A stretch of DNA of 64,000 nucleotides. Source: Antedon bifida (taxonomy: Eukaryota; Echinodermata; Crinoidea; Comatulida; Antedonidae). A program made the position numbers and the translations under genes. Position 1 is the stretch's first letter; each line of letters opens with the position of its first letter. The stretch lies in contig OY727096.1 in assembly GCA_963402885.1 (NCBI GenBank), positions 29,431,820 through 29,495,819 on the forward strand, written 5' to 3'. Under the pieces are notes generated by a model. That model was not told the origin of the DNA. It did not search any database and saw only the letters and a list, made by a program, of their open reading frames with translations. Shown here in pieces: positions 1-64,000 of this stretch.

Positions 1-255
1 TACATGGTTTTCTCTCCATCTAAGATTTATTTATAGATGTAAACCTACTCTAATATTATTGGCTACCATGTTCAGAGTTATTTAGTTACCAAGTTGTAAT
101 GTACCTACCAAAATGAGTCCTCCCACCCCATTTTTATAATGGTAGAGTCCATTATTAATGGCTTTTGTTCTGGTAATTAGTGTACAGTATTAAATGTCTT
201 TTCCACATTTTATTTTAATAATAAATTGGTTTTTTTTTTCTACTTTAATATTTAG

Positions 256-3200
256 AATATATTGAAGATGAATGTACTTTCCATATTGTTAGTCCTAAGG
301 ATGTTGTGGTTGGACGTCAGCGTGATATGGATGACCACATCGCTTGGTATATGGAAAATGATAAATATGAGGTAGGAATATTAATCACAATATACATTGT
401 GCTTAAGAATAGATGCAGTTGGCGGTTATAAGTGAAATGATGAATGAAACCGGGAACCATGTGTCTGTATAAATAAAAATGCAGAATTTAAACTGTTTTT
501 CGCCTTGTCATTTATTTAAAAACCCACATGAACCCAGATTCTGTTTAGTAGATTCTAATTATTACCGATAACTCAATTTGAGGGCAGTAGACATTTATGG
601 TATTTGTGGGAAAAAAGTGTCTTATGAAATATTTTAAAAATCAGCATACATTTTGATCAGCTTTTGGGACTTGCTTTTTGAGAGATATTGAATGTGTAGA
701 AAATAGGGTTTAGATCATCAGTTAATTGCTACTTAGAATTTAGTCTATCAATGCTTGACTTAAGCCAAAGATACATTTCCTTGCATGTTGAAGTTTATTT
801 TAAATAACATTTCTCAGGTATTAAAGAGCAAGTGAGCCTCAAACCCTTGCCGATGTATGTATAGGTATTACGGTTCTACTGTTCCATGTTAATAATCCAC
901 TCCCTAATCTTCATCTGTTCTCTCTAAAACCATTCCCATATCATGTTTAACACATTTTAGACTGATTTTAAATATACCAAGGCTAAAAAGTGTATACTAT
1001 GTTAGATTGTATACTTTGCTACTGGTTATAGTGAGTTTCTCCATTATCGATTTTTCTCTTTTTACGAAAATTAATATAATTCATGATTTATTTATATGAC
1101 ACAGAAATATAATATTGAGGGTGGCTGGCATAAATATATAATGTAATATGAAATTGTATATTTATGGATCCTCAATGGAATGAAAGCAAGAATTTAAATT
1201 AGAAATATTATTTATAGAATTGTCTTCAAATGCTTCCCATTAATCATTGAATAATTTGAATAGCAAAACTGACACAAAATAAATTGAAATATTATATATT
1301 ATATAACACCTAAATAAATTCCTGTCATTTGATTGGACGATTGTGGGTCACATGGCGTGCAATAGTACGCACTATTAAACGATCGTTTAATAGTACTTTT
1401 TTAAACATTTTGTGTACGAAAAAAAAAAACGTTTCGCGGATGAAAAAAAATTTAGAATACAAAAATTACATTGAAATACAACAGCGCCACCTGTCGTCCT
1501 GCCTCTGTTTGTAAACACCACCGCGAGATATGCAAAAGCAGCAGATTTTTGTGTACGATTTGGAGATATATGTACTAATTTCATTCAAAAAGGCATTTAA
1601 ATTAGCTTTAGATCGTTTTTAGGATTTTGATTACTTAATGGGGACATCCCTACAAGACGTGGAATCGTTGTAAAAACCATAATTAGTCAAGATAAGTTCC
1701 AATTGTCTGTCGAAGTTTTGCCTTTCAGCCAATCTAGCCTAGTACTACTACACTAGGTCTAGCCTAGCTAGGCCTGTTAGTATTAGGCTAGGCCTAGCCT
1801 AGGCGTTTTAGCCTTGCTAAGCATAGGATTATTTGGTTGTTTGTTGACATAATTAACACTAAAGTAGGTGTGTTTATAAAATCCATATAAATATAACATT
1901 AACATTTAATATTATAATATTACTGTTTTAATCAATCTGAATGAAATGTAGGCCTCTTGGCTAGGGCTACCTTATATTTGATTCAAATGACAGGAATCTA
2001 TTTAGATGTTATATAAAACAAATAATGAATGTTTAATATTCGTGTAATGGTACAAATAATGGCATTTGGTGAATGATGAAAGGTTACATCAACTCGGCGT
2101 TGCCTCGTTGATATAACCTTTCATCATTCACCTCATGCCATTATTTGTACCATTACACTCATAAACATTCATTATTTGTATATTAAATAATATTTTGTTA
2201 TTTTGTCTAGACAAGATTAATTTGAAATCTGACTTTTGTAATTATACTCTGTATAATAGAATTTTAGAACATCAAATTCAATAAATCAAAAATTGTATTT
2301 GTGAATTCATTTTGTAACGTTTACGGAAAATGAAAACACATTTATGTTTAATTTTGTTATACAGTTACCTGATTCACAAAACGTAACAAAATGTTACAAC
2401 TCGCCGGTAATCTTATGTTTTACACACACTAGTATTTGATGATGTACTGTACATTTTATGCACACATAATTGTATCGATACCAATGTAAACATAATAAGC
2501 CCTTGTGTAGTGTAAATAAATCTATTAAATTTACCCGAAAAAAGAAAACCAAACACAATAATTATTTCCTTTATAAAAAATAGACAGAGAATATAAATTG
2601 GCCATTTTTGGGAAAAATCCCTATACTATATTTATTTATTCAATTTCTGCCATATACAATACAAAGCAAAAAAAAGAAAAAAAAACAAAATAAAGGCAAG
2701 GAAAGACCAAAAAGGTGGTAAACACCTATGCTAGTTGATCAACCCAGAACAGTGCACAGAAATAAACCAAAACAAAATTACATTCTACAAGCATCTACAA
2801 GAAAGCGACCAACTACACACATTTTCAACATCAAAATTATTTAATTGAGATAATTTAATAATTTATATACATATATATTAATCAGAGGCCAACTGTAACA
2901 ATACAGATTTTTCATTAAATTATAATGAAAACTTAAGCACAGACAATATTGTTCCCCTAACAAAATATTTGTAACAATTTTTTTGTTGAATATGCCATTT
3001 TTGACATATACATAACATAATAGTTATTTACTGACCAAAAACTGGATCGAAAAAAAATTAATTTTCCTGAAAAAATGTAATTTAAAGCAAAAAATACCTA
3101 AATTCTCTGTCAGACAATGGTTGTTGTTTAAAATTAACCGTTTATTTTTTCTTTTTATAAGTGAAATAAATGCTATTTTTTGTTGCTTTTATTTTTCTAC

Positions 3201-6200
3201 AGGAAGTGAATAACTTTCTTAATAACTGCAAAATGGCCTATTCAAAGTCTGATTTTATTAACCTGTATTTTTCATGTTTTTGGGGGACAATACAATTGCA
3301 ATCAAATGTTTATGCTCTATATTGAAAATGAAAATAAAACGAAGTCGGTCACAGAAAGGTAATTTCATTAAAGCAAGCGTTGTGATATAAACATAGACCA
3401 CACACACAGTAATCAACATTTATGAAACCATGCACACATAAATGGGAAGAAGCAATTATATTTCAGGAAATATAAATTATTTACTATTTCATAAATAGGT
3501 ACTAGATTATTTGCTCTTTTTATGTAATTGTCTGTGAGTGATTGATGATTGTCTAGAATTAGGTGACTTAGTTTCTTGTTTATTGTTCAACTGTTCAAAA
3601 TATTTTTTTTTTCATTTTATGGATTCAGGTTAGTGTTTTGTCTTCCAACATTTATGGTTTTTTAACTAACTAGCACAAAAAATAGATTAAATTAAAAAAT
3701 AACTGCATGTGCTTAGTTAAATTGCAATTTTTATTGCTTGGATAACTTCAAAATCATAGAATTAAAAATCATAACCAAATTTCCAATAGGTGTTTATTCT
3801 AAGTAACAGTAATATACTGAAATATTCTCTCCATTCAACCAATGCAAAACACATTCATTATTTGTTTTCTAACACACCCATTGTTCGAAGGTCTAATAAT
3901 TATCATTGGCCAAGTCTAGGCCGAGAAGCAAAGCCATTTCAAAAGGCATTAACTCTGGATACAGAATAGAACAAAGTCACAAACTACAGGTTGAAATTCG
4001 AATGCTGATCGGTTGTCAACTCTTGTGGCAAACAACAAAAAGCTGAATTTATTATTAAAAATACATCCAATAATAAATATAGATTTTTCGTTCAGTAGAA
4101 CTAATTAGTAATACTGATACATCTTCTAGTCTTTGTTGAAACAAAATATTATGTTAGCTCACATGATTTAACCTTATTCATCTGTCTGTTATGTATCAAA
4201 ATATTGAATAAATAAATAATTATTTTATCAAATGTTTTTTGTTTGTTTGTTTAGGAAGCATTGGAAATGGCAAAAGAAAATAGTAAAGATTTGGTTCGTC
4301 ACAATGTACTAGATGTTGGCAAAACATACATCAACTCACTTATAGAAAATGAAGAGTTTGAAGATGCTGCCAGGTAATGTCTATAAAAGTGTTTGTTTCA
4401 TATATAATGTGTGCAAACTTGGAACACTTATTTTGTTATCCTGGTCTGTAAAAAGAGAGATGTGCCAATTTGTTACAACTGTGGACGAATGATAATATAA
4501 TTACCTTTATTTACTGTAGTCTACATTGCAGATGATATGAAATACATTATCAATATCATTACTATGTACTGACAGTAGTTCAGCTCTGTCTACAAAATGT
4601 ATGTGACAAAAGAATGTGATGTGCCCATATGGACATGATGATGTCATATCACTACCACATATTTGGGCATATCACTACCATATTTGGGCACATCACACTT
4701 TTTTCAAACTGGTTTGATAGTGTAGACAGGGCTTTATGTAGTTAGAAAAAAAGCAAGAATGTATCATTTTACTAATGAATGGATCTCTGTTTGTGTAAAG
4801 TGTCATTTCAATATTCTGGCATGTCATTTCAGGGCCTTTTGTAAATACATTTTTATAGATATGTATAAAAAAAATTGTATATTGTTTATTTAAACAAAAT
4901 TTAATTTTCCCTTTTGTTCTCTCATTTGCAGTCTGTGTAGCTCAGTATTTGGAAAGAACAAGGATTTGTGGGAAGAATGGGTATATATCTTTGCCAAGAT
5001 TCAACAATTGAAAGTGATCAGTCCGTACATTCCTCTACAAGATCCACGGTTAAGTAAAGCTGTCTATGAAATGATACTCAACGATTTTCTACGTACTGAT
5101 CTGCAGGTACTGTACATTTTGTTTTCTTTTTCACATTTCTTTTAATTTAGTTTACTTTTAGTTAATATCTCAACCATTTATTTATCAATACAACACAATT
5201 TTCATAGTGACATTTTTGTTGTCATTGTCATCAAAGAACACTATGACATCCAAATGAAATATCAAACCAGAAAAATGTTTGTTTGTTGTTAAAGTTTCAA
5301 GAGTATGTAATTCTGTAATTAATAAAGGTATGTAATTTTGTAATTAATAACAAATTTATTATTTTGTTTGGTTTTACAGGGATTTCATAGATTAATCCGT
5401 AGGTGGCCCCAGGATTTGTATGATTTGATGACTATAGTTAGTGCAGTTAAGGATAGACTACGTGAGCTACCTAATGATTGCATTCTGATGCAGACACTAG
5501 GGGATCTGTACTCATATGATAAGAGATATGATAAAGCTCTTGCTATATATTTAAAGTAAGAATTTTATAGTGTAATTATTTATAATAATTAAATGTATTA
5601 TTTGGAGCAAACATTCATTAAGATAGGGGTGAGGAGAGAGTTGTTTAACATTGTGATCAGTGTTAAGTTGTAACATTTTTAGTTGAAGTTGAATGTATAC
5701 TCAGTCTTAAATATGTCAACTCAAATGTTGACCTCTCTTTGACCTGTTGTTTAACAAGTAGAAAGAGTTCAATGAACCGGAACTATGGCTTTTATATTTT
5801 AGAATAATACGGAGTTTCATCTTGAGTACCAATATCAATGTTTAATTTTGTACGTGCTCATAAGATATTTAGTTTTTAAAATACTGTTATTGTACTGTTT
5901 TCTATGGATATAAATTTCATTGGCAATTTGCATGAAATATATTTGTTCTTTTCGAAAGGCTTGGTCATAGTGAAGTGTTTGAATTGATCCAGAAGTACAA
6001 CCTCTTGCATTCTATTCAAGACAAACTGGTGATGCTGATGCAACTGGATGCTGACCAGGCTCTGCAGATGTTAGTTGACAATGTCAGTATAGTACCGGTA
6101 AGTGAACACAGTATCACTCTCCAAGTTCCTGGCATCTGATGTTTTCATTTTCATCTTTCATATAGAATATTCATTAAAAAGTTTGCTCATTTAAAAAAAA

Positions 6201-9028
6201 AATACCTATAAACACAAATGCTTATTATGGTTATGACATCGTTTATTAATTGATCATTGCTTCTATCATTTGTTTTATTTAGTGTTATTATTATTTTTGA
6301 TGTTTTTTTTTCAGATGAAAGTAGTGGTTCAGCAATTTAAGGAACACCCTAAATTTCAATATCAGGTAAATGGGAACTTTTTGCAATTTTTTTTTAGGAC
6401 CCCTAATTGGGTGCGTAACAATTTTTCAGAAAAGATGCTTTCACTACAAGTTTCCCCTTTTGAGAGAGGTGGGTTTCTGGAAGAGTTGACTGTAATTATA
6501 TATATATATATTTTTTGCCTAGTACCTAGATGCTGTGTTTGTGAAAAGTCCCCACGCAGGTCAAGATTTCCATGCTCTCCAAGTCAGTTTATATGCCGAG
6601 TTTGACCGAACAAAGTTACTACCATTCCTTAGAAATAGCAACTACTATCCTCTGCAGAAAGCATTAGAAGAATGTGAAATGAGATCTTTCATTCCAGAAA
6701 CTGTTTTCTTATTAGGTAAGACATTCTTGTTCAATACTTTAATCTTCATGCGTACAGACAAGCCTCTAAGGACCTGTTTCTATTGAAAAATGATAAACGA
6801 AAAAAAAATATGTTTTATAAAAAATGATAAAATTAGATAAAAGAAAGTTAAAATAAATATAAACTTTTCTAAAAAGGTCTGTTCTACTGGCTTTCGATCA
6901 TAAATTTACTTAGCTAACATTATGTACACCCGTTTAAACCTCCCATTTGTGCCTTGAATTTTGTTTTATACCATTATTGTTAATGTGACTATTTTCTGTA
7001 CAGGTCGGATGGGTAACGCAAAGAAAGCACTGAATTTGATCATGGTAGGACTGGGGGATGTGGACCGTGCAATTGAATTCGCTAAGGAGCAGGATGATGT
7101 TGAACTCTGGGATGACCTTATCACACATTCCATGGATAAACCAAGTTAGTATTTATTACTTTTATAATCCGAAAAAGCCATTATGATTCTATGTTTTGAA
7201 GTTTATTTGTTCATCTTCATTCCAAATGAGGGTGTGTTTTTATATTTGTTGCTTTTAGATGCACAATTTTATTTATTTGTATTACTCATTGATATCTTTC
7301 TACCTCACAGGTTTTCTCACAGGGTTACTAAACAATATAGGAACTCATGTGGACCCTATCATTCTGATAAAGGTAATAACATAGTTTCAACACAAGATTT
7401 TTTTTATAATACAGTAAAAACCTTTTTATGAAGACACATTTGGGTCTCAACAAACAGTCCCCTTAATATGGGTTTGGCCGTAGTAATAATATATTATATA
7501 ATATATATAATAATATTATTACACCGGTCATTTTTGGATCATAACATGTATGAAAACATACTCCCATAATGTTGCTGGTGATAGTCATATGATTCAAACC
7601 CATATTTCATTTGTCTCTCGAGGAAAGCCCATTAACAAATCTTAATTTTAAAGAACATGGGTTGATGATCACCTTGCAAAATTTATTTTGCTTTTACAGA
7701 GAATTAAAGAGGGACTTGAAATTGAAGGTTTAAGAGATTCCTTAGTAAAGATACTACAAGACTTCAACCTGCAGATGTCGCTACGCGAGGGCTGCAAACG
7801 GATTCTGGTGTCAGATTGCTTCTCATTGATGGACAGGTTGAATAAAGTGCAGAAAAGGGCAACAAGAGTTGATGGTATGTACTGTTGAAATGGCCCCAGG
7901 TGGGATGACAAATTATCTGTCTGGTGTGGAGTGTGATGACACAAATCCATGTGACAGACAACATGTGACATCATCTAATAATAAGATTAAAATAAGATTT
8001 AAAATACAAGTTTTTAGTCTATAATGTTTCATGGACACACAATAAGTTTCAATATGAATATTAAACACTAACGATGTAAATTTATTAATTTTTTTTTGTG
8101 TAGATTTCAAGCGATGCGATTGTTGTCATGATTTGCTGGTTCAATCAAGTAAGATAAAGTTTTTTTTATAGCTTTAAAAAAGTTCTATTTAATATTTTAA
8201 TCATATTAAAATTTCATTAAAGTGTGTTGACCAATGATAATTATGAAATAAAAAAAACAAGCATTAAATATGATACAAATTAAATGGCATCGTGCTATAT
8301 GATTACTAAATATTTTAGTACTTCTTATATATTTCTCTTAGATTTCCAAGAGATAACAATGCCAATAATTGTGTTCTATTGTCATCATGTCTTTCATGAA
8401 GAATGTCTTCCAGCGTATAACATGGTAAGTTTATCATACAAATGTAGCGCATCACGTTGTATTGATTGATATTGATAATGTTGCTGCTATATCAAGTCTA
8501 TCTTAAATATATTAATTTTGTATATCATACCCAACTCAATTGATTAAAGTGTTGTATCAATGGTCTTCAGTATTCCTCATATGCACTTTACGAATATAAA
8601 ATTTCACACAGTGGAAATGCCACCATTTGCAAGATGCAGAGTAATTATATACAGATTTAAATTTGCCATACAGGCTATTTATATATTATTACAAGCTTTT
8701 GACTTGAACATGGCATAAAGCTGAAATATTAAACAAACAATGAACGTTTATGCGATGGTACAAATAATTTCATGAGGTGAAATATGAAATTCTATTTTCA
8801 CAAGATGAATGCAAAAAAGTACTATTACACAATCATTAAATGGTACGTACTATTGTACACCATGTGACACAAAATTGTTCAATCAAATGATAGAAATTTA
8901 TTTGTTATATGTTTTAATAAATAATAATAATACTGTGTATTTAATATTGCTTTTTGTAGGAGAGCTGCATGATATGCCATTCACAGCGACGGAGGCCAGG
9001 TAGCGGATTTGGGCTAGGAGTGAAATAG
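256..9028 (+). CDS. VPS41: VPS41, HOPS complex subunit (3' part of gene, 13 exons)
   Basis: VPS41 is a subunit of the HOPS tether that drives fusion of late endosomes, autophagosomes and AP-3 vesicles with lysosomes. Visible exons, all with GT-AG borders and matching phases: 256-371, 4255-4373, 4932-5106, 5380-5555, 5959-6097, 6315-6365, 6523-6715, 7004-7144, 7311-7372, 7700-7874, 8104-8148, 8342-8424, 8960-9028. Together they give 513 residues, which align end to end with the C-terminal part of human VPS41 (854 aa) as I recall it. Shared stretches include AIEFAKEQDD, TGLLNNIGTHVDPI and DSLVKILQD. The part seen is the clathrin-heavy-chain-like helical repeat followed by a C-terminal RING-H2: CDCC in exon 11, CHHVFHEECLP in exon 12 and CMIC in exon 13. 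The N-terminal WD40 propeller lies left of the window. The short last exon was found by splicing and fits the family C-terminus (RRPGSG). Confidence 0.96.
2024..2180. repeat. Fold-back inverted repeat
   Basis: The two arms (about 2024-2096 and 2107-2180) are near-perfect reverse complements. Matching pieces are AATGGTACAAATAATGGCAT in the left arm and its complement in the right arm, with a loop of about 10 bases. A half copy lies at 8728-8775 in a later VPS41 intron (ATGGTACAAATAATTTCATG), so this is a dispersed family and not a one-off palindrome. It is probably a small non-autonomous DNA element. No target duplication is obvious. Confidence 0.65.
2945..3287. mobile_element. GTCCCC-ended MITE-like repeat, copy a
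   Basis: This is a 340-bp AT-rich repeat with an ATTGTTCCCC-like left end and a GGGGGACAAT right end. Its interior carries TGACCAAAAA, AACCGTTTATTTT, CTGATTTTATTAA and TTTTTCATGTTTTTGG. The same order recurs near 20730-20935, 24489-24725, 24817-24935, 41183-41510, 47930-48275, 58826-58980 and 59331-59595. The inverted ends and copy number fit a non-autonomous DNA transposon. I see no transposase. Confidence 0.7.
4578..4733. mobile_element. Small TIR element with CTGTCTACA ends
   Basis: The ends read AGCTCTGTCTACA and TGTAGACAGGGCT, a 13-bp imperfect inverted pair. The interior has GTGATGTGCCCATAT and repeated ATATCACTACCA motifs. A related copy lies at 63476-63565 at the far end of the window. 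I could not define a target duplication. Confidence 0.5.
7508..7600 (-). repeat. Partial SINE body in VPS41 intron
   Basis: The stretch with TTTTTGGATCA, GTATGAAAA and ATACTCCCATAAT matches the body of the tRNA-derived SINE at 59709-60003. It has lost the tRNA head and is flanked by a degenerate AT run (7480-7510). Confidence 0.5.
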
Positions 9029-9307
9029 CATATTGTAGTAGATTCCAGATAGTAAATTACTGGATTTTGATATAATCGCACATGAACATAACATACTGTA
9101 GTATATATATAGTGGACGTGTGTTTGAATATAACAGGTCTTGTATCAGTACTGTATAACAATTATTTTGATATAAGTAATGCTGGAATGGGCTTCTTTTT
9201 TTAAATGGAATTTAATGAAGTTTAAGTTCTTTTAGCAGTGTTTAATGAATATTTTTTTCGTATTTTTATATATATTCAGCATGCAATTATATCATATATT
9301 TTGTAAC

Positions 9308-9313
9308 AATAAA
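9308..9313 (+). terminator. Poly(A) signal for VPS41
   Basis: AATAAA lies 280 bases after the VPS41 stop, in AT-rich 3' UTR sequence. It is the first canonical hexamer I noticed after the stop. A hairpin element begins only about 15 bases further on, so the cleavage site may fall at its edge. Confidence 0.5.
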
Positions 9314-9327
9314 GAGGTGGAGGCTGA

Positions 9328-9440
9328 AGCTTGGTTCGCACTAGGACGAAAGAGTTGACCAATGACAAGCAACATTTAGAATAATCCATCACCTGTGATT
9401 GGTCAAATTTCTTGCTCTGCGTCCTAGTGGGAACCAAACT
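9328..9440. mobile_element. Hairpin MITE after VPS41
   Basis: The outer ends AAGCTTGGTTCGCACTAGGA and TCCTAGTGGGAACCAAACTT are inverted. An inner pair, TTGACCAATGACAAG and GTGATTGGTCAA, is also inverted, so almost the whole 113-bp unit can fold back on itself. A sequence resembling the inner pair occurs near 24165-24210 (TTGACCAATCACAAG). Confidence 0.6.
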
Positions 9441-11399
9441 TGAATCTAGAGATATATAGGGTATTTATAGAGGCTAGAATAGGTTAGATGAAAACACAAG
9501 TGGACTATTTACACATTCCATGTTTCCCTAGTGTGCTACTGCTGCAAAGCAAACGCAATCTACCTTTATGATGGTTTCTAAATAATAGATAGGTTTGTTA
9601 TAATATTCAGTGTGCCAATTAAATTTATAAGTAACAATTCTTACATTTGATATATACCCCTGTGCCAAGTAAGTTAGTTGTTGTTAGCAACAACATACAC
9701 TGTTAACAGAAATACAATAGACGAGTATAGATGATTGTTTTTAACTGAATAGAAAAATATAAACAGTCAAAGGGAATATGACTTGAATTGTGTTTTGTTT
9801 TTGGTATGGTTGTAGTTATACTGTATTAGAAAAAATTGAATTTATAATGACATACAATAAGTTTTAGGTTTCACCACAAAAATCATGGTTAAATGTATTA
9901 TCTATTATACTGGTGCTTTTAGCTACTAAATTCTCATAATCTCATAATATTGGTTGATATATATGTTTTCAGTGGGGGATCCAGGGTTTTGAAATAGGGC
10001 ATAACAGACCTAAACATTATAAAATTAAGTGCTGAACTGAATATTTCTCTGTTTACATTTACTGTACTGAAATTTATGGAGTTTTATAATTAAATGGGAA
10101 TTTATTATATTGTAAATGTATTGTATATATTATGAACAAATGTATAATTGACACGTAATCATACAAGAAATATATTAATTAATGATTTATTTTATTTTGC
10201 TATTCAAATAAAAAAATACAAAACAAATCTATATTGTAACAAGTTTTTAAAATATTTACTATTATCAGAATTGCACACAATAGGAATTTATCAACCTTAA
10301 AAATACTCCTTGTATGTACATCTTGCATACAGGTTTTATATAACTACATAGTATAGTACATCTGTAAGTACAGTATTTTTTTCGACACTACATATTATAT
10401 TGTTGATTTTGTACGAAAATATAAAATTATTAATCATAAATTCTTTAACCTCATGGCAACACGGATTTAACAAGGTAATCACTACAGCTTCAAGCCCCAC
10501 CCATTTACATGGATAATTTTGATTTCATGCTACCAACATTGTTATGGATGCACCAGGATGATGCACATTGAGGTTGTTTACAAAAGGGCTGAGCTTGGAC
10601 AATTTTTTTTCTGTGAATAAGGTTTAAGCAATAATATACTGTACATATGTCAATGACAAAGTATAGTCCCAGTGGGCCTGGGTATGAAATTTACACTGGA
10701 CTGTAATAATGGAATTTACCAAACTCTGTTGGAATTTAGCCTCAATTAGGAGGCGGGATTATAGTCCGGTCACATTTGTCCTGGTACAATGGATTTTACA
10801 AGCACTGTTTTAATGTTATGGTATTAGGAATCAAAAATAATATTGTACACATTTCCTGATGATCATCAAGTTTGAATTTTACAAGCAAAAAATACATTTA
10901 TATCACAATGCACCATATAAGGGGCAACTACAGGGTCTACTGCTTCATCAGAATTAAAGTGAACATATTGTCATTTTTGATGAAAGGTAAAATATTGCCA
11001 AAACAAACTGTATATCAAAGTTTATTTTAAAATAATTGTAAAATACAAGGTGGAGATTTGTCCCAAAGTTTTTCGATTGTGCTCGCCTATGTCAGAATTA
11101 ACCATAATTTATATATAGATTGTTTTTCGTTCAGAACCCTGTACTGGACACTGGCATAAAAAAATATAATTAAAAAATGTACTACAGTATGTAATTTAAA
11201 TAGTTATATAACATATAATTTACAAATATGTTTTTCTTATTTTAACTAAAAATAAATGGAATGATTTTTTATAATAATACTTTGAATCAATTATAAATAA
11301 TAGAGAAATTAAATTGCAATTTAAGTAAAATGAAAGAATTTTATATGCAGCAAAATAATTGTTGGTACACAACAAAATGAAACACTAGTGACATTATAA

Positions 11400-12040
11400 A
11401 TAGTAAACTAATAATACATTCAACATAGAGGTAGAAAAGAACATGGAATATAATAAATAATCATTTGGTTTGTTACTATAATTTGATCTTCTAAGGTAGG
11501 CATCTATTTGCCTATAAACAATCTTTGTTCAGAAAGAGCACAGATTAAATTTCGCATATGAAATAATATTTCAATCAGTGTAGCAACTAAACAAAATAAA
11601 ACAAACATACATTCAAACATCAAGGTAGAAATGAACATAAACTATAATAAATAATTGTATTTGCTTTGTTAAAATTAAATTAATACTAAATAGATTTTCA
11701 CAGACAGGCACATATTTGCCTTGTTGTTCTATGTCTCTGCCTCTAAAAAATCAACCAATCAGAACACAGAGATGTTGTGAGAATTTCTGCAGGGAAAAAA
11801 TGAAACCAACATTGAAATTAAAGTAAAATAATATTACATTCAACATAGAGGTAGAAATGAACAAAAACTATAATAAATAATTGTATTTGCTTTGTTAAAT
11901 TAAATTAATACTATACTATAGATGTTCATAGACAGGCACATATTTGCCTTGTTCTATATCTCTCTGCTCTAAAAAATCAGACAATAACAATCAACCAATC
12001 AGAACACAGAGATGTTGTCACAGAATTTTGGAGGGAAAAA
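11400..12040. repeat. Three-copy degenerate tandem repeat, about 190-230 bp
   Basis: Three successive units share CAACATAGAGGTAGAAA, ATAATAAATAAT..TTTG, GACAGGCACATATTTGCCT and AACCAATCAGAACACAGAG. The shared GGTAGAA motif starts near 11430, 11623 and 11850. Units 2 and 3 are closest to each other; unit 1 is the most diverged. Confidence 0.75.
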
Positions 12041-12600
12041 GAAATTATTGATGTACAATGAAACAAGAAAAAATCTGTATTTAAATGGACCAATTGGATT
12101 TATATTGATACAAGCCCTATACAAGACTGTAAGGTAAGTTCTGTTAGCATCTAAAGACAAAACTGTAGCTTTATTGTTGTAAAATTAAAATCAAACCCAA
12201 CATCATAACCTAGGCTAAAATGAATGATCTTGATTGGGGGCCTAGCTAGATATCATAAGGGAGAGGAGGAGCATCTAACCACTTTGCTTGTTTTTGTACA
12301 TACAAAATATGAACAAGTAGTGGTGCTGTGCTTAGAAACTTTTTTTGTAGTTTCTGATGATATGTATTCTATAAATCTTTATGACTCTTGTTTTCATCTT
12401 CTTTTACTCAATTCTGCTGTTTATGATGTTAATTAGGAATGTAAAAGTTTACATGTAAAATGTTTGAAGGTAATAAGTAATACCAATGGTTTAGGCCTAC
12501 AGCTTGTATTTTTACTTTGGTTTTGTTGAGCTGAAGTAGTTTTTAGTTTTTTTTTTACATGTATCAAATGTAATACAACTTATTTGAAATAAAAAATGTT

Positions 12601-12606
12601 TTTATT
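12601..12606 (-). terminator. Poly(A) signal for the kelch gene
   Basis: AATAAA on the - strand lies about 110 bases past the proposed kelch stop at 12716. Its placement supports that stop. Confidence 0.5.
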
Positions 12607-12715
12607 CATTCTTTATGAGAAGACATTGAAACTAATAATTATTCAACTACTGTTAAAACCTCTAACAGCAGCTTAGGCATATGGAGTAGTGTTTCCAAAT
12701 CCAAAACTCAGCAGC

Positions 12716-15700
12716 TTAGGTAGTCATTTCAGTCATAATTTTTCTTATTTCCTGTGATGATGGTTTACCTGTCATGACAAAAAATTAAAGGTAATTAATT
12801 GTGTTAATGATATTAGGGCAATAAAATCTAAAAATCATCTACAAACAAATTGGCTGATTGTAGCAACCATGTTATAAAGGAACATTCATTGAGTTTGAAT
12901 GGTTTTGATTCTGCTTGAGTTTTTCTTATCAAAACCTTATGAGATATTTGGTTAGTAGTACAGATAAATGTGCAGCCAGGATTGTTGAAAGGCAGGGCAG
13001 AGTACTATACATATATGGGGATGATCTCAAAGAGTTGAGTACTGTATTCTAGAGAAATCCTTCTTTAGTTTCAAGCTAATATTATTGATTTCTATGATAT
13101 TTATTTCATTATACAAACATGGAAAACTTCTTGTAATGATCACATGATCAACAAGCTTGTTTGAAAATAGATTTAATTTTTTAATTATACTTTTTATACA
13201 CTTGACCCAAAATTTATAAATCCAATCTGTTAAAAAAATTGTTACTACGTACCTGGAATCACTCCACATTTCCACATAGCAAGTGGTGTTTTGATCCCTG
13301 TGATACCATTGCTATTACCACCTTCCTTGCCTCCAATCAAGTACATACATAATACACTCTCACCCTAAAATAACATGAAATTAAATATACTACTATAATA
13401 ATAAAACTTTTTGAATTCACACAATGTATGGTTTTTTATGCATCTGTTAATGTTGTATAGAAACAAAGTAGAAATATTTTGGTGTTATTCCTGGTAGTCA
13501 TTGGTCTAAATCCTGCCTGATGCCAGGCCAACTATGTAATAAGCCTCATATACTGTAATTCATGTGTCTAATTTTTACCATTACGAATTATTCAAGCCAC
13601 AGCCTAAATGCCTTAAAAATTAAATACTTTGAAATTGATAACTTACTTGTTTGTCCTTTGTATAATATCCCTGTTTATCTCTAGCTAAGCACCATTCATT
13701 ATTTCCGTTTTGTTTATTCTTTTCATTAACTGTATTTGATCGTCCATATTGTCTTTGTTTTGATGGCTCAATAATCTTTGGTATAACGTTTCTTTGGTGG
13801 GTAGTTAATTTGTGTTCCTTTTCTAAAGAAGTTTCAGTTCCATGTGTTGTTTTATGATCATTTGCATGCTGGTGAATATTATTACCATGTTGTGCAATAG
13901 TGTGATGAACCTTGTTGCCATGGTGATCATCGACAGATATATACCCGTTGTTATAGAATCCACTTGATTGATTAGTTTCAATAATTCTTTGATTACGAGT
14001 TGATAACAACTGTGTTTGTTCAGTAAATTGTTGATAGTCAATATCGTCTTCAAGATCCACAATTTGTAACTCTTCACATTGACAGTTGCTATGTTCATCA
14101 CTGAAAGGTGATCTTCTATCAGTATTAACATCACCACACTTATAGCAAGGATTGCATTGATCTTTTAAAGCATAGCTCCGATTACATTCAGTACACACAG
14201 TTTGTTGTTCATAAGTGGTGTTTTCGTTTTCATCCGTCACATTAGATTCTAAAGCACCATCTAAATTTAATTTTCGTCTATGAAACAAAATATCCGAGAT
14301 ATCCTCCTCAACGTTTTTGTTAACTATCACTGTATATTCAGCTGCTGATGTCGGTGAAAGTAGTCCAGTTGGTTTGACGCGGTTTTGAAACACTCTGGCT
14401 AGGCCTACATCTGAACCATAAGGAGATGTGGTTCTTTCAATTCCCGGTGGGGATGAGTAGGGTCTAGGGGGTGATACAGGTTCTAATACTTGGCTTGGTT
14501 GTAAGTGAGGCACAGATACAGCTCTGTATTGCACATTGGGATTGAGATGAACTTGAGTTAGTACAGGAAGCAGAGTATGGTGGAGACTTGGGGAAGGAAG
14601 AATTCCTTGAAATGGACTTATTTTACTCCAGTTTTGGGTCACTAAAGAAAAAAAAAACAATTTTATTCATTTCTAATTTTCATCATAAACTGAATGTTTT
14701 AGTTTTAATTGTCTTGTACTACAAGTCCATCTAAACATTTGTGTTAAAATAATATATAACTGCCATTGTATATAATAGTATTGTATTAATAAATAGTGAT
14801 GTATTGAAATATATTGATTTGAAATTTACATATTAAACTTGAGAAACCAAATTGTTTTGGACAAATTAGACTACCCTGGTAAAGATTCACATAGATTGAT
14901 GAATACAAATATTTATTTTATGTACATGTAAATATTGAATTAGTATATTTTAAAATAAAATTACAAATCAATAAAAAAGGAAGCGAATAAGCAAGTTTTA
15001 ACCAGGACATTATTGCCGTATTTCAAAAATAAAATTATTCAACATTAGTAACACATTTCATTTAAAGTACCTACCAAAGCTGAATGTCCATAGATCATTT
15101 CTAATATTATTTGTACTGTCTTCACCCCCAAAAATAAACATACAATCATTGTGAACACATGCAGAATGACCGCTGAGTGTTGTTGGGCCTTGGTGAAATC
15201 GAATCCTCAACCAACTTCTACCATCTAAAACATTAACAACAGAAGAATGATAACTATAATTATATGTCAATAATAAATGTTACTACCGTGGAAGGTGAAC
15301 TACAGTACCTTTTTCACCAAGGATCTGATCTGATAATAAACAAACAGGTGAATACTTTTATTGTGTATTGTGTACAATTACATCAGATTAGGGGAAACAT
15401 TACTACTATTTCATAAGATAATTGATATATTATTAATATTCTTTTCATTCAAAAACTATCACTCAACTACAGTACCACTCAAATCACAATATTAAACATT
15501 TCAGATACACCATGGAGGAAATATTTCTTCCATGGTACACTGAGTTGATGAAATCTATTATTCTAACCAAAAATTTAATTTCATTTTCATATTCATAGCA
15601 AAAAAAAATATTATCATCATGTATAATGGCATAACAGTAATTAAGTACTGTATAATATTATGTTAAATGCACCTATCATTAATTATGATAAACTTGATAT

Positions 15701-18700
15701 TAAAATAGGTTTAATACCACTGTGTAGCTTCAATGTGATAACAATATTAATAATGTATTGTTGAAAAATATTTTTTTCTGCCAAATTTAACTGCTTCATT
15801 GAATAGTAATAAATACAAATAGCAACGTAAAAGAAATAATATTTATAAATCAATAATACTGAAGCTTTCTACAAAGAAATTCAATACTAGTATTTAATAC
15901 AAATAAAGATATAAAAAACCAGTTTTAACTTGTTATTTTAATTAAAAATATTATTCTCAACATGTAGAGCAGAAATGGTACAGTACTGTTGTATATCTTT
16001 TATGATCACCGTTTGGAAAAAACGCTCCATTTGAATACACACAATAACATATTTCTATTTGTAGTAGAAATTGTTGACCAAGTGAATACCCATCAGATGC
16101 ATATACACAATTTATAACATATTTCTATTTGTTGTAGAATTTATGCGGATTTAAAAAGGCATTTTGATACCATTTGTACTGTATGTTATCACTTCTTGAT
16201 GTTATTATATATTATAGAATCTTAGCAATAGCTATAAAGCTATTTTGTGACCCTTTATAATCTATTAGCGTGTTATTAAGTTTTATTTTAGTTCAAAATA
16301 AAAAAAAACACATTTCTTCTGCCAACAACAAGGGGAAAACAGTTTAATAACATTTGCAAAGGTTATCTTCGGGCAATAGGTTAGTCAAACACTATAGAAT
16401 AAACGTCAGAACAATGGGATAAAAGGAATTTATAGGCGAATAATCAATAATAGCATGTATACAACTAAATCCATACTGTAAAAAAACAATACTACACACC
16501 TATGTCCCATTTCCAGAGGTCAGCCCTGGGCACTAGGTTACTCAAACCACCATAAATCCATATAGCGTTGTTGTGTAGAACTGCAGAATGGTTGTGTCTT
16601 GGTGGAGGTTCATTCAAATGACTCAGGCAGTCAATATGCCATGAATCACTCTCTAAAGAAAGATATTATAGGAGTTTAGTACTTAATTTCTATTTAAAAA
16701 GTGAGGTAGTTAAAATGTTAATTTTACATGATTGTTTGTTTAATCTTTAAAAACTTTAACCAAATCATTTAAAATATATATTTTTTCAGAAATCAACAAA
16801 ATTTAAATCTATCTAACTATTTTTTTTTTTTAAGTTCATGAGTTTCAAATAATGACAAAAAATAACTGAAATACACAGGGTAGTAGTAATAATACTACTC
16901 CCACACATTTTGCTCTTTAAAAAGCAAATTCCAAAAACCTTTCCTTTAATACAGTTATATACTTTTATTCTGTATACTAACCAAAATCATAGAGCCATAG
17001 TTCACTAGATGACCCCTTTAAATCTAAGTAGCCGCCATATATGTACATGACATCATTGGCAAGGGTTGCTGTGTGACCTCGTCGACCTAGAGGTTTCTTC
17101 ACATCCGTGCCACCAACTTCTTTTGCCCAAGACCTCTCTTGTAAATCATAGCTCCATAATGCCGTCTCATCTGATGACCCAAAACCGAGCTCGCCACCAA
17201 AGATGTATAGCTTGTTCTATTAAAAGATAAAAAATAATTTAATTGGCTTACAAATAATCATATACTACAGTACTATGAAGCTATGAAGCAAAACAATTTT
17301 TGGTAATGCCATGCAAATTTGAATAATTGAATAACCATAGTTACTGACTTTTTTTCAAAACAATGAGAATATGACAGTGCAATGTTGATTAAAATAAATT
17401 GCATTAGAATAATAACATCTTTACAATATTCAGTAGTTACAAAATTCCAATGACTTTATTTAATTTTTTATTGAGAAAGTAATTCTAAATAAAATCACTG
17501 ATGATACCAAAATATTGCAGCCAAAAAGTCAATACAATTGTCAATACACTCTAATATAAACACTGTAGATTTTAATAATACTACTAAATGCAAAAACTTT
17601 AGATACAGTATATACACAAACTATAATTTGAACAATATTATGCAATTGAAATTGTCTGACTATTTTGAAAGTAATTGTAATAAAACTATTACATACATCA
17701 CGATTGACCATTGTATGATCCTGTAACAAAGGAGGTGCCATTCCAAAACATTCTAAGCTGGTCCATACATTAGTTGTGATGTTGTACCTCCATAAATCTT
17801 TCCTACTACTGTGTGCATCACGTCCACCAAAAACGTAGATGAAACCACCCACCAAGCATGCAGCGTGCTTGCTCCGCATACAAGGTGTGACAAGGTTTTC
17901 AGGAAAAACTGGTGTCCATACAAATGTTGAGTGACGTTTAGTGATCGGCGTGCCTGGCGGTGTTGGTGATGTAAAGCCAGACGAGTTGGACTGGAAGAAA
18001 TTGACAACAAAAATAATTTTTGCTGATCCTTAAGTTGCCTGAATTTGGAAAAATTAACAATAACCATGGCTTGCAGAATTTTTCTAATGCGGCTGCCTGC
18101 AATTTTGTTGCCCCTAAACAATCTTTACCTGTCCATTTGTTTTGTTATTTTTTTGTGAGAAAAACTAATTAATTGCAAGTTTTCGTTCCATCTCTAGAGT
18201 TTAAACAATTGATAGTTGATCATTGATCTTGGGATTTTTATGAGGTTGGCAGTGAACATTTACATGCACGGCATGATTGTTTGGTTGGCCCGGGATGTTG
18301 GGCAGGTATTCTTTTATAGATTACAAAAAAAGCAATAGGTTATCCACATTAAGCAAAAAGGCCTGAAAAATGCAGTGGTTAAAGTATAGTAACTGTAAAA
18401 AGACTAGATATATTTATTAAGGGTCAAGCATCTAAAACAAATGTTATTTTAATGTATTATTATTCTAAAATATATTTTAAAAGAGATTTTCTATTAAATG
18501 TAAGTAATAATAAAACTACTTAATCACAGTCTGTGTACCAACTCAATTAGTTCACATTTGTTGCCATAGTGACATCAATATTATCGTCCTCTGAAGTGTG
18601 AATGTACTTAAGGGTTGCTATGGTGATTCTTGTAAATAGAAGTGAAGTAGGTCAGTACGTGAACAATTACAAGACGTTACAAATTTAGAATGATTGTAAA

Positions 18701-20652
18701 ATGTGGTCATTATTGGTCAGTAAACAGAGTCCTACAACAATATCCATACATAGTTCTAGATATTACGGAAATTCGGCCAATTTATGGATGTACAGAAATG
18801 AAGATAAATAACGTGTACTACAGAAATAATGTACTGTATACAAACTACACAAAATTATAATATTTTTAATTATGGGGAAAAACACAATATTATATATACA
18901 GACAGAATATAGTTAGTAATACTGTACATTCGAATGAAAGTTCATACGTGCTAGTTAATAGAAAGTCACTTATCTACATAAACATCATAGGATTCTTCTG
19001 ATGAAGACATGTGTAACATGTCAAAAATTCAAGGTATGTTGAATTGTGTGCTGTATAATATTATATAATAATATATTTTATAATAATTAGTTAATAGTAA
19101 ATACTGTACAGTTAGCAATACAATAGTCAAATTGTTAATGTTTTAGTAACAAATGTAAATTAAATGGAAATAGAAAGTGAAGTAACAGGAAGAAATGTTG
19201 TTAATGAAGGTTTACAAATGTGATGAATTTTTAACCAATAAATTCTGTTCATGACAATAAAGATTTATCTGTACATATTTTTAAACTGCAAGATTTTAAC
19301 CACGAAAGTAATAGAATTAAACTTACCATTATTTAAAGAATGTTATTACTACTACAGTAAGCTGCATTCTAGTGAAGTGTTTCATCTTGAAAAGTGGCTG
19401 TGATGTCAGGAGAAAAACAAAATCAACAAATTTAGTACAGAAATGTTTATATAGCATATAGCACAAACTTATGCACTTGTCAATTGTATGACCCACTATA
19501 CGACCCCCGGGAGAGGTGCGTCATGGGTGCGTCATTTACATATAATTACTGACGCAGGGGTGCGTCAAAAAACCTAGATGGTACGTCACATCAATGAACA
19601 AGGTGTGTCAATGTCCGTCACTTTACCACCCACCATATCATAAACAACATGGTCACAGTGCGTCAAAATGGGTGCGTCATGGTCACCTAAAGGTAAGTCA
19701 CATTTTTGACGCACGGGTGTGTCATGGTATTCAAAGGTATGACGCACATCGGACAAATGACGCACCTCTCCCGGGGGTCGTATAGTGGGTCATACAATTG
19801 ACAAGTGCATTACAGAGAGATAATAAAATGATTACAAAAATGTTTAAATTCTCTTGAAAAATTGTAGGCCTAGGCCTATATATCTTTTCCTAGTAGGTCA
19901 TACAATTGACAAAAAAGTGCATTATGGTGACTTTTTTTTTTAACATTATTAAATAATTTTGACATTTTCAAGTAATTTTAAAACAAAATCAACATTTGTA
20001 AACCAGACACCGACAGAACAGAATAATTAAAAGAGAGGTGATATACTAATCAATACAGAGACAGAGAGAGTGCCTAGCTAGAATAGTAGTAGCTAGCCAT
20101 CATATCTAGGCCTAGTGATTTTTTTTACATTATTAAATAATTTTGACATTTTCAAGTAATTTTAAAACAAAATCAACATTTGTAAACCAGACACCGACAG
20201 AACAGAATAATTAAAAGAGAGGTGATATACTAATCAATACAGAGACAGAGAGAGTGCCTAGCTAGAATAGTAGTAGCTAGCCATCATAGCTAGTGATTAT
20301 TACAGTATATGGTCTTGTTGTACCTGGCCTAGTTGCTTGGCATAGGCCATATAATGTATAGGGCCTACTGATAGGCTAGGCCTATCGCTAGGGCATGTGT
20401 CATGTGACCATTACCGCCACAGACAGTTTCGACTTTGACAACTTCACTTGTGATACAGCGTGTAGTCCAATAGGACTAGAGTAGTAGTAGCTAGCCTAGC
20501 AAGGGGACTAATTATACATCAGGAATCTCAGTATCCTGTTTTAAACCTTCACTTACCCTCTTAACAGACTTTATTTTAATGTCGAAGTAGAGTAGGCCAA
20601 AAAAGAGGCCTAGCTCTCGACGATGCGATCTCTGTTCTGTAAACAACTCCAT
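12716..20652 (-). CDS. Kelch-repeat protein with long disordered insert
   Basis: Exons in order of transcription: 20557-20652, 17697-17990, 16982-17216, 16500-16652, 15075-15224, 13647-14641, 13253-13364, 12716-12768. All junctions are GT-AG and in phase, giving 695 residues. Exons 2-5 encode five kelch blades, each with a His near the start, a double Gly and a conserved Trp (IYVFGG..LWRY, LYIFGG..LWSY, MYIYGG..LWLY, IWIYGG..LWKW, MFIFGG..LWTF). Exon 6 is about 330 residues, polar and Pro/Asn/His-rich, with a Cys cluster (CTECN, then CNPCYKCG) that may bind zinc. Exon 7 returns to a blade-like MYLIGGKEGG..MWKC. Kelch propellers bind protein partners, but I see no BTB, F-box or EGF domain and cannot name the orthologue. 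The start is uncertain: the ATG at 20652 has a good GCCATGG context, while another in-phase ATG (19327-19329) also abuts a donor. Confidence 0.82.
15511..15534. mobile_element. 24-bp palindrome of the micro-insertion type
   Basis: CATGGAGGAAAT then ATTTCTTCCATG is nearly perfectly inverted and resembles the elements at 49407, 53233 and 55439. Its flanks ATACAC and GTACAC match at five of six bases, so a target duplication is only possible. It lies in a kelch-gene intron. Confidence 0.5.
18560..18573. promoter_or_regulatory. Possible RFX X-box
   Basis: GTTGCCATAGTGAC fits the RFX palindromic consensus (RYYNYY, spacer, RRNRAC). A weaker relative, GTTGCTATGGTGAT, follows at 18614-18627. Both lie in the first intron of the kelch gene. 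Short sites like this occur by chance. Confidence 0.25.
19472..19809. mobile_element. MITE with about 50-bp TIRs and TTA target duplication
   Basis: This is a 338-bp element whose ends (TGCACTTGTCAATTGTATGA and complement) are inverted repeats of about 50 bp with no mismatch that I can see. TTA flanks it on both sides (19469-19471 and 19810-19812). The interior is built from many GTGCGTCA/TGACGCAC motifs. A TTA duplication is typical of PIF/Harbinger-class insertions. A fragment of the same end sits at 19890-19925. Confidence 0.85.
19943..20300. repeat. Two-copy tandem duplication, 184-bp period
   Basis: The segment starting ACATTATTAAATAATTTTGA at 19943 repeats at 20127 almost without change through GACACCGACAGAACAG and GCTAGCCATCAT. 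The second copy lacks 8 bases near its end (AGCTAG in place of ATCTAGGCCTAG). The near-identity implies a recent event. Confidence 0.9.
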
Positions 20653-22512
20653 GGCAGCAATTAGTGACACTAGATGGCGCTATGCATAATATGCCAGCCA
20701 GTAATTTATTATTAGGTTCAATTGTGTTTACTCATGTCCCCCCTGTTTTTTTTAATATATCACTTTGACCAAAAATTAGATTAACAAAAATTACCTGAAA
20801 AAAATGTGTAAAATATAGTCAAATTGGCTGCCAGCTTTGAATTTGACCATGATTAACTTTGTGATTAAACTACAAAAATGGCCTCCTATTCAAAGTCTGA
20901 TTTTATTGATTTTTATTTAGTAACATTATTCCCTTCATTTACACTATAAGATATCTGCTACAACAGACTCCCCGAGTATTTCATTATTGGTATTTTGTAG
21001 TTGCTAGTAAATTACTTACAGTAATAACTGTTTCATTGTTTTCTGTAATTACATAATTAAGTTTCAATTAAAAGTACATAATGCACACTTAAATTCTTGT
21101 TGAATGGCAGAACGATATCAAAAAACATTTTAACTTTTATCGATCTTTAATTTATTTATATGCCAACAACATCAATTGCAGTAAATTAATAATTATTGGT
21201 GATAACAGCAGAACGGGAGCAGAGGTGTGGCAGTTGTTGCATAAACATTTTAACTTTTATCTTTTCTAATTTGTTTATATGCCAGCATCGGAGACGGAAG
21301 AAGACAAGAAGTAATGATATTGTGTACTCTTATTACTTGTTTTAATTATTCATTCTGTAAATGTACTTGTTTGGGGGTTTAAGTTGTTTCATAAATAAGA
21401 AAATTGTTGAACGATTGTGAAGTTTGTGAAGTTATAGAAATTGAGTGTTGGGAATAGGGATACTGTTAATGGTTGATTATTGCTTGAGAATTGGGTGGGG
21501 GTTTTTTTTTGTCGGGGATTTTTTTTTTGGTTGGGATTAGGAAGAAAAGAATTGTTTTGCCAAACGTTATTATTACATTTACTTTTACATATTATTGAGA
21601 GAAGTACAGTTGTACTATTTCCTTGTTCACCGGTGGTTCCAATAATTTACATGTCCCAAGAGCCGTAGTTGCGGCTGTGTGACAATCTAATATTTAATTA
21701 TATATTATATATTGCTATCCTTAAAAAAAAAAGACAAATTGGTTTAATGTAAAATTAAAGGACTTCTGACAAAACAAGGGACCGTGGTGCGTCAATTCAC
21801 TAACACTAACTATAACAACAGAATGATTTGTGTATTTCTTATACAGGCATGCATTATAGCTTTATTTGTAATGACGTACTATAGGCATAGGTCGTCGTAT
21901 TATGTAATACAATTACTAATTGATTAAGAATAACAATTCAAGATGGTTTCAATTTATAGAATATAATTAAACTAAAGTTATAAGCCGTGATCCATTATTT
22001 AAAATGTTAGAGGTGCATCCCAATTGACCTTCGTTTAGCCTTTAGACACGTACACTCAGTCACTGGTGGCATGTATTTTAATCAGCAAGCTATAGGCCTA
22101 CAATTAATGAGCACAGTAAAAGAGTTTTGTATATTATTTTTAGTTATGATTTAAATTAGGCCTATAATATTGTGTTCTTGACGTTGCTGGATCGATTTCC
22201 CTCTGAGCTGTGACACAGGTGAATAAACTGTTACTTAATTTACTGTATATTATAATTACAGTATAGGCCTACCACAGTTGCTAATAATGACAATAGTAAT
22301 ACTAATCATGACGGTGATAATGATAGAGAAGAAGGTGTGTGCCTGTGACACAAAGTTTATCGGAAAAGCTAAATCAATTAACTGACGTTAGACGTTTAGA
22401 CGTTGTACTACGCTTAAAACTAATTTATTGGACAACTTTGTGCTGCTAGTAGCTGTTTGCTGATTGCTTAAACATCTTACACATCGACGACGAGTAACGG
22501 ATTTAAACTTCA
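20653..22512. other. Kelch upstream region to GPCR start
   Basis: This holds the likely kelch promoter side (20653-20720), a GTCCCC-family MITE (about 20730-20935) and a block (20920-21110) repeated at 24927-25110. It also has a short internal duplication (AACATTTTAACTTTTATC at about 21126 and 21243). No coding exon was recognised. Confidence 0.6.
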
Positions 22513-23442
22513 ATGAATTCTACCGAAATCGAATCGTCAACAACGGTGACAATAATATTCAGGACTGTCATTTTGTTCATCATTATGCTTTTTGCAATAG
22601 TCGGCAATTCCTTAACTCTGGGTATAATCTACACAGTGGAATCACTTTGGACAAAAACGTATGTCTTTGTTGCAAATCTAGCAATCGCGGATCTTTTAGT
22701 TGGACTATTAGTTATGCCTATTGTTCTTACTGCTTCTATAAGTGACAGATGGCCATTTGTACAAGACTGGATCTGTGAGTTATCTTCGGCTATGAATGGG
22801 CAGTGTTGTCTAACAAGCATAGCTTCTTTATGTGCAATAGCAATTGAACGGTATCATTCTATTATCAACCCTTTACATTACGAATCCAAAATGAGCAAAC
22901 GAAATGTTATCATTTTGTTATGTTGGACATGGATTCAGCCTTTTATTTTCATCATCCTCGGACTGGGAAAGGTCGGATATGTTCCTTATTCATTTATTTG
23001 TCTGCCTAAGTGGCAAGACAACGCTATTCTTGCAATGTCCGTGTATGTTTTGTGTGTATTTATTCCGATTTTATTAACAATCAAACTGTATTACCATATA
23101 TGTAAGTTAACTTTCCAGCATCTGAAACGTGTTCAAAACGTTACAACCATTGCATCGTTGACAAGTAGGCCTAGGCCTAATTTGTTTTATAGGTCTAAGA
23201 TAAAATCGGCATTTGTGTTTGCAATTGTCATTGGCACTTTTATATTGCTGTTGTTGCCATACCAAGTTGTTGTGATGTGCCAGTCAAGAGGAGTGCACTT
23301 ACCAAATGGATTTAAAACGTTTTCAATGTGGTTGGCGTTTATGACATCTTCATGTAACCCAGTGATATACTGTTTAATGAATAAGACATTTAGAAACGGA
23401 ATAAACACAGTTCTACGTAGAATTCGTCGATCGCTACAGTAG
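22513..23442 (+). CDS. Class A (rhodopsin-like) GPCR, single exon
   Basis: The 309-residue intronless receptor has seven membrane segments: roughly residues 15-37, 50-72, 86-110, 131-152, 172-195, 232-254 and 264-288. Hallmarks are GNS in TM1, LAIAD (56-60) in TM2, Cys88 and Cys163 for the extracellular disulfide, ERY (112-114) for DRY, Pro249 in TM6 and NPVIY (282-286) in TM7. A glycosylation site, NST, lies at residues 2-4. TM2 and TM3 resemble amine-type receptors. However, the position equivalent to the amine-binding Asp in TM3 is Asn95, and TM6 lacks the usual CWxP, so an aminergic ligand is doubtful. The third intracellular loop contains T217-P222, encoded by a TAGGCCTAGGCCTA string. 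The ligand is unknown. Confidence 0.93.
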   Translation: MNSTEIESSTTVTIIFRTVILFIIMLFAIVGNSLTLGIIYTVESLWTKTYVFVANLAIADLLVGLLVMPIVLTASISDRWPFVQDWICELSSAMNGQCCLTSIASLCAIAIERYHSIINPLHYESKMSKRNVIILLCWTWIQPFIFIILGLGKVGYVPYSFICLPKWQDNAILAMSVYVLCVFIPILLTIKLYYHICKLTFQHLKRVQNVTTIASLTSRPRPNLFYRSKIKSAFVFAIVIGTFILLLLPYQVVVMCQSRGVHLPNGFKTFSMWLAFMTSSCNPVIYCLMNKTFRNGINTVLRRIRRSLQ

Positions 23443-25360
23443 AGTATGGCTAATTACCGTACTTGCTCAAATTGGTTGAGAAGTGGTCCGACGAATTATA
23501 TTGTACATCTGAAGCACAACGAGGAGCACAATGTTGGAAGTTGTTGACAACGTGTCCGTTTCAGCACTCAACACTACTGTTACTGGACGTGGATTTCCAT
23601 TCTTGACGTGACGTGGTTTGATAAATTTCAATGTGCGACTCTTCAACATGCCAAGATTTTACCATGAATAAATGAAGAAACATTAGACAAGCAACACGTT
23701 GTTAATCTGGTTTAGAGAGGCACACTCTCCCTCACACTACTACTGGTACTTTTCCTTTGTACGCTTTTACATTTGTATAATGGGGAAACCTCAGAGCCAC
23801 TGTACTTTGTTATACTTTACAGTTCTAGGCCATGCGCTGTTTTGAACTCTCTGATTTAACTGCATATAAAGTGGAGTAAAAAAGTACTGCTAACTGATAT
23901 TAGTGCAATTTCCAAGTATGCCTACTCATATTCCCACCTCATTTCCAAAATGATGTTAAGTGACTGTATTTTGACTTTATATTGAAACTATTTGTATATT
24001 AAGCACATTTGTCAAAAAACAAACCAAAAAAAACGTATATATTTGAAATTAATAAATATGTTATATAAGGCCTTTCTAGATTATTATCACCACGGGCCAT
24101 TTGTAAGAATATTATAAAAAGTAAATGCTATCCATTGAGCATTTGTGCTTAAAAAGTAATGATTGGTTTCCCACTTGAATGCTACGCAACAAGTTGACCA
24201 ATCACAAGTGCATTTTCCTATGCACCATTTTAAGAAACGTATTACCATAGACATAAAGACTTCAGAAGATAGTCTTTAAAAAACTCACTTATACAAATAG
24301 AAGCATTGCTGTTTAACTTTGTCAAGAGCCTCTGAACATTACATTATAATATATGTGGCGTTATAGAAATTTAGTTATATCTATTGTGTCGTGATTGGTC
24401 TAAATCGAAATCCATTCCTTAAGTTGAAAAGAACTGGTTTGATAAATTAACCTTCCATTTTGTTTACTCAACTGCTATATCTTGACTTAGATGTCCCTCG
24501 ATTTTTTTTAATACTGTCACTTTGACCAAAAAGTGAATACAAAATTATTCAACTGAAAAAAAAAAATCACAAATAAAATAAAAGGAAAGCTTAGGTTTTT
24601 GGTTAAATTTAGAAATTATTTTTGTGTGTGCAGAGATAAAAAACTTGATTAAAAATACAAATTTTCTTACTCAAAGTTTAATTTCATTCATCTTTATTTT
24701 TCGTTTTTTGGGGAACAACTACATCTTTCACCAAAATGATTGATTATAATTATGAAAACACCTTTTGTGTCATCTTAAACTTAAAAATATACTGTCCACT
24801 GAAAAAATAATTCTGTTGTTGTATGCCATTTTAATGTCACAATAGTTAATCACTTCACGTAATTAAACTGCAAATGGCCTATTAAAAGTCTGATTTTATT
24901 AATCTTTATTTTTCATATTTTTGGGGGACAGTACAGTAACATTATTCCCTCCATTTACACTATAAGATATCTGCTACAACAGACTCCCTGAGTATTTAAT
25001 TATTGGTATTTTGTAGTTGGTAGTAAATTACTATTACATTGTTTTCTGTAATTACATAATTAAGTTTCAATTAAATATACGTACATAATGCACACTTAAA
25101 TTCTTGTTTTAATTACATTAGGGATCATGTCAGAATGATTCTACAGCAGATTCTCTTTTACTGCAATACCATATCATTATAAGTTTGTTTGAATGTAGAA
25201 GTTTATGAGACAGTCAGTGTAATTAACATTAACAAAAAATCATCAACAGGTTAAATAACAACAATGTAGTAGTTATAGGTTGCCTACTGTTTATGATTTA
25301 ACAATTGGATAAATGTTATTGTGCTGATATATTTCTAAATTAAATAAAGGTTTTGCACAC
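23443..25360. other. GPCR 3' flank with repeats
   Basis: After the 3' UTR there are two GTCCCC-family MITEs (24489-24725 and 24817-24935). A 185-bp block (24927-25110) follows that also occurs at 20920-21110. No further coding sequence was recognised. Confidence 0.6.
23667..23672 (+). terminator. Poly(A) signal for the GPCR
   Basis: AATAAA lies 225 bases after the receptor stop codon. A transcript end here fits an intronless gene. Confidence 0.5.
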
Positions 25361-25362
25361 GT

Positions 25363-25890
25363 TAGATTGATTTTCTCATATATTTCATTGATTTCCCTCA
25401 CAATAGATTAATTTTCCTCACAATAGATTGATTTTTCTAACATTAGATTTATTTTCCTTACATTAGATTAATTTTATCACATTGGATTTCTTTTTATCAT
25501 ATTAGATTGATTTTCCTCACAATAGATTGATTTTTCTAACATTAGATTTATTTTCCTTACATTAGATTAATGTTATCACATTGGATTTATTTTTATCACA
25601 TTATATTGATTTTTCTCATATTAGATTAGATTTAATTTATCACATTGGATTTTTTTTATCACATTATATTGGTTTTTCTCATATTAGATTGATTTTCCTC
25701 AAATCTGATTGATTTTCCTCACATTAGATTGATTTTCCTCACATTAGATTGATTTTCCTCACATTAGATTGATTTTCCTCACATTAGATTGAGTTTCCTC
25801 AAATCAGATTGATTGACCTCAAATCAGATTGATTTTCCTCACAGATTGATTTTCCTCACAGATTGATTTTCCTCAGATTGATTTTCCTCA
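25363..25890. repeat. Minisatellite, 20-bp unit
   Basis: About 25 degenerate copies of ATTAGATTGATTTTCCTCAC. The most regular run is 25690-25800, where several units are identical. The left part shows higher-order variants (TTTATCACATTGGATT). It lies directly downstream of the HACL1 3' end, so transcripts could read into it. Confidence 0.92.
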
Positions 25891-25957
25891 TGAAGAATAT
25901 TGCATGCAATAATTTGTCTTTATTCAACCAATCCATCTTGGATAAAATCTTTCTGCT

Positions 25958-25963
25958 TTTATT
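25958..25963 (-). terminator. Poly(A) signal for HACL1
   Basis: AATAAA on the - strand lies 42 bases past the HACL1 stop. A second candidate is at 25919-25924. Both precede the minisatellite in the direction of transcription. Confidence 0.5.
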
Positions 25964-26004
25964 TTTCAATCAGCTCTCTTAATCTTGTGGTTTCATTATT
26001 CGCA

Positions 26005-29000
26005 TCATAGTTTTGAACGGTCAAGCCACTGGAAGTCCTACAATGGAAAAGTAATGTAGTAATCACTTATTTTCTACACTGACTATTGCAATATGCAAAT
26101 TTTCAAATTGCACAAGGCAGCATCAAGAACTACTGTACAGTGGTGTCTAGAAACGATCTAACAAAGACCTAAAGATGTCTTTACTAAATCTAGATATTCT
26201 AGGATATCTCAGGCCACCCAATGATAGAAATAACAATAGCATATTCATAAACATCACTTTATGAGGTTAGCATAGTAGCAAAATTAAGCTCTAAACCAAG
26301 GGCCCAAACCTTAAGGGGCTCCAGAACATGAGCAGTCCAACTACCCAGCGTTGGAGGGCCCCTTAAGAGTTCTAAACTAGAGGCCTTTTCCTCCTGCGTT
26401 ACGCCACTGAACACAGGTTACTACAATTATGTTATGCTACTTTGATGTTATGTAATGTAATTGTGTTTAGTATACATGAAAACAAATTACCTGAGGTTTT
26501 TTGTCAGCAAATGGATCAATCATGACATTGATTAAGACTGGTTCATTCTTCATATCTCCATTGAAGCACCTAGCCAGCACATCCTCTAAAGCAGCTGGTG
26601 TTTTAACAAAGAAACCTTTGCCACCTAATGATTCCATCATTTGATCATATCTCACATCAGGGGTCAGCACAAATGGAAGCAGTCTGAAATAATGTATTAC
26701 AAAAGTGTACATTATAATTGGCTGGTTGCCAGGTGAGGCTGGCATTTGAGGACATGTACTACTACTATATTATGTCATAGTTTAGTTTATATCAGTCTGT
26801 GTACATCATATATTATGTATTTTTATACTGGCTAAAATCTACAATAATTTGAATTTTCAAACACAGCACATGGATATGGGTTTGTATATAGGAAGTTACA
26901 TATTATGCTAACCACACAAAAGCACATCGAGAAACATATTATTACAATCTATGTCCACAGCTGACGTATTCAACTTTGGCCTCCTTCTGTGTAAAAAATA
27001 AACCTATGCCTAAATTTACATAAGAGTAAATTAGACACTTACTGTGTTGGTCTGTCTTCGACTGAAATGCTTTTATAAATATCATCATTAACACCCATCG
27101 ATATGCCATTGTTATTAACCACAATAAACACTATTGGTAATCGATACCTGAAAAACATAAATGTCACTTTTTTATCAAATGAAAACTGAAGAAATTCAGC
27201 TGAGGCCTTCCACCACCGACACATAGCAGCCAGCATACCTAGATCAGTACACAGGTAGTTGATCCCCTACTCTGATACGCTGATAATGATTAGATCGTAG
27301 AATATGATCAAGTACCTGCAAACAGTTTCAAGTTCCATCCCTGAAAAACCAAAAGCACTATCACCTTCTACACAAACCACTCGCTTCTCAGGCCAAAGGT
27401 CGCGAGCTAGAACAGCAGCAGCAATAGCGTAGCCAAGTCCAACTCCCATAGTGCCAAACGTTCCGGCATCTAACCTACAATAACAGAATTATTATATTTT
27501 CTTTTAAACAACACAGAGAAGAATTGGTTTAACATTTAATAATACTACTCTTTTCCTGTCAAGTAAACACGGGAAAATATATGTTGGTATGTTACACCGT
27601 GACCAACCCATATTCAGTGTAAACTCCCTATAGAGACACTTTGTTGGGTCCTGAATGTGTACACATAATGAGTTCTACTGTATAAATAATAAATTAAATA
27701 AATTGAAATCTTTATTACCTGTGTTTGGGAAGATAATTCTGCAGAACAGTTCTACCAATATCCATAGTGTTGGAACCCTCACTTACAATGATTGCATCTT
27801 TTGGAATTGCAGATTGTATCTATAATGGAAACATATACTTTAGGAATAAATGTTTTATTTTTAATTTGAGTACATTCAGTTATAAGATTATATAAACAGT
27901 GGTAGCTTATTCAAACAGGCATCCTATTGTGTGATCAGCTGTGGTGTAATTGTAGTGTGTTTGGGAGTGATTTAAAGAAAAATGGTGATTTATAGGTGGT
28001 AACCGAACAGCATATAATTTTCAATTATTTTAAAAACTCTTAGGCTCTTACTTCTTTACCCTATGTAGGACTATTTTTTTACTTAAGTCTTTCTTATCCT
28101 ATGTAGCACTGTGTAATACTGTAGTTCATAGGTACATATTCAACTTTTGCTAGTGTTTCACTTAAGTATTTCTTACCTTATGTGGCACTATGTTATAGTT
28201 CATAGGTACAGATTCAATGTTAGCTAGTGTTTGACTTAAGTCTTTCTTACCCTATGTAGCACTGTGTAATAGTTCATAGGTACAGATTCAACTTTAGCTA
28301 GTTTTTGATTTAAAGCTTTATTGCTCTCAACCTTCTCACTTAGCATCATCCACCATTCTGTGTTGCTAGGGTAACACCATGATCGGTACATCATACACAT
28401 TTGCTCCTCAATCTGTAACAAAAGTTCATTATCATCTACATATTCTACATACTGTATACATATTTTTTCATTATACCTTATGCTTATAACTCATTCAGCC
28501 TCTAGTTTATATTTGATAATCATAGCAACAAACACTATTCAGTATTTGCACCACTCTGGCACATGTTCTAAACAAACAACTACAAATACAAGGAACAAGT
28601 CTAACCTTCATTTGACCAAAAAAAAACACCAAACTGTTAAACAATCTATATAAAAGGTTTATTACACAATCAATTATGGGCTATAGTAACAATGTTATTT
28701 CTTAGATATGTTATGATAAGAAACTTACATACCTGTTGCATAACAGCCTTCAGATCTCCCTGAACACCTAATATCTGGTCACTACCACAACTATTGTATA
28801 GTTCTTCAGGGCAAAGATCAATCTACATGAAAGTGGTCAAGTTTGCGTTTTAAAAGAAAGAGAGAAATGACAACATACAGTGATGATCAAACATGAAAAG
28901 TTAATGCTCAACTAGATAAATGTTTTAGTTTGACTAAAACATGGTGGTTTACCAAAATGCATAATCTAGTGGAGACAGTCACCAAGCAAGACATGGCTAG

Positions 29001-32000
29001 GGATTTTTTTATTTAAGACTGACCTGGATAAATTTTGTATTTCGACTGAAGCGTGGTGGTTGACCAAAATGCATTATCCAGTTGAGACGAGCACCAAGCA
29101 AGATAACCAAATCTGCATTTAAAAGAGCTCTGTAGAAACAATACAATTAAATGGGTTATCAGTGGCGGACCCAGAAAATGACTAACACTACCAAAACAAC
29201 ATAAACAATACTTCTAATAGTTAATGACTAACAACAGAAATAACTAACGTAAATGAAGTAGAAAAAGTAATTTGTTTTGCACTACAGTACTCACTTGGAT
29301 CTTGCTGCACTGACACATAACTTATGATCATCAGGAACCACTCCTTTACCCATTGGACTTGGTAGGAAAGGCAATGCATATTTGTTTATAAATTTGCATA
29401 TTTCATCTGATGCATTTGCATATGCTGCACCTAGTAATAAAACATTATAATGTATAAATTAAGACAAACATTTGAAAGTATCTAGCCTATAAGTTGATAT
29501 AAAACAAGGTTTATTGTTTGATGGACAAGTGAGTATAATTTGTAGAAACTAGAAGGTCACATGTCATTCAAGGTATATAGACAAGAACACAAAAATGCAG
29601 ATACTTTAATCTTCAAAACTTACCTTTGCCAACTACAACTAATGGTCTTTTAGAACTGGTCAGAAGTTTAGTGACCTCTTTGACCTTTGGAAGATGAGCA
29701 AGTATAGGGTCAGGATCAGGACATTTGCCTATATGCCTAAGAGAATTGAAGAAACATTTTGATTACGCACACATTACATTAGAATATTGTTATGTTAAGG
29801 TTCCAATTGAGATGGCTCTTTTTGGATCTATTCTCAAATTCCATCAACTGGCCTTGCTGATATCTTGACCAATATCAGGCATGTGATCTTACCTTATACT
29901 TGAGGTTGGCGCAGTTCCCAGTAACATATCACCAGGTAAATCCAAGTATGCTGCTCCTGGACGTCCGCTTATACTCATTCGTACTGCCTGCAATATAATA
30001 ACAAGATTGTTGTAGTAATATACAAAAGTGGCTATGCAGATAGAACTATCAATCAAGGGCCCTCATGATGAGTTATTCAAGTGTATGTGTACGTGTGACA
30101 GTGGCTGTGTATATACTAGTGCTTTATGTTGATTCTGAGAAGCTTCTGGTTAACATTTTATTGGCTGAATCATGATGTAAACAACTTCCTATTTGCAGTT
30201 ATTTTAATGTTTAATTATACAACCCCAAAAATCTATTCATTGGCAGTGAATTGTTGGAAACTAGTTAAGGCACCATTAAATAATAATGCCAAGCTACTAG
30301 GTAGGACTATCTGCCCAGAGTGACTTCTGACTTGTAGCTAACTTCAATGGAACTGCTAACTACCAATTTTGAGATTCTTTGCTTACAACTTCGATAGATA
30401 GATAAGATTAAGTTTTTTCATGTGTAGTTTACTAGTAAATGTATTGAAAATTACCCTTTCAACAAAAATAGGTATTTGAGCAATACTACTGGGTCTTGCG
30501 GTGTACTTGGTATAAAGCCTTGCACTTTCAACCTAAAAAAAATTATTAAATAAATTATATTTATATTAGTTAAAAGTGGAATATATTGACTGAATATAAT
30601 TACCAAATGCCAAATTGTTTAAACTTGGGGATCACTTATGACTATAGGATGTTGATAGTACAGTCATCAAACTGTGTAGAAGAGCTCCCAATCTATTAAT
30701 ATTATAAATTGAAGGAATCTTTTCTCGCATATAGAATTTTCATAAATTACCTGAGGCCACTCCTGAAATGATCCTAAACCATCCTTATCTGCATCACTTG
30801 CTCCACCTATCACAATCACTGGCCTATAAAATTAGGGAGCTATTATTAGTTAATGCATACCAAACTAATGTAGGCCCTTTGTACATACAATTGCGTATAA
30901 GAGTTGATACACAAGTGATGTTGATCATAATCATAATAATATTTATTCAGTCACCAATGAAAAATAACCAGGAATGAGAATAGGCAAAAGCCCAAACATA
31001 TTCTGCATTCACTCCATACAACATAAACAGTTAAAATAGAACCATATAATATACAAGAAAACAATTATAATACAATTAAAATTATACATAATATGAAATA
31101 AAGTGCATATAGTAAATCATCTCTATGCACTTGAACCACAACCAAATAAATATTTTTTACCTCAGTCAAGGAGGTATATGTAATCGGTCGCGTGTGTTTG
31201 TTTGTTTGTCTGTTTGTTTGTTTGTTAGCAGGATTACTCAAAAAGTAATTACAAGATCTTTACCAAAATGAATATACAGATAGATGTTTTCTCTCGGAGT
31301 GGCTTTCTAGTTTAAAATAGAAATTAAAACAATGAGAAAATATTGGATTTGAGCTGAGACATTGAAAGAGCAAGAAATATGTACAGCCAATGGAAAGTTG
31401 GTTCCAAAGTTTTAGAGCAGTGACAATAATTGGTAGTCGATGAAGAGGTAGATCAAGGGACTGAGTTTATGTGATAAAGTACAATGCTGCATGCAGGGGG
31501 TTGTATTTACAACTCCTTGCTGGATGCAGGGGGTTGTATTTACAACTCCTTGCTGGATGCAGGGGGTTGTATTTACAACTCCTTGCTGGATGCCTGTGAA
31601 CAGTATCCATATGATTAGAAATTCAAAGTGTGTCGTGTGCATCTTTAATATTTGAATTATTTGTATGCATTCTATTTGTGCTGATTTTAAACAATATCCC
31701 ATCCAGAATGTTGCTACAAAAAATATTGATTAAAAAATTACTTACCAGCAATTAATTGTTGCATTTGCTAGGCCACCAATAGTATGCAACATACCAGGGC
31801 CAGACACAACCAAACACACAGCAGGCCTACAAAAACAAATTTTATAATTTGCTTATATGTATTTTCGATTTTGTTTTGCTACCAAACATGATACTTAGTA
31901 ATTGACCCTTCCTTTTTTACCTACCACACCCCTAACTGTATTCAATAAAGAAACTATGTTCAGAGGTGATTTTAACCAGAAGAATTTTTTCCAACATTTC

Positions 32001-34806
32001 CATACATGAGATAAAGGAGAGACAAACTCTGTCATTTTTTAAATGTTGATAATTGCGGTAGTTTTAATCTCTTGCCTCTAGTATTAGGTGAAATTTCTTT
32101 TTGGATATGCTGGAATAAACATCCAAATAATGTATACATTTGCCCTGTAGGCTCTAGACTCTTTTTTTTTGTTTCCACACCTGGAAAGAAACTGGCATAC
32201 CCACTCTTCTGTGATTTTTTTTAATAGAGTTCTGCGGTGTGACGTCACAACGATAGATGGCGCTGCGTGGTTGCTACCAACCAAAAATGCGTTCAACGCT
32301 ACTATGTTGATAAACTATATAAATCTGTATTTCTATCAAATTATGTATCTTAGCTTGATTTTTTTTAACTTAAACTGCAGTTGGAGAATAAATAGATTAT
32401 TAAAAACAAATATTTAGTGATCTTTTGAAATTTTAGTTTTAAAATGACTACTTCAATAAGCCTATTCTAAACCATTGGTGACCTTGGAGTCACTCAGACA
32501 GGACACATTTTTTGGTTGGCTAGCAACCATGCAGCGCGACCTACCGTTGTGACGTCAGCACTGCAGAATTCTATAGTGCTCTCTATAGTTTGACGTGGCT
32601 TAACACCCTTTCCCTTACCTGCCTGTTAGATAGCCAATGACAGAAGCTGCATAGCATGCCTGTTATAAATAACATAGAAGTTAATATTTGAATAGACTGT
32701 TTTGTTTGTAAATTGATATGAGGAACGAGTTCAGACTACTTTCTGGAATTAAACAAAAACTATAATTATTTTAAAATCCATTCCTTTTTAGTGATCATGA
32801 AAGATGTAAAAGACTTTAATCACTTTCAGACACGATGATACTTTTAATTTTTAAAATGTCACAGGTTAAAGTTTTAGCCAAGCAGTGCTAACATTCATAG
32901 AACTAGCAGTCTGATCAGAAGTGCGAGGAAATCGGAAGTATTGCAATATCAACTGTATTTACAAAGATTTCCCACACAATTTAGCATTGACAATGGGTGC
33001 GATTGGTGGTTGTACAGAGTTAAAATACGATTGCCCATCTTTTAAAAAACTACATGTGGATTTTAATAATACAGGTGATGTTTTCTGTATTGATGAGAAG
33101 GTTCTATGCTAGTAATTAGAAACCAAGTGCTTCAATGAGCTATGTTTTCTTCAAATTAATGTTCAAAACATACTGCCTGCTCATTCCTCATTCCATAATA
33201 GTTGATGCCGGATGTTTGCATTGCAGCTGCTAACTCAGCTACTGGATATCCCACAATTCCAAACACATAATTGATGCCCTAATAGTCAAAATAAAAAGCA
33301 GATTAATAATGTTTTGATACATTGATCATCATCATCATTACAAAACATCAGATTAAAAAAAACGGAGGTGTTTGTTTTTTTGGGTGTAATATGGTAACAT
33401 GGATAATCAAATAAATACCCCTAGATATGAAAAATACAACACAATAAATATCAAGAAGTGATAAAATACAGTAGCAATTGTATCAAAATGCTAGGTGAAT
33501 TGTCAACCATATCAATCAATGAATTCTTTTACAATATAATTTTTCAAAATGGTGTTCTATTGGTGGAATACAGTATAAAGTTCATGTACAAACAGTATGC
33601 CCTATATAGAAAAAATTAAAATTAAAAATAATTATATTCTGTATAGGTTGAGCTAGCTTTTGCTAATGCACTTTCTCACTGTACTGAGATTACCTTTAGG
33701 ATTAGTCTCAGGTCACGGTAAGTAATCAGTGACTGAACCTAAACAACAATATAATTTATTCGAAATGATGTTCTATTGAGGGAATTTAAACAAATTACAG
33801 TGTAATGTAAAGTTCATGTAGAAACAGTATGCCCTATATAGAAAGACCTACATTAAAAACAACAAACTATGCTGTATAGGTTGCTAATGCACTTTCTCAC
33901 TGTACTGAGATTACCTTTAGGATTAGTCTCATGTCACGGTGGTAAGTAAAGATAGTCTGACCTTGATGCAAAGGGCATTGGACACAAGAGACAGTGTTCT
34001 TGTCAGTCATGTTTGTATGCCTTAAGTACTATGCATGTGTTAAATGATGCACCCTTGCCATAAATTAATTGAAATAGTGTAGAGGAAGGGCAGTCACAGT
34101 CACGGTCATGTAACCCATTATTAGTGTTAAGTGCAATTTGCAGAAATAATTGTGCACAGAATTCCTAGGCTAAATAAAACCGTAGAGCAACCATTTGTAA
34201 CAACTGCAGTCACAGACCTTTATTAATATTAGCCAAATAAGGTTTATCGCAAATAGCGTGCATGATGTATTATCTCTGGAAAACCAAATATTTAGGCTAA
34301 AACATTGTTTGCAAAACAATCTTTCAAACACCAAAAAACATCAAATTTCTGTTTGCACACAGAGAAACATTTATATAACACTAGCTTTTGTATTTAGTTT
34401 ACTGGCCCTAAGCTAGGGGCCATACCCATGATGGGCCATATGGAATTACCTTAACTTAATCCTTTTAAATGATTCAATGAGTTAGCCTAGGCTTTATACT
34501 ATAACTAGGCCTATATTAGTTTGGCCTATGTCAGTCTGTGGTACAGAGGCCTAGGTTAGGTGGCTACTAACTAGGCTCTAGTCTCTAGTAGGCCTCTAGC
34601 CTAGAGGCCTAGGCCTAGTAGGCTAGCCTCTTCATTAGGTAGGACTAGGCCTAAGTCACAAGTGACTAGGCTAGGCCTAGAGGCCTACCTAGGCCTAGCT
34701 AGCTTCATCATGATGGCATTTTAAATATCGTTTAAATTATAACCTGGGCTTTAAGTGCCTCTGATAATACGAAATTTCCATCTACAGTGTCCTCATCTTC
34801 TGCCAT
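26005..34806 (-). CDS. HACL1: 2-hydroxyacyl-CoA lyase 1 (peroxisomal), complete, 17 exons
   Basis: This thiamine-diphosphate enzyme cleaves 2-hydroxyacyl-CoA to formyl-CoA and a shortened aldehyde in peroxisomal alpha-oxidation of phytanic and 2-hydroxy fatty acids. Exons: 34744-34806, 33174-33278, 32619-32659, 31746-31826, 30751-30823, 30455-30532, 29893-29987, 29624-29736, 29295-29430, 29024-29129, 28733-28822, 28251-28412, 27719-27819, 27316-27474, 27043-27147, 26491-26683, 26005-26037. All are in phase and total 577 aa (human 578). The catalytic Glu54 is in MRNEQA. The cofactor/Mg site runs from [10 protein letters not shown] (452) to NNN (481). The C-terminus [10 protein letters not shown] ends in a canonical PTS1 signal, SKL. 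ATG 34804-34806 is the first in-phase start and gives the family N-terminus. Confidence 0.97.
26285..26409 (-). mobile_element. hAT-like MITE copy in the last HACL1 intron
   Basis: The end GCGTTACGCCACTG at 26396-26409 matches the end of the element at 38447-38597. Interior pieces (TTCTAAAC, AGGGGC/GGGCCCC, CTCCAG) also match. The left end is too decayed to place exactly, so the start is approximate. Confidence 0.55.
28055..28315 (-). repeat. 74-bp tandem copies of the end of HACL1 exon 12
   Basis: The last ~60 coding bases of exon 12 plus its donor are repeated in the following intron. AGTTCATAGG (+ strand) occurs at 28271 (exon), 28197 and 28123, so the period is 74. A partial fourth copy is near 28058-28080. 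Each copy keeps a donor-like TTAC or TTAT motif. Confidence 0.85.
28925..28992 (-). pseudogene. Decayed duplicate of HACL1 exon 10
   Basis: Read on the - strand, this stretch matches the exon 10 core (29024-29129): CTTGGTG, ATTATGCATTTTGGT and AACCACCA. It carries a TAG stop where the exon has a Trp codon, and it lies in the next intron. It is non-functional. Confidence 0.75.
31150..31290. repeat. GTTT-rich dispersed repeat
   Basis: GCGTGTGTTTGTTTGTTTGT followed by TTAGCAGGATTACTCAAAAA lies in a HACL1 intron. From memory, this combination is a widespread repeat in marine invertebrate genomes. Its class is not determined here. Confidence 0.4.
31493..31594. repeat. Three-copy 33-bp tandem repeat
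   Basis: Exact copies of a 33-bp unit (TGCAGGGGGTTGTATTTACA plus ACTCCTTGCTGGA) stand in a row inside a HACL1 intron. There are no spacers, so this is a minisatellite and not an array of another kind. Confidence 0.9.
32222..32576. repeat. Fold-back element in HACL1 intron
   Basis: The arms at 32222-32290 and 32503-32576 are inverted copies. The left arm has GTGACGTCACAACGATAG and GGTTGCTACCAACC; the right arm has GGTTGGCTAGCAACC and CCGTTGTGACGTCA. The interior of about 210 bp is unique. It is probably a small DNA transposon. Confidence 0.65.
33550..33950. repeat. Two-copy tandem duplication, 221-bp period
   Basis: ACAGTATGCCCTATATAGAA, TGCTAATGCACTTTCTCACT and GTACTGAGATTACCTTTAGG occur in both units (for example at 33661 and 33882). 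The copies differ by small indels. They lie inside the second-largest HACL1 intron. Confidence 0.85.
34490..34710. repeat. TAGGCC-rich palindromic patch
   Basis: A dense run of CTAGGCCTAG-type words, read alike on both strands, lies just inside the first HACL1 intron. A similar patch lies at 1734-1806. Confidence 0.7.
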
Positions 34807-35000
34807 TTTACTTTTATTTTACGCCTAATGGTCTACTACTAGGCTAGGCTACTATCGCCAAAACAAATTAACCGATAATTTTGTTTTGGATGCTGCGGCG
34901 GAAAACAACACGGCCTAAATGTCTCTACCGCCATCGACGGCTCGGGCGGACGATGGCCACTTTTGATTGGCTGGAGGAGGCATGTGAGACGTACCTGGAA
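34807..35000 (-). promoter_or_regulatory. Likely HACL1 promoter
   Basis: Upstream of the HACL1 start there is a locally GC- and CpG-rich stretch (34885-34960, with GCGGCGG and CTCGGGCGGACG). It holds an inverted CCAAT box (GATTGGCTGG at 34964-34973) and no TATA box. A short hairpin (CCAAAACAAATT...AATTTTGTTTTGG, 34858-34889) sits between it and the gene. The pattern is typical of a housekeeping promoter. Confidence 0.5.
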
Positions 35001-38000
35001 AAAGTAAATGAACTGTGACGGATTAAATACGCCAGAGTTCCTAAGTCCATGCCTAAATACCCTATTAATCTCTGCTCTGATATGAGTGCCCATTACTAAC
35101 CTACTACTATGAAACTTGATGAGAATATTAATATTTCACATATCGGTTAATCATCCTGGGATCTGGGTTAATCCTAAATCCAATGCTAGAAGAAGTCTAT
35201 TAATACTGTTCGATTTAGATCTACATTAATTTTGTTCACGATATTTTAGTGATACAGTAGGCCCTATTTTGCTATCTTTTTATTTAATAATATCGCCAAT
35301 AAAACCATGCTCACAATGGCACAATTCACGACATTTCTATTCCTTGGATAAAAAATATGGGTACAAATTGAAATACAAAAGTAGGCCTACAACAATCGGC
35401 GGGATCACTATAGGGCCTATGTGCATTCACCCATTTCACCAATTAGATATTACAATGAAAGTCTGTTGTTAAAATACCGCCCATGATAAGATTACAGTAT
35501 TTTAAAAGGTTTACATCAATAAAAGGATTTTATCGATTTTATTTCGTTCATATAGGGATTTAAAAAAGCAAAACTAACTATTTGCTCATAGTAAGATGAA
35601 CTCTCAACGGATACGGGTTCTGATACGGTATATCAGGTAATCGATGAACAAATACAAACAATCATAAAACAAAAGCAGAATTTCATCTTAACCAGCTTTG
35701 ATCTTACTAACTTTATTATTGCTTAAAAATTCAGTGAGATATAGGAAAAACGTAAAAAATTTACCTTATTAATTGATCATCTTCATTAAAGAAGAGAATA
35801 CCCATAGCAACAGAATAATCGCAATAGGCCTACAGTATATTCAGCAGGAACTCTCATACGTCCACTTATATGACCGACTGAGAATCACATTTTGGTAGGG
35901 ATGAAGTCCGTCAATTATGGTGAAGCAAATTTGTCACCATCACTTTGAAAGTGAATCAATGATTATGCTGATTTTTCTAAAATCAGACGATCTATTAATT
36001 ATTACTTTGTTGAATGCAATTTCTCCCCATCCCGTTAAGCAATAAATCCAAACACAACAAATAACCGACGTATAGAAGATAGTGATGATTTTTCCCCCAT
36101 TAAAAGCATTCATTTTTTAAGGCAATAAGAGGATTTCATTTTTACTAATTATATTCTAAATATTCTCGTCTGGTAATATAGATTATAATTCCAATTGTGG
36201 TAAAATAAACAATCACATAATCAAATAATGATATAATCTTTTGTTTAATATCAATTTTATTTGGTATAATTGATGGTTGTTTAGTCGAAATTTCATGACT
36301 GCAGTTTGAAATGTCTTAATTTCTAAAATTTATGTTATATTTCGTTGATAGAGTATTTTTTGGAATAAACAAATTATGATTGCCTTCTGAAGAACAACTG
36401 ATTTTTTAAACTAAATATTTTATAAATAAGACCATAACTACAAACATCGTATAGCAGTTTTTATTGTAATCGCATTGTAATCACGTCCAACCGACATGGA
36501 GACATTAGCCAGACAGGCTGTTCCCAAATCTATTAAATGTGTCAATTGATTCAGTAATATCTAAAATGAATTGATATACAAATCATAACGAAGTAAATAA
36601 ATAAAATATAAGCCATACACGTCGATTCAGACTTCACACACGCAAAATGTAACATTTTGTCACAGTTGTAACGCGTTCGCACGTTCTCGTTGGAAGTTTT
36701 GTTACATTTTGCCAAGTGTACCAGTGAATCGGGTATGAGCGTACATTAGAAACACTAGTTTAAATGCTAAGATACAAGCCTAGTTATAGTAAATACCATC
36801 ACCAAATTGATTTTTTGACATCGTCGATCTAGGCCTAATATTATAGTTACACTTAATAAACACGTGAAACAAAAATCCAGCGACACAGAGGTGCAATAGC
36901 TTTGCTATATTCTAATTGCCTTTAACATAGACAACAAAAATCAATATGTTTTACAATTTACTTCAAACCAATTAGCATTTAGCACACTGTACATGCAAAT
37001 TAAAACTGTTTGAATACACTACAAATGCACTTATTTTTACTATTTCATTCTATACAATGATAATAATAATTCAACATGTATTAGTTTAATAATTATTTAT
37101 TTAAAGTTTACCACGAAACATTTTGGTAACTGTATACAAACGTGTTGGTAGCTGTATAATAATAAATATAACATTATTACTATTAATAAAAATAACTTCA
37201 ACCACGGCCGTGATAATGTTTAAATAGCCACAGTGTGTATAACTATACCTGTGGAATGCTATTGTACACATATATTGTGATGTGACAAGCCTTGGTAAAC
37301 AACAACAATAAAGTTAAAAGTCAAAATATGTTTATGTCTAAAATTAACCATTTTCAATTCTCAGGTCAAACAACGTATCTCTCTATCCGTGGGTGCGTTA
37401 AATACAAATTTGTTTTTATAGGAGGCTGTAATACCTCTTCTTCGCGGCGAGACAGGCCAACAATCAGAACGCGCGCTAACGAACATATAAACGGATACGA
37501 ATTCACACATCTTTAAACATTTAAATGGTTCTCCTCAATGTAAAGTCTAATCTAAAAGGAATTTCCAACGCAAAAAACAATTAGGTACTTTATAATCAAG
37601 AGTAAAAACCTTTACTTAACAAACAAGTAACTCATGCCATTATTCTATATTAGCAAAAATCGCATACTTGGAATTTTAACTTATTGTTGTTGTTTACCAG
37701 GCTTGTCATATTACAATATGTGTTTAAGATACTATTCTAGTATTGTACACACCTACAAGCCTAGTCCTTACTTTGTGCCTAACTAATTCACTTTATCAAC
37801 TGATGATGGTATGAGATGGTATATTGAAACAAGTACCGGTATATAATATGTTTTTTCATACAGCTACCAGTCAAGTTATCCATGGTAAGCTTAAAAGTAA
37901 GTTTCTCAGATATTTTCTATAATAATAAAGTAATTAAAAAAAAGTGGCATTGCATTTGGATGACGCCATCGCCGTTGCACACAAGCGCGAAAAAGTTTGA

Positions 38001-38431
38001 AAAAAAAATAGGGAAAGAGTGTAATTTCACTCTTTCAGCGACACAAAGGTAGGTAGGTAGGTAGCGGTAGGCCTAATTAATATTTCTAACATGCTAATAT
38101 ATTTCTATTCTACATTTGGACAGATTTGGTCGGTTTAATTCACAATTCATACGTAATATAATACTGCAAACAAAATGCATCTTTAGGCTATGCCTAGATA
38201 GTTAGTATTAGTTGTGTTAGATTTACTATAACATATTCGCACGGTATTTAAATTTAATATTAATACAAGATACAAGACAACTATATAATAATATAAAGAA
38301 AACCACATTAAAATAAGTTGTCATATTCCTCGTTGTAATTGATATTTGTTTAGTGTGTTGATATGTGTTTAGTGTAGGCCTATTGATATTTGTGTAGTGT
38401 ATTGAGATTTGTTTAGTGTATAGAGATTATC
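35001..38431. other. Gene-free stretch right of HACL1
   Basis: I see no exon that I can support. It includes an inverted-repeat unit (37278-37715), scattered TAGGCCTA words and AT-rich DNA. A short patch with inverted AAAATGTAACATTTTG/GTTACATTTTGCC lies at 36645-36720. Confidence 0.5.
37278..37715. mobile_element. TIR element, about 435 bp
   Basis: The ends TGACAAGCCTTGGTAAACAA and, inverted, TGACAAGCCTGGTAAACAAC continue matching for about 35 bp (through ACAACAATAA-GTTAAAA). The centre is GC-richer (GGCGAGACAGGCC, AGAACGCGCGC). No convincing target duplication is seen. Confidence 0.65.
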
Positions 38432-41400
38432 TTAAAGGGTTTGCTCCAGTGGCGTAACACGCAGGCCTAAGGCCCCTGGTTTAGAACCATCCAACGCATT
38501 TTCGACATTCGATTTATTCTGGGCACTGCTCAGGGGCCCCATAAGCTCCAGGGCGCCTGGGTTTAGCCAGTTAGTGCTCATAGCCGTTACGCCACTGGTT
38601 TGCTCCTCATCTAGGGTAGCCATCCTGTGATCCTTTCTTTTCCTGAAGTTCCTATTCGTTAAGTCTCTCATCATCATCTTGAAGCTTCTGTAACCCCTGA
38701 AAAATTGTTTTATCATAATAATAATAATAATAAAAAAAAATAATAATCTATTAATTGTTTATTTGAAATTAAACATTAAAATCTACCTTCTTATGAATTG
38801 TCTTGTATCTAAGCCACATATCTTTACAACATAGTAGCTTAGTCTGTAGATGTTGTAGAACGCCATGACTAACAACATGATGAAATTCACACACCATTTA
38901 ACTATCATATATAAAAGTCCTAGCACTGGGTAAACAACCCTGGAACGAGATTATTATTGTTATTGTCGCTGTCACTGTTATTGATACTGTTACTGTAAAA
39001 TAAGATTATTTAATACTCGATCATGTGGATATCTCGATGACATTTTCCGCCAACCCCGTTGTAAACCCATAAAACAGATAAACCAATTGTTCCGGTAATT
39101 TATAACTAGGCCTAGCTATATTTTGAAATTAGAATAACACGAACTGTTCAGTTTTAAAATTTAGAGTGGTTTTGAGAGGTGGTCGCTTACGATTGGTAGT
39201 AGATGTTGTTTGGACGTGTTTAGTCATAAGCTGTAGCCTATACGGTACTACATTTGCGGTGGATTAAAGGTTGCTCCGACTTTATAGTTGGCGATTGCTA
39301 GAACCTCACAGGACATGGATTCTGCACATACGATATCTAATCTGGTATAAATCACAATACGGTAGGAATTCGTTTTAACAAGTGAAAATCCTACCTGTCC
39401 ATAAAGATGCAATTAAAAAATGTCGTGATTTCGCACAAAATCACCATGACCCATCTTTTAAGAATGTTCAGATACAGATTAATGATATAACCGCGATATT
39501 CAGGCCTATAAGATACAATTTTAGGAAGTGTGTAAAATAACTTGAAACGAGATACAAATACTGTGTAAATATAATTTTAATTAAATATTTACAGTAGGTC
39601 GTAGCTTCCTAGAATTCCTATTCAAAAGGATTTGCAAAGATCTGGTTCCATTGCCCTCTAAATATGAAATCGGCAGAGTAATTCTGCATAGAACTAATAC
39701 ATGATGCACATCACGCGAAATTTGCTATGGATACTACAGCTGTTCTGGTAAAAATAGCCTGACTAGGTAATCCCCGTTTACAAGCGAAAATCCTACCTTA
39801 GCATGAATTGCCTTGTATCTAAGGCAAGTAGCTTTAGAAGACCATAGCTTAGTTTGGTGATGTTGTAAAACGCCTTTGCTAAAAACAAGATGAAATTAAG
39901 CACAAATGCTAGAAATGAGGAATGAACAAACCTGAAACGAGATTATTATTACCATTATTATTTAATTAGTAATTTTATAGAACCATCAAAAGGTGGTCGC
40001 TTTTTGGAAGGTGGTCGTTTACGAGAGATGGATAGACTGATATCTGAGTAAAGAGATGCATTTGCACACATTTTCTGGCGATAGTAACTCACTGGCAAAT
40101 TTCATTACTACATTAGCTGGTGTTGGAATTTGGAATTGCACAGTAACACTATCTAATCTAATATCTGGTATAAATCTCCATACGGTAGGAATTCGTTTTA
40201 CAAGTGAAAATCGTACCTGTTCCTAAATCCTCTGCATATTTCATATACAAATATCGTGAATGCACACAACTTCTCCTCGAACCATCTGAGAAGAATATTC
40301 AAATATCGGTTAATGAAATAGATAGAGATTAAACGTTGTATAGTTATACAATAGGGACTTTACGAAACACGACGGTTAAGGGAGGACGACGAATATCCTG
40401 TGTTTGCTAGAGCGTAAAATCATATACAGTCAATAGCCGTTTTATTTTATTTTATTAGTTACGAAGACGACGACGACCGACGGTATCTCTCTCCCCGCCC
40501 CCCCCCCCCCCCACCCCCTGTCTAGTGGCGAATGGCCCCTCTGAATCGCTTGGCTCTGGTGGAACAGCATAGGCCTAGCCTTCCTCTGCTATGAGCCTCG
40601 CATTCAAGCAGAATGTATTGCTTTTAACACAGCCATTTTAACCCAATAAAAATGTTATATCGTTAAACAATTAAATTAGAAGTTCAAGTATTAGAGTTTT
40701 GAAATGTCCACGTTTAAGTGTAATTTGAACTGTATATTTAAGGTTATATGTACATTATTTCTATTCGTTCTCCGTAAACGGGAAAATGGGAACTTTATCG
40801 TCAAAAAGTTAAAACACTGAATTTCCCTTAAGCTCCGCCCACTTTGTTAAAGCTTATGCATACATTATTCATGAGCACCGTCCTGTGGCTTCCCGTCGTG
40901 TTTCGTAAAGTCCCTAATAAAGTATACACGACGATTTTATATACCAAAACGGTGCATCATGATACAAAATAATGTAATTAATTAATTTTCTACATAATCA
41001 TTAAGTATAATACATAGTTAGATAGCAATCTTGAAACGATGGTCTGGACCTGCATACGGAAGTTTGTACACATGTTTGTTTTATTTCTATCTGTAAACAT
41101 AAGTTTCTCGCAACAATGGTATCACAAGAGTGGATCACACGTAAAACAAAAATAACAAGAACATAAGTTTAAATATATATTGGCCCCCTGAAAAATTTAT
41201 TTTTTAAAATGTTTTTTGTTGAATATGCCATTGTAACTAATGTCACATAGGCCTAATAGTTATTCACTTTGACCAAAAATTGGAACGAAAAATATATTTA
41301 CCGAAAAAATAATTGAAAGCAAAAAAAGAGCCAAATTTGGTTGAATTTAGCCGTTTATTTTGTCATTATATAAATGAAAACATTATTTTGTTCGTTTTTT

Positions 41401-42294
41401 TTATACGGAAGTGATTAATTTTGTTAAATCTACAAAACAGTCTAATCTGATTTTATTAATCTTTAATGATCAATTTGATGTTTTTTGGGGACAATACATC
41501 TTTAAACGTTGTTAACTGCAATTTAAATACTTTGTAAAGGGTTTACATTGAGTAGTCAAGCCATATTTTGGAGATGCGCAAAATAAAAATGTCACAAAAT
41601 TAAAATACAAATATAGTCTATTCACATAAAATATATACATACTGGTAGGTTAAAACACAATACAACAAACCTGAATATATTTATATATAATATATTTGAT
41701 TGGATATGCAATAGACATACCACTGAACTTCGACAAAGTCCCTATAATTGTTCTTGGTCGTGTTTCCGCAGCCAAAACACAGTTTTGGTTAATTTTTTAA
41801 CCAAAAAAGTGCGCATGATCAGTCATTAACAAACAACCAGATTCCCAATCACAAAGCAAAATTGTGTCCTTCAGGTCAAAGATTAGATATTATCGCATTT
41901 ATCCAATAATTATCCGATTTGAATAAGATAATTATCGGTTAATTTTTCTCGAGTGGAATCGGTTAAACCCCGTTTCCACAAGCAGTTATCGGTTGATTAG
42001 GCCTATCGGTTAATTTTTCTCGAGTGGAATCGGTTAAACCCCGTTTCCACAAGCAGATATCGGTTGATTAGGCCTATCGGTTAATTTTTATCGGTTAATT
42101 ATCGGTTAATTTTTGGCTGAGGAAACACGGCCACCTGAGTGCAATAGTAACGCGCAACGTGGGGTTAGGCTGTTGACTGCGCTTTCGAAAATCAATCTTA
42201 CCGTCCGATAATAATTGTTCTACCTGCGACCAATTGGATTGCATTTGATCTCAAAAGGTTTAACATCTCGTTAAAGTAGTTAATGAATGAGAAA
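38432..42294 (-). CDS. Unnamed hydrophobic protein with duplicated exon pair (5' end not found)
   Basis: I do not recognise the family. Exons in order: 42202-42294, 40217-40285, 39797-39931, 39395-39454, 38787-38939, 38432-38696. All have GT-AG borders and the same phase (two bases/one base), giving 257 residues open to the stop. Exons 2+3 and 4+5 are a tandem duplicate pair. The short exons start with Trp and share LC and a Thr-x-Phe area. The long exons share AFYNI, LSY and LDTRQF. Hydrophobic stretches in the long exons (SSFLAFVLNFILFLA; VLGLLYMIVKW, NFIMLLVMAFY) suggest membrane segments. The last exon is basic (RNFRKRKDHR) and contains an in-frame MITE. An exon before 42294 is required but I could not place it. 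No transcript evidence is available here. Confidence 0.6.
38447..38597. mobile_element. hAT-type MITE, 151 bp, with 8-bp target duplication
   Basis: The ends CAGTGGCGTAAC and GTTACGCCACTG are perfectly inverted. GTTTGCTC flanks both sides (38439-38446 and 38598-38605). An 8-bp duplication and CAG-type ends are the hAT signature. It sits inside the last exon of the unnamed gene. Confidence 0.93.
40354..40914. mobile_element. 561-bp TIR element in intron of the unnamed gene
   Basis: The ends GGGACTTTACGAAACACGAC and its complement are inverted for about 22 bp, with TA on both outer sides. The interior has a C-rich run (40495-40515) and no coding sequence. It is a non-autonomous DNA transposon of uncertain superfamily. 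Confidence 0.85.
41183..41510. mobile_element. GTCCCC-ended MITE-like repeat, copy e
   Basis: Same order of motifs as the copy at 2945-3287 (TGACCAAAAATTGGA, AGCCGTTTATTTT, CTGATTTTATTAATCTTTA, TTTTTTGGGGACAATAC). It contains a TAGGCCTA word. It lies in the large first visible intron of the unnamed gene. Confidence 0.7.
41752..42134. mobile_element. TIR element with internal 71-bp tandem repeats
   Basis: The ends GTCGTGTTTCCGCAGCCAAAA-like and TTTTGGCTGAGGAAACACGGCC are inverted. Inside, a 71-bp unit containing CTCGAGTGGAATCGGTTAAA and CCCCGTTTCCACAAGCAG occurs twice (CTCGAG at 41948 and 42019), followed by more TATCGGTTAAT words. Confidence 0.7.
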
Positions 42295-42589
42295 CTAAGG
42301 AAATAAAAAGAAAATTAAATATTAAGTTTTTTTTTTATTGTTATTGTTTTTATAATAATAGGCCTAATAACAATTACTGTTATTGGTAGGCCTATTGTTG
42401 TTGTCGTCGCCGTCATCGTCGTCGTTGTTGTTTCAACTCTTTCAATTTAGATATAGTTTGTTCCCTCATTAATACAATGGCAATGTTCATCTTTACTCTG
42501 TGCCTTCTATGCCTTCTTTGTAAATGCCTGCCCGTCACGCAACACCACCATGAGGCCTACTTTTCAACGCGACCCAATCCGGGGAGCAA

Positions 42590-42690
42590 ATCTAACCCTC
42601 ATAATAATCTCTCTTACTATACAGTAAAAAGAAGTTGCTCATGTGAATCGCCCCTGCCTTAACCGCTCGGCCACTCGACTCGACTCTGAG
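42590..42690 (-). repeat. tRNA-Ser/Leu-like relic
   Basis: On the - strand, GAGTGGCCGAGCGGTTAAGG is an intact tRNA D-arm and A-box of the Ser/Leu type. No good B-box or closing acceptor stem follows. This is a decayed tRNA-derived SINE or tRNA pseudogene, not a working tRNA. Confidence 0.45.
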
Positions 42691-43424
42691 TTATGTTCAG
42701 TTCTATTTTCACTATCTTTTATGCTGATATTATTTCGAAAAAAAAAACAGTCTAGAACCTATATTCTATGCTTCAATCATGCTTTTTGGCGCTTACTTTG
42801 CTATCGTTTTTGCTAAGAGCAGTGGAATATTTATTGCAAAATAAGCAGTTATTACAGTTATGAAAAACTAATACTCTGCTATTTTTTAAATAGAACTGAG
42901 CATAACTCTCTAATAATAACGATTTCATTCATTTATTTATTTATCTGATCAACACTTATACAACACACATGACAAAAAGCAAAAGCTCCCATTTAATAAT
43001 TCTGATCATAAAAATGTTTAAAATATACACATTTAGTTTTAGATATACAGTCATTAAAAAAATAAAATAAAGTAAATTAACTGTAAATAATAGACATAAA
43101 AAAGAAAAAAAATACTGTCATTGTAAACATGCACGACGCCATCTTGTGCAATAAAATATGTGGGTTGAGTGACTTTTTATTCAAAAAGCCTCTTCAGAAA
43201 TGGAAAGAACACAATAATTACAATACAAAAAACAACATCAATTTAGTACTTCTTCATTGAATATTTAATTAATATGGTTATTATAAACTCACATGGTAGG
43301 CCTATACTAACACTTTAAGAATACAAGTCTTTTTATTAGAATGTGTAAATTGTATAACAAGGTATGACATACTTCGTACAATAGGCTATTATATTATATT
43401 TCTTATTATTGATTTACTTTTATT

Positions 43425-44821
43425 AGTAGGCATGTTGAGCCGTGAAATGTGCAGAAAGTCACATTTTTGCAAACAACCACATTTTGTGCAAACATGTTGC
43501 CTTCAAATGTGCAAACAACCACATTTGCGCAAACATGGCACCCTCAAATGTGCAAATCTGTATAATCCACTAACGTGCAAACATCACGCCGTTAAATGTA
43601 AAAAAACGATAAGTTCAAATCAGATCAATTCTTAATATGTCACGGGTTTTTCTAACAATGTTTTCAAGATATAGCCACTTAGACCTACATAGTTAATTGT
43701 AGTAGCCTACAGGCAGAAATAATCTAACACAATCATGTCCGGGGATGCAGGTCTGACACGTGGTCGCTGCTTGCTAGAGATGGTAATCAATACCGTTGAA
43801 ATCGAAGTTCCTTATAGTTGTAGGAAATCCACAAAACATAACGAACTGAGTTCATTAGATTTTATATTATTTTATTTAAAATGTATTTCTGTTATGCGCG
43901 ATTTGAACAATTTATCAATTTGAATTTTGGAAGATTTTCTTGCGCAAATCTTTTCTTTAGCAATTAAATAAAATGAAAAATACTATAGATGATGTAGGTA
44001 TGAATATGGTATAGGCCTAATCCTTAGGCGAATGTAAATGTTAAGCGCGATTTAAAATAGTGCACAGATTTCGTTGCGCAATTTGAATCTGCACAACATT
44101 GTGTAATTTGAAATTACGCAAATTGTATTCATTTCCTGCATTTTTTTTATAAATGTATACGATATGAACTTTTGGTTTTATCAAATACTGAAAATACCAT
44201 GCGATATTCGAAATTGTCTGCGCAATTTGAATATTGATTACATTTGCGCAAGAAAATCCTCACAATTTCAAATTGCATAAATTGTTCAAATCGCGCATAA
44301 CAGAAATACATTTTAAATTAAATAATATAAAATCTTATGAACACAGTTCATTATGTTTTGTGGATTTCCTTTAAAATAAGAGGACAACTATAAGGGACTT
44401 CAATTTCCACGGTATTGATTACCATCTCCAGCAAGCAGCGACCACGTGTCAGTCCTGCATCCCCGGACATGATTGTGTTTTTTTTTTCAAAACAGATTAT
44501 TTCAGAATGTACTACAATAAAATATGTAGGCCCTAAGTGGCTGTATTGCTTCATTGTTAGAAAAACCCGTGACTATTTAGAATTAGGTTATCATTTTTAA
44601 TAAACGAATTGAAAAAATGATAGAACACATTTGTAGAATTTCATTTGCACATTTGACGTCAACATTGATCGTTTTTTACATTTAACGGCGTGATGTTTTT
44701 GCACATTAGTGGATTATACATTTTTACAGATTTGCACATTTGAGGGTGCCATATTTGCACAAATGTGGTTGTTTGCACAAATGTGACTTTTTGCACATTT
44801 TACGGCTCAACAAGGCCTACT
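43425..44821. mobile_element. 1.4-kb palindromic (fold-back) element
   Basis: The left arm (43425-43952) and right arm (about 44240-44821) are diverged inverted copies of over 500 bp around a 290-bp loop. Shared landmarks are AGTAGGC..TGTTGAGCCGT at the tips, several ACATTTGTGCAAAC words, CATCACGCCGTTAAATGT, ATGTCCGGGGATGCAGG and TATTTCTGTTATGCGCGATT. The bases next to the tips are ATT on both sides, a possible 3-bp target duplication. Each arm has a matching short open frame (MSGDAGLTRGRCLLE), which looks like arm symmetry rather than a gene. Confidence 0.85.
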
Positions 44822-45041
44822 ATTCGATGTTATACAACACATTTCTCGACACTGTTCATTAGGATGAATTGCCTTTTAATGTACTACTGTTATTCTACTT
44901 TTAAACCTTTTTAATAATACCAATCTTATTTTCTTTTATGATTTCAATCATTCATAATAACATTTATTTCTTTCTCTTTCATGATAAACAAAATAACAAT
45001 TTAAATTTAAATAATAAAGAGGCAAAACCCAGGAAGTAATA

Positions 45042-45830
45042 ATGTTTGAAACGACAGAATTGATACCTACCCTTTCAGAGCAACAAAATGGAATAATTGA
45101 ATATTTTAAGATTGTAAATGCAATTCCCTCAAATTGGAAGAAAATATTTATAAACAATGAAAAAGAGAGAGACAAACAAGAAATACAAACAATATATTGT
45201 AAACAGTATAAAAATTCTTTTTATTATAAACACATTATAAACAATATATCTATTACTCCATTTTGTCAATCGAAATGGGAAACGGAATTTAGAAATGTGA
45301 ACTTTAAGTGGAATAAAATATGGTTAAAAAAAGTCTATAGCATGAAACATGTAACAAAAGTAGCACAATTTAATTTTAAACTGCTACATCGGATTCTGGC
45401 ATGTAAACAACGAATGAAGATATGGAAAATATCTCCTGAAGAAATGTGCGAACACTGCCAAAACGAAATTGAGACAGACAAGCACATGCTTCTGAAATGT
45501 AAAAGTATCCAAAAAGTATGGACAAAATTTAACAACATGATTATAAAATGCTATACACTTGAAGAAACCGTACATGATTGGCTAGACATTGTTATTGGAA
45601 CAAAAAGTGAAAATGTCAATGAATTATTATCATTGTTTACTTTTTGTATTTATAAAACAAATTTTATTAAATCATTAGAAAAGCATTCAAAAATGAGATC
45701 AAAAGTCGTCTGGAACTTGTTCCGATTTGAGCTAAAAAATCTTATAGAGAATCAATATGCTTGTAACATAAACAAGGCAAAAAAGAAATGGGGTAACGTA
45801 AAAAGAAAATTATTAACTTGTATTTCTTAA
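45042..45830 (+). pseudogene. LINE ORF2 C-terminal fragment (zinc-knuckle region)
   Basis: The 262-residue open frame looks like the region after the reverse transcriptase in L1/Tx1-type LINEs. It has a basic N-terminal half, then FNFKLLHRILACKQRMKIWK and CEHC...ETDKHMLLKC...VW, the Cys/His pattern of the RT-associated zinc-binding domain. There is no endonuclease or RT catalytic motif upstream, because the 1.4-kb palindromic element ends just before it. It is therefore a 5'-truncated copy. The frame is still open, which suggests limited age. Confidence 0.8.
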
Positions 45831-45964
45831 AATTACATGTATTAATTTTTAATTGTTTCATTATTATTTTAATTTTTTATTTATATATATATATATTTAA
45901 AACTTTATTTTAATGACATTTTATACAATTTCTATATATAACTACAATGTGTAATATGAAGAAT

Positions 45965-46004
45965 GAAATAAAAGTGGGTTGCCCCCACGAAAGAGAAAAA
46001 AAAA
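45965..46004 (+). mobile_element. LINE 3' end with stem-loop and A-rich tail
   Basis: AATAAAAGTGGGTTGCCCCC then ACGAAAGAGAAAA. GTGGG (45974-45978) pairs with CCCAC (45984-45988). The same design ends the copies at 54604-54645 and 56105-56150 on the - strand. Confidence 0.75.
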
Positions 46005-46020
46005 TGTTTGAAGGTTAAGA

Positions 46021-46330
46021 CAAGTTTGAACATACAGAAACAAAACAGGACATACAAACAAAAAACACGTAAAGAAAAAAACGACACTATGGAAACACAG
46101 AAAACTAAAATAAATGTATTTTTTTATTCTTATTTTCAAGTTTGAACATACAGAAACAAAACAGGACATACAAACAAAAACACGTAAAGAAAAAAACGAC
46201 ACTATGGAAACACAGAAAACTAAAATAAATGTATTTTTTTATTATTATTTTCAAGTTTGAACATACAGAAACAAAACAGGACATACAAACAAAAACACGT
46301 AAAGAAAAAAACTGTATTCTTTTATTATTT
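46021..46330. repeat. Tandem repeat, about 116-bp unit, 2.6 copies
   Basis: CAAGTTTGAACATACAGAAA begins at 46021, 46137 and 46252. The units share ACAGGACATACAAACAAAAA and CACGTAAAGAAAAAAAC and are almost identical. The block follows the LINE A-tail directly. Confidence 0.92.
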
Positions 46331-47929
46331 TAGTTATTTATGGAGTAGAAATTGTTTTAGCTTAAAAGAAAATATATATTTAATATATATTTTTAAGGTG
46401 CCATTATAGCCAAATCAAAGTAAAACAACACTATCCTTCAGGTCAAATCAAATTTCAAAGATATTATACTGGTATACAAAAATTAATCCGGCTTTTAGTG
46501 TTAAGCACTAAAAAGGATTTTGAATTAGGTCGCGCCAGCAGTCTTTTGATAGTGCAATATAAAACCTATCTAGCATAACCAAAGGCGGCATCATGTTAAT
46601 CGATGTTTTGTCCATACCAGAATGATTTCTCATGTGCTCACCTAATCGTTTATTTAAAAAAAATTATTCGTCTGGAGAGTGAATAATAAACAATCTAACG
46701 GAACTAAAACTTTAATTGGTTTAAAAGTTGAAGTGAATAAAATATGGATAAATATATATTAGCTTATTACGAGAAGGATTTCTAGATAGTTGAATTCACA
46801 TTTATTAGTTAATAGTACTTTAAAACGTATAGGCCCTACCTCAAAAGTTAAACCTTTTTTTTTTTTTTTTTTGCAATACGATGCTTGATCAGTATAGGGA
46901 AAATGAAAATGTTGCGTAACTGGTAACTAACTTATGTATTGGAATAATCACGGATTAAAATACGCAGTAGGCCTGTATTTAGTATATTCACTCTAATAGC
47001 TAATTTCAAAAAGTGAGTATAAACCCTCTTGTGACCACTGGTAAAGAAAATGGTCATGAATATCTCTGGTCAGAAAGTGATAATTTTGTTCTCAAATTAA
47101 TCGCAAAGCATAATTCTTACATTTTCTGTAACACAATAAAAACCCAATAAAAATCCACAGAATGTCAAGTAACCTTTATTTTGACCTTTGAACTATATGC
47201 TTAGAGAGTGGAAATTGTAACGTGTTGTAAGAGTTGTAATTGGCTACAATTGAAAAACTTTTACAATTAATGTATTACGCAAAAAGTAAATGTGTGTCAC
47301 GAATCCGTGTTGCAGGATGGATAACGACATTCATGTTGTATTTTAACAATAGTATAATACTTGGTATTTTATAAATAATTTAATGTTTTAGCAGTTTTCA
47401 TTTTCTTTAATCTTAAAAGACTTAAAAGACACATTTTTCAATCTAACTTATATTTTATATACTTTGCAAGTAATTTGACAACAAAATTATCACTTTCTAA
47501 ACAATGGTTTCTGATGTATTTTGAGACACCCAGTTGTTACCAAGTTACGCATCTTATTTTGACCGCCGTTGCCTTTTTGACAAAGTGTACTGACCAAATA
47601 TCGTATTTTCTAGAACAGCAATTAATTGCTTTGTATTGATATAGCCTAAAGAAGGAAGCAAAAAAATCAAATCAAAAACAAAGAAAAAGGAGCAGGTAAT
47701 CCTTTTAAAGATCTCAAATACTCATGAGAAGCAATTGTATTCCTTTGCCATGAAGTCAATATTGTATGGACCATAACGGTGAAACCCATTGTGCCTAATT
47801 GGGTAGGCGTGCAGTTGTTTAAAAACAATCTTTTATATTGTAGAAAAAAGTAATATGGAACAGTGAGTTTAGAACAACTTTGTTTTGAGCAATGGAACCT
47901 CTCTGGTATCACACCAGTTATATTAACCC

Positions 47930-48275
47930 CCTTGAACAATTTAAAAAAATGTTTTTGTTGAATACCGGTAGGCCTATGTCTTTTAAATGTAACATATTGG
48001 TTATTAGTTATATTCACTTTGAGCAAAAATTGGATTGAAAAAAAAATGGTTAACTGAAAAAACTGTAATTTAATCTAAATTGACTAGAAGTAAATCCAAT
48101 GAGTTTTTGGTTGGAGATAACCGTTTATTCTGTCTTTTTATAAGTGAAAACACTATTTTTAAAATGTTTTTTTCTCGACGGAAGTGATTAGGGGCCTACC
48201 ATTATTAAAACTACTGCGAAATGGCCTATATTTAAAAATGTATCTTCATTTTTCATGTTTTTGAGGGACAATTCT
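47930..48275. mobile_element. GTCCCC-ended MITE-like repeat, copy f
   Basis: It carries the family landmarks TTGAGCAAAAATTGGATTGA, AACCGTTTATTCTGTCTTTT and TTTTTCATGTTTTTGAGGGA. The right end is mutated relative to GGGGGAC. Confidence 0.65.
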
Positions 48276-49406
48276 TCTTTAAAGAGAAACATTGAAAACA
48301 TATTCTTGGGATGATATGGCTCAATTGTAAATATCTTGCGTGCTGTAAGTGGCAGATTTGTTTCTGCTGCTGTTGTTTGTTAAAATAAATAAATAAATAA
48401 ACCAGCTAATTTATGCAAATTATAAAAAGCATTTCTTTAAAAAATAATTGTATTTCCACACGTATTATTATTAACGTTCTATATTCACTGATTGTTATGT
48501 ATTTTTTTTGGATTTTTGTGAATTTCTTCTGTTTTTTTAAAGTTGTTTCATTGCAGGACCATATTGAAAAACAGAAATTTTGTGATCTTTTATGAATTAT
48601 GTTATCCTGCCTAAATATGTTTTAATAAATAAAAAAAATAAAATTAGTACCGCCACAAAATATGTTGCCATCTCTGGAATACGAATGATAAATTTGCAAA
48701 AGTGATGTTTATGCCCAGTGATTCAAAGATTCAAGGACATTCGTGTTGTAATTACATTGTCAGTAACCAATTAGTGTATGAAAATTAGTACTCCATTATA
48801 CAAAAATTAACTGTTATATCTCAACCAATACCAATGCTTCAGCACATGACTATGCTGGCATCTGTTAATAATTTACTTATGTATTACAATCATAGGCCAA
48901 ATCTAGACAAGCGAAAACTTGTATTTGTCTTTCTGTCAAATAAGTTAAGTAATGTAATTATTATTTTATATTTGACAATGACATGTGATTGTACCGCCCA
49001 TTTAATGTTGGGGAAGGTGCAGAGTTGACATCCAAATCAGAAGTTTTTCTCGATCGCCTTCCTCCCCTGTCATGACGCGTTAATCACTGTGTTTTGTATA
49101 TAAAAAAAACCCAGAAAAACCAAAGCCATCATTATTTCCCATTAGAATTGTATAAATATGCAATATTCAGCTACGTGTCACTGATTACAGCATTGTTAAA
49201 TTCGTTTTCAATGAATTGCCAGGTGCCACCATAAAAGTTAGTTTCACGCCAGAAATTTGATTGGTAAACTCACTGGATGTAACTAAGTTTAATTATCATT
49301 AATTATCATTCTTTTGTATTGGTACATTTTTTTAAATAGGCCTATAGAAATACTAAAACATTTTGAAAAATATAGAATATTATTATTAGGTGTATATATG
49401 TAGTAT

Positions 49407-49432
49407 AATGGAGAAATAACTTATTCTCCATG
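49407..49432. mobile_element. 26-bp palindromic micro-insertion with 7-bp duplication
   Basis: AATGGAGAAATAA then CTTATTCTCCATG forms an inverted pair. GTAGTAT stands on both sides (49400-49406 and 49433-49439). Confidence 0.75.
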
Positions 49433-51734
49433 GTAGTATTATTATTAAAGCAAGTAGTAAAAAGTAGATTTTATGAGAGAGTGGAAGTAAAACTAAATTT
49501 AATTTTCATAAAATGTGTATCCCGTGTTAATAACGATTACAAATATAATTTTTCCGTTAATGCAACTCTGTTTTTTTTAATTATAATATTCACCCGATTC
49601 TGGAAGCTAGCAGATAGCGTCTAACTGACTACTGACAGAGACATCGTGTATTGCAATTAGGCCCTATTTAATACAGTTAGACTAGGCTAGATGATGTGCG
49701 CATGATCTCAGCATGGTCTCTTGAAGGTTGACCACAAAATACCAAAACACAATGAAATGACTGCTGTGTAGGCCTATATTATAGTCTACTTTAAAAAAAA
49801 AGTATTATAATTCGTTAAACATTATAGAATTAACCTGTATTATAACCATGTGTTATATACTTTATTCAGTAGTCAGTTTATTAATTATTTACTCTTGAAT
49901 CAAGTTTTGACATTTAAAAAAAAAGTTGTATTAAAATTAATTAATTTAATGCAAAATAAATGTTCCAAACATGTTTTCATAATTAACGTACGAAAATAGG
50001 TGTATTATGCAAAAGAAAAAATAAATACAAATCATCTACTAAAAGTTTGTCGCAATGTTCACTGCTCATGTTTGGTCTTAGTTAGGGGGGAAACAATACA
50101 CTGGGACACTTCCAGCAGGCCAACAGCAACCGGGTCGTATCCACAAAATGTTGGGATTCACGCTCCAGTAGAGGCCTACCCATTTAGCCTTCTTGCAATC
50201 AAATTATACGCATATAATTTAATATTATCTTTACAATTGAACACAGGTTTTGTTGGTGCTTAAACAACACTGTTTCAAAAGAGAGAACATGTGACATTAC
50301 TGTATTGTTACCAATTGAGACCTGTAGCGACACGCAGATTGTACATTTCTAAAACTACTGTGTTACTCATATATTAAACTTATTTAATCGTTTTATATAA
50401 AAAAAAAAAAGCTTCTCAAACTTGAATTTCTACCATTTTTTCCGTTTTGAACAAAATTGTTCGTTCTAATACCAAAGACTAGTGTTTTTGTAGACACATA
50501 TAGACTACACGTTAAAGAAATCTACCCTTAAGGAATTGATAATTATAATTACGGTATTATTACAATACGAGCTCCATATCTGAATCTGGTAGCTACTGTA
50601 AAAAATAATCATACACCATCATAATTATAGGCTATCACATACAGGTTGCATATGATACACAGTTGATCAACAATCAAGTTACTTACACCATCATGCAATG
50701 TCTTGATTCAAATGCAGGACAACACTTTCCAACACTGTTCAAATCTCAAAGATATACTTGTAAATGAAGTGAAAAACGTATTCCTTCTGTTTTTATAGTA
50801 CTGGTATTAAGTAATACAAAAGATTACTTTTTCGTCTAATATAATAGGTCAGACAGAGGTACAAATGATTAACCTGTCATACCCAAAAAAGGATTTAGGT
50901 ACTTAAATAATAACTGCAAAGTTGGTTATTCTATATACAGCATTGTTTAACACTTGAAACTTTGCCAACCTCTGGTTCAATTTTTTATCTATCTGTGGCT
51001 TAAGTTTGAACCACACAATAATCCATATTATAATAACCATAGAGAGAAAATAACTCCAATAATAATGGAAATTGTGTTATCACAGCTCATCTAACACTTT
51101 GTAAATCACTGCTATATTATTACTGTATCACTTTCATTAGAACACCAGAAAATAATTATTGTGATAATAATATATAATACGTGATTTTAATACATTACAT
51201 GATAAACATATTGCAGATTGCACCATTGAATGATTATGAGATTATGAGAACCCTGAATAGCCTGCTGATAAGAATAAGTATAGTAAAAGTACATAAAATA
51301 TAATATATGTTTTAACAGACAGGCATAATTTTAAGAACATGCCGCTCAAACAGGCCTAATTTCGTTACAAAAATATTAATCATATTATTTAAACATAAAC
51401 AATTTTGTAAATCTGTAAAAAAAAGATATGCATACAAAATGATAATGGAAAGCACACGGTTACCAAGTTTAAATGATGAGAATGGTGTAAACAAAAGTTG
51501 GTTAGGCTATATTTTATGGATAATAATTTTCTTTGTACATAAAAAATGTTAAAAAATGACAATAACAAATGCAAATGTTTATAAAAACAGGGAAAATTCT
51601 TGAAGCAAATGTTTAGGCCTATAAAAGAAATTGAATTAATTAAAATTTATACCCAATCTGGGTAAATTCAGTTTTTTGAATTATTAGTTATTATTCTCTC
51701 TCTCTCTCCTATTATTTTCTTAAACAAGACCAAG

Positions 51735-53200
51735 ATATAAAGTTAACAATTATTGTAAAATTAATCATAACATTTTCTTTTTAATCTTTAGAATCACAAC
51801 ATGATATCAATAAAAATGGAGGAGGCAATGAATTTTCTACATGTCCACCTCCCTAAGATTACATCTTTGTCTGAGTAGGCCTAATAATTAATTATTTTAT
51901 TTATTTTTACTATTAGGAAATCTTCTATTCTCGATGTCGGAATTACAAAATATATTTTATAGGCTAAAAGCATATCAGGTATAGTATAGCACTTGTTTTA
52001 CTTTATTATGGCCCTGTTTTTTTTTATTACATATACTAGAAATATATATATTGTTCTGTAAAAAACAAAAGGGATACATAGAATATAAATTGATATGGAT
52101 GGACTTATACAGTAGTACTGATGTCCCTTTAAATATTTTTTTCATAATTTGATTTAAAATTTAAATAATTAGACTGTAAAGTTGCTGTAGATTATTCCAT
52201 ACATAGTAGATATAATTATATTATTGTTGTAATTGTGTAAATCGCTGAAATTGTGATTTCATACGACATATATATATATAGGCCTATATGATATATTGAA
52301 ACGTGGCAGCTATATATAGGCCCGCCACGTATCGCCTAAAATTTACAATGTTAAACTTATTATACAATACTGTACTTAGTATTGTATTTTCAGGGATAGC
52401 CACTCCACAATATTTTTGCTTTTCTTATATATCTATATTATCTTGTACTAACAAATGTTATTGTTAAAACTGAAATTATATAAACACATATTAGGCCTAT
52501 GGCAATTTAAAAAAATGTACACATACTCCAATCTTCTGTCGTCTAAAAATCGAAGTAATTCATGTCTCGGGTCTATTCTACAGTCGCAGCAGATTGACTT
52601 CTTTATCAGTTTTTTCATTGCTAATACGTTTACACTAGGCCTATACCACGGAATTAATTAAATAATTCATATATATGTTTTTAACCTACAAAACCGCAGT
52701 GCACAGGTGTAATTGTTGCGTTGTTTATTTATTTTGATCTTAAAAACTACAACATAAATACAAAATATTTTTTAGGTAAATCATTATTCTCATTTCAACA
52801 AACCACGTAAAACAGCAACACATTTTCAATATCATTTCCAAGTTCTATATATTGTTATATTTCTATAATAATTTTGAAATAACTTTGAAAACCAATAGTA
52901 CAAATAATCAATACAATTTACTTCAATCCTCTATTTTTTAGCAGTTCTATCATAGAGAAATAAGAAAGGTATTTTTAGCTATCGCCGAAAAAATCATGCA
53001 TATTATAAAGTATGTGGCTGTCATTTTAAACTAGGAATTGCAATATTATTTTATAATAGGTCTAACAATACATTAACAAGCTGCAATTGCACATACAACT
53101 AAACAAGATAACCAGCGTAATATATATCTATTATGATTTATTAGGGGAAAAAAGACTTACTGTGTGTTATATGTCTCTAGGCCCTATATATTATATGAAC
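51735..53200. repeat. Segmental duplication, copy 1
   Basis: Two blocks, 51738-52185 and 52965-53200, recur in the same order at 54168-54604 and 55278-55560. Shared words include AACAATTATTGTAAAATTAA, TTGATATGGATGGACTTA, AGCTGCCATTTTAAAC-like text and TACATTAACAAGCTGCA. The middle parts differ. Confidence 0.85.
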
Positions 53201-53232
53201 ACATTTCTATGATACAAAAGTAATGATTTCAT

Positions 53233-53259
53233 CATGGAGAAATAAGTATAGTCTCCGTG
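53233..53259. mobile_element. 27-bp palindromic micro-insertion with 7-bp duplication
   Basis: It starts CATGGAGAAATAAGT and ends GTCTCCGTG. ATTTCAT flanks it exactly on both sides (53226-53232 and 53260-53266). Confidence 0.75.
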
Positions 53260-54603
53260 ATTTCATTTAACAGAAAAGAACAGCTATAAGAACAAAATTA
53301 ACAATAGCATTTTTATTCGTACATATTGTTACAAATTTCAATATTATTTTAATATTGTACATAGTCTATTTTTGTAATTCTTAATTGTAAGTTGGAGAGA
53401 AACGCCCTAAATTTTAAAAATCTATAGATTTTATAACAACTTATACTTTTATATATGAATATGATACACACATGCCTACTGAACGGGAAAATCGGCAACG
53501 TGACATCCACGTGCATGTATTATTGGGGTCAAAGTTGTTTTTCAATTTTCACCATAAAAATTTACAGACATTGTTAGACCTTATTCGATACGGTAACTGA
53601 TTCCAAATGGGAATAATCCTTTTAAAATATGATAATTTATGAAATTCAGTTTTGTAGAAGGGGTTTCTACTTTTTATAAGCTGTGCTTCAGAGATTCACC
53701 CTTTCCATTCTTTTGTTTTGTAATGATTATTTATGATTTTGTGAATGGAAATAAAGAAACGAACAAACAAACACTTAGGCCTATCGGACATAAGAACATA
53801 CTGGTCAGATGCAGTTCTTGTAAAAAGGTTACATAATTATCAATTTGAATATCGTAATGGCCATATTTGCACCTACTACTTACTGAGTAGGCCTACGATA
53901 TGAAGCATTCTTATCTTAGAATACTAATATTTTGTCATTTTATGTATTTTGGACGAAATAATAATATTGTATTATTTTATGAATATTAAGAATATTCTAA
54001 TCTAATTATATGCAAATTGAAATGTGTTGATATACATTACATATTAATTTAGTTACTTGTAGTGCGCTTCCTTAAACTGAATTATTTTTCAAAGTAATAC
54101 AGGTATTACATGTATTTATACTTTCAATACTTTCAAAAACCAATAAGAATTAAGTTTTTTAATTAAGAAGTTAACAATTATTGTAAAATTAATCATAACA
54201 TTTTCTTTTTAATCTTTAGAATCACAACATCATATTAATATTATAAAATTGAGGAGGCAATGAATGTACACCTCCCTAAGATTATATTATTGATTATATC
54301 TTTGTATGATTAGGCCTAATAATTTATTATTTTTACTATTAGGAAATCTTCTATTCTCCATGTTGGAATTACAAAATATATTTTATAGGCTAAAACCATA
54401 TCAGGTATAGTATAGCACTTGTTTTACATTATTATGGCCCTGGTTTTTTGTATTACTAGAAATATATACATTGTTCTATAAAAAACAAAAGGGATACATA
54501 GAATATAAATTGATATGGATGGACTTACACAGTGCTGGTGTCCCTTTAAATATTTTTGTTTATAATTTGATTTAAAATTTAAATAATTAGACTGTAACGT
54601 TGC

Positions 54604-54645
54604 TTTTTTTATCTTTCGTGAGAGTAACCCACCTTTATTGTCTCT
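54604..54645 (-). mobile_element. LINE 3' end (reverse strand)
   Basis: On the - strand, AATAAAGGTGGGTTACTCTC then ACGAAAGATAAAAAAA. It has the stem-loop and A-tail of the family and abuts the breakpoint against duplication copy 1. Confidence 0.7.
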
Positions 54646-55438
54646 TTTTAAATATATATATCCATTTTATCATCATACAATAATAATATATCGGTATAAA
54701 ATGTTTGAACCAGTCCATATATAAATATACAGTATGCATTATGGTACTGAGTACTTTCATAGTATATATTTTACAACATTTTAAAGCTTGTTTTAAAATT
54801 ATTCTATGGCCTAAACAACAATATCAATATAGTCCATCAATATCTAGTGATAGCCGACAACTGATATACTGAAAATCAATATATATGTATATTTAGGTGG
54901 TTTTAAAAAAAAATTATTATTAAAACATTTTGAAGTTATATATAGTATAACCTTCACATGTCTCTCTACAAATAGAAGAACCATATGAGCATTAATTGAA
55001 TAGCATGAATTATAATAGGACAATGTGGTATTTTCCTTTACATTAACTTATTTTTTTTTTATTTTATGATTATCAGATGACTGCTAAACACTCTACGCAT
55101 AATGTATCACTATAGTTGTTTATACACAATTATTTGCTTTACATATTCGAGATAATATATTGTATCTTCTGCCATCTTTTCCTTCCATTTACTTTATCAA
55201 TATAATGTCACCTTTTATTCGTAATGTAATACTGTATTTAAAAGAGTTCCATAGAGATATGGACTTATGCAACTCATAGAGAAATAAGAATGTTTAAAAG
55301 GTATTTTTAGCTGTCGCCAAAAAAATGCATGCATATTATAGGCCTAAAGTATGGTTATAGCTGCCATTTTAAACTAGGAATTGCAATATTGTATATAGGC
55401 CTAACAATACATTAACAAGCTGCACTTGTACATACAAC

Positions 55439-55472
55439 CATGGAGAAATAAGTTAGGACTTATTTCTCCATG
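55439..55472. mobile_element. 34-bp palindromic micro-insertion with 7-bp duplication and empty site
   Basis: CATGGAGAAATAAGT, TAGG, then ACTTATTTCTCCATG: perfect 15-bp inverted arms. ATACAAC flanks it on both sides (55432-55438 and 55473-55479). Duplication copy 1 has a single ATACAAC at 53093-53099 and nothing inserted. Confidence 0.85.
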
Positions 55473-56104
55473 ATACAACTAAACAAGATAACCAGCTGTG
55501 TACTATAGAGCTAGTATGATTTATTCGAAAAAAAATATTTACTGTGTGTTATAATTATGTATCTAATTTATAGGTCCATGGTTAGTCAAGCCTAAAAAGG
55601 GGAATACCCGTTACTATCAAATTGAAACGACAACAATGTTCTCTTTATTATTTTGTTCTGTCGCGCTCTGTTAATTATGCCTAAATATCTCTAACATTGT
55701 GTTTTTCAAAAGCTGAATTTTGATTTATTCTGTAACCTTCAAAACGTAGGCTTAGCAAAACCATAATCATAGTATTTTCAAAGTGTTGGTCATTGGGTGA
55801 ACTCCCTTGATCTTCAAATCCTAATTTTTGCGACAAAAATCATGTCTATACAGTACATGCTGTAGAAGCTGAGATATGAGCAGAAATCTGTTTTTTGAAA
55901 AACAACCATTTTGATTTTCAAAGTGGTTGCCATTCGGTAAACTTCAAATTGTAATTAGAGTCCTTGGCCCTCAAAACATATACTTTGTCACCAAAATCAC
56001 TTTCATATAATATGATGTAGGAGATATGAGCAAAAACCTGTATTTTATTGCGGCTATTTAAAAAATCCAAAAGGGCGGCTTTCCCATGACATATGACCTG
56101 GAAC

Positions 56105-57120
56105 TTTTTTTTTGTCTTATGTGGGTTCATCCCACTTTTATTTCATTTCATATAAATATAGTAATGTAATATATAGTTTTTCTAACATTGACACAACAGA
56201 CACAGATACATTACATTTTAAACGGTTCTGTGTATATGCATGGACATAATTGTAGATTAGATAATTATAGGTCCATGATATTTGTAGTCACACACATATC
56301 ATACATAATTTTTATACTTTTTTTTTACTTTCTTAACATTTTTTTCTAATGTGGCTATTACCCATTTTCATTTATCAAATGTTTTTTTTGTAATAATAAT
56401 TAACAACAACTACAAATGTTCTTATCCTTCATCATTGTTTTTTTTTTTATTATCTATCTATAAAAAGCTTTTCACATTTTTTTTTCATATCATCTAATAA
56501 TAATATATAATATATATTTATATTTGATTTAGTTTAATTTACAAACAAGCAAAAAAAAAAATACCCCTACAGAAGTAGAACTTTATAAAACATAATAGAT
56601 CATTCGTTGTATCTCTTTAACAGTCTCTTCTCATACAGTACATGTAATCTGATTGAGCAAAAGTATATATATACATAGAATATTTACATATTTCTTATCT
56701 TTTTTCAGAATTAAACAATTTTAGGAGATTGATTTTTTTTTCTTTTTCCAACTGAATATCTTTACTTTATAAATACAGAATGCTCATAAAGTGTATAATT
56801 TAGTAACGTAATTGTTAACAGTTTCAAATAAAAGATACAACCTGAGATCTGAAATCTACCATTGTTAGACGACCTTGACTGTAATTGGCACGCATGGTTT
56901 TTCTTTTTATTTTGTCCTTCTTAGTTTCCCAAATGAATTTATAAATTACTTTTTCCACCTCTTTTATTACTTTTTATGGTACTATAAAATGCTGGAATTG
57001 TATATAATTTTTGAGAGCGCTAATGTTTTACAATAGTAATTCTTCCAAAAAAGGTGAGGTGTCGTTTCTCCCATGTTTTTATTTTCTAATGCATCAACTT
57101 TTTCTAACAATGATAACAAT
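56105..57120 (-). mobile_element. Decayed LINE 3' fragment (L1/Tx1-like)
   Basis: On the - strand, 56840-56970 reads KFIWETKKDKIKRK and SQGRLTMVDF, the conserved region after the RT in L1-type ORF2. Just upstream (about 57000-57065) HLTFFGRITIVK continues the match in another frame. The 3' end at 56105-56150 has the GTGGG/CCCAC stem and an A-tail. It has frameshifts and stops and is dead. Confidence 0.7.
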
Positions 57121-57239
57121 ATTTCGTTTCGTATGTCCAACATAGATATCTAATATCAGAATCGGTGTGGATGTCCATGAAATGTTACCATCCATGACTC
57201 AATAATTTATCTAGATTGCTGTATTAAATAAATTGAAAA

Positions 57240-57603
57240 GAGGGGTGGGGTTTTAGAACTAAGTTGTTTTAACAATTGATTTTATTTAATACACTTTTAC
57301 TAATTTTGTTTGTTTCTTTTGCCTTCATTTGTGGAAAGTAATTATTTATGTATTGATTATACTTGGTAGGGATGGGAGTGTGGTGGGGCGGGGGAAAGGG
57401 TTGATAGTTGTTTTAGTTATGTTATGTTAATCATTGGTTTTTGTTTTTATCTTCTGTTCTTTGCCATTATACTTTTCTGTATGTAAAATAATTATTATTA
57501 TTTTTTTGTATTTTATATGTTATATTTTATATTTGTTATTTTGGGGCTATAAGTGTGCCAAGGATCTAAAGGTGTAAATCCGAATAAATAAATAAAAAAA
57601 AGT
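57240..57603 (+). mobile_element. Probable LINE-like 3' UTR with AATA tail
   Basis: A G-rich patch (GGTGGGGCGGGGGAAAGGG, 57381-57399) is followed by TGTGCCAAGGATCTAAAGG and a tail of AATAAATAAATAAAAAAAA at 57584-57602. This suggests a retroposed 3' end, but there is no coding part to confirm it. Confidence 0.35.
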
Positions 57604-58825
57604 GATGCTTGTGATTTTACAGTATGTTAAGTTGCTTAGGAAAATGAAGCTATTTGCGTGAGTGGGTAAAAGCGTTGCTGACTGTACCTCAATGGATTCC
57701 TGGTTAAGTCCTCTTAGAATACCGGTAGTTCTAAATGGGCTTTCGGCCTTAAAAGCTTTTCATTGTGAACATTGTAAACAACGGCCCTGTGAATTATTTT
57801 ATTATTAGTACACTTTTGGTTGAGTAATCACGATAAGTTTTAATTTCCGTGTTTTTTAAAGTTTTAATCACAACTATACAACATAAACATAATATTACTA
57901 AATATTTATCTTATTTAATCTTTTTTTATGAAAAATATTCTCCAAGAATAGGCTAGATTTTGATATGTATTCTCACAAAACTTGAATCTTTGACATTTGT
58001 TTCTGTTTGAACTAAATTGTTCGTTAAAATACCAAACATAGTGAAGGTACCTAGAAAATAGTTATTAGTGAATTCTAGCCTATATGTTACAATAATATAG
58101 AAAATTTATCAAAATCAAGGTACTTATATACCATAACTATACCAAATGTCTTATTATTCAGATGGACAACATCACTATCCTTCAGGTGGAAAAATACGTG
58201 TAGGCCTAAATGAAATTGCCAACAAATGTGTGACCTTGCTTTTGCAAGAGTACGATGTTCAAGGAAGTGAACAAAAGATTGTAAAATATAATTGTGAATC
58301 TTTGACTGTTTAAACCATTTGCCATTTTACAATCAGTACTACCATTTAAATGCTAAAAAATGTGTGATTTTTTGTCCGTTTTTTAATGTTCGTTGACGCG
58401 CGTTGTGAAGTGACGATTTTAATAGGTATATTATATTATTGCATCATCCACGACATGTGTATACCACGCACACATGAACGTTTAAATGGATCTATTTTGT
58501 TTTAGAAATGGTTAAACCTTTAAAAAAAAAGAATTAGAATTCAAGTATTTTTTGATATTTTTATATCTATATGTTTAGACCTATAAGTTTTTATATTTGT
58601 ATAGGATCATTTTAGCTATTTTCATACATTAACTGTTTGTGCTTTTACAGTATAATAGTATACGGTACTATTTTTAGGCCTATAATATCATTGTTCTCTG
58701 GTATTTTGTTTGCTTGTCACCCGCCTTGACGACTAGTTTATATAGTATTGGTTGAGTAATTACGATAAGCTATGATTTCTGTAACACGTGCTTTTTAGTC
58801 TACTACAGTTTCAATCACAACTCTG

Positions 58826-59952
58826 TTGAATTTAACCATTTATTTTGTAATTTTGTAAGCGAAAACATTAATTTTTCCATTTTTTTCTACTGAAATGATT
58901 AACTTTATTAAAGCTACAAAATAATCTATTCAAATTCTGATTTTATTAATCTTTATTTTTCATGTTTTTGGGGGACAATACATCTCTAAATGGTCTTACG
59001 ACTACAGATAATTTGTCTCTGTAAAATCCCTGTAATGTAAATACATTTATATTGCAGATTAAATGTGTGAATGTGAACTAAAAACTTTTAAAGAATAATA
59101 ATAATAATAGCTCATTCTTATATAGCGCATATAAGCAACCTCCCAATGCGCTGAAGATTATTACCCCAGTAATTTTTGGATCAAACACGTATGAAAATAT
59201 ACTCCCATAATAATACAGCTAATAATCAGCGAAAAGTTTTGTCTTGATCTAACAGGTATTTATAAACCTGGGTGGAGAGAGGCAAATGCAAGTCTTGCCT
59301 AAAGATACAAGCAATGTGGATTTGAACCATTTAGTTATCCACTTTGACCAAAAATTGGATGGAAAAAAAAAGGATTTACCTAAAAAACTGTAATTTAAAG
59401 CAAAAAATAGTCAAATTGGCTGCCAGCCAATGGGTTTTTGGTTGAATTTAACCATTTATTTTGTAATTTTGTAAGCGAAAACATTAATTTTTCCATTTTT
59501 TCTACTGAAATGATTAACTTTATTAAAGCTACAAAATAATCTATTCAAAGTCTGATTTTATTAATCTTTATTTTTCATGTTTTTGGGGGACAATACATCT
59601 CTAAATGGTCTTACGACTACAGATAATTTGTCTCTGTAAAATCCCTGTAATGTAAATATATTTATATTGCAGATTAAATGTGTGAATGTGAACTAAAAAC
59701 GTTTAAAGAATAATAATAATAATAATAATAGCTCATTCTTATATAGCGCATATAAGCAACCTCCCAATGCGCTGAACATTATTACCCCAGTAATTTTTGG
59801 ATCAAACACGTATGAAAATATACTCCCATATATACTCCCAGCTAATAATCAGCGAAAAGTTTTGTCTTGATCTAACAGGTATTTATAAACCTGGGTGGAG
59901 AGAGGCAAATGCAAGTCTTGCCTAAAGATACAAGCAATGTGGATTTGAACCA
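58826..59952. repeat. Tandem duplication, 615-bp period, including MITE and SINE
   Basis: 58826-59331 and 59441-59952 are nearly identical. Both contain the right half of the GTCCCC MITE, GTCTTACGACTACAGATAAT and most of a SINE. The second unit alone keeps the SINE's tRNA head. Confidence 0.9.
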
Positions 59953-60003
59953 CGATCTCACGATCAGTAATCCAAAGTCCAACACATTGCGCCACACGCC
60001 CTC
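59709..60003 (-). mobile_element. tRNA-derived SINE with L2/CR1-like tail
   Basis: Reading on the - strand from 60003: the head GAGGGCGTGTGGCGCAATGT contains an A-box, and GTGGTTCAAATCC is the B-box. The body has CCACCCAGGTTTATAAATAC. The tail GCGCTATATAAGAATGAGC then (ATT)n is the type shared with L2/CR1 LINEs. A headless copy is at 59093-59331. Confidence 0.85.
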
Positions 60004-63000
60004 AAAATAAGTTAATTTACATATTATATTGCATTCTTCTTATTAACTAACCTCTCACATATTGAACATTTGCTGTTAGTATTTTTCAAATAATTAATTA
60101 TCAACCTCTTTCATAATTTTTGTTATTCGAACAATGATACCATTCTTACTTTTTTTTTATTGAATTTCTAACCACTACAAACTAATCACTCATAACTATC
60201 AACTGAACCAAACACTCTAAATAATTTAGTCCCACATGTCAACTGAATTTAACCTCTAAATAATCTTTTCCCGCTATAAAGGAAATAGTGTTTTTGGCAT
60301 CGATATAATAACAATTTGGACAGACAATTCTTTTAGAGGCAACTTTACAATCAGGAGTACCAATCAAATGCTAAAAAATGTGTGATTTTTTGTCCGTTTA
60401 TAAATGTTCGCTGACGCGCGTTGTGAAATGACCACCTGTTTTGACGATAATATTATAATAGGCATTTCTTACTGCATCCTCCAAAACGGTGAATGCTCGC
60501 ACGAACATTTTGATTGATACAGATTAAAAATAAAATACAAACGAACAATGCAAAACAACCTATATAAACGATTTTCAATTGGACTCAAACAAGGTACGTC
60601 TAGACTTGCCCCATGTATTTATCGCCTATCTTATTTTAATCCACCAGTCGGCGTTTCGATATTTGCTTGGAAAATTTTGTTCTGATCTAGATATCAATCT
60701 TGTTTTTTGATCTTCTAGAAACAACCATTTTCTCACTCTCCAAGATCCATTTTAATGTTCGTGCGTGCACTGTATACAAAATATATTTCATAAATATTTT
60801 ATTTGTTTTAAATATTTTAAAGTAGGCTATGTACAAAGATATTCTTTTTTAATCGTAATGTGCACAATTATATAAATATAAAGATAAACGAAAAGCCAGG
60901 GAAAAAATAGTGCATTTTAATAAAAAAAATTAATTATATAAACAATATTAATACTATAATATTATTTATAATGTATAACAGATGGTATAGATGGCATCCA
61001 TTTCCTGTGGAATAATGAAGGCAATATGTTCAACTATACCAATGTAAAACTATTACATTTTAAATTCACAGTATAATAATTAATACCTAAACTATAATTT
61101 TGAAATGTTTACTAATACGTATAGTAAAAGTACGGTATTTGATTTCATATTGATTCACACTATAGGCCTACATTATATGTTTATCATTATAATACTGAAT
61201 CTCAATTTTGAATACTAGGCCTAAATGTAAATCTTGATACCGTTCTATGCTCTTTAATATAAATTCCCTCTAAGCCTATATTTCATATTGTTTGATCGTA
61301 TTTAGTTATTTTAACACAATACCAAATAATTATCTATAAGCTAAACTCTATTTCACACTGTATACGGTAGTATTTAAATATCAATTGATTGTCACATGTG
61401 TGTAATAAACGTATCGCTGTCCTCCACGAAATGTTCTGTGTACAAGTTCCAATAACAACAGGGGAAAGAATGAATAACCAATAAATAAACAAGATTAATT
61501 AATTAGATGATCGTTATTGAAGATTTAAAGAAATAAATAAACGAAGGGTCATGAAGAAGATTAAGTTCTAGTAACTATTGAAATCTGGGTGAAATCCATG
61601 ATTTTATAGCCGAAGGCTTATTACACACATCTCTGGTGAAATGAGATGTTGACCCTCGACCCGAAGTTTATGTGTAGAGAGTTTGAATGATATCTGAAAA
61701 GTGGTTATGAATAATGATTGATATGATGACCATGATGAAATCACAGTGAAACGATAATGTCGAAACAGTAGTGCTACAGTACTTTTGCAATACAGTTAGG
61801 CTACAAGATAGGTAGTATTTTGAGGAAAAAATTATATGCTAAACAGGAATATTTTAGACACAGTTACGACCCGGTTATCGATGTAAGTCAACTGCATGGA
61901 AAGAACGCAACGAAATTTATAATATCCGTCCATAACATAATCTTTTACTTTTCGCTCAAATGTATTGAATGTATTTTTATAACCTAATGTGTATATACTT
62001 TTTAATGTAATAATTTATAATGTTTGTATTTGATTGTATAGTAAGATAAGTCCATATTTAATTTTTTTGTTGTTGCACATCTCTTGAGAATTGTGCCTCT
62101 GTTATAAAAGAGAAACAATAAAGTTATTATTATTATAAAGTCATTGAAAATCAGTAAAACATCAATCAACATTATGAAGAAATTTAAATAATCTCTTCAT
62201 AACCCTCTAAATAGTCTCTCAACTATTAACTTAACCTAATGCCTCCCAACGATCAACTAATCTCTCCCAATTATCAACCGAACTTAACCCTCTAAAAAAT
62301 CTCTCCTAACTAAACTATCTAACTATTTTTTTAGCCGGAAAAGATCATTTAGAGTAACTTTAAGTTATGTTGATATATATTATCTAGATGGTTAGGCACA
62401 GAAGATACATATATGCAGCTCTGAATCGAATATTTGAACTCTCCAAAAAGTTTTGAAGCATTTAGAGGCAACTTTACAATCAAGAGTACCATTTCAATGC
62501 TTAAACATGTGTGATTTTTTGTCCGTTTTTAAATGTTCGTTAACACGCGTTTGTAGTGACTACCTGTTTTGACGATAAAATCATAATAGGCATTACTTAC
62601 TGCATCCTCTACAAAATGTGTATAGAACGCTCGCAGGAACATTTCAATGGGTACAGACTAAAAATAAAATATACACTAAATTAGGAACAATGCAAACGAG
62701 CTATATAAACCATTATCAATTAGACATTCGATATTTGTCTGAAAGAAATCTGGTAAACCTCTTATGTGTTCTTCTAAATTGAGTAAGCATGTATTTACTG
62801 TATATTCAATGGGATACATTATAATAGAATGGTATGCACTTTCATTTACCGGGGTCTGGACTTAGAAGCCTTTTAACCCAACTTAACTTTAAACATTTTA
62901 TCATTGACTTAAAATTAAGACCACCTTCACATACCTGCTTTAATTTTGTCTTTTTTTTATATTATTATTTGTTCTACTTTGTAATACACGTAGTGCGGAA

Positions 63001-64000
63001 CATTTATTATACTGTGTATTACATTTTATAAATGGCAAGTGTCTTAATGATTGTAATTTTACAAAAGAACGTGATGTTTCTTTTCTTCCATAATTTCATT
63101 TTCTAAGTTAATAATGTTATTATGCCAGTACACTGCATTACATTTATCTTTATTGTAGCCTACATAAATTCCCAAAAATGTTACTGATTCAATTGTCAAT
63201 ATTATGTTACATAGTTTCAAACAACTATTTTTATTTGAACCAATCCACACACCTTTTGTTTTATATTTGTTTACATTCGAACTATAATGTTATTTATAAT
63301 GTATAACAGGTAGGGTAATGGTATAGATGGCATTAAGCGGATCAATTATGGTAATAGGGAACGTTTCTTGTAGAAATAATGAAGGCAATACTATTCCTTT
63401 ATTTATCAATGTAAAACTATTACATTTTAAGTTTATTTTCATATATTCATAGTATATTAAAAGCAGTTAATAAAATGTGATGTGCCCATATATGGACATG
63501 GCGATAGGTATATCACTACCATATTCGGGAAAATCACACTTGTTTTGTCAAACTAGTTTGATGAAAGGTACAAGGTAACTTTACACAAGGTCATTGATAA
63601 AGTTTACCATTGTTGGCACTTGGATAATTTTACGAAAAAATTAACCTTGATGTTAAGAACTATATTAACCCGCATGTTGAAGACAAAGCATTTGACTGAT
63701 AAAATAGCAGATAATGGTGTCACACACGTATTCTGTTCCATTGATGGAAACTCTAATATGCAGCGTTTGAAAGTTGGCCAGATTTCAACTAAAGGGTAGA
63801 GACTAAAAAATACAATATACACTATAATTACGAACAATGCAAACGAGATATAAACGATTATCAATTGGACTCAGACATACGTCTAGACTTGCCCAATCAG
63901 GTTGTATTCTTCTTCTAAAAACAACCATTTTCTCACTGTCCAAGATCCATTTAAAGGTGGGAGCCAATAATAACATTTCTAACCTTGTATCACCTTGTCA

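Follow-up and report, generated by a model that had tools for sequence, protein, structure and literature searches.

What kind of event leaves a 34-bp palindrome between two copies of the same 7-bp sequence, and is the palindrome a minute transposon in its own right or the trace of something larger? The locus that raises this question lies in the window, a 64,000-nucleotide stretch of the Antedon bifida genome (C9:29431820-29495819 of the assembly searched here, which has 315,563,634 bases in 27 contigs). An earlier note had claimed that the palindrome stands between two ATACAAC sequences in copy 2 of a segmental duplication, and that copy 1 carries a single ATACAAC; the sequence and the alignment of the copies showed exactly this. 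The insert, here called scar A, reads CATGGAGAAATAAGT-TAGG-ACTTATTTCTCCATG, with arms of 15/15. The two copies of the duplication are identical at 214/229 ungapped positions in the block around the site and at 411/433 ungapped positions in an upstream block, and copy 1 aligns at the site with one ATACAAC and without the insert. The alignment suggests that the insertion came after the segmental duplication, a loss from copy 1 being the less simple alternative. A possible older, decayed end is present in both copies, which would make it older than the duplication if it is a scar; no duplication was recognised in the flanks of its occurrence in copy 1. The coordinates of these features are given in Table 1.

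Table 1. Palindromic inserts and related sites in the window (positions in the window).
Feature	Position	Strand	Description or basis
Scar A, left 7-bp target duplication ATACAAC	55432..55438	.	sequence reading
Scar A, 34 bp	55439..55472	+	left 20 nt of parent terminal repeat + right 15 nt
Scar A, right 7-bp target duplication ATACAAC	55473..55479	.	sequence reading
Scar A, empty site with single ATACAAC in the other duplicate copy	53093..53099	.	alignment of copies
Possible older decayed end CATAGAGAAATAAGA, 2 mismatches	52951..52965	+	copy 1 of duplication
Same possible older decayed end	55275..55289	+	copy 2 of duplication
Scar B, ATTTCAT + CATGGAGAAATAAGTATAGTCTCCGTG (27 bp, 53233-53259) + ATTTCAT	53226..53266	+	insert scan, parent ends
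Scar C, GTAGTAT + AATGGAGAAATAACTTATTCTCCATG (26 bp, 49407-49432) + GTAGTAT	49400..49439	-	insert scan

One reading offered in the earlier note was that the palindrome is the footprint of a larger element with 7-bp duplications, to be checked by looking for a longer element with the same ends and a transposase. Such an element was found. We read three copies of it (6452, 6447 and 6453 bp), each defined by a pair of ends about 6.45 kb apart. All three carry the same perfect 34-bp terminal inverted repeat, CATGGAGAAATAAGTTAGGAAGGAGTAACATCGA, which starts with the letters of the palindrome, CATGGAGAAATAAGTTAGGAAGG; its outline, CATGGAG...CTCCATG, has the CA...TG ends of the P superfamily. The copies are flanked by 7-bp target duplications (ATTACAC, CCAAAAC and ATATAAC), in agreement with the 7- or 8-bp duplications of that superfamily. 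In pairwise comparison the copies differ by 7, 7 and 0 mismatches, with 33, 27 and 6 gapped columns in the alignments. Each contains five stop-to-stop frames of 110 aa or more, whose lengths do not change from copy to copy. Because the copies read are nearly identical, the family was probably active recently. The 26-nt end occurs 35 times in the genome, which by position makes 16 pairs and 3 single ends; 13 of the 16 pairs span 6446-6453 bp and the others 3583, 7100 and 10024 bp, the sequence having been read for three of the 16 and the rest being known by their end positions. At C9:27814044-27826956, two full-length-spaced pairs of intact ends follow each other in head-to-tail order, separated by exactly 7 bp; from the positions alone, it looks as if the target duplication of one element had served as the insertion site of the other.

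Three separate open reading frames of the element at locus L009 matched Pfam domains of P-type transposases, namely TNP-like RNase H N (PF21787, 2.5e-24), GTP-binding insertion (PF21788, 1.9e-10) and RNase H C (PF21789, 1.5e-9), and the first of these frames also matched PDB 6p5a (E 5.8e-10). Judged by its sequence, the parent element is a member of the P superfamily of DNA transposons. The 612-aa transposase frame of L009 gave no Pfam match to a THAP domain, which an upstream exon could possibly carry; the N-terminus of the transposase (L009:1388-3226) gave a zf-AD-like match of 23.8 bits, below the Pfam cut-off of 28. No exact inverted 11-mer common to positions 34-500 of both L009 ends, as expected of subterminal inverted repeats, was found. 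On the minus strand, a 313-aa frame (L009:4637-5578), open in all three copies read, showed a weak match to the C-terminal part of the fly P transposase (13/37 residues, E 0.003); going by this sequence, the C-terminal part of the transposase may be a separate, convergent gene.

We conclude, with a probability of about 0.96, that the palindrome in the window is an excision footprint of this 6.45-kb transposon. The transposon would have inserted into one copy of the duplication, doubling the 7-bp ATACAAC, and the transposase would then have cut it out with a long stagger inside the 34-bp terminal inverted repeats. On each flank about 20 nt, CATGGAGAAATAAGTTAGGA, would stay behind as a 3' single-stranded tail; since the two tails would be inverted copies of each other, end joining would make a palindrome between the two copies of the target sequence. 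Compared with the parent ends, scar A consists of CATGGAGAAATAAGTTAGGA (55439-55458) joined to ACTTATTTCTCCATG (55458-55472), with one A, at 55458, common to both. Most simply, the last A of one tail would pair with the T at position 15 of the other, giving 20 + 15 - 1 = 34 bp. Our first hypothesis, in which two 17-nt tails were bluntly joined to 34 bp, was ruled out by this composition. Both copies of the target duplication are kept at scar A and the empty site has one, as in a footprint. The 3' polarity of the overhang is presumed by analogy with Drosophila P, and the spectrum of junctions described below points to repair by end joining of the polymerase-theta type.

The window holds two further inserts of the same kind, scars B and C, in addition to the single insert reported earlier. 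Scar B, just outside the aligned block of copy 1, was resolved by inspection against the parent ends into the left 15 nt, ATAG, and the right 8 nt with one substitution, and the reverse complement of scar C, also by inspection, equals a common 27-bp product minus one base and with one substitution. When the window was scanned for inserts 20-40 bp long that have 8-nt arms (at most 1 mismatch) and exact 7-bp flanks, these 3 inserts came up, whereas 150 dinucleotide shuffles gave 0.15 on average and never more than 2; the pattern of a palindrome with 7-bp flanks thus exceeds chance in the window. A scan for very short partial scars with 7-bp flanks stayed within the range of the shuffles when 4-nt arms were allowed (10 in the window; mean 5.5, maximum 12 in 30 shuffles); with 5-nt arms it gave 4 inserts (shuffle mean 1.0, maximum 3), three of which were scars A-C.

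Beyond the window, the 15-mer CATGGAGAAATAAGT occurs at least 505 times in the genome (254 forward and 251 reverse; repeat counts may be lower bounds), and its reversed control 0 times. The surroundings of 91 of the first 100 sites listed, all on contigs C1 and C7, served as the scar sample; six of the other nine were ends of the three elements read, and three sites were left out. The 91 half-sites form 80 loci, and the search for further copies with matching 7-bp flanks, proposed in the earlier note, did find them: at 33 loci both arms (8 nt, no more than 1 mismatch) are present together with exact 7-bp flanks, and another 8 loci have a single mismatch in the flank. An arm without matching flanks was seen at 14/80 loci, exact flanks without an arm at 4/80, and one end only at 21/80. 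Genome-wide there are 58 two-armed scars, 50 of which were listed. As 470 of the 505 half-sites are not intact ends, the 58 two-armed loci and up to 354 others make about 410 remnant loci, or arithmetically about 25 per paired element, decayed scars such as C being uncounted. An excision origin is not established for every remnant, given the one-ended loci in the sample. At least one pair of 20-nt ends (C15:3329595 and 3329674) is further apart than the two-arm pattern allows. Some loci are probably copies made by segmental duplication, for instance L043 and L044, which share the same flanks and the same junction, and the excision events are therefore fewer than the loci. Three 20-nt ends at C8:22623416, 22642702 and 22661953 are spaced by about 19.3 kb, and these positions suggest a scar copied within a tandem segmental duplication. 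The 34 scars with exact duplications revealed a symmetrised target preference, G/A-T-T-N-A-A-C/T.

The length of parent end kept in the scars was limited. Among the 91 half-sites, 15 nt were retained in 10, 16 in 13, 17 in 45, 18 in 14, 19 in 1, 20 in 6 and 21 in 2; at least 22 nt of the 34-bp repeat were kept in 0/91, and in 0/100 ends of the 50 two-armed scars listed of 58, a set that overlaps the first. Together with the 96 genome-wide occurrences of the 20-nt end against 35 of the 26-nt end, this places the limit at about 20 nt, as for ends bounded by a stagger, here read indirectly from the scars. The limit suggests that the transposase of the parent element leaves an overhang of about 20 nt, compared with 17 in Drosophila. 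The 21-nt cases would be explained if the next base, A, matched by chance or stemmed from the other tail. Against a simple 20-nt picture, the retained ends peak at 17-18 nt (59/91 half-sites) and not at 20; we attribute the peak at 17 nt to TA and TTA microhomology.

The junctions themselves are of the microhomology, blunt or small-insert types found in footprints. In the 33 two-armed scars with exact flanks, the tails overlap by 3, 2, 1 and 0 nt in 6, 8, 3 and 7 cases, respectively, and 9 have extra sequence. Overlaps of at least 2 nt were seen at 14 of the 24 non-insertion junctions; a simple null model in which the ends are trimmed uniformly gave 2.7 on average and never more than 12 in 20,000 runs. 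Some joins contain 6-16 bp of extra sequence, and some lengths are inflated by point mutations in the arms; the 34 scars with exact duplications range from 17 to 48 bp, and their centres differ by junction type. Several products recur. Among the 50 listed two-armed scars (58 in total), a join at TA that gives 32 bp accounts for 15, a 38-bp join of 20 + 18 nt for 7 (e.g., L017, L046 and L073), and the 34-bp product of scar A for 5, that is, the window and four other places; a 27-bp join at TTA is found at 29 exact places genome-wide. The recurrent 38-bp join has no evident microhomology, which counts against the microhomology account.

Such recurrence, with identical sequences of 27, 32, 34 and 38 bp at many places and exact 7-bp duplications, could also be expected if palindromes of 26-38 bp were themselves mobile and were moved in trans by a P-type transposase. 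The scars do have the terminal inverted repeats and target duplication of a MITE, but the complete termini of a parent and a common internal sequence are lacking: at most 20-21 of 34 bp are kept and the centres vary. What recurs is a set of alternative joins between the same two tails of 15-20 nt, and the 6-16 bp of extra sequence in some joins is easier to reconcile with repair than with copying. Deleted copies of fly P are said, in the portion of PMC1562414 available, to require end sequences of at least 138 bp and 216 bp. With no complete terminal repeat or common centre in the scars examined, we rejected this explanation as very improbable. The suggestion in the earlier note that the palindrome is a MITE extreme in its internal deletion found no support in the same evidence, as no scar end examined reached 22 of 34 nt, the centres changed with the junction and the lengths ran from 17 to 48 bp.

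We give just as little credit to the idea that slippage or abortive gap repair shrank an element to its very ends. Internal deletions do seem to exist in this family, judging from the position of the two intact ends 3583 bp apart, and incomplete repair synthesis followed by end joining is known for fly P, as reported in the accessible part of PMC2895639. However, the endpoints of such deletions would scatter through and beyond the 34-bp repeat, whereas those observed stop at 20-21 nt, with no exception in either of the two overlapping sets of ends. Finally, a local palindrome made by polymerase template switching, unrelated to transposition, would suit an insert that can form a hairpin and is present in just one of the duplicate copies but has practically no chance of being correct, since it is refuted by the genome count of the 15-mer (at least 505 against 0 for the reversed control), the 7-bp flank duplications at the scar loci, and a transposon with the same ends.

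The excision reading can be compared with known systems of the P superfamily. In Drosophila, according to the sections available of PMC7776569, the cut made by P transposase leaves 17-nt 3' tails, CATGATGAAATAACATA, and junctions of P{wa} excision repair, as far as described in the parts available of PMC2895639 and PMC5466332, retain at most 17 nt per end and are joined at AT/TA microhomology, bluntly or with inserts. The crinoid scars resemble these footprints of Drosophila melanogaster P in that both target duplications are kept and the nucleotides retained per end are capped at a fixed number, and their junctions are likewise at TA/AT microhomology, blunt, or with inserts. They differ in the limit of about 20 nt instead of 17-nt tails and in the 7-bp instead of 8-bp duplication; moreover, the fly scars come from a laboratory assay, whereas the crinoid scars are natural and were read in an assembly. 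The fly repeat is 31 bp with the cut at 17 and the crinoid repeat 34 bp with an inferred limit at 20, which leaves 14 bp inward of the cut in both. AGG follows the cut in fly P (head sequence in the available part of PMC9682801) and the inferred cut in the crinoid element. The fly tail is identical to the left 17 nt of scar A at 13/17 positions and to the right 17 nt at 11/17; this likeness is modest, since 12 of 127,968 17-mers of the window also reach 13/17 and, with CATG held fixed, 3312 of 200,000 permutations equal the likeness of the left end. These coincidences of repeat geometry, AGG and tail letters support the position of the cut without proving it.

Galileo, a member of the P superfamily in Drosophila, is described in the text available of PMC4168063 as having mostly 7-bp duplications and a palindromic target preference, GTANTAC. 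The crinoid element shares the 7-bp duplications, and its own target preference resembles that of Galileo; its 34-bp terminal repeat contrasts with the very long, foldback-type repeats of Galileo mentioned in that source. For zebrafish Pdre2/THAP9, the available part of PMC10983969 gives a 13-bp terminal repeat, CATACCTGTCAAC, an 8-bp duplication and a THAP domain. Both are deuterostome elements with a P-type transposase and a terminal repeat that starts with CAT, but the crinoid element has a 34-bp repeat and a 7-bp duplication, and THAP is present in the zebrafish one. The P-MITEs of Anopheles gambiae, in the excerpt available of PMC1562414, have P ends of less than 100 bp per side, a central region unrelated to P and 8-bp duplications. 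Like the scars, they are short non-autonomous relatives of P with target duplications; the crinoid scars keep at most about 20 nt per side and have no central region.

Excision footprints of P elements are already known, and the parent element is a new member of a known superfamily. No P transposase named as crinoid was present among 120 listed of 122 protein matches and among the 22 of a second search; this negative carries little weight, as many of the matches are unnamed and the search needs common 5-residue words. A literature search, thin on subscription papers, found neither a genome-scale account of such P scars nor a description of a P element from a crinoid. The examples we found of P end sequences left on excision are from flies and cell assays; here they are natural, and hundreds of end remnants in one echinoderm assembly allow the cut position and the spectrum of break repair to be read directly. 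The scars record past jumps of a transposon family whose end remnants far outnumber its surviving copies, and without the parent element they could easily be mistaken for a new class of 30-bp transposons. At somewhat better than even odds, we would extend this to a wider picture, in which the cut of a P-type transposase lies about 20 nt, instead of 17, from the ends of its element; a zf-AD-like domain may replace THAP, and the element may have a second gene in the opposite orientation. Its jumps would be mainly conservative and sealed by end joining, leaving about 25 scar loci per paired element, and the scars would document germline double-strand-break repair in nature, so that the cut site and the rules of repair could be read off them without experiment.

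Other features of the window were noted in passing. A 34-bp imperfect palindrome lies between two 8-mers, CAAACAAC, at 43470-43519 (mean of 0.05 in 150 shuffles); it is probably due to chance or the scar of another family. A 151-bp insert at 38439-38605 has ends CAGTGGCGTAAC and an 8-bp flank repeat, GTTTGCTC, and presumably resembles a MITE of the hAT type. Two further inserts, at 19481-19800 and 32240-32557, are each about 300 bp long and have inverted ends and short repeats in their flanks (CAATTG and TGACGTCA, respectively). The open reading frame at 45042-45830 matches the reverse-transcriptase zinc-binding domain zf-RVT (2.1e-7) and is probably a LINE remnant, and a receptor open reading frame at 22513-23442 aligns over 62% of its length with an Antedon mediterranea protein, at 98% identity.
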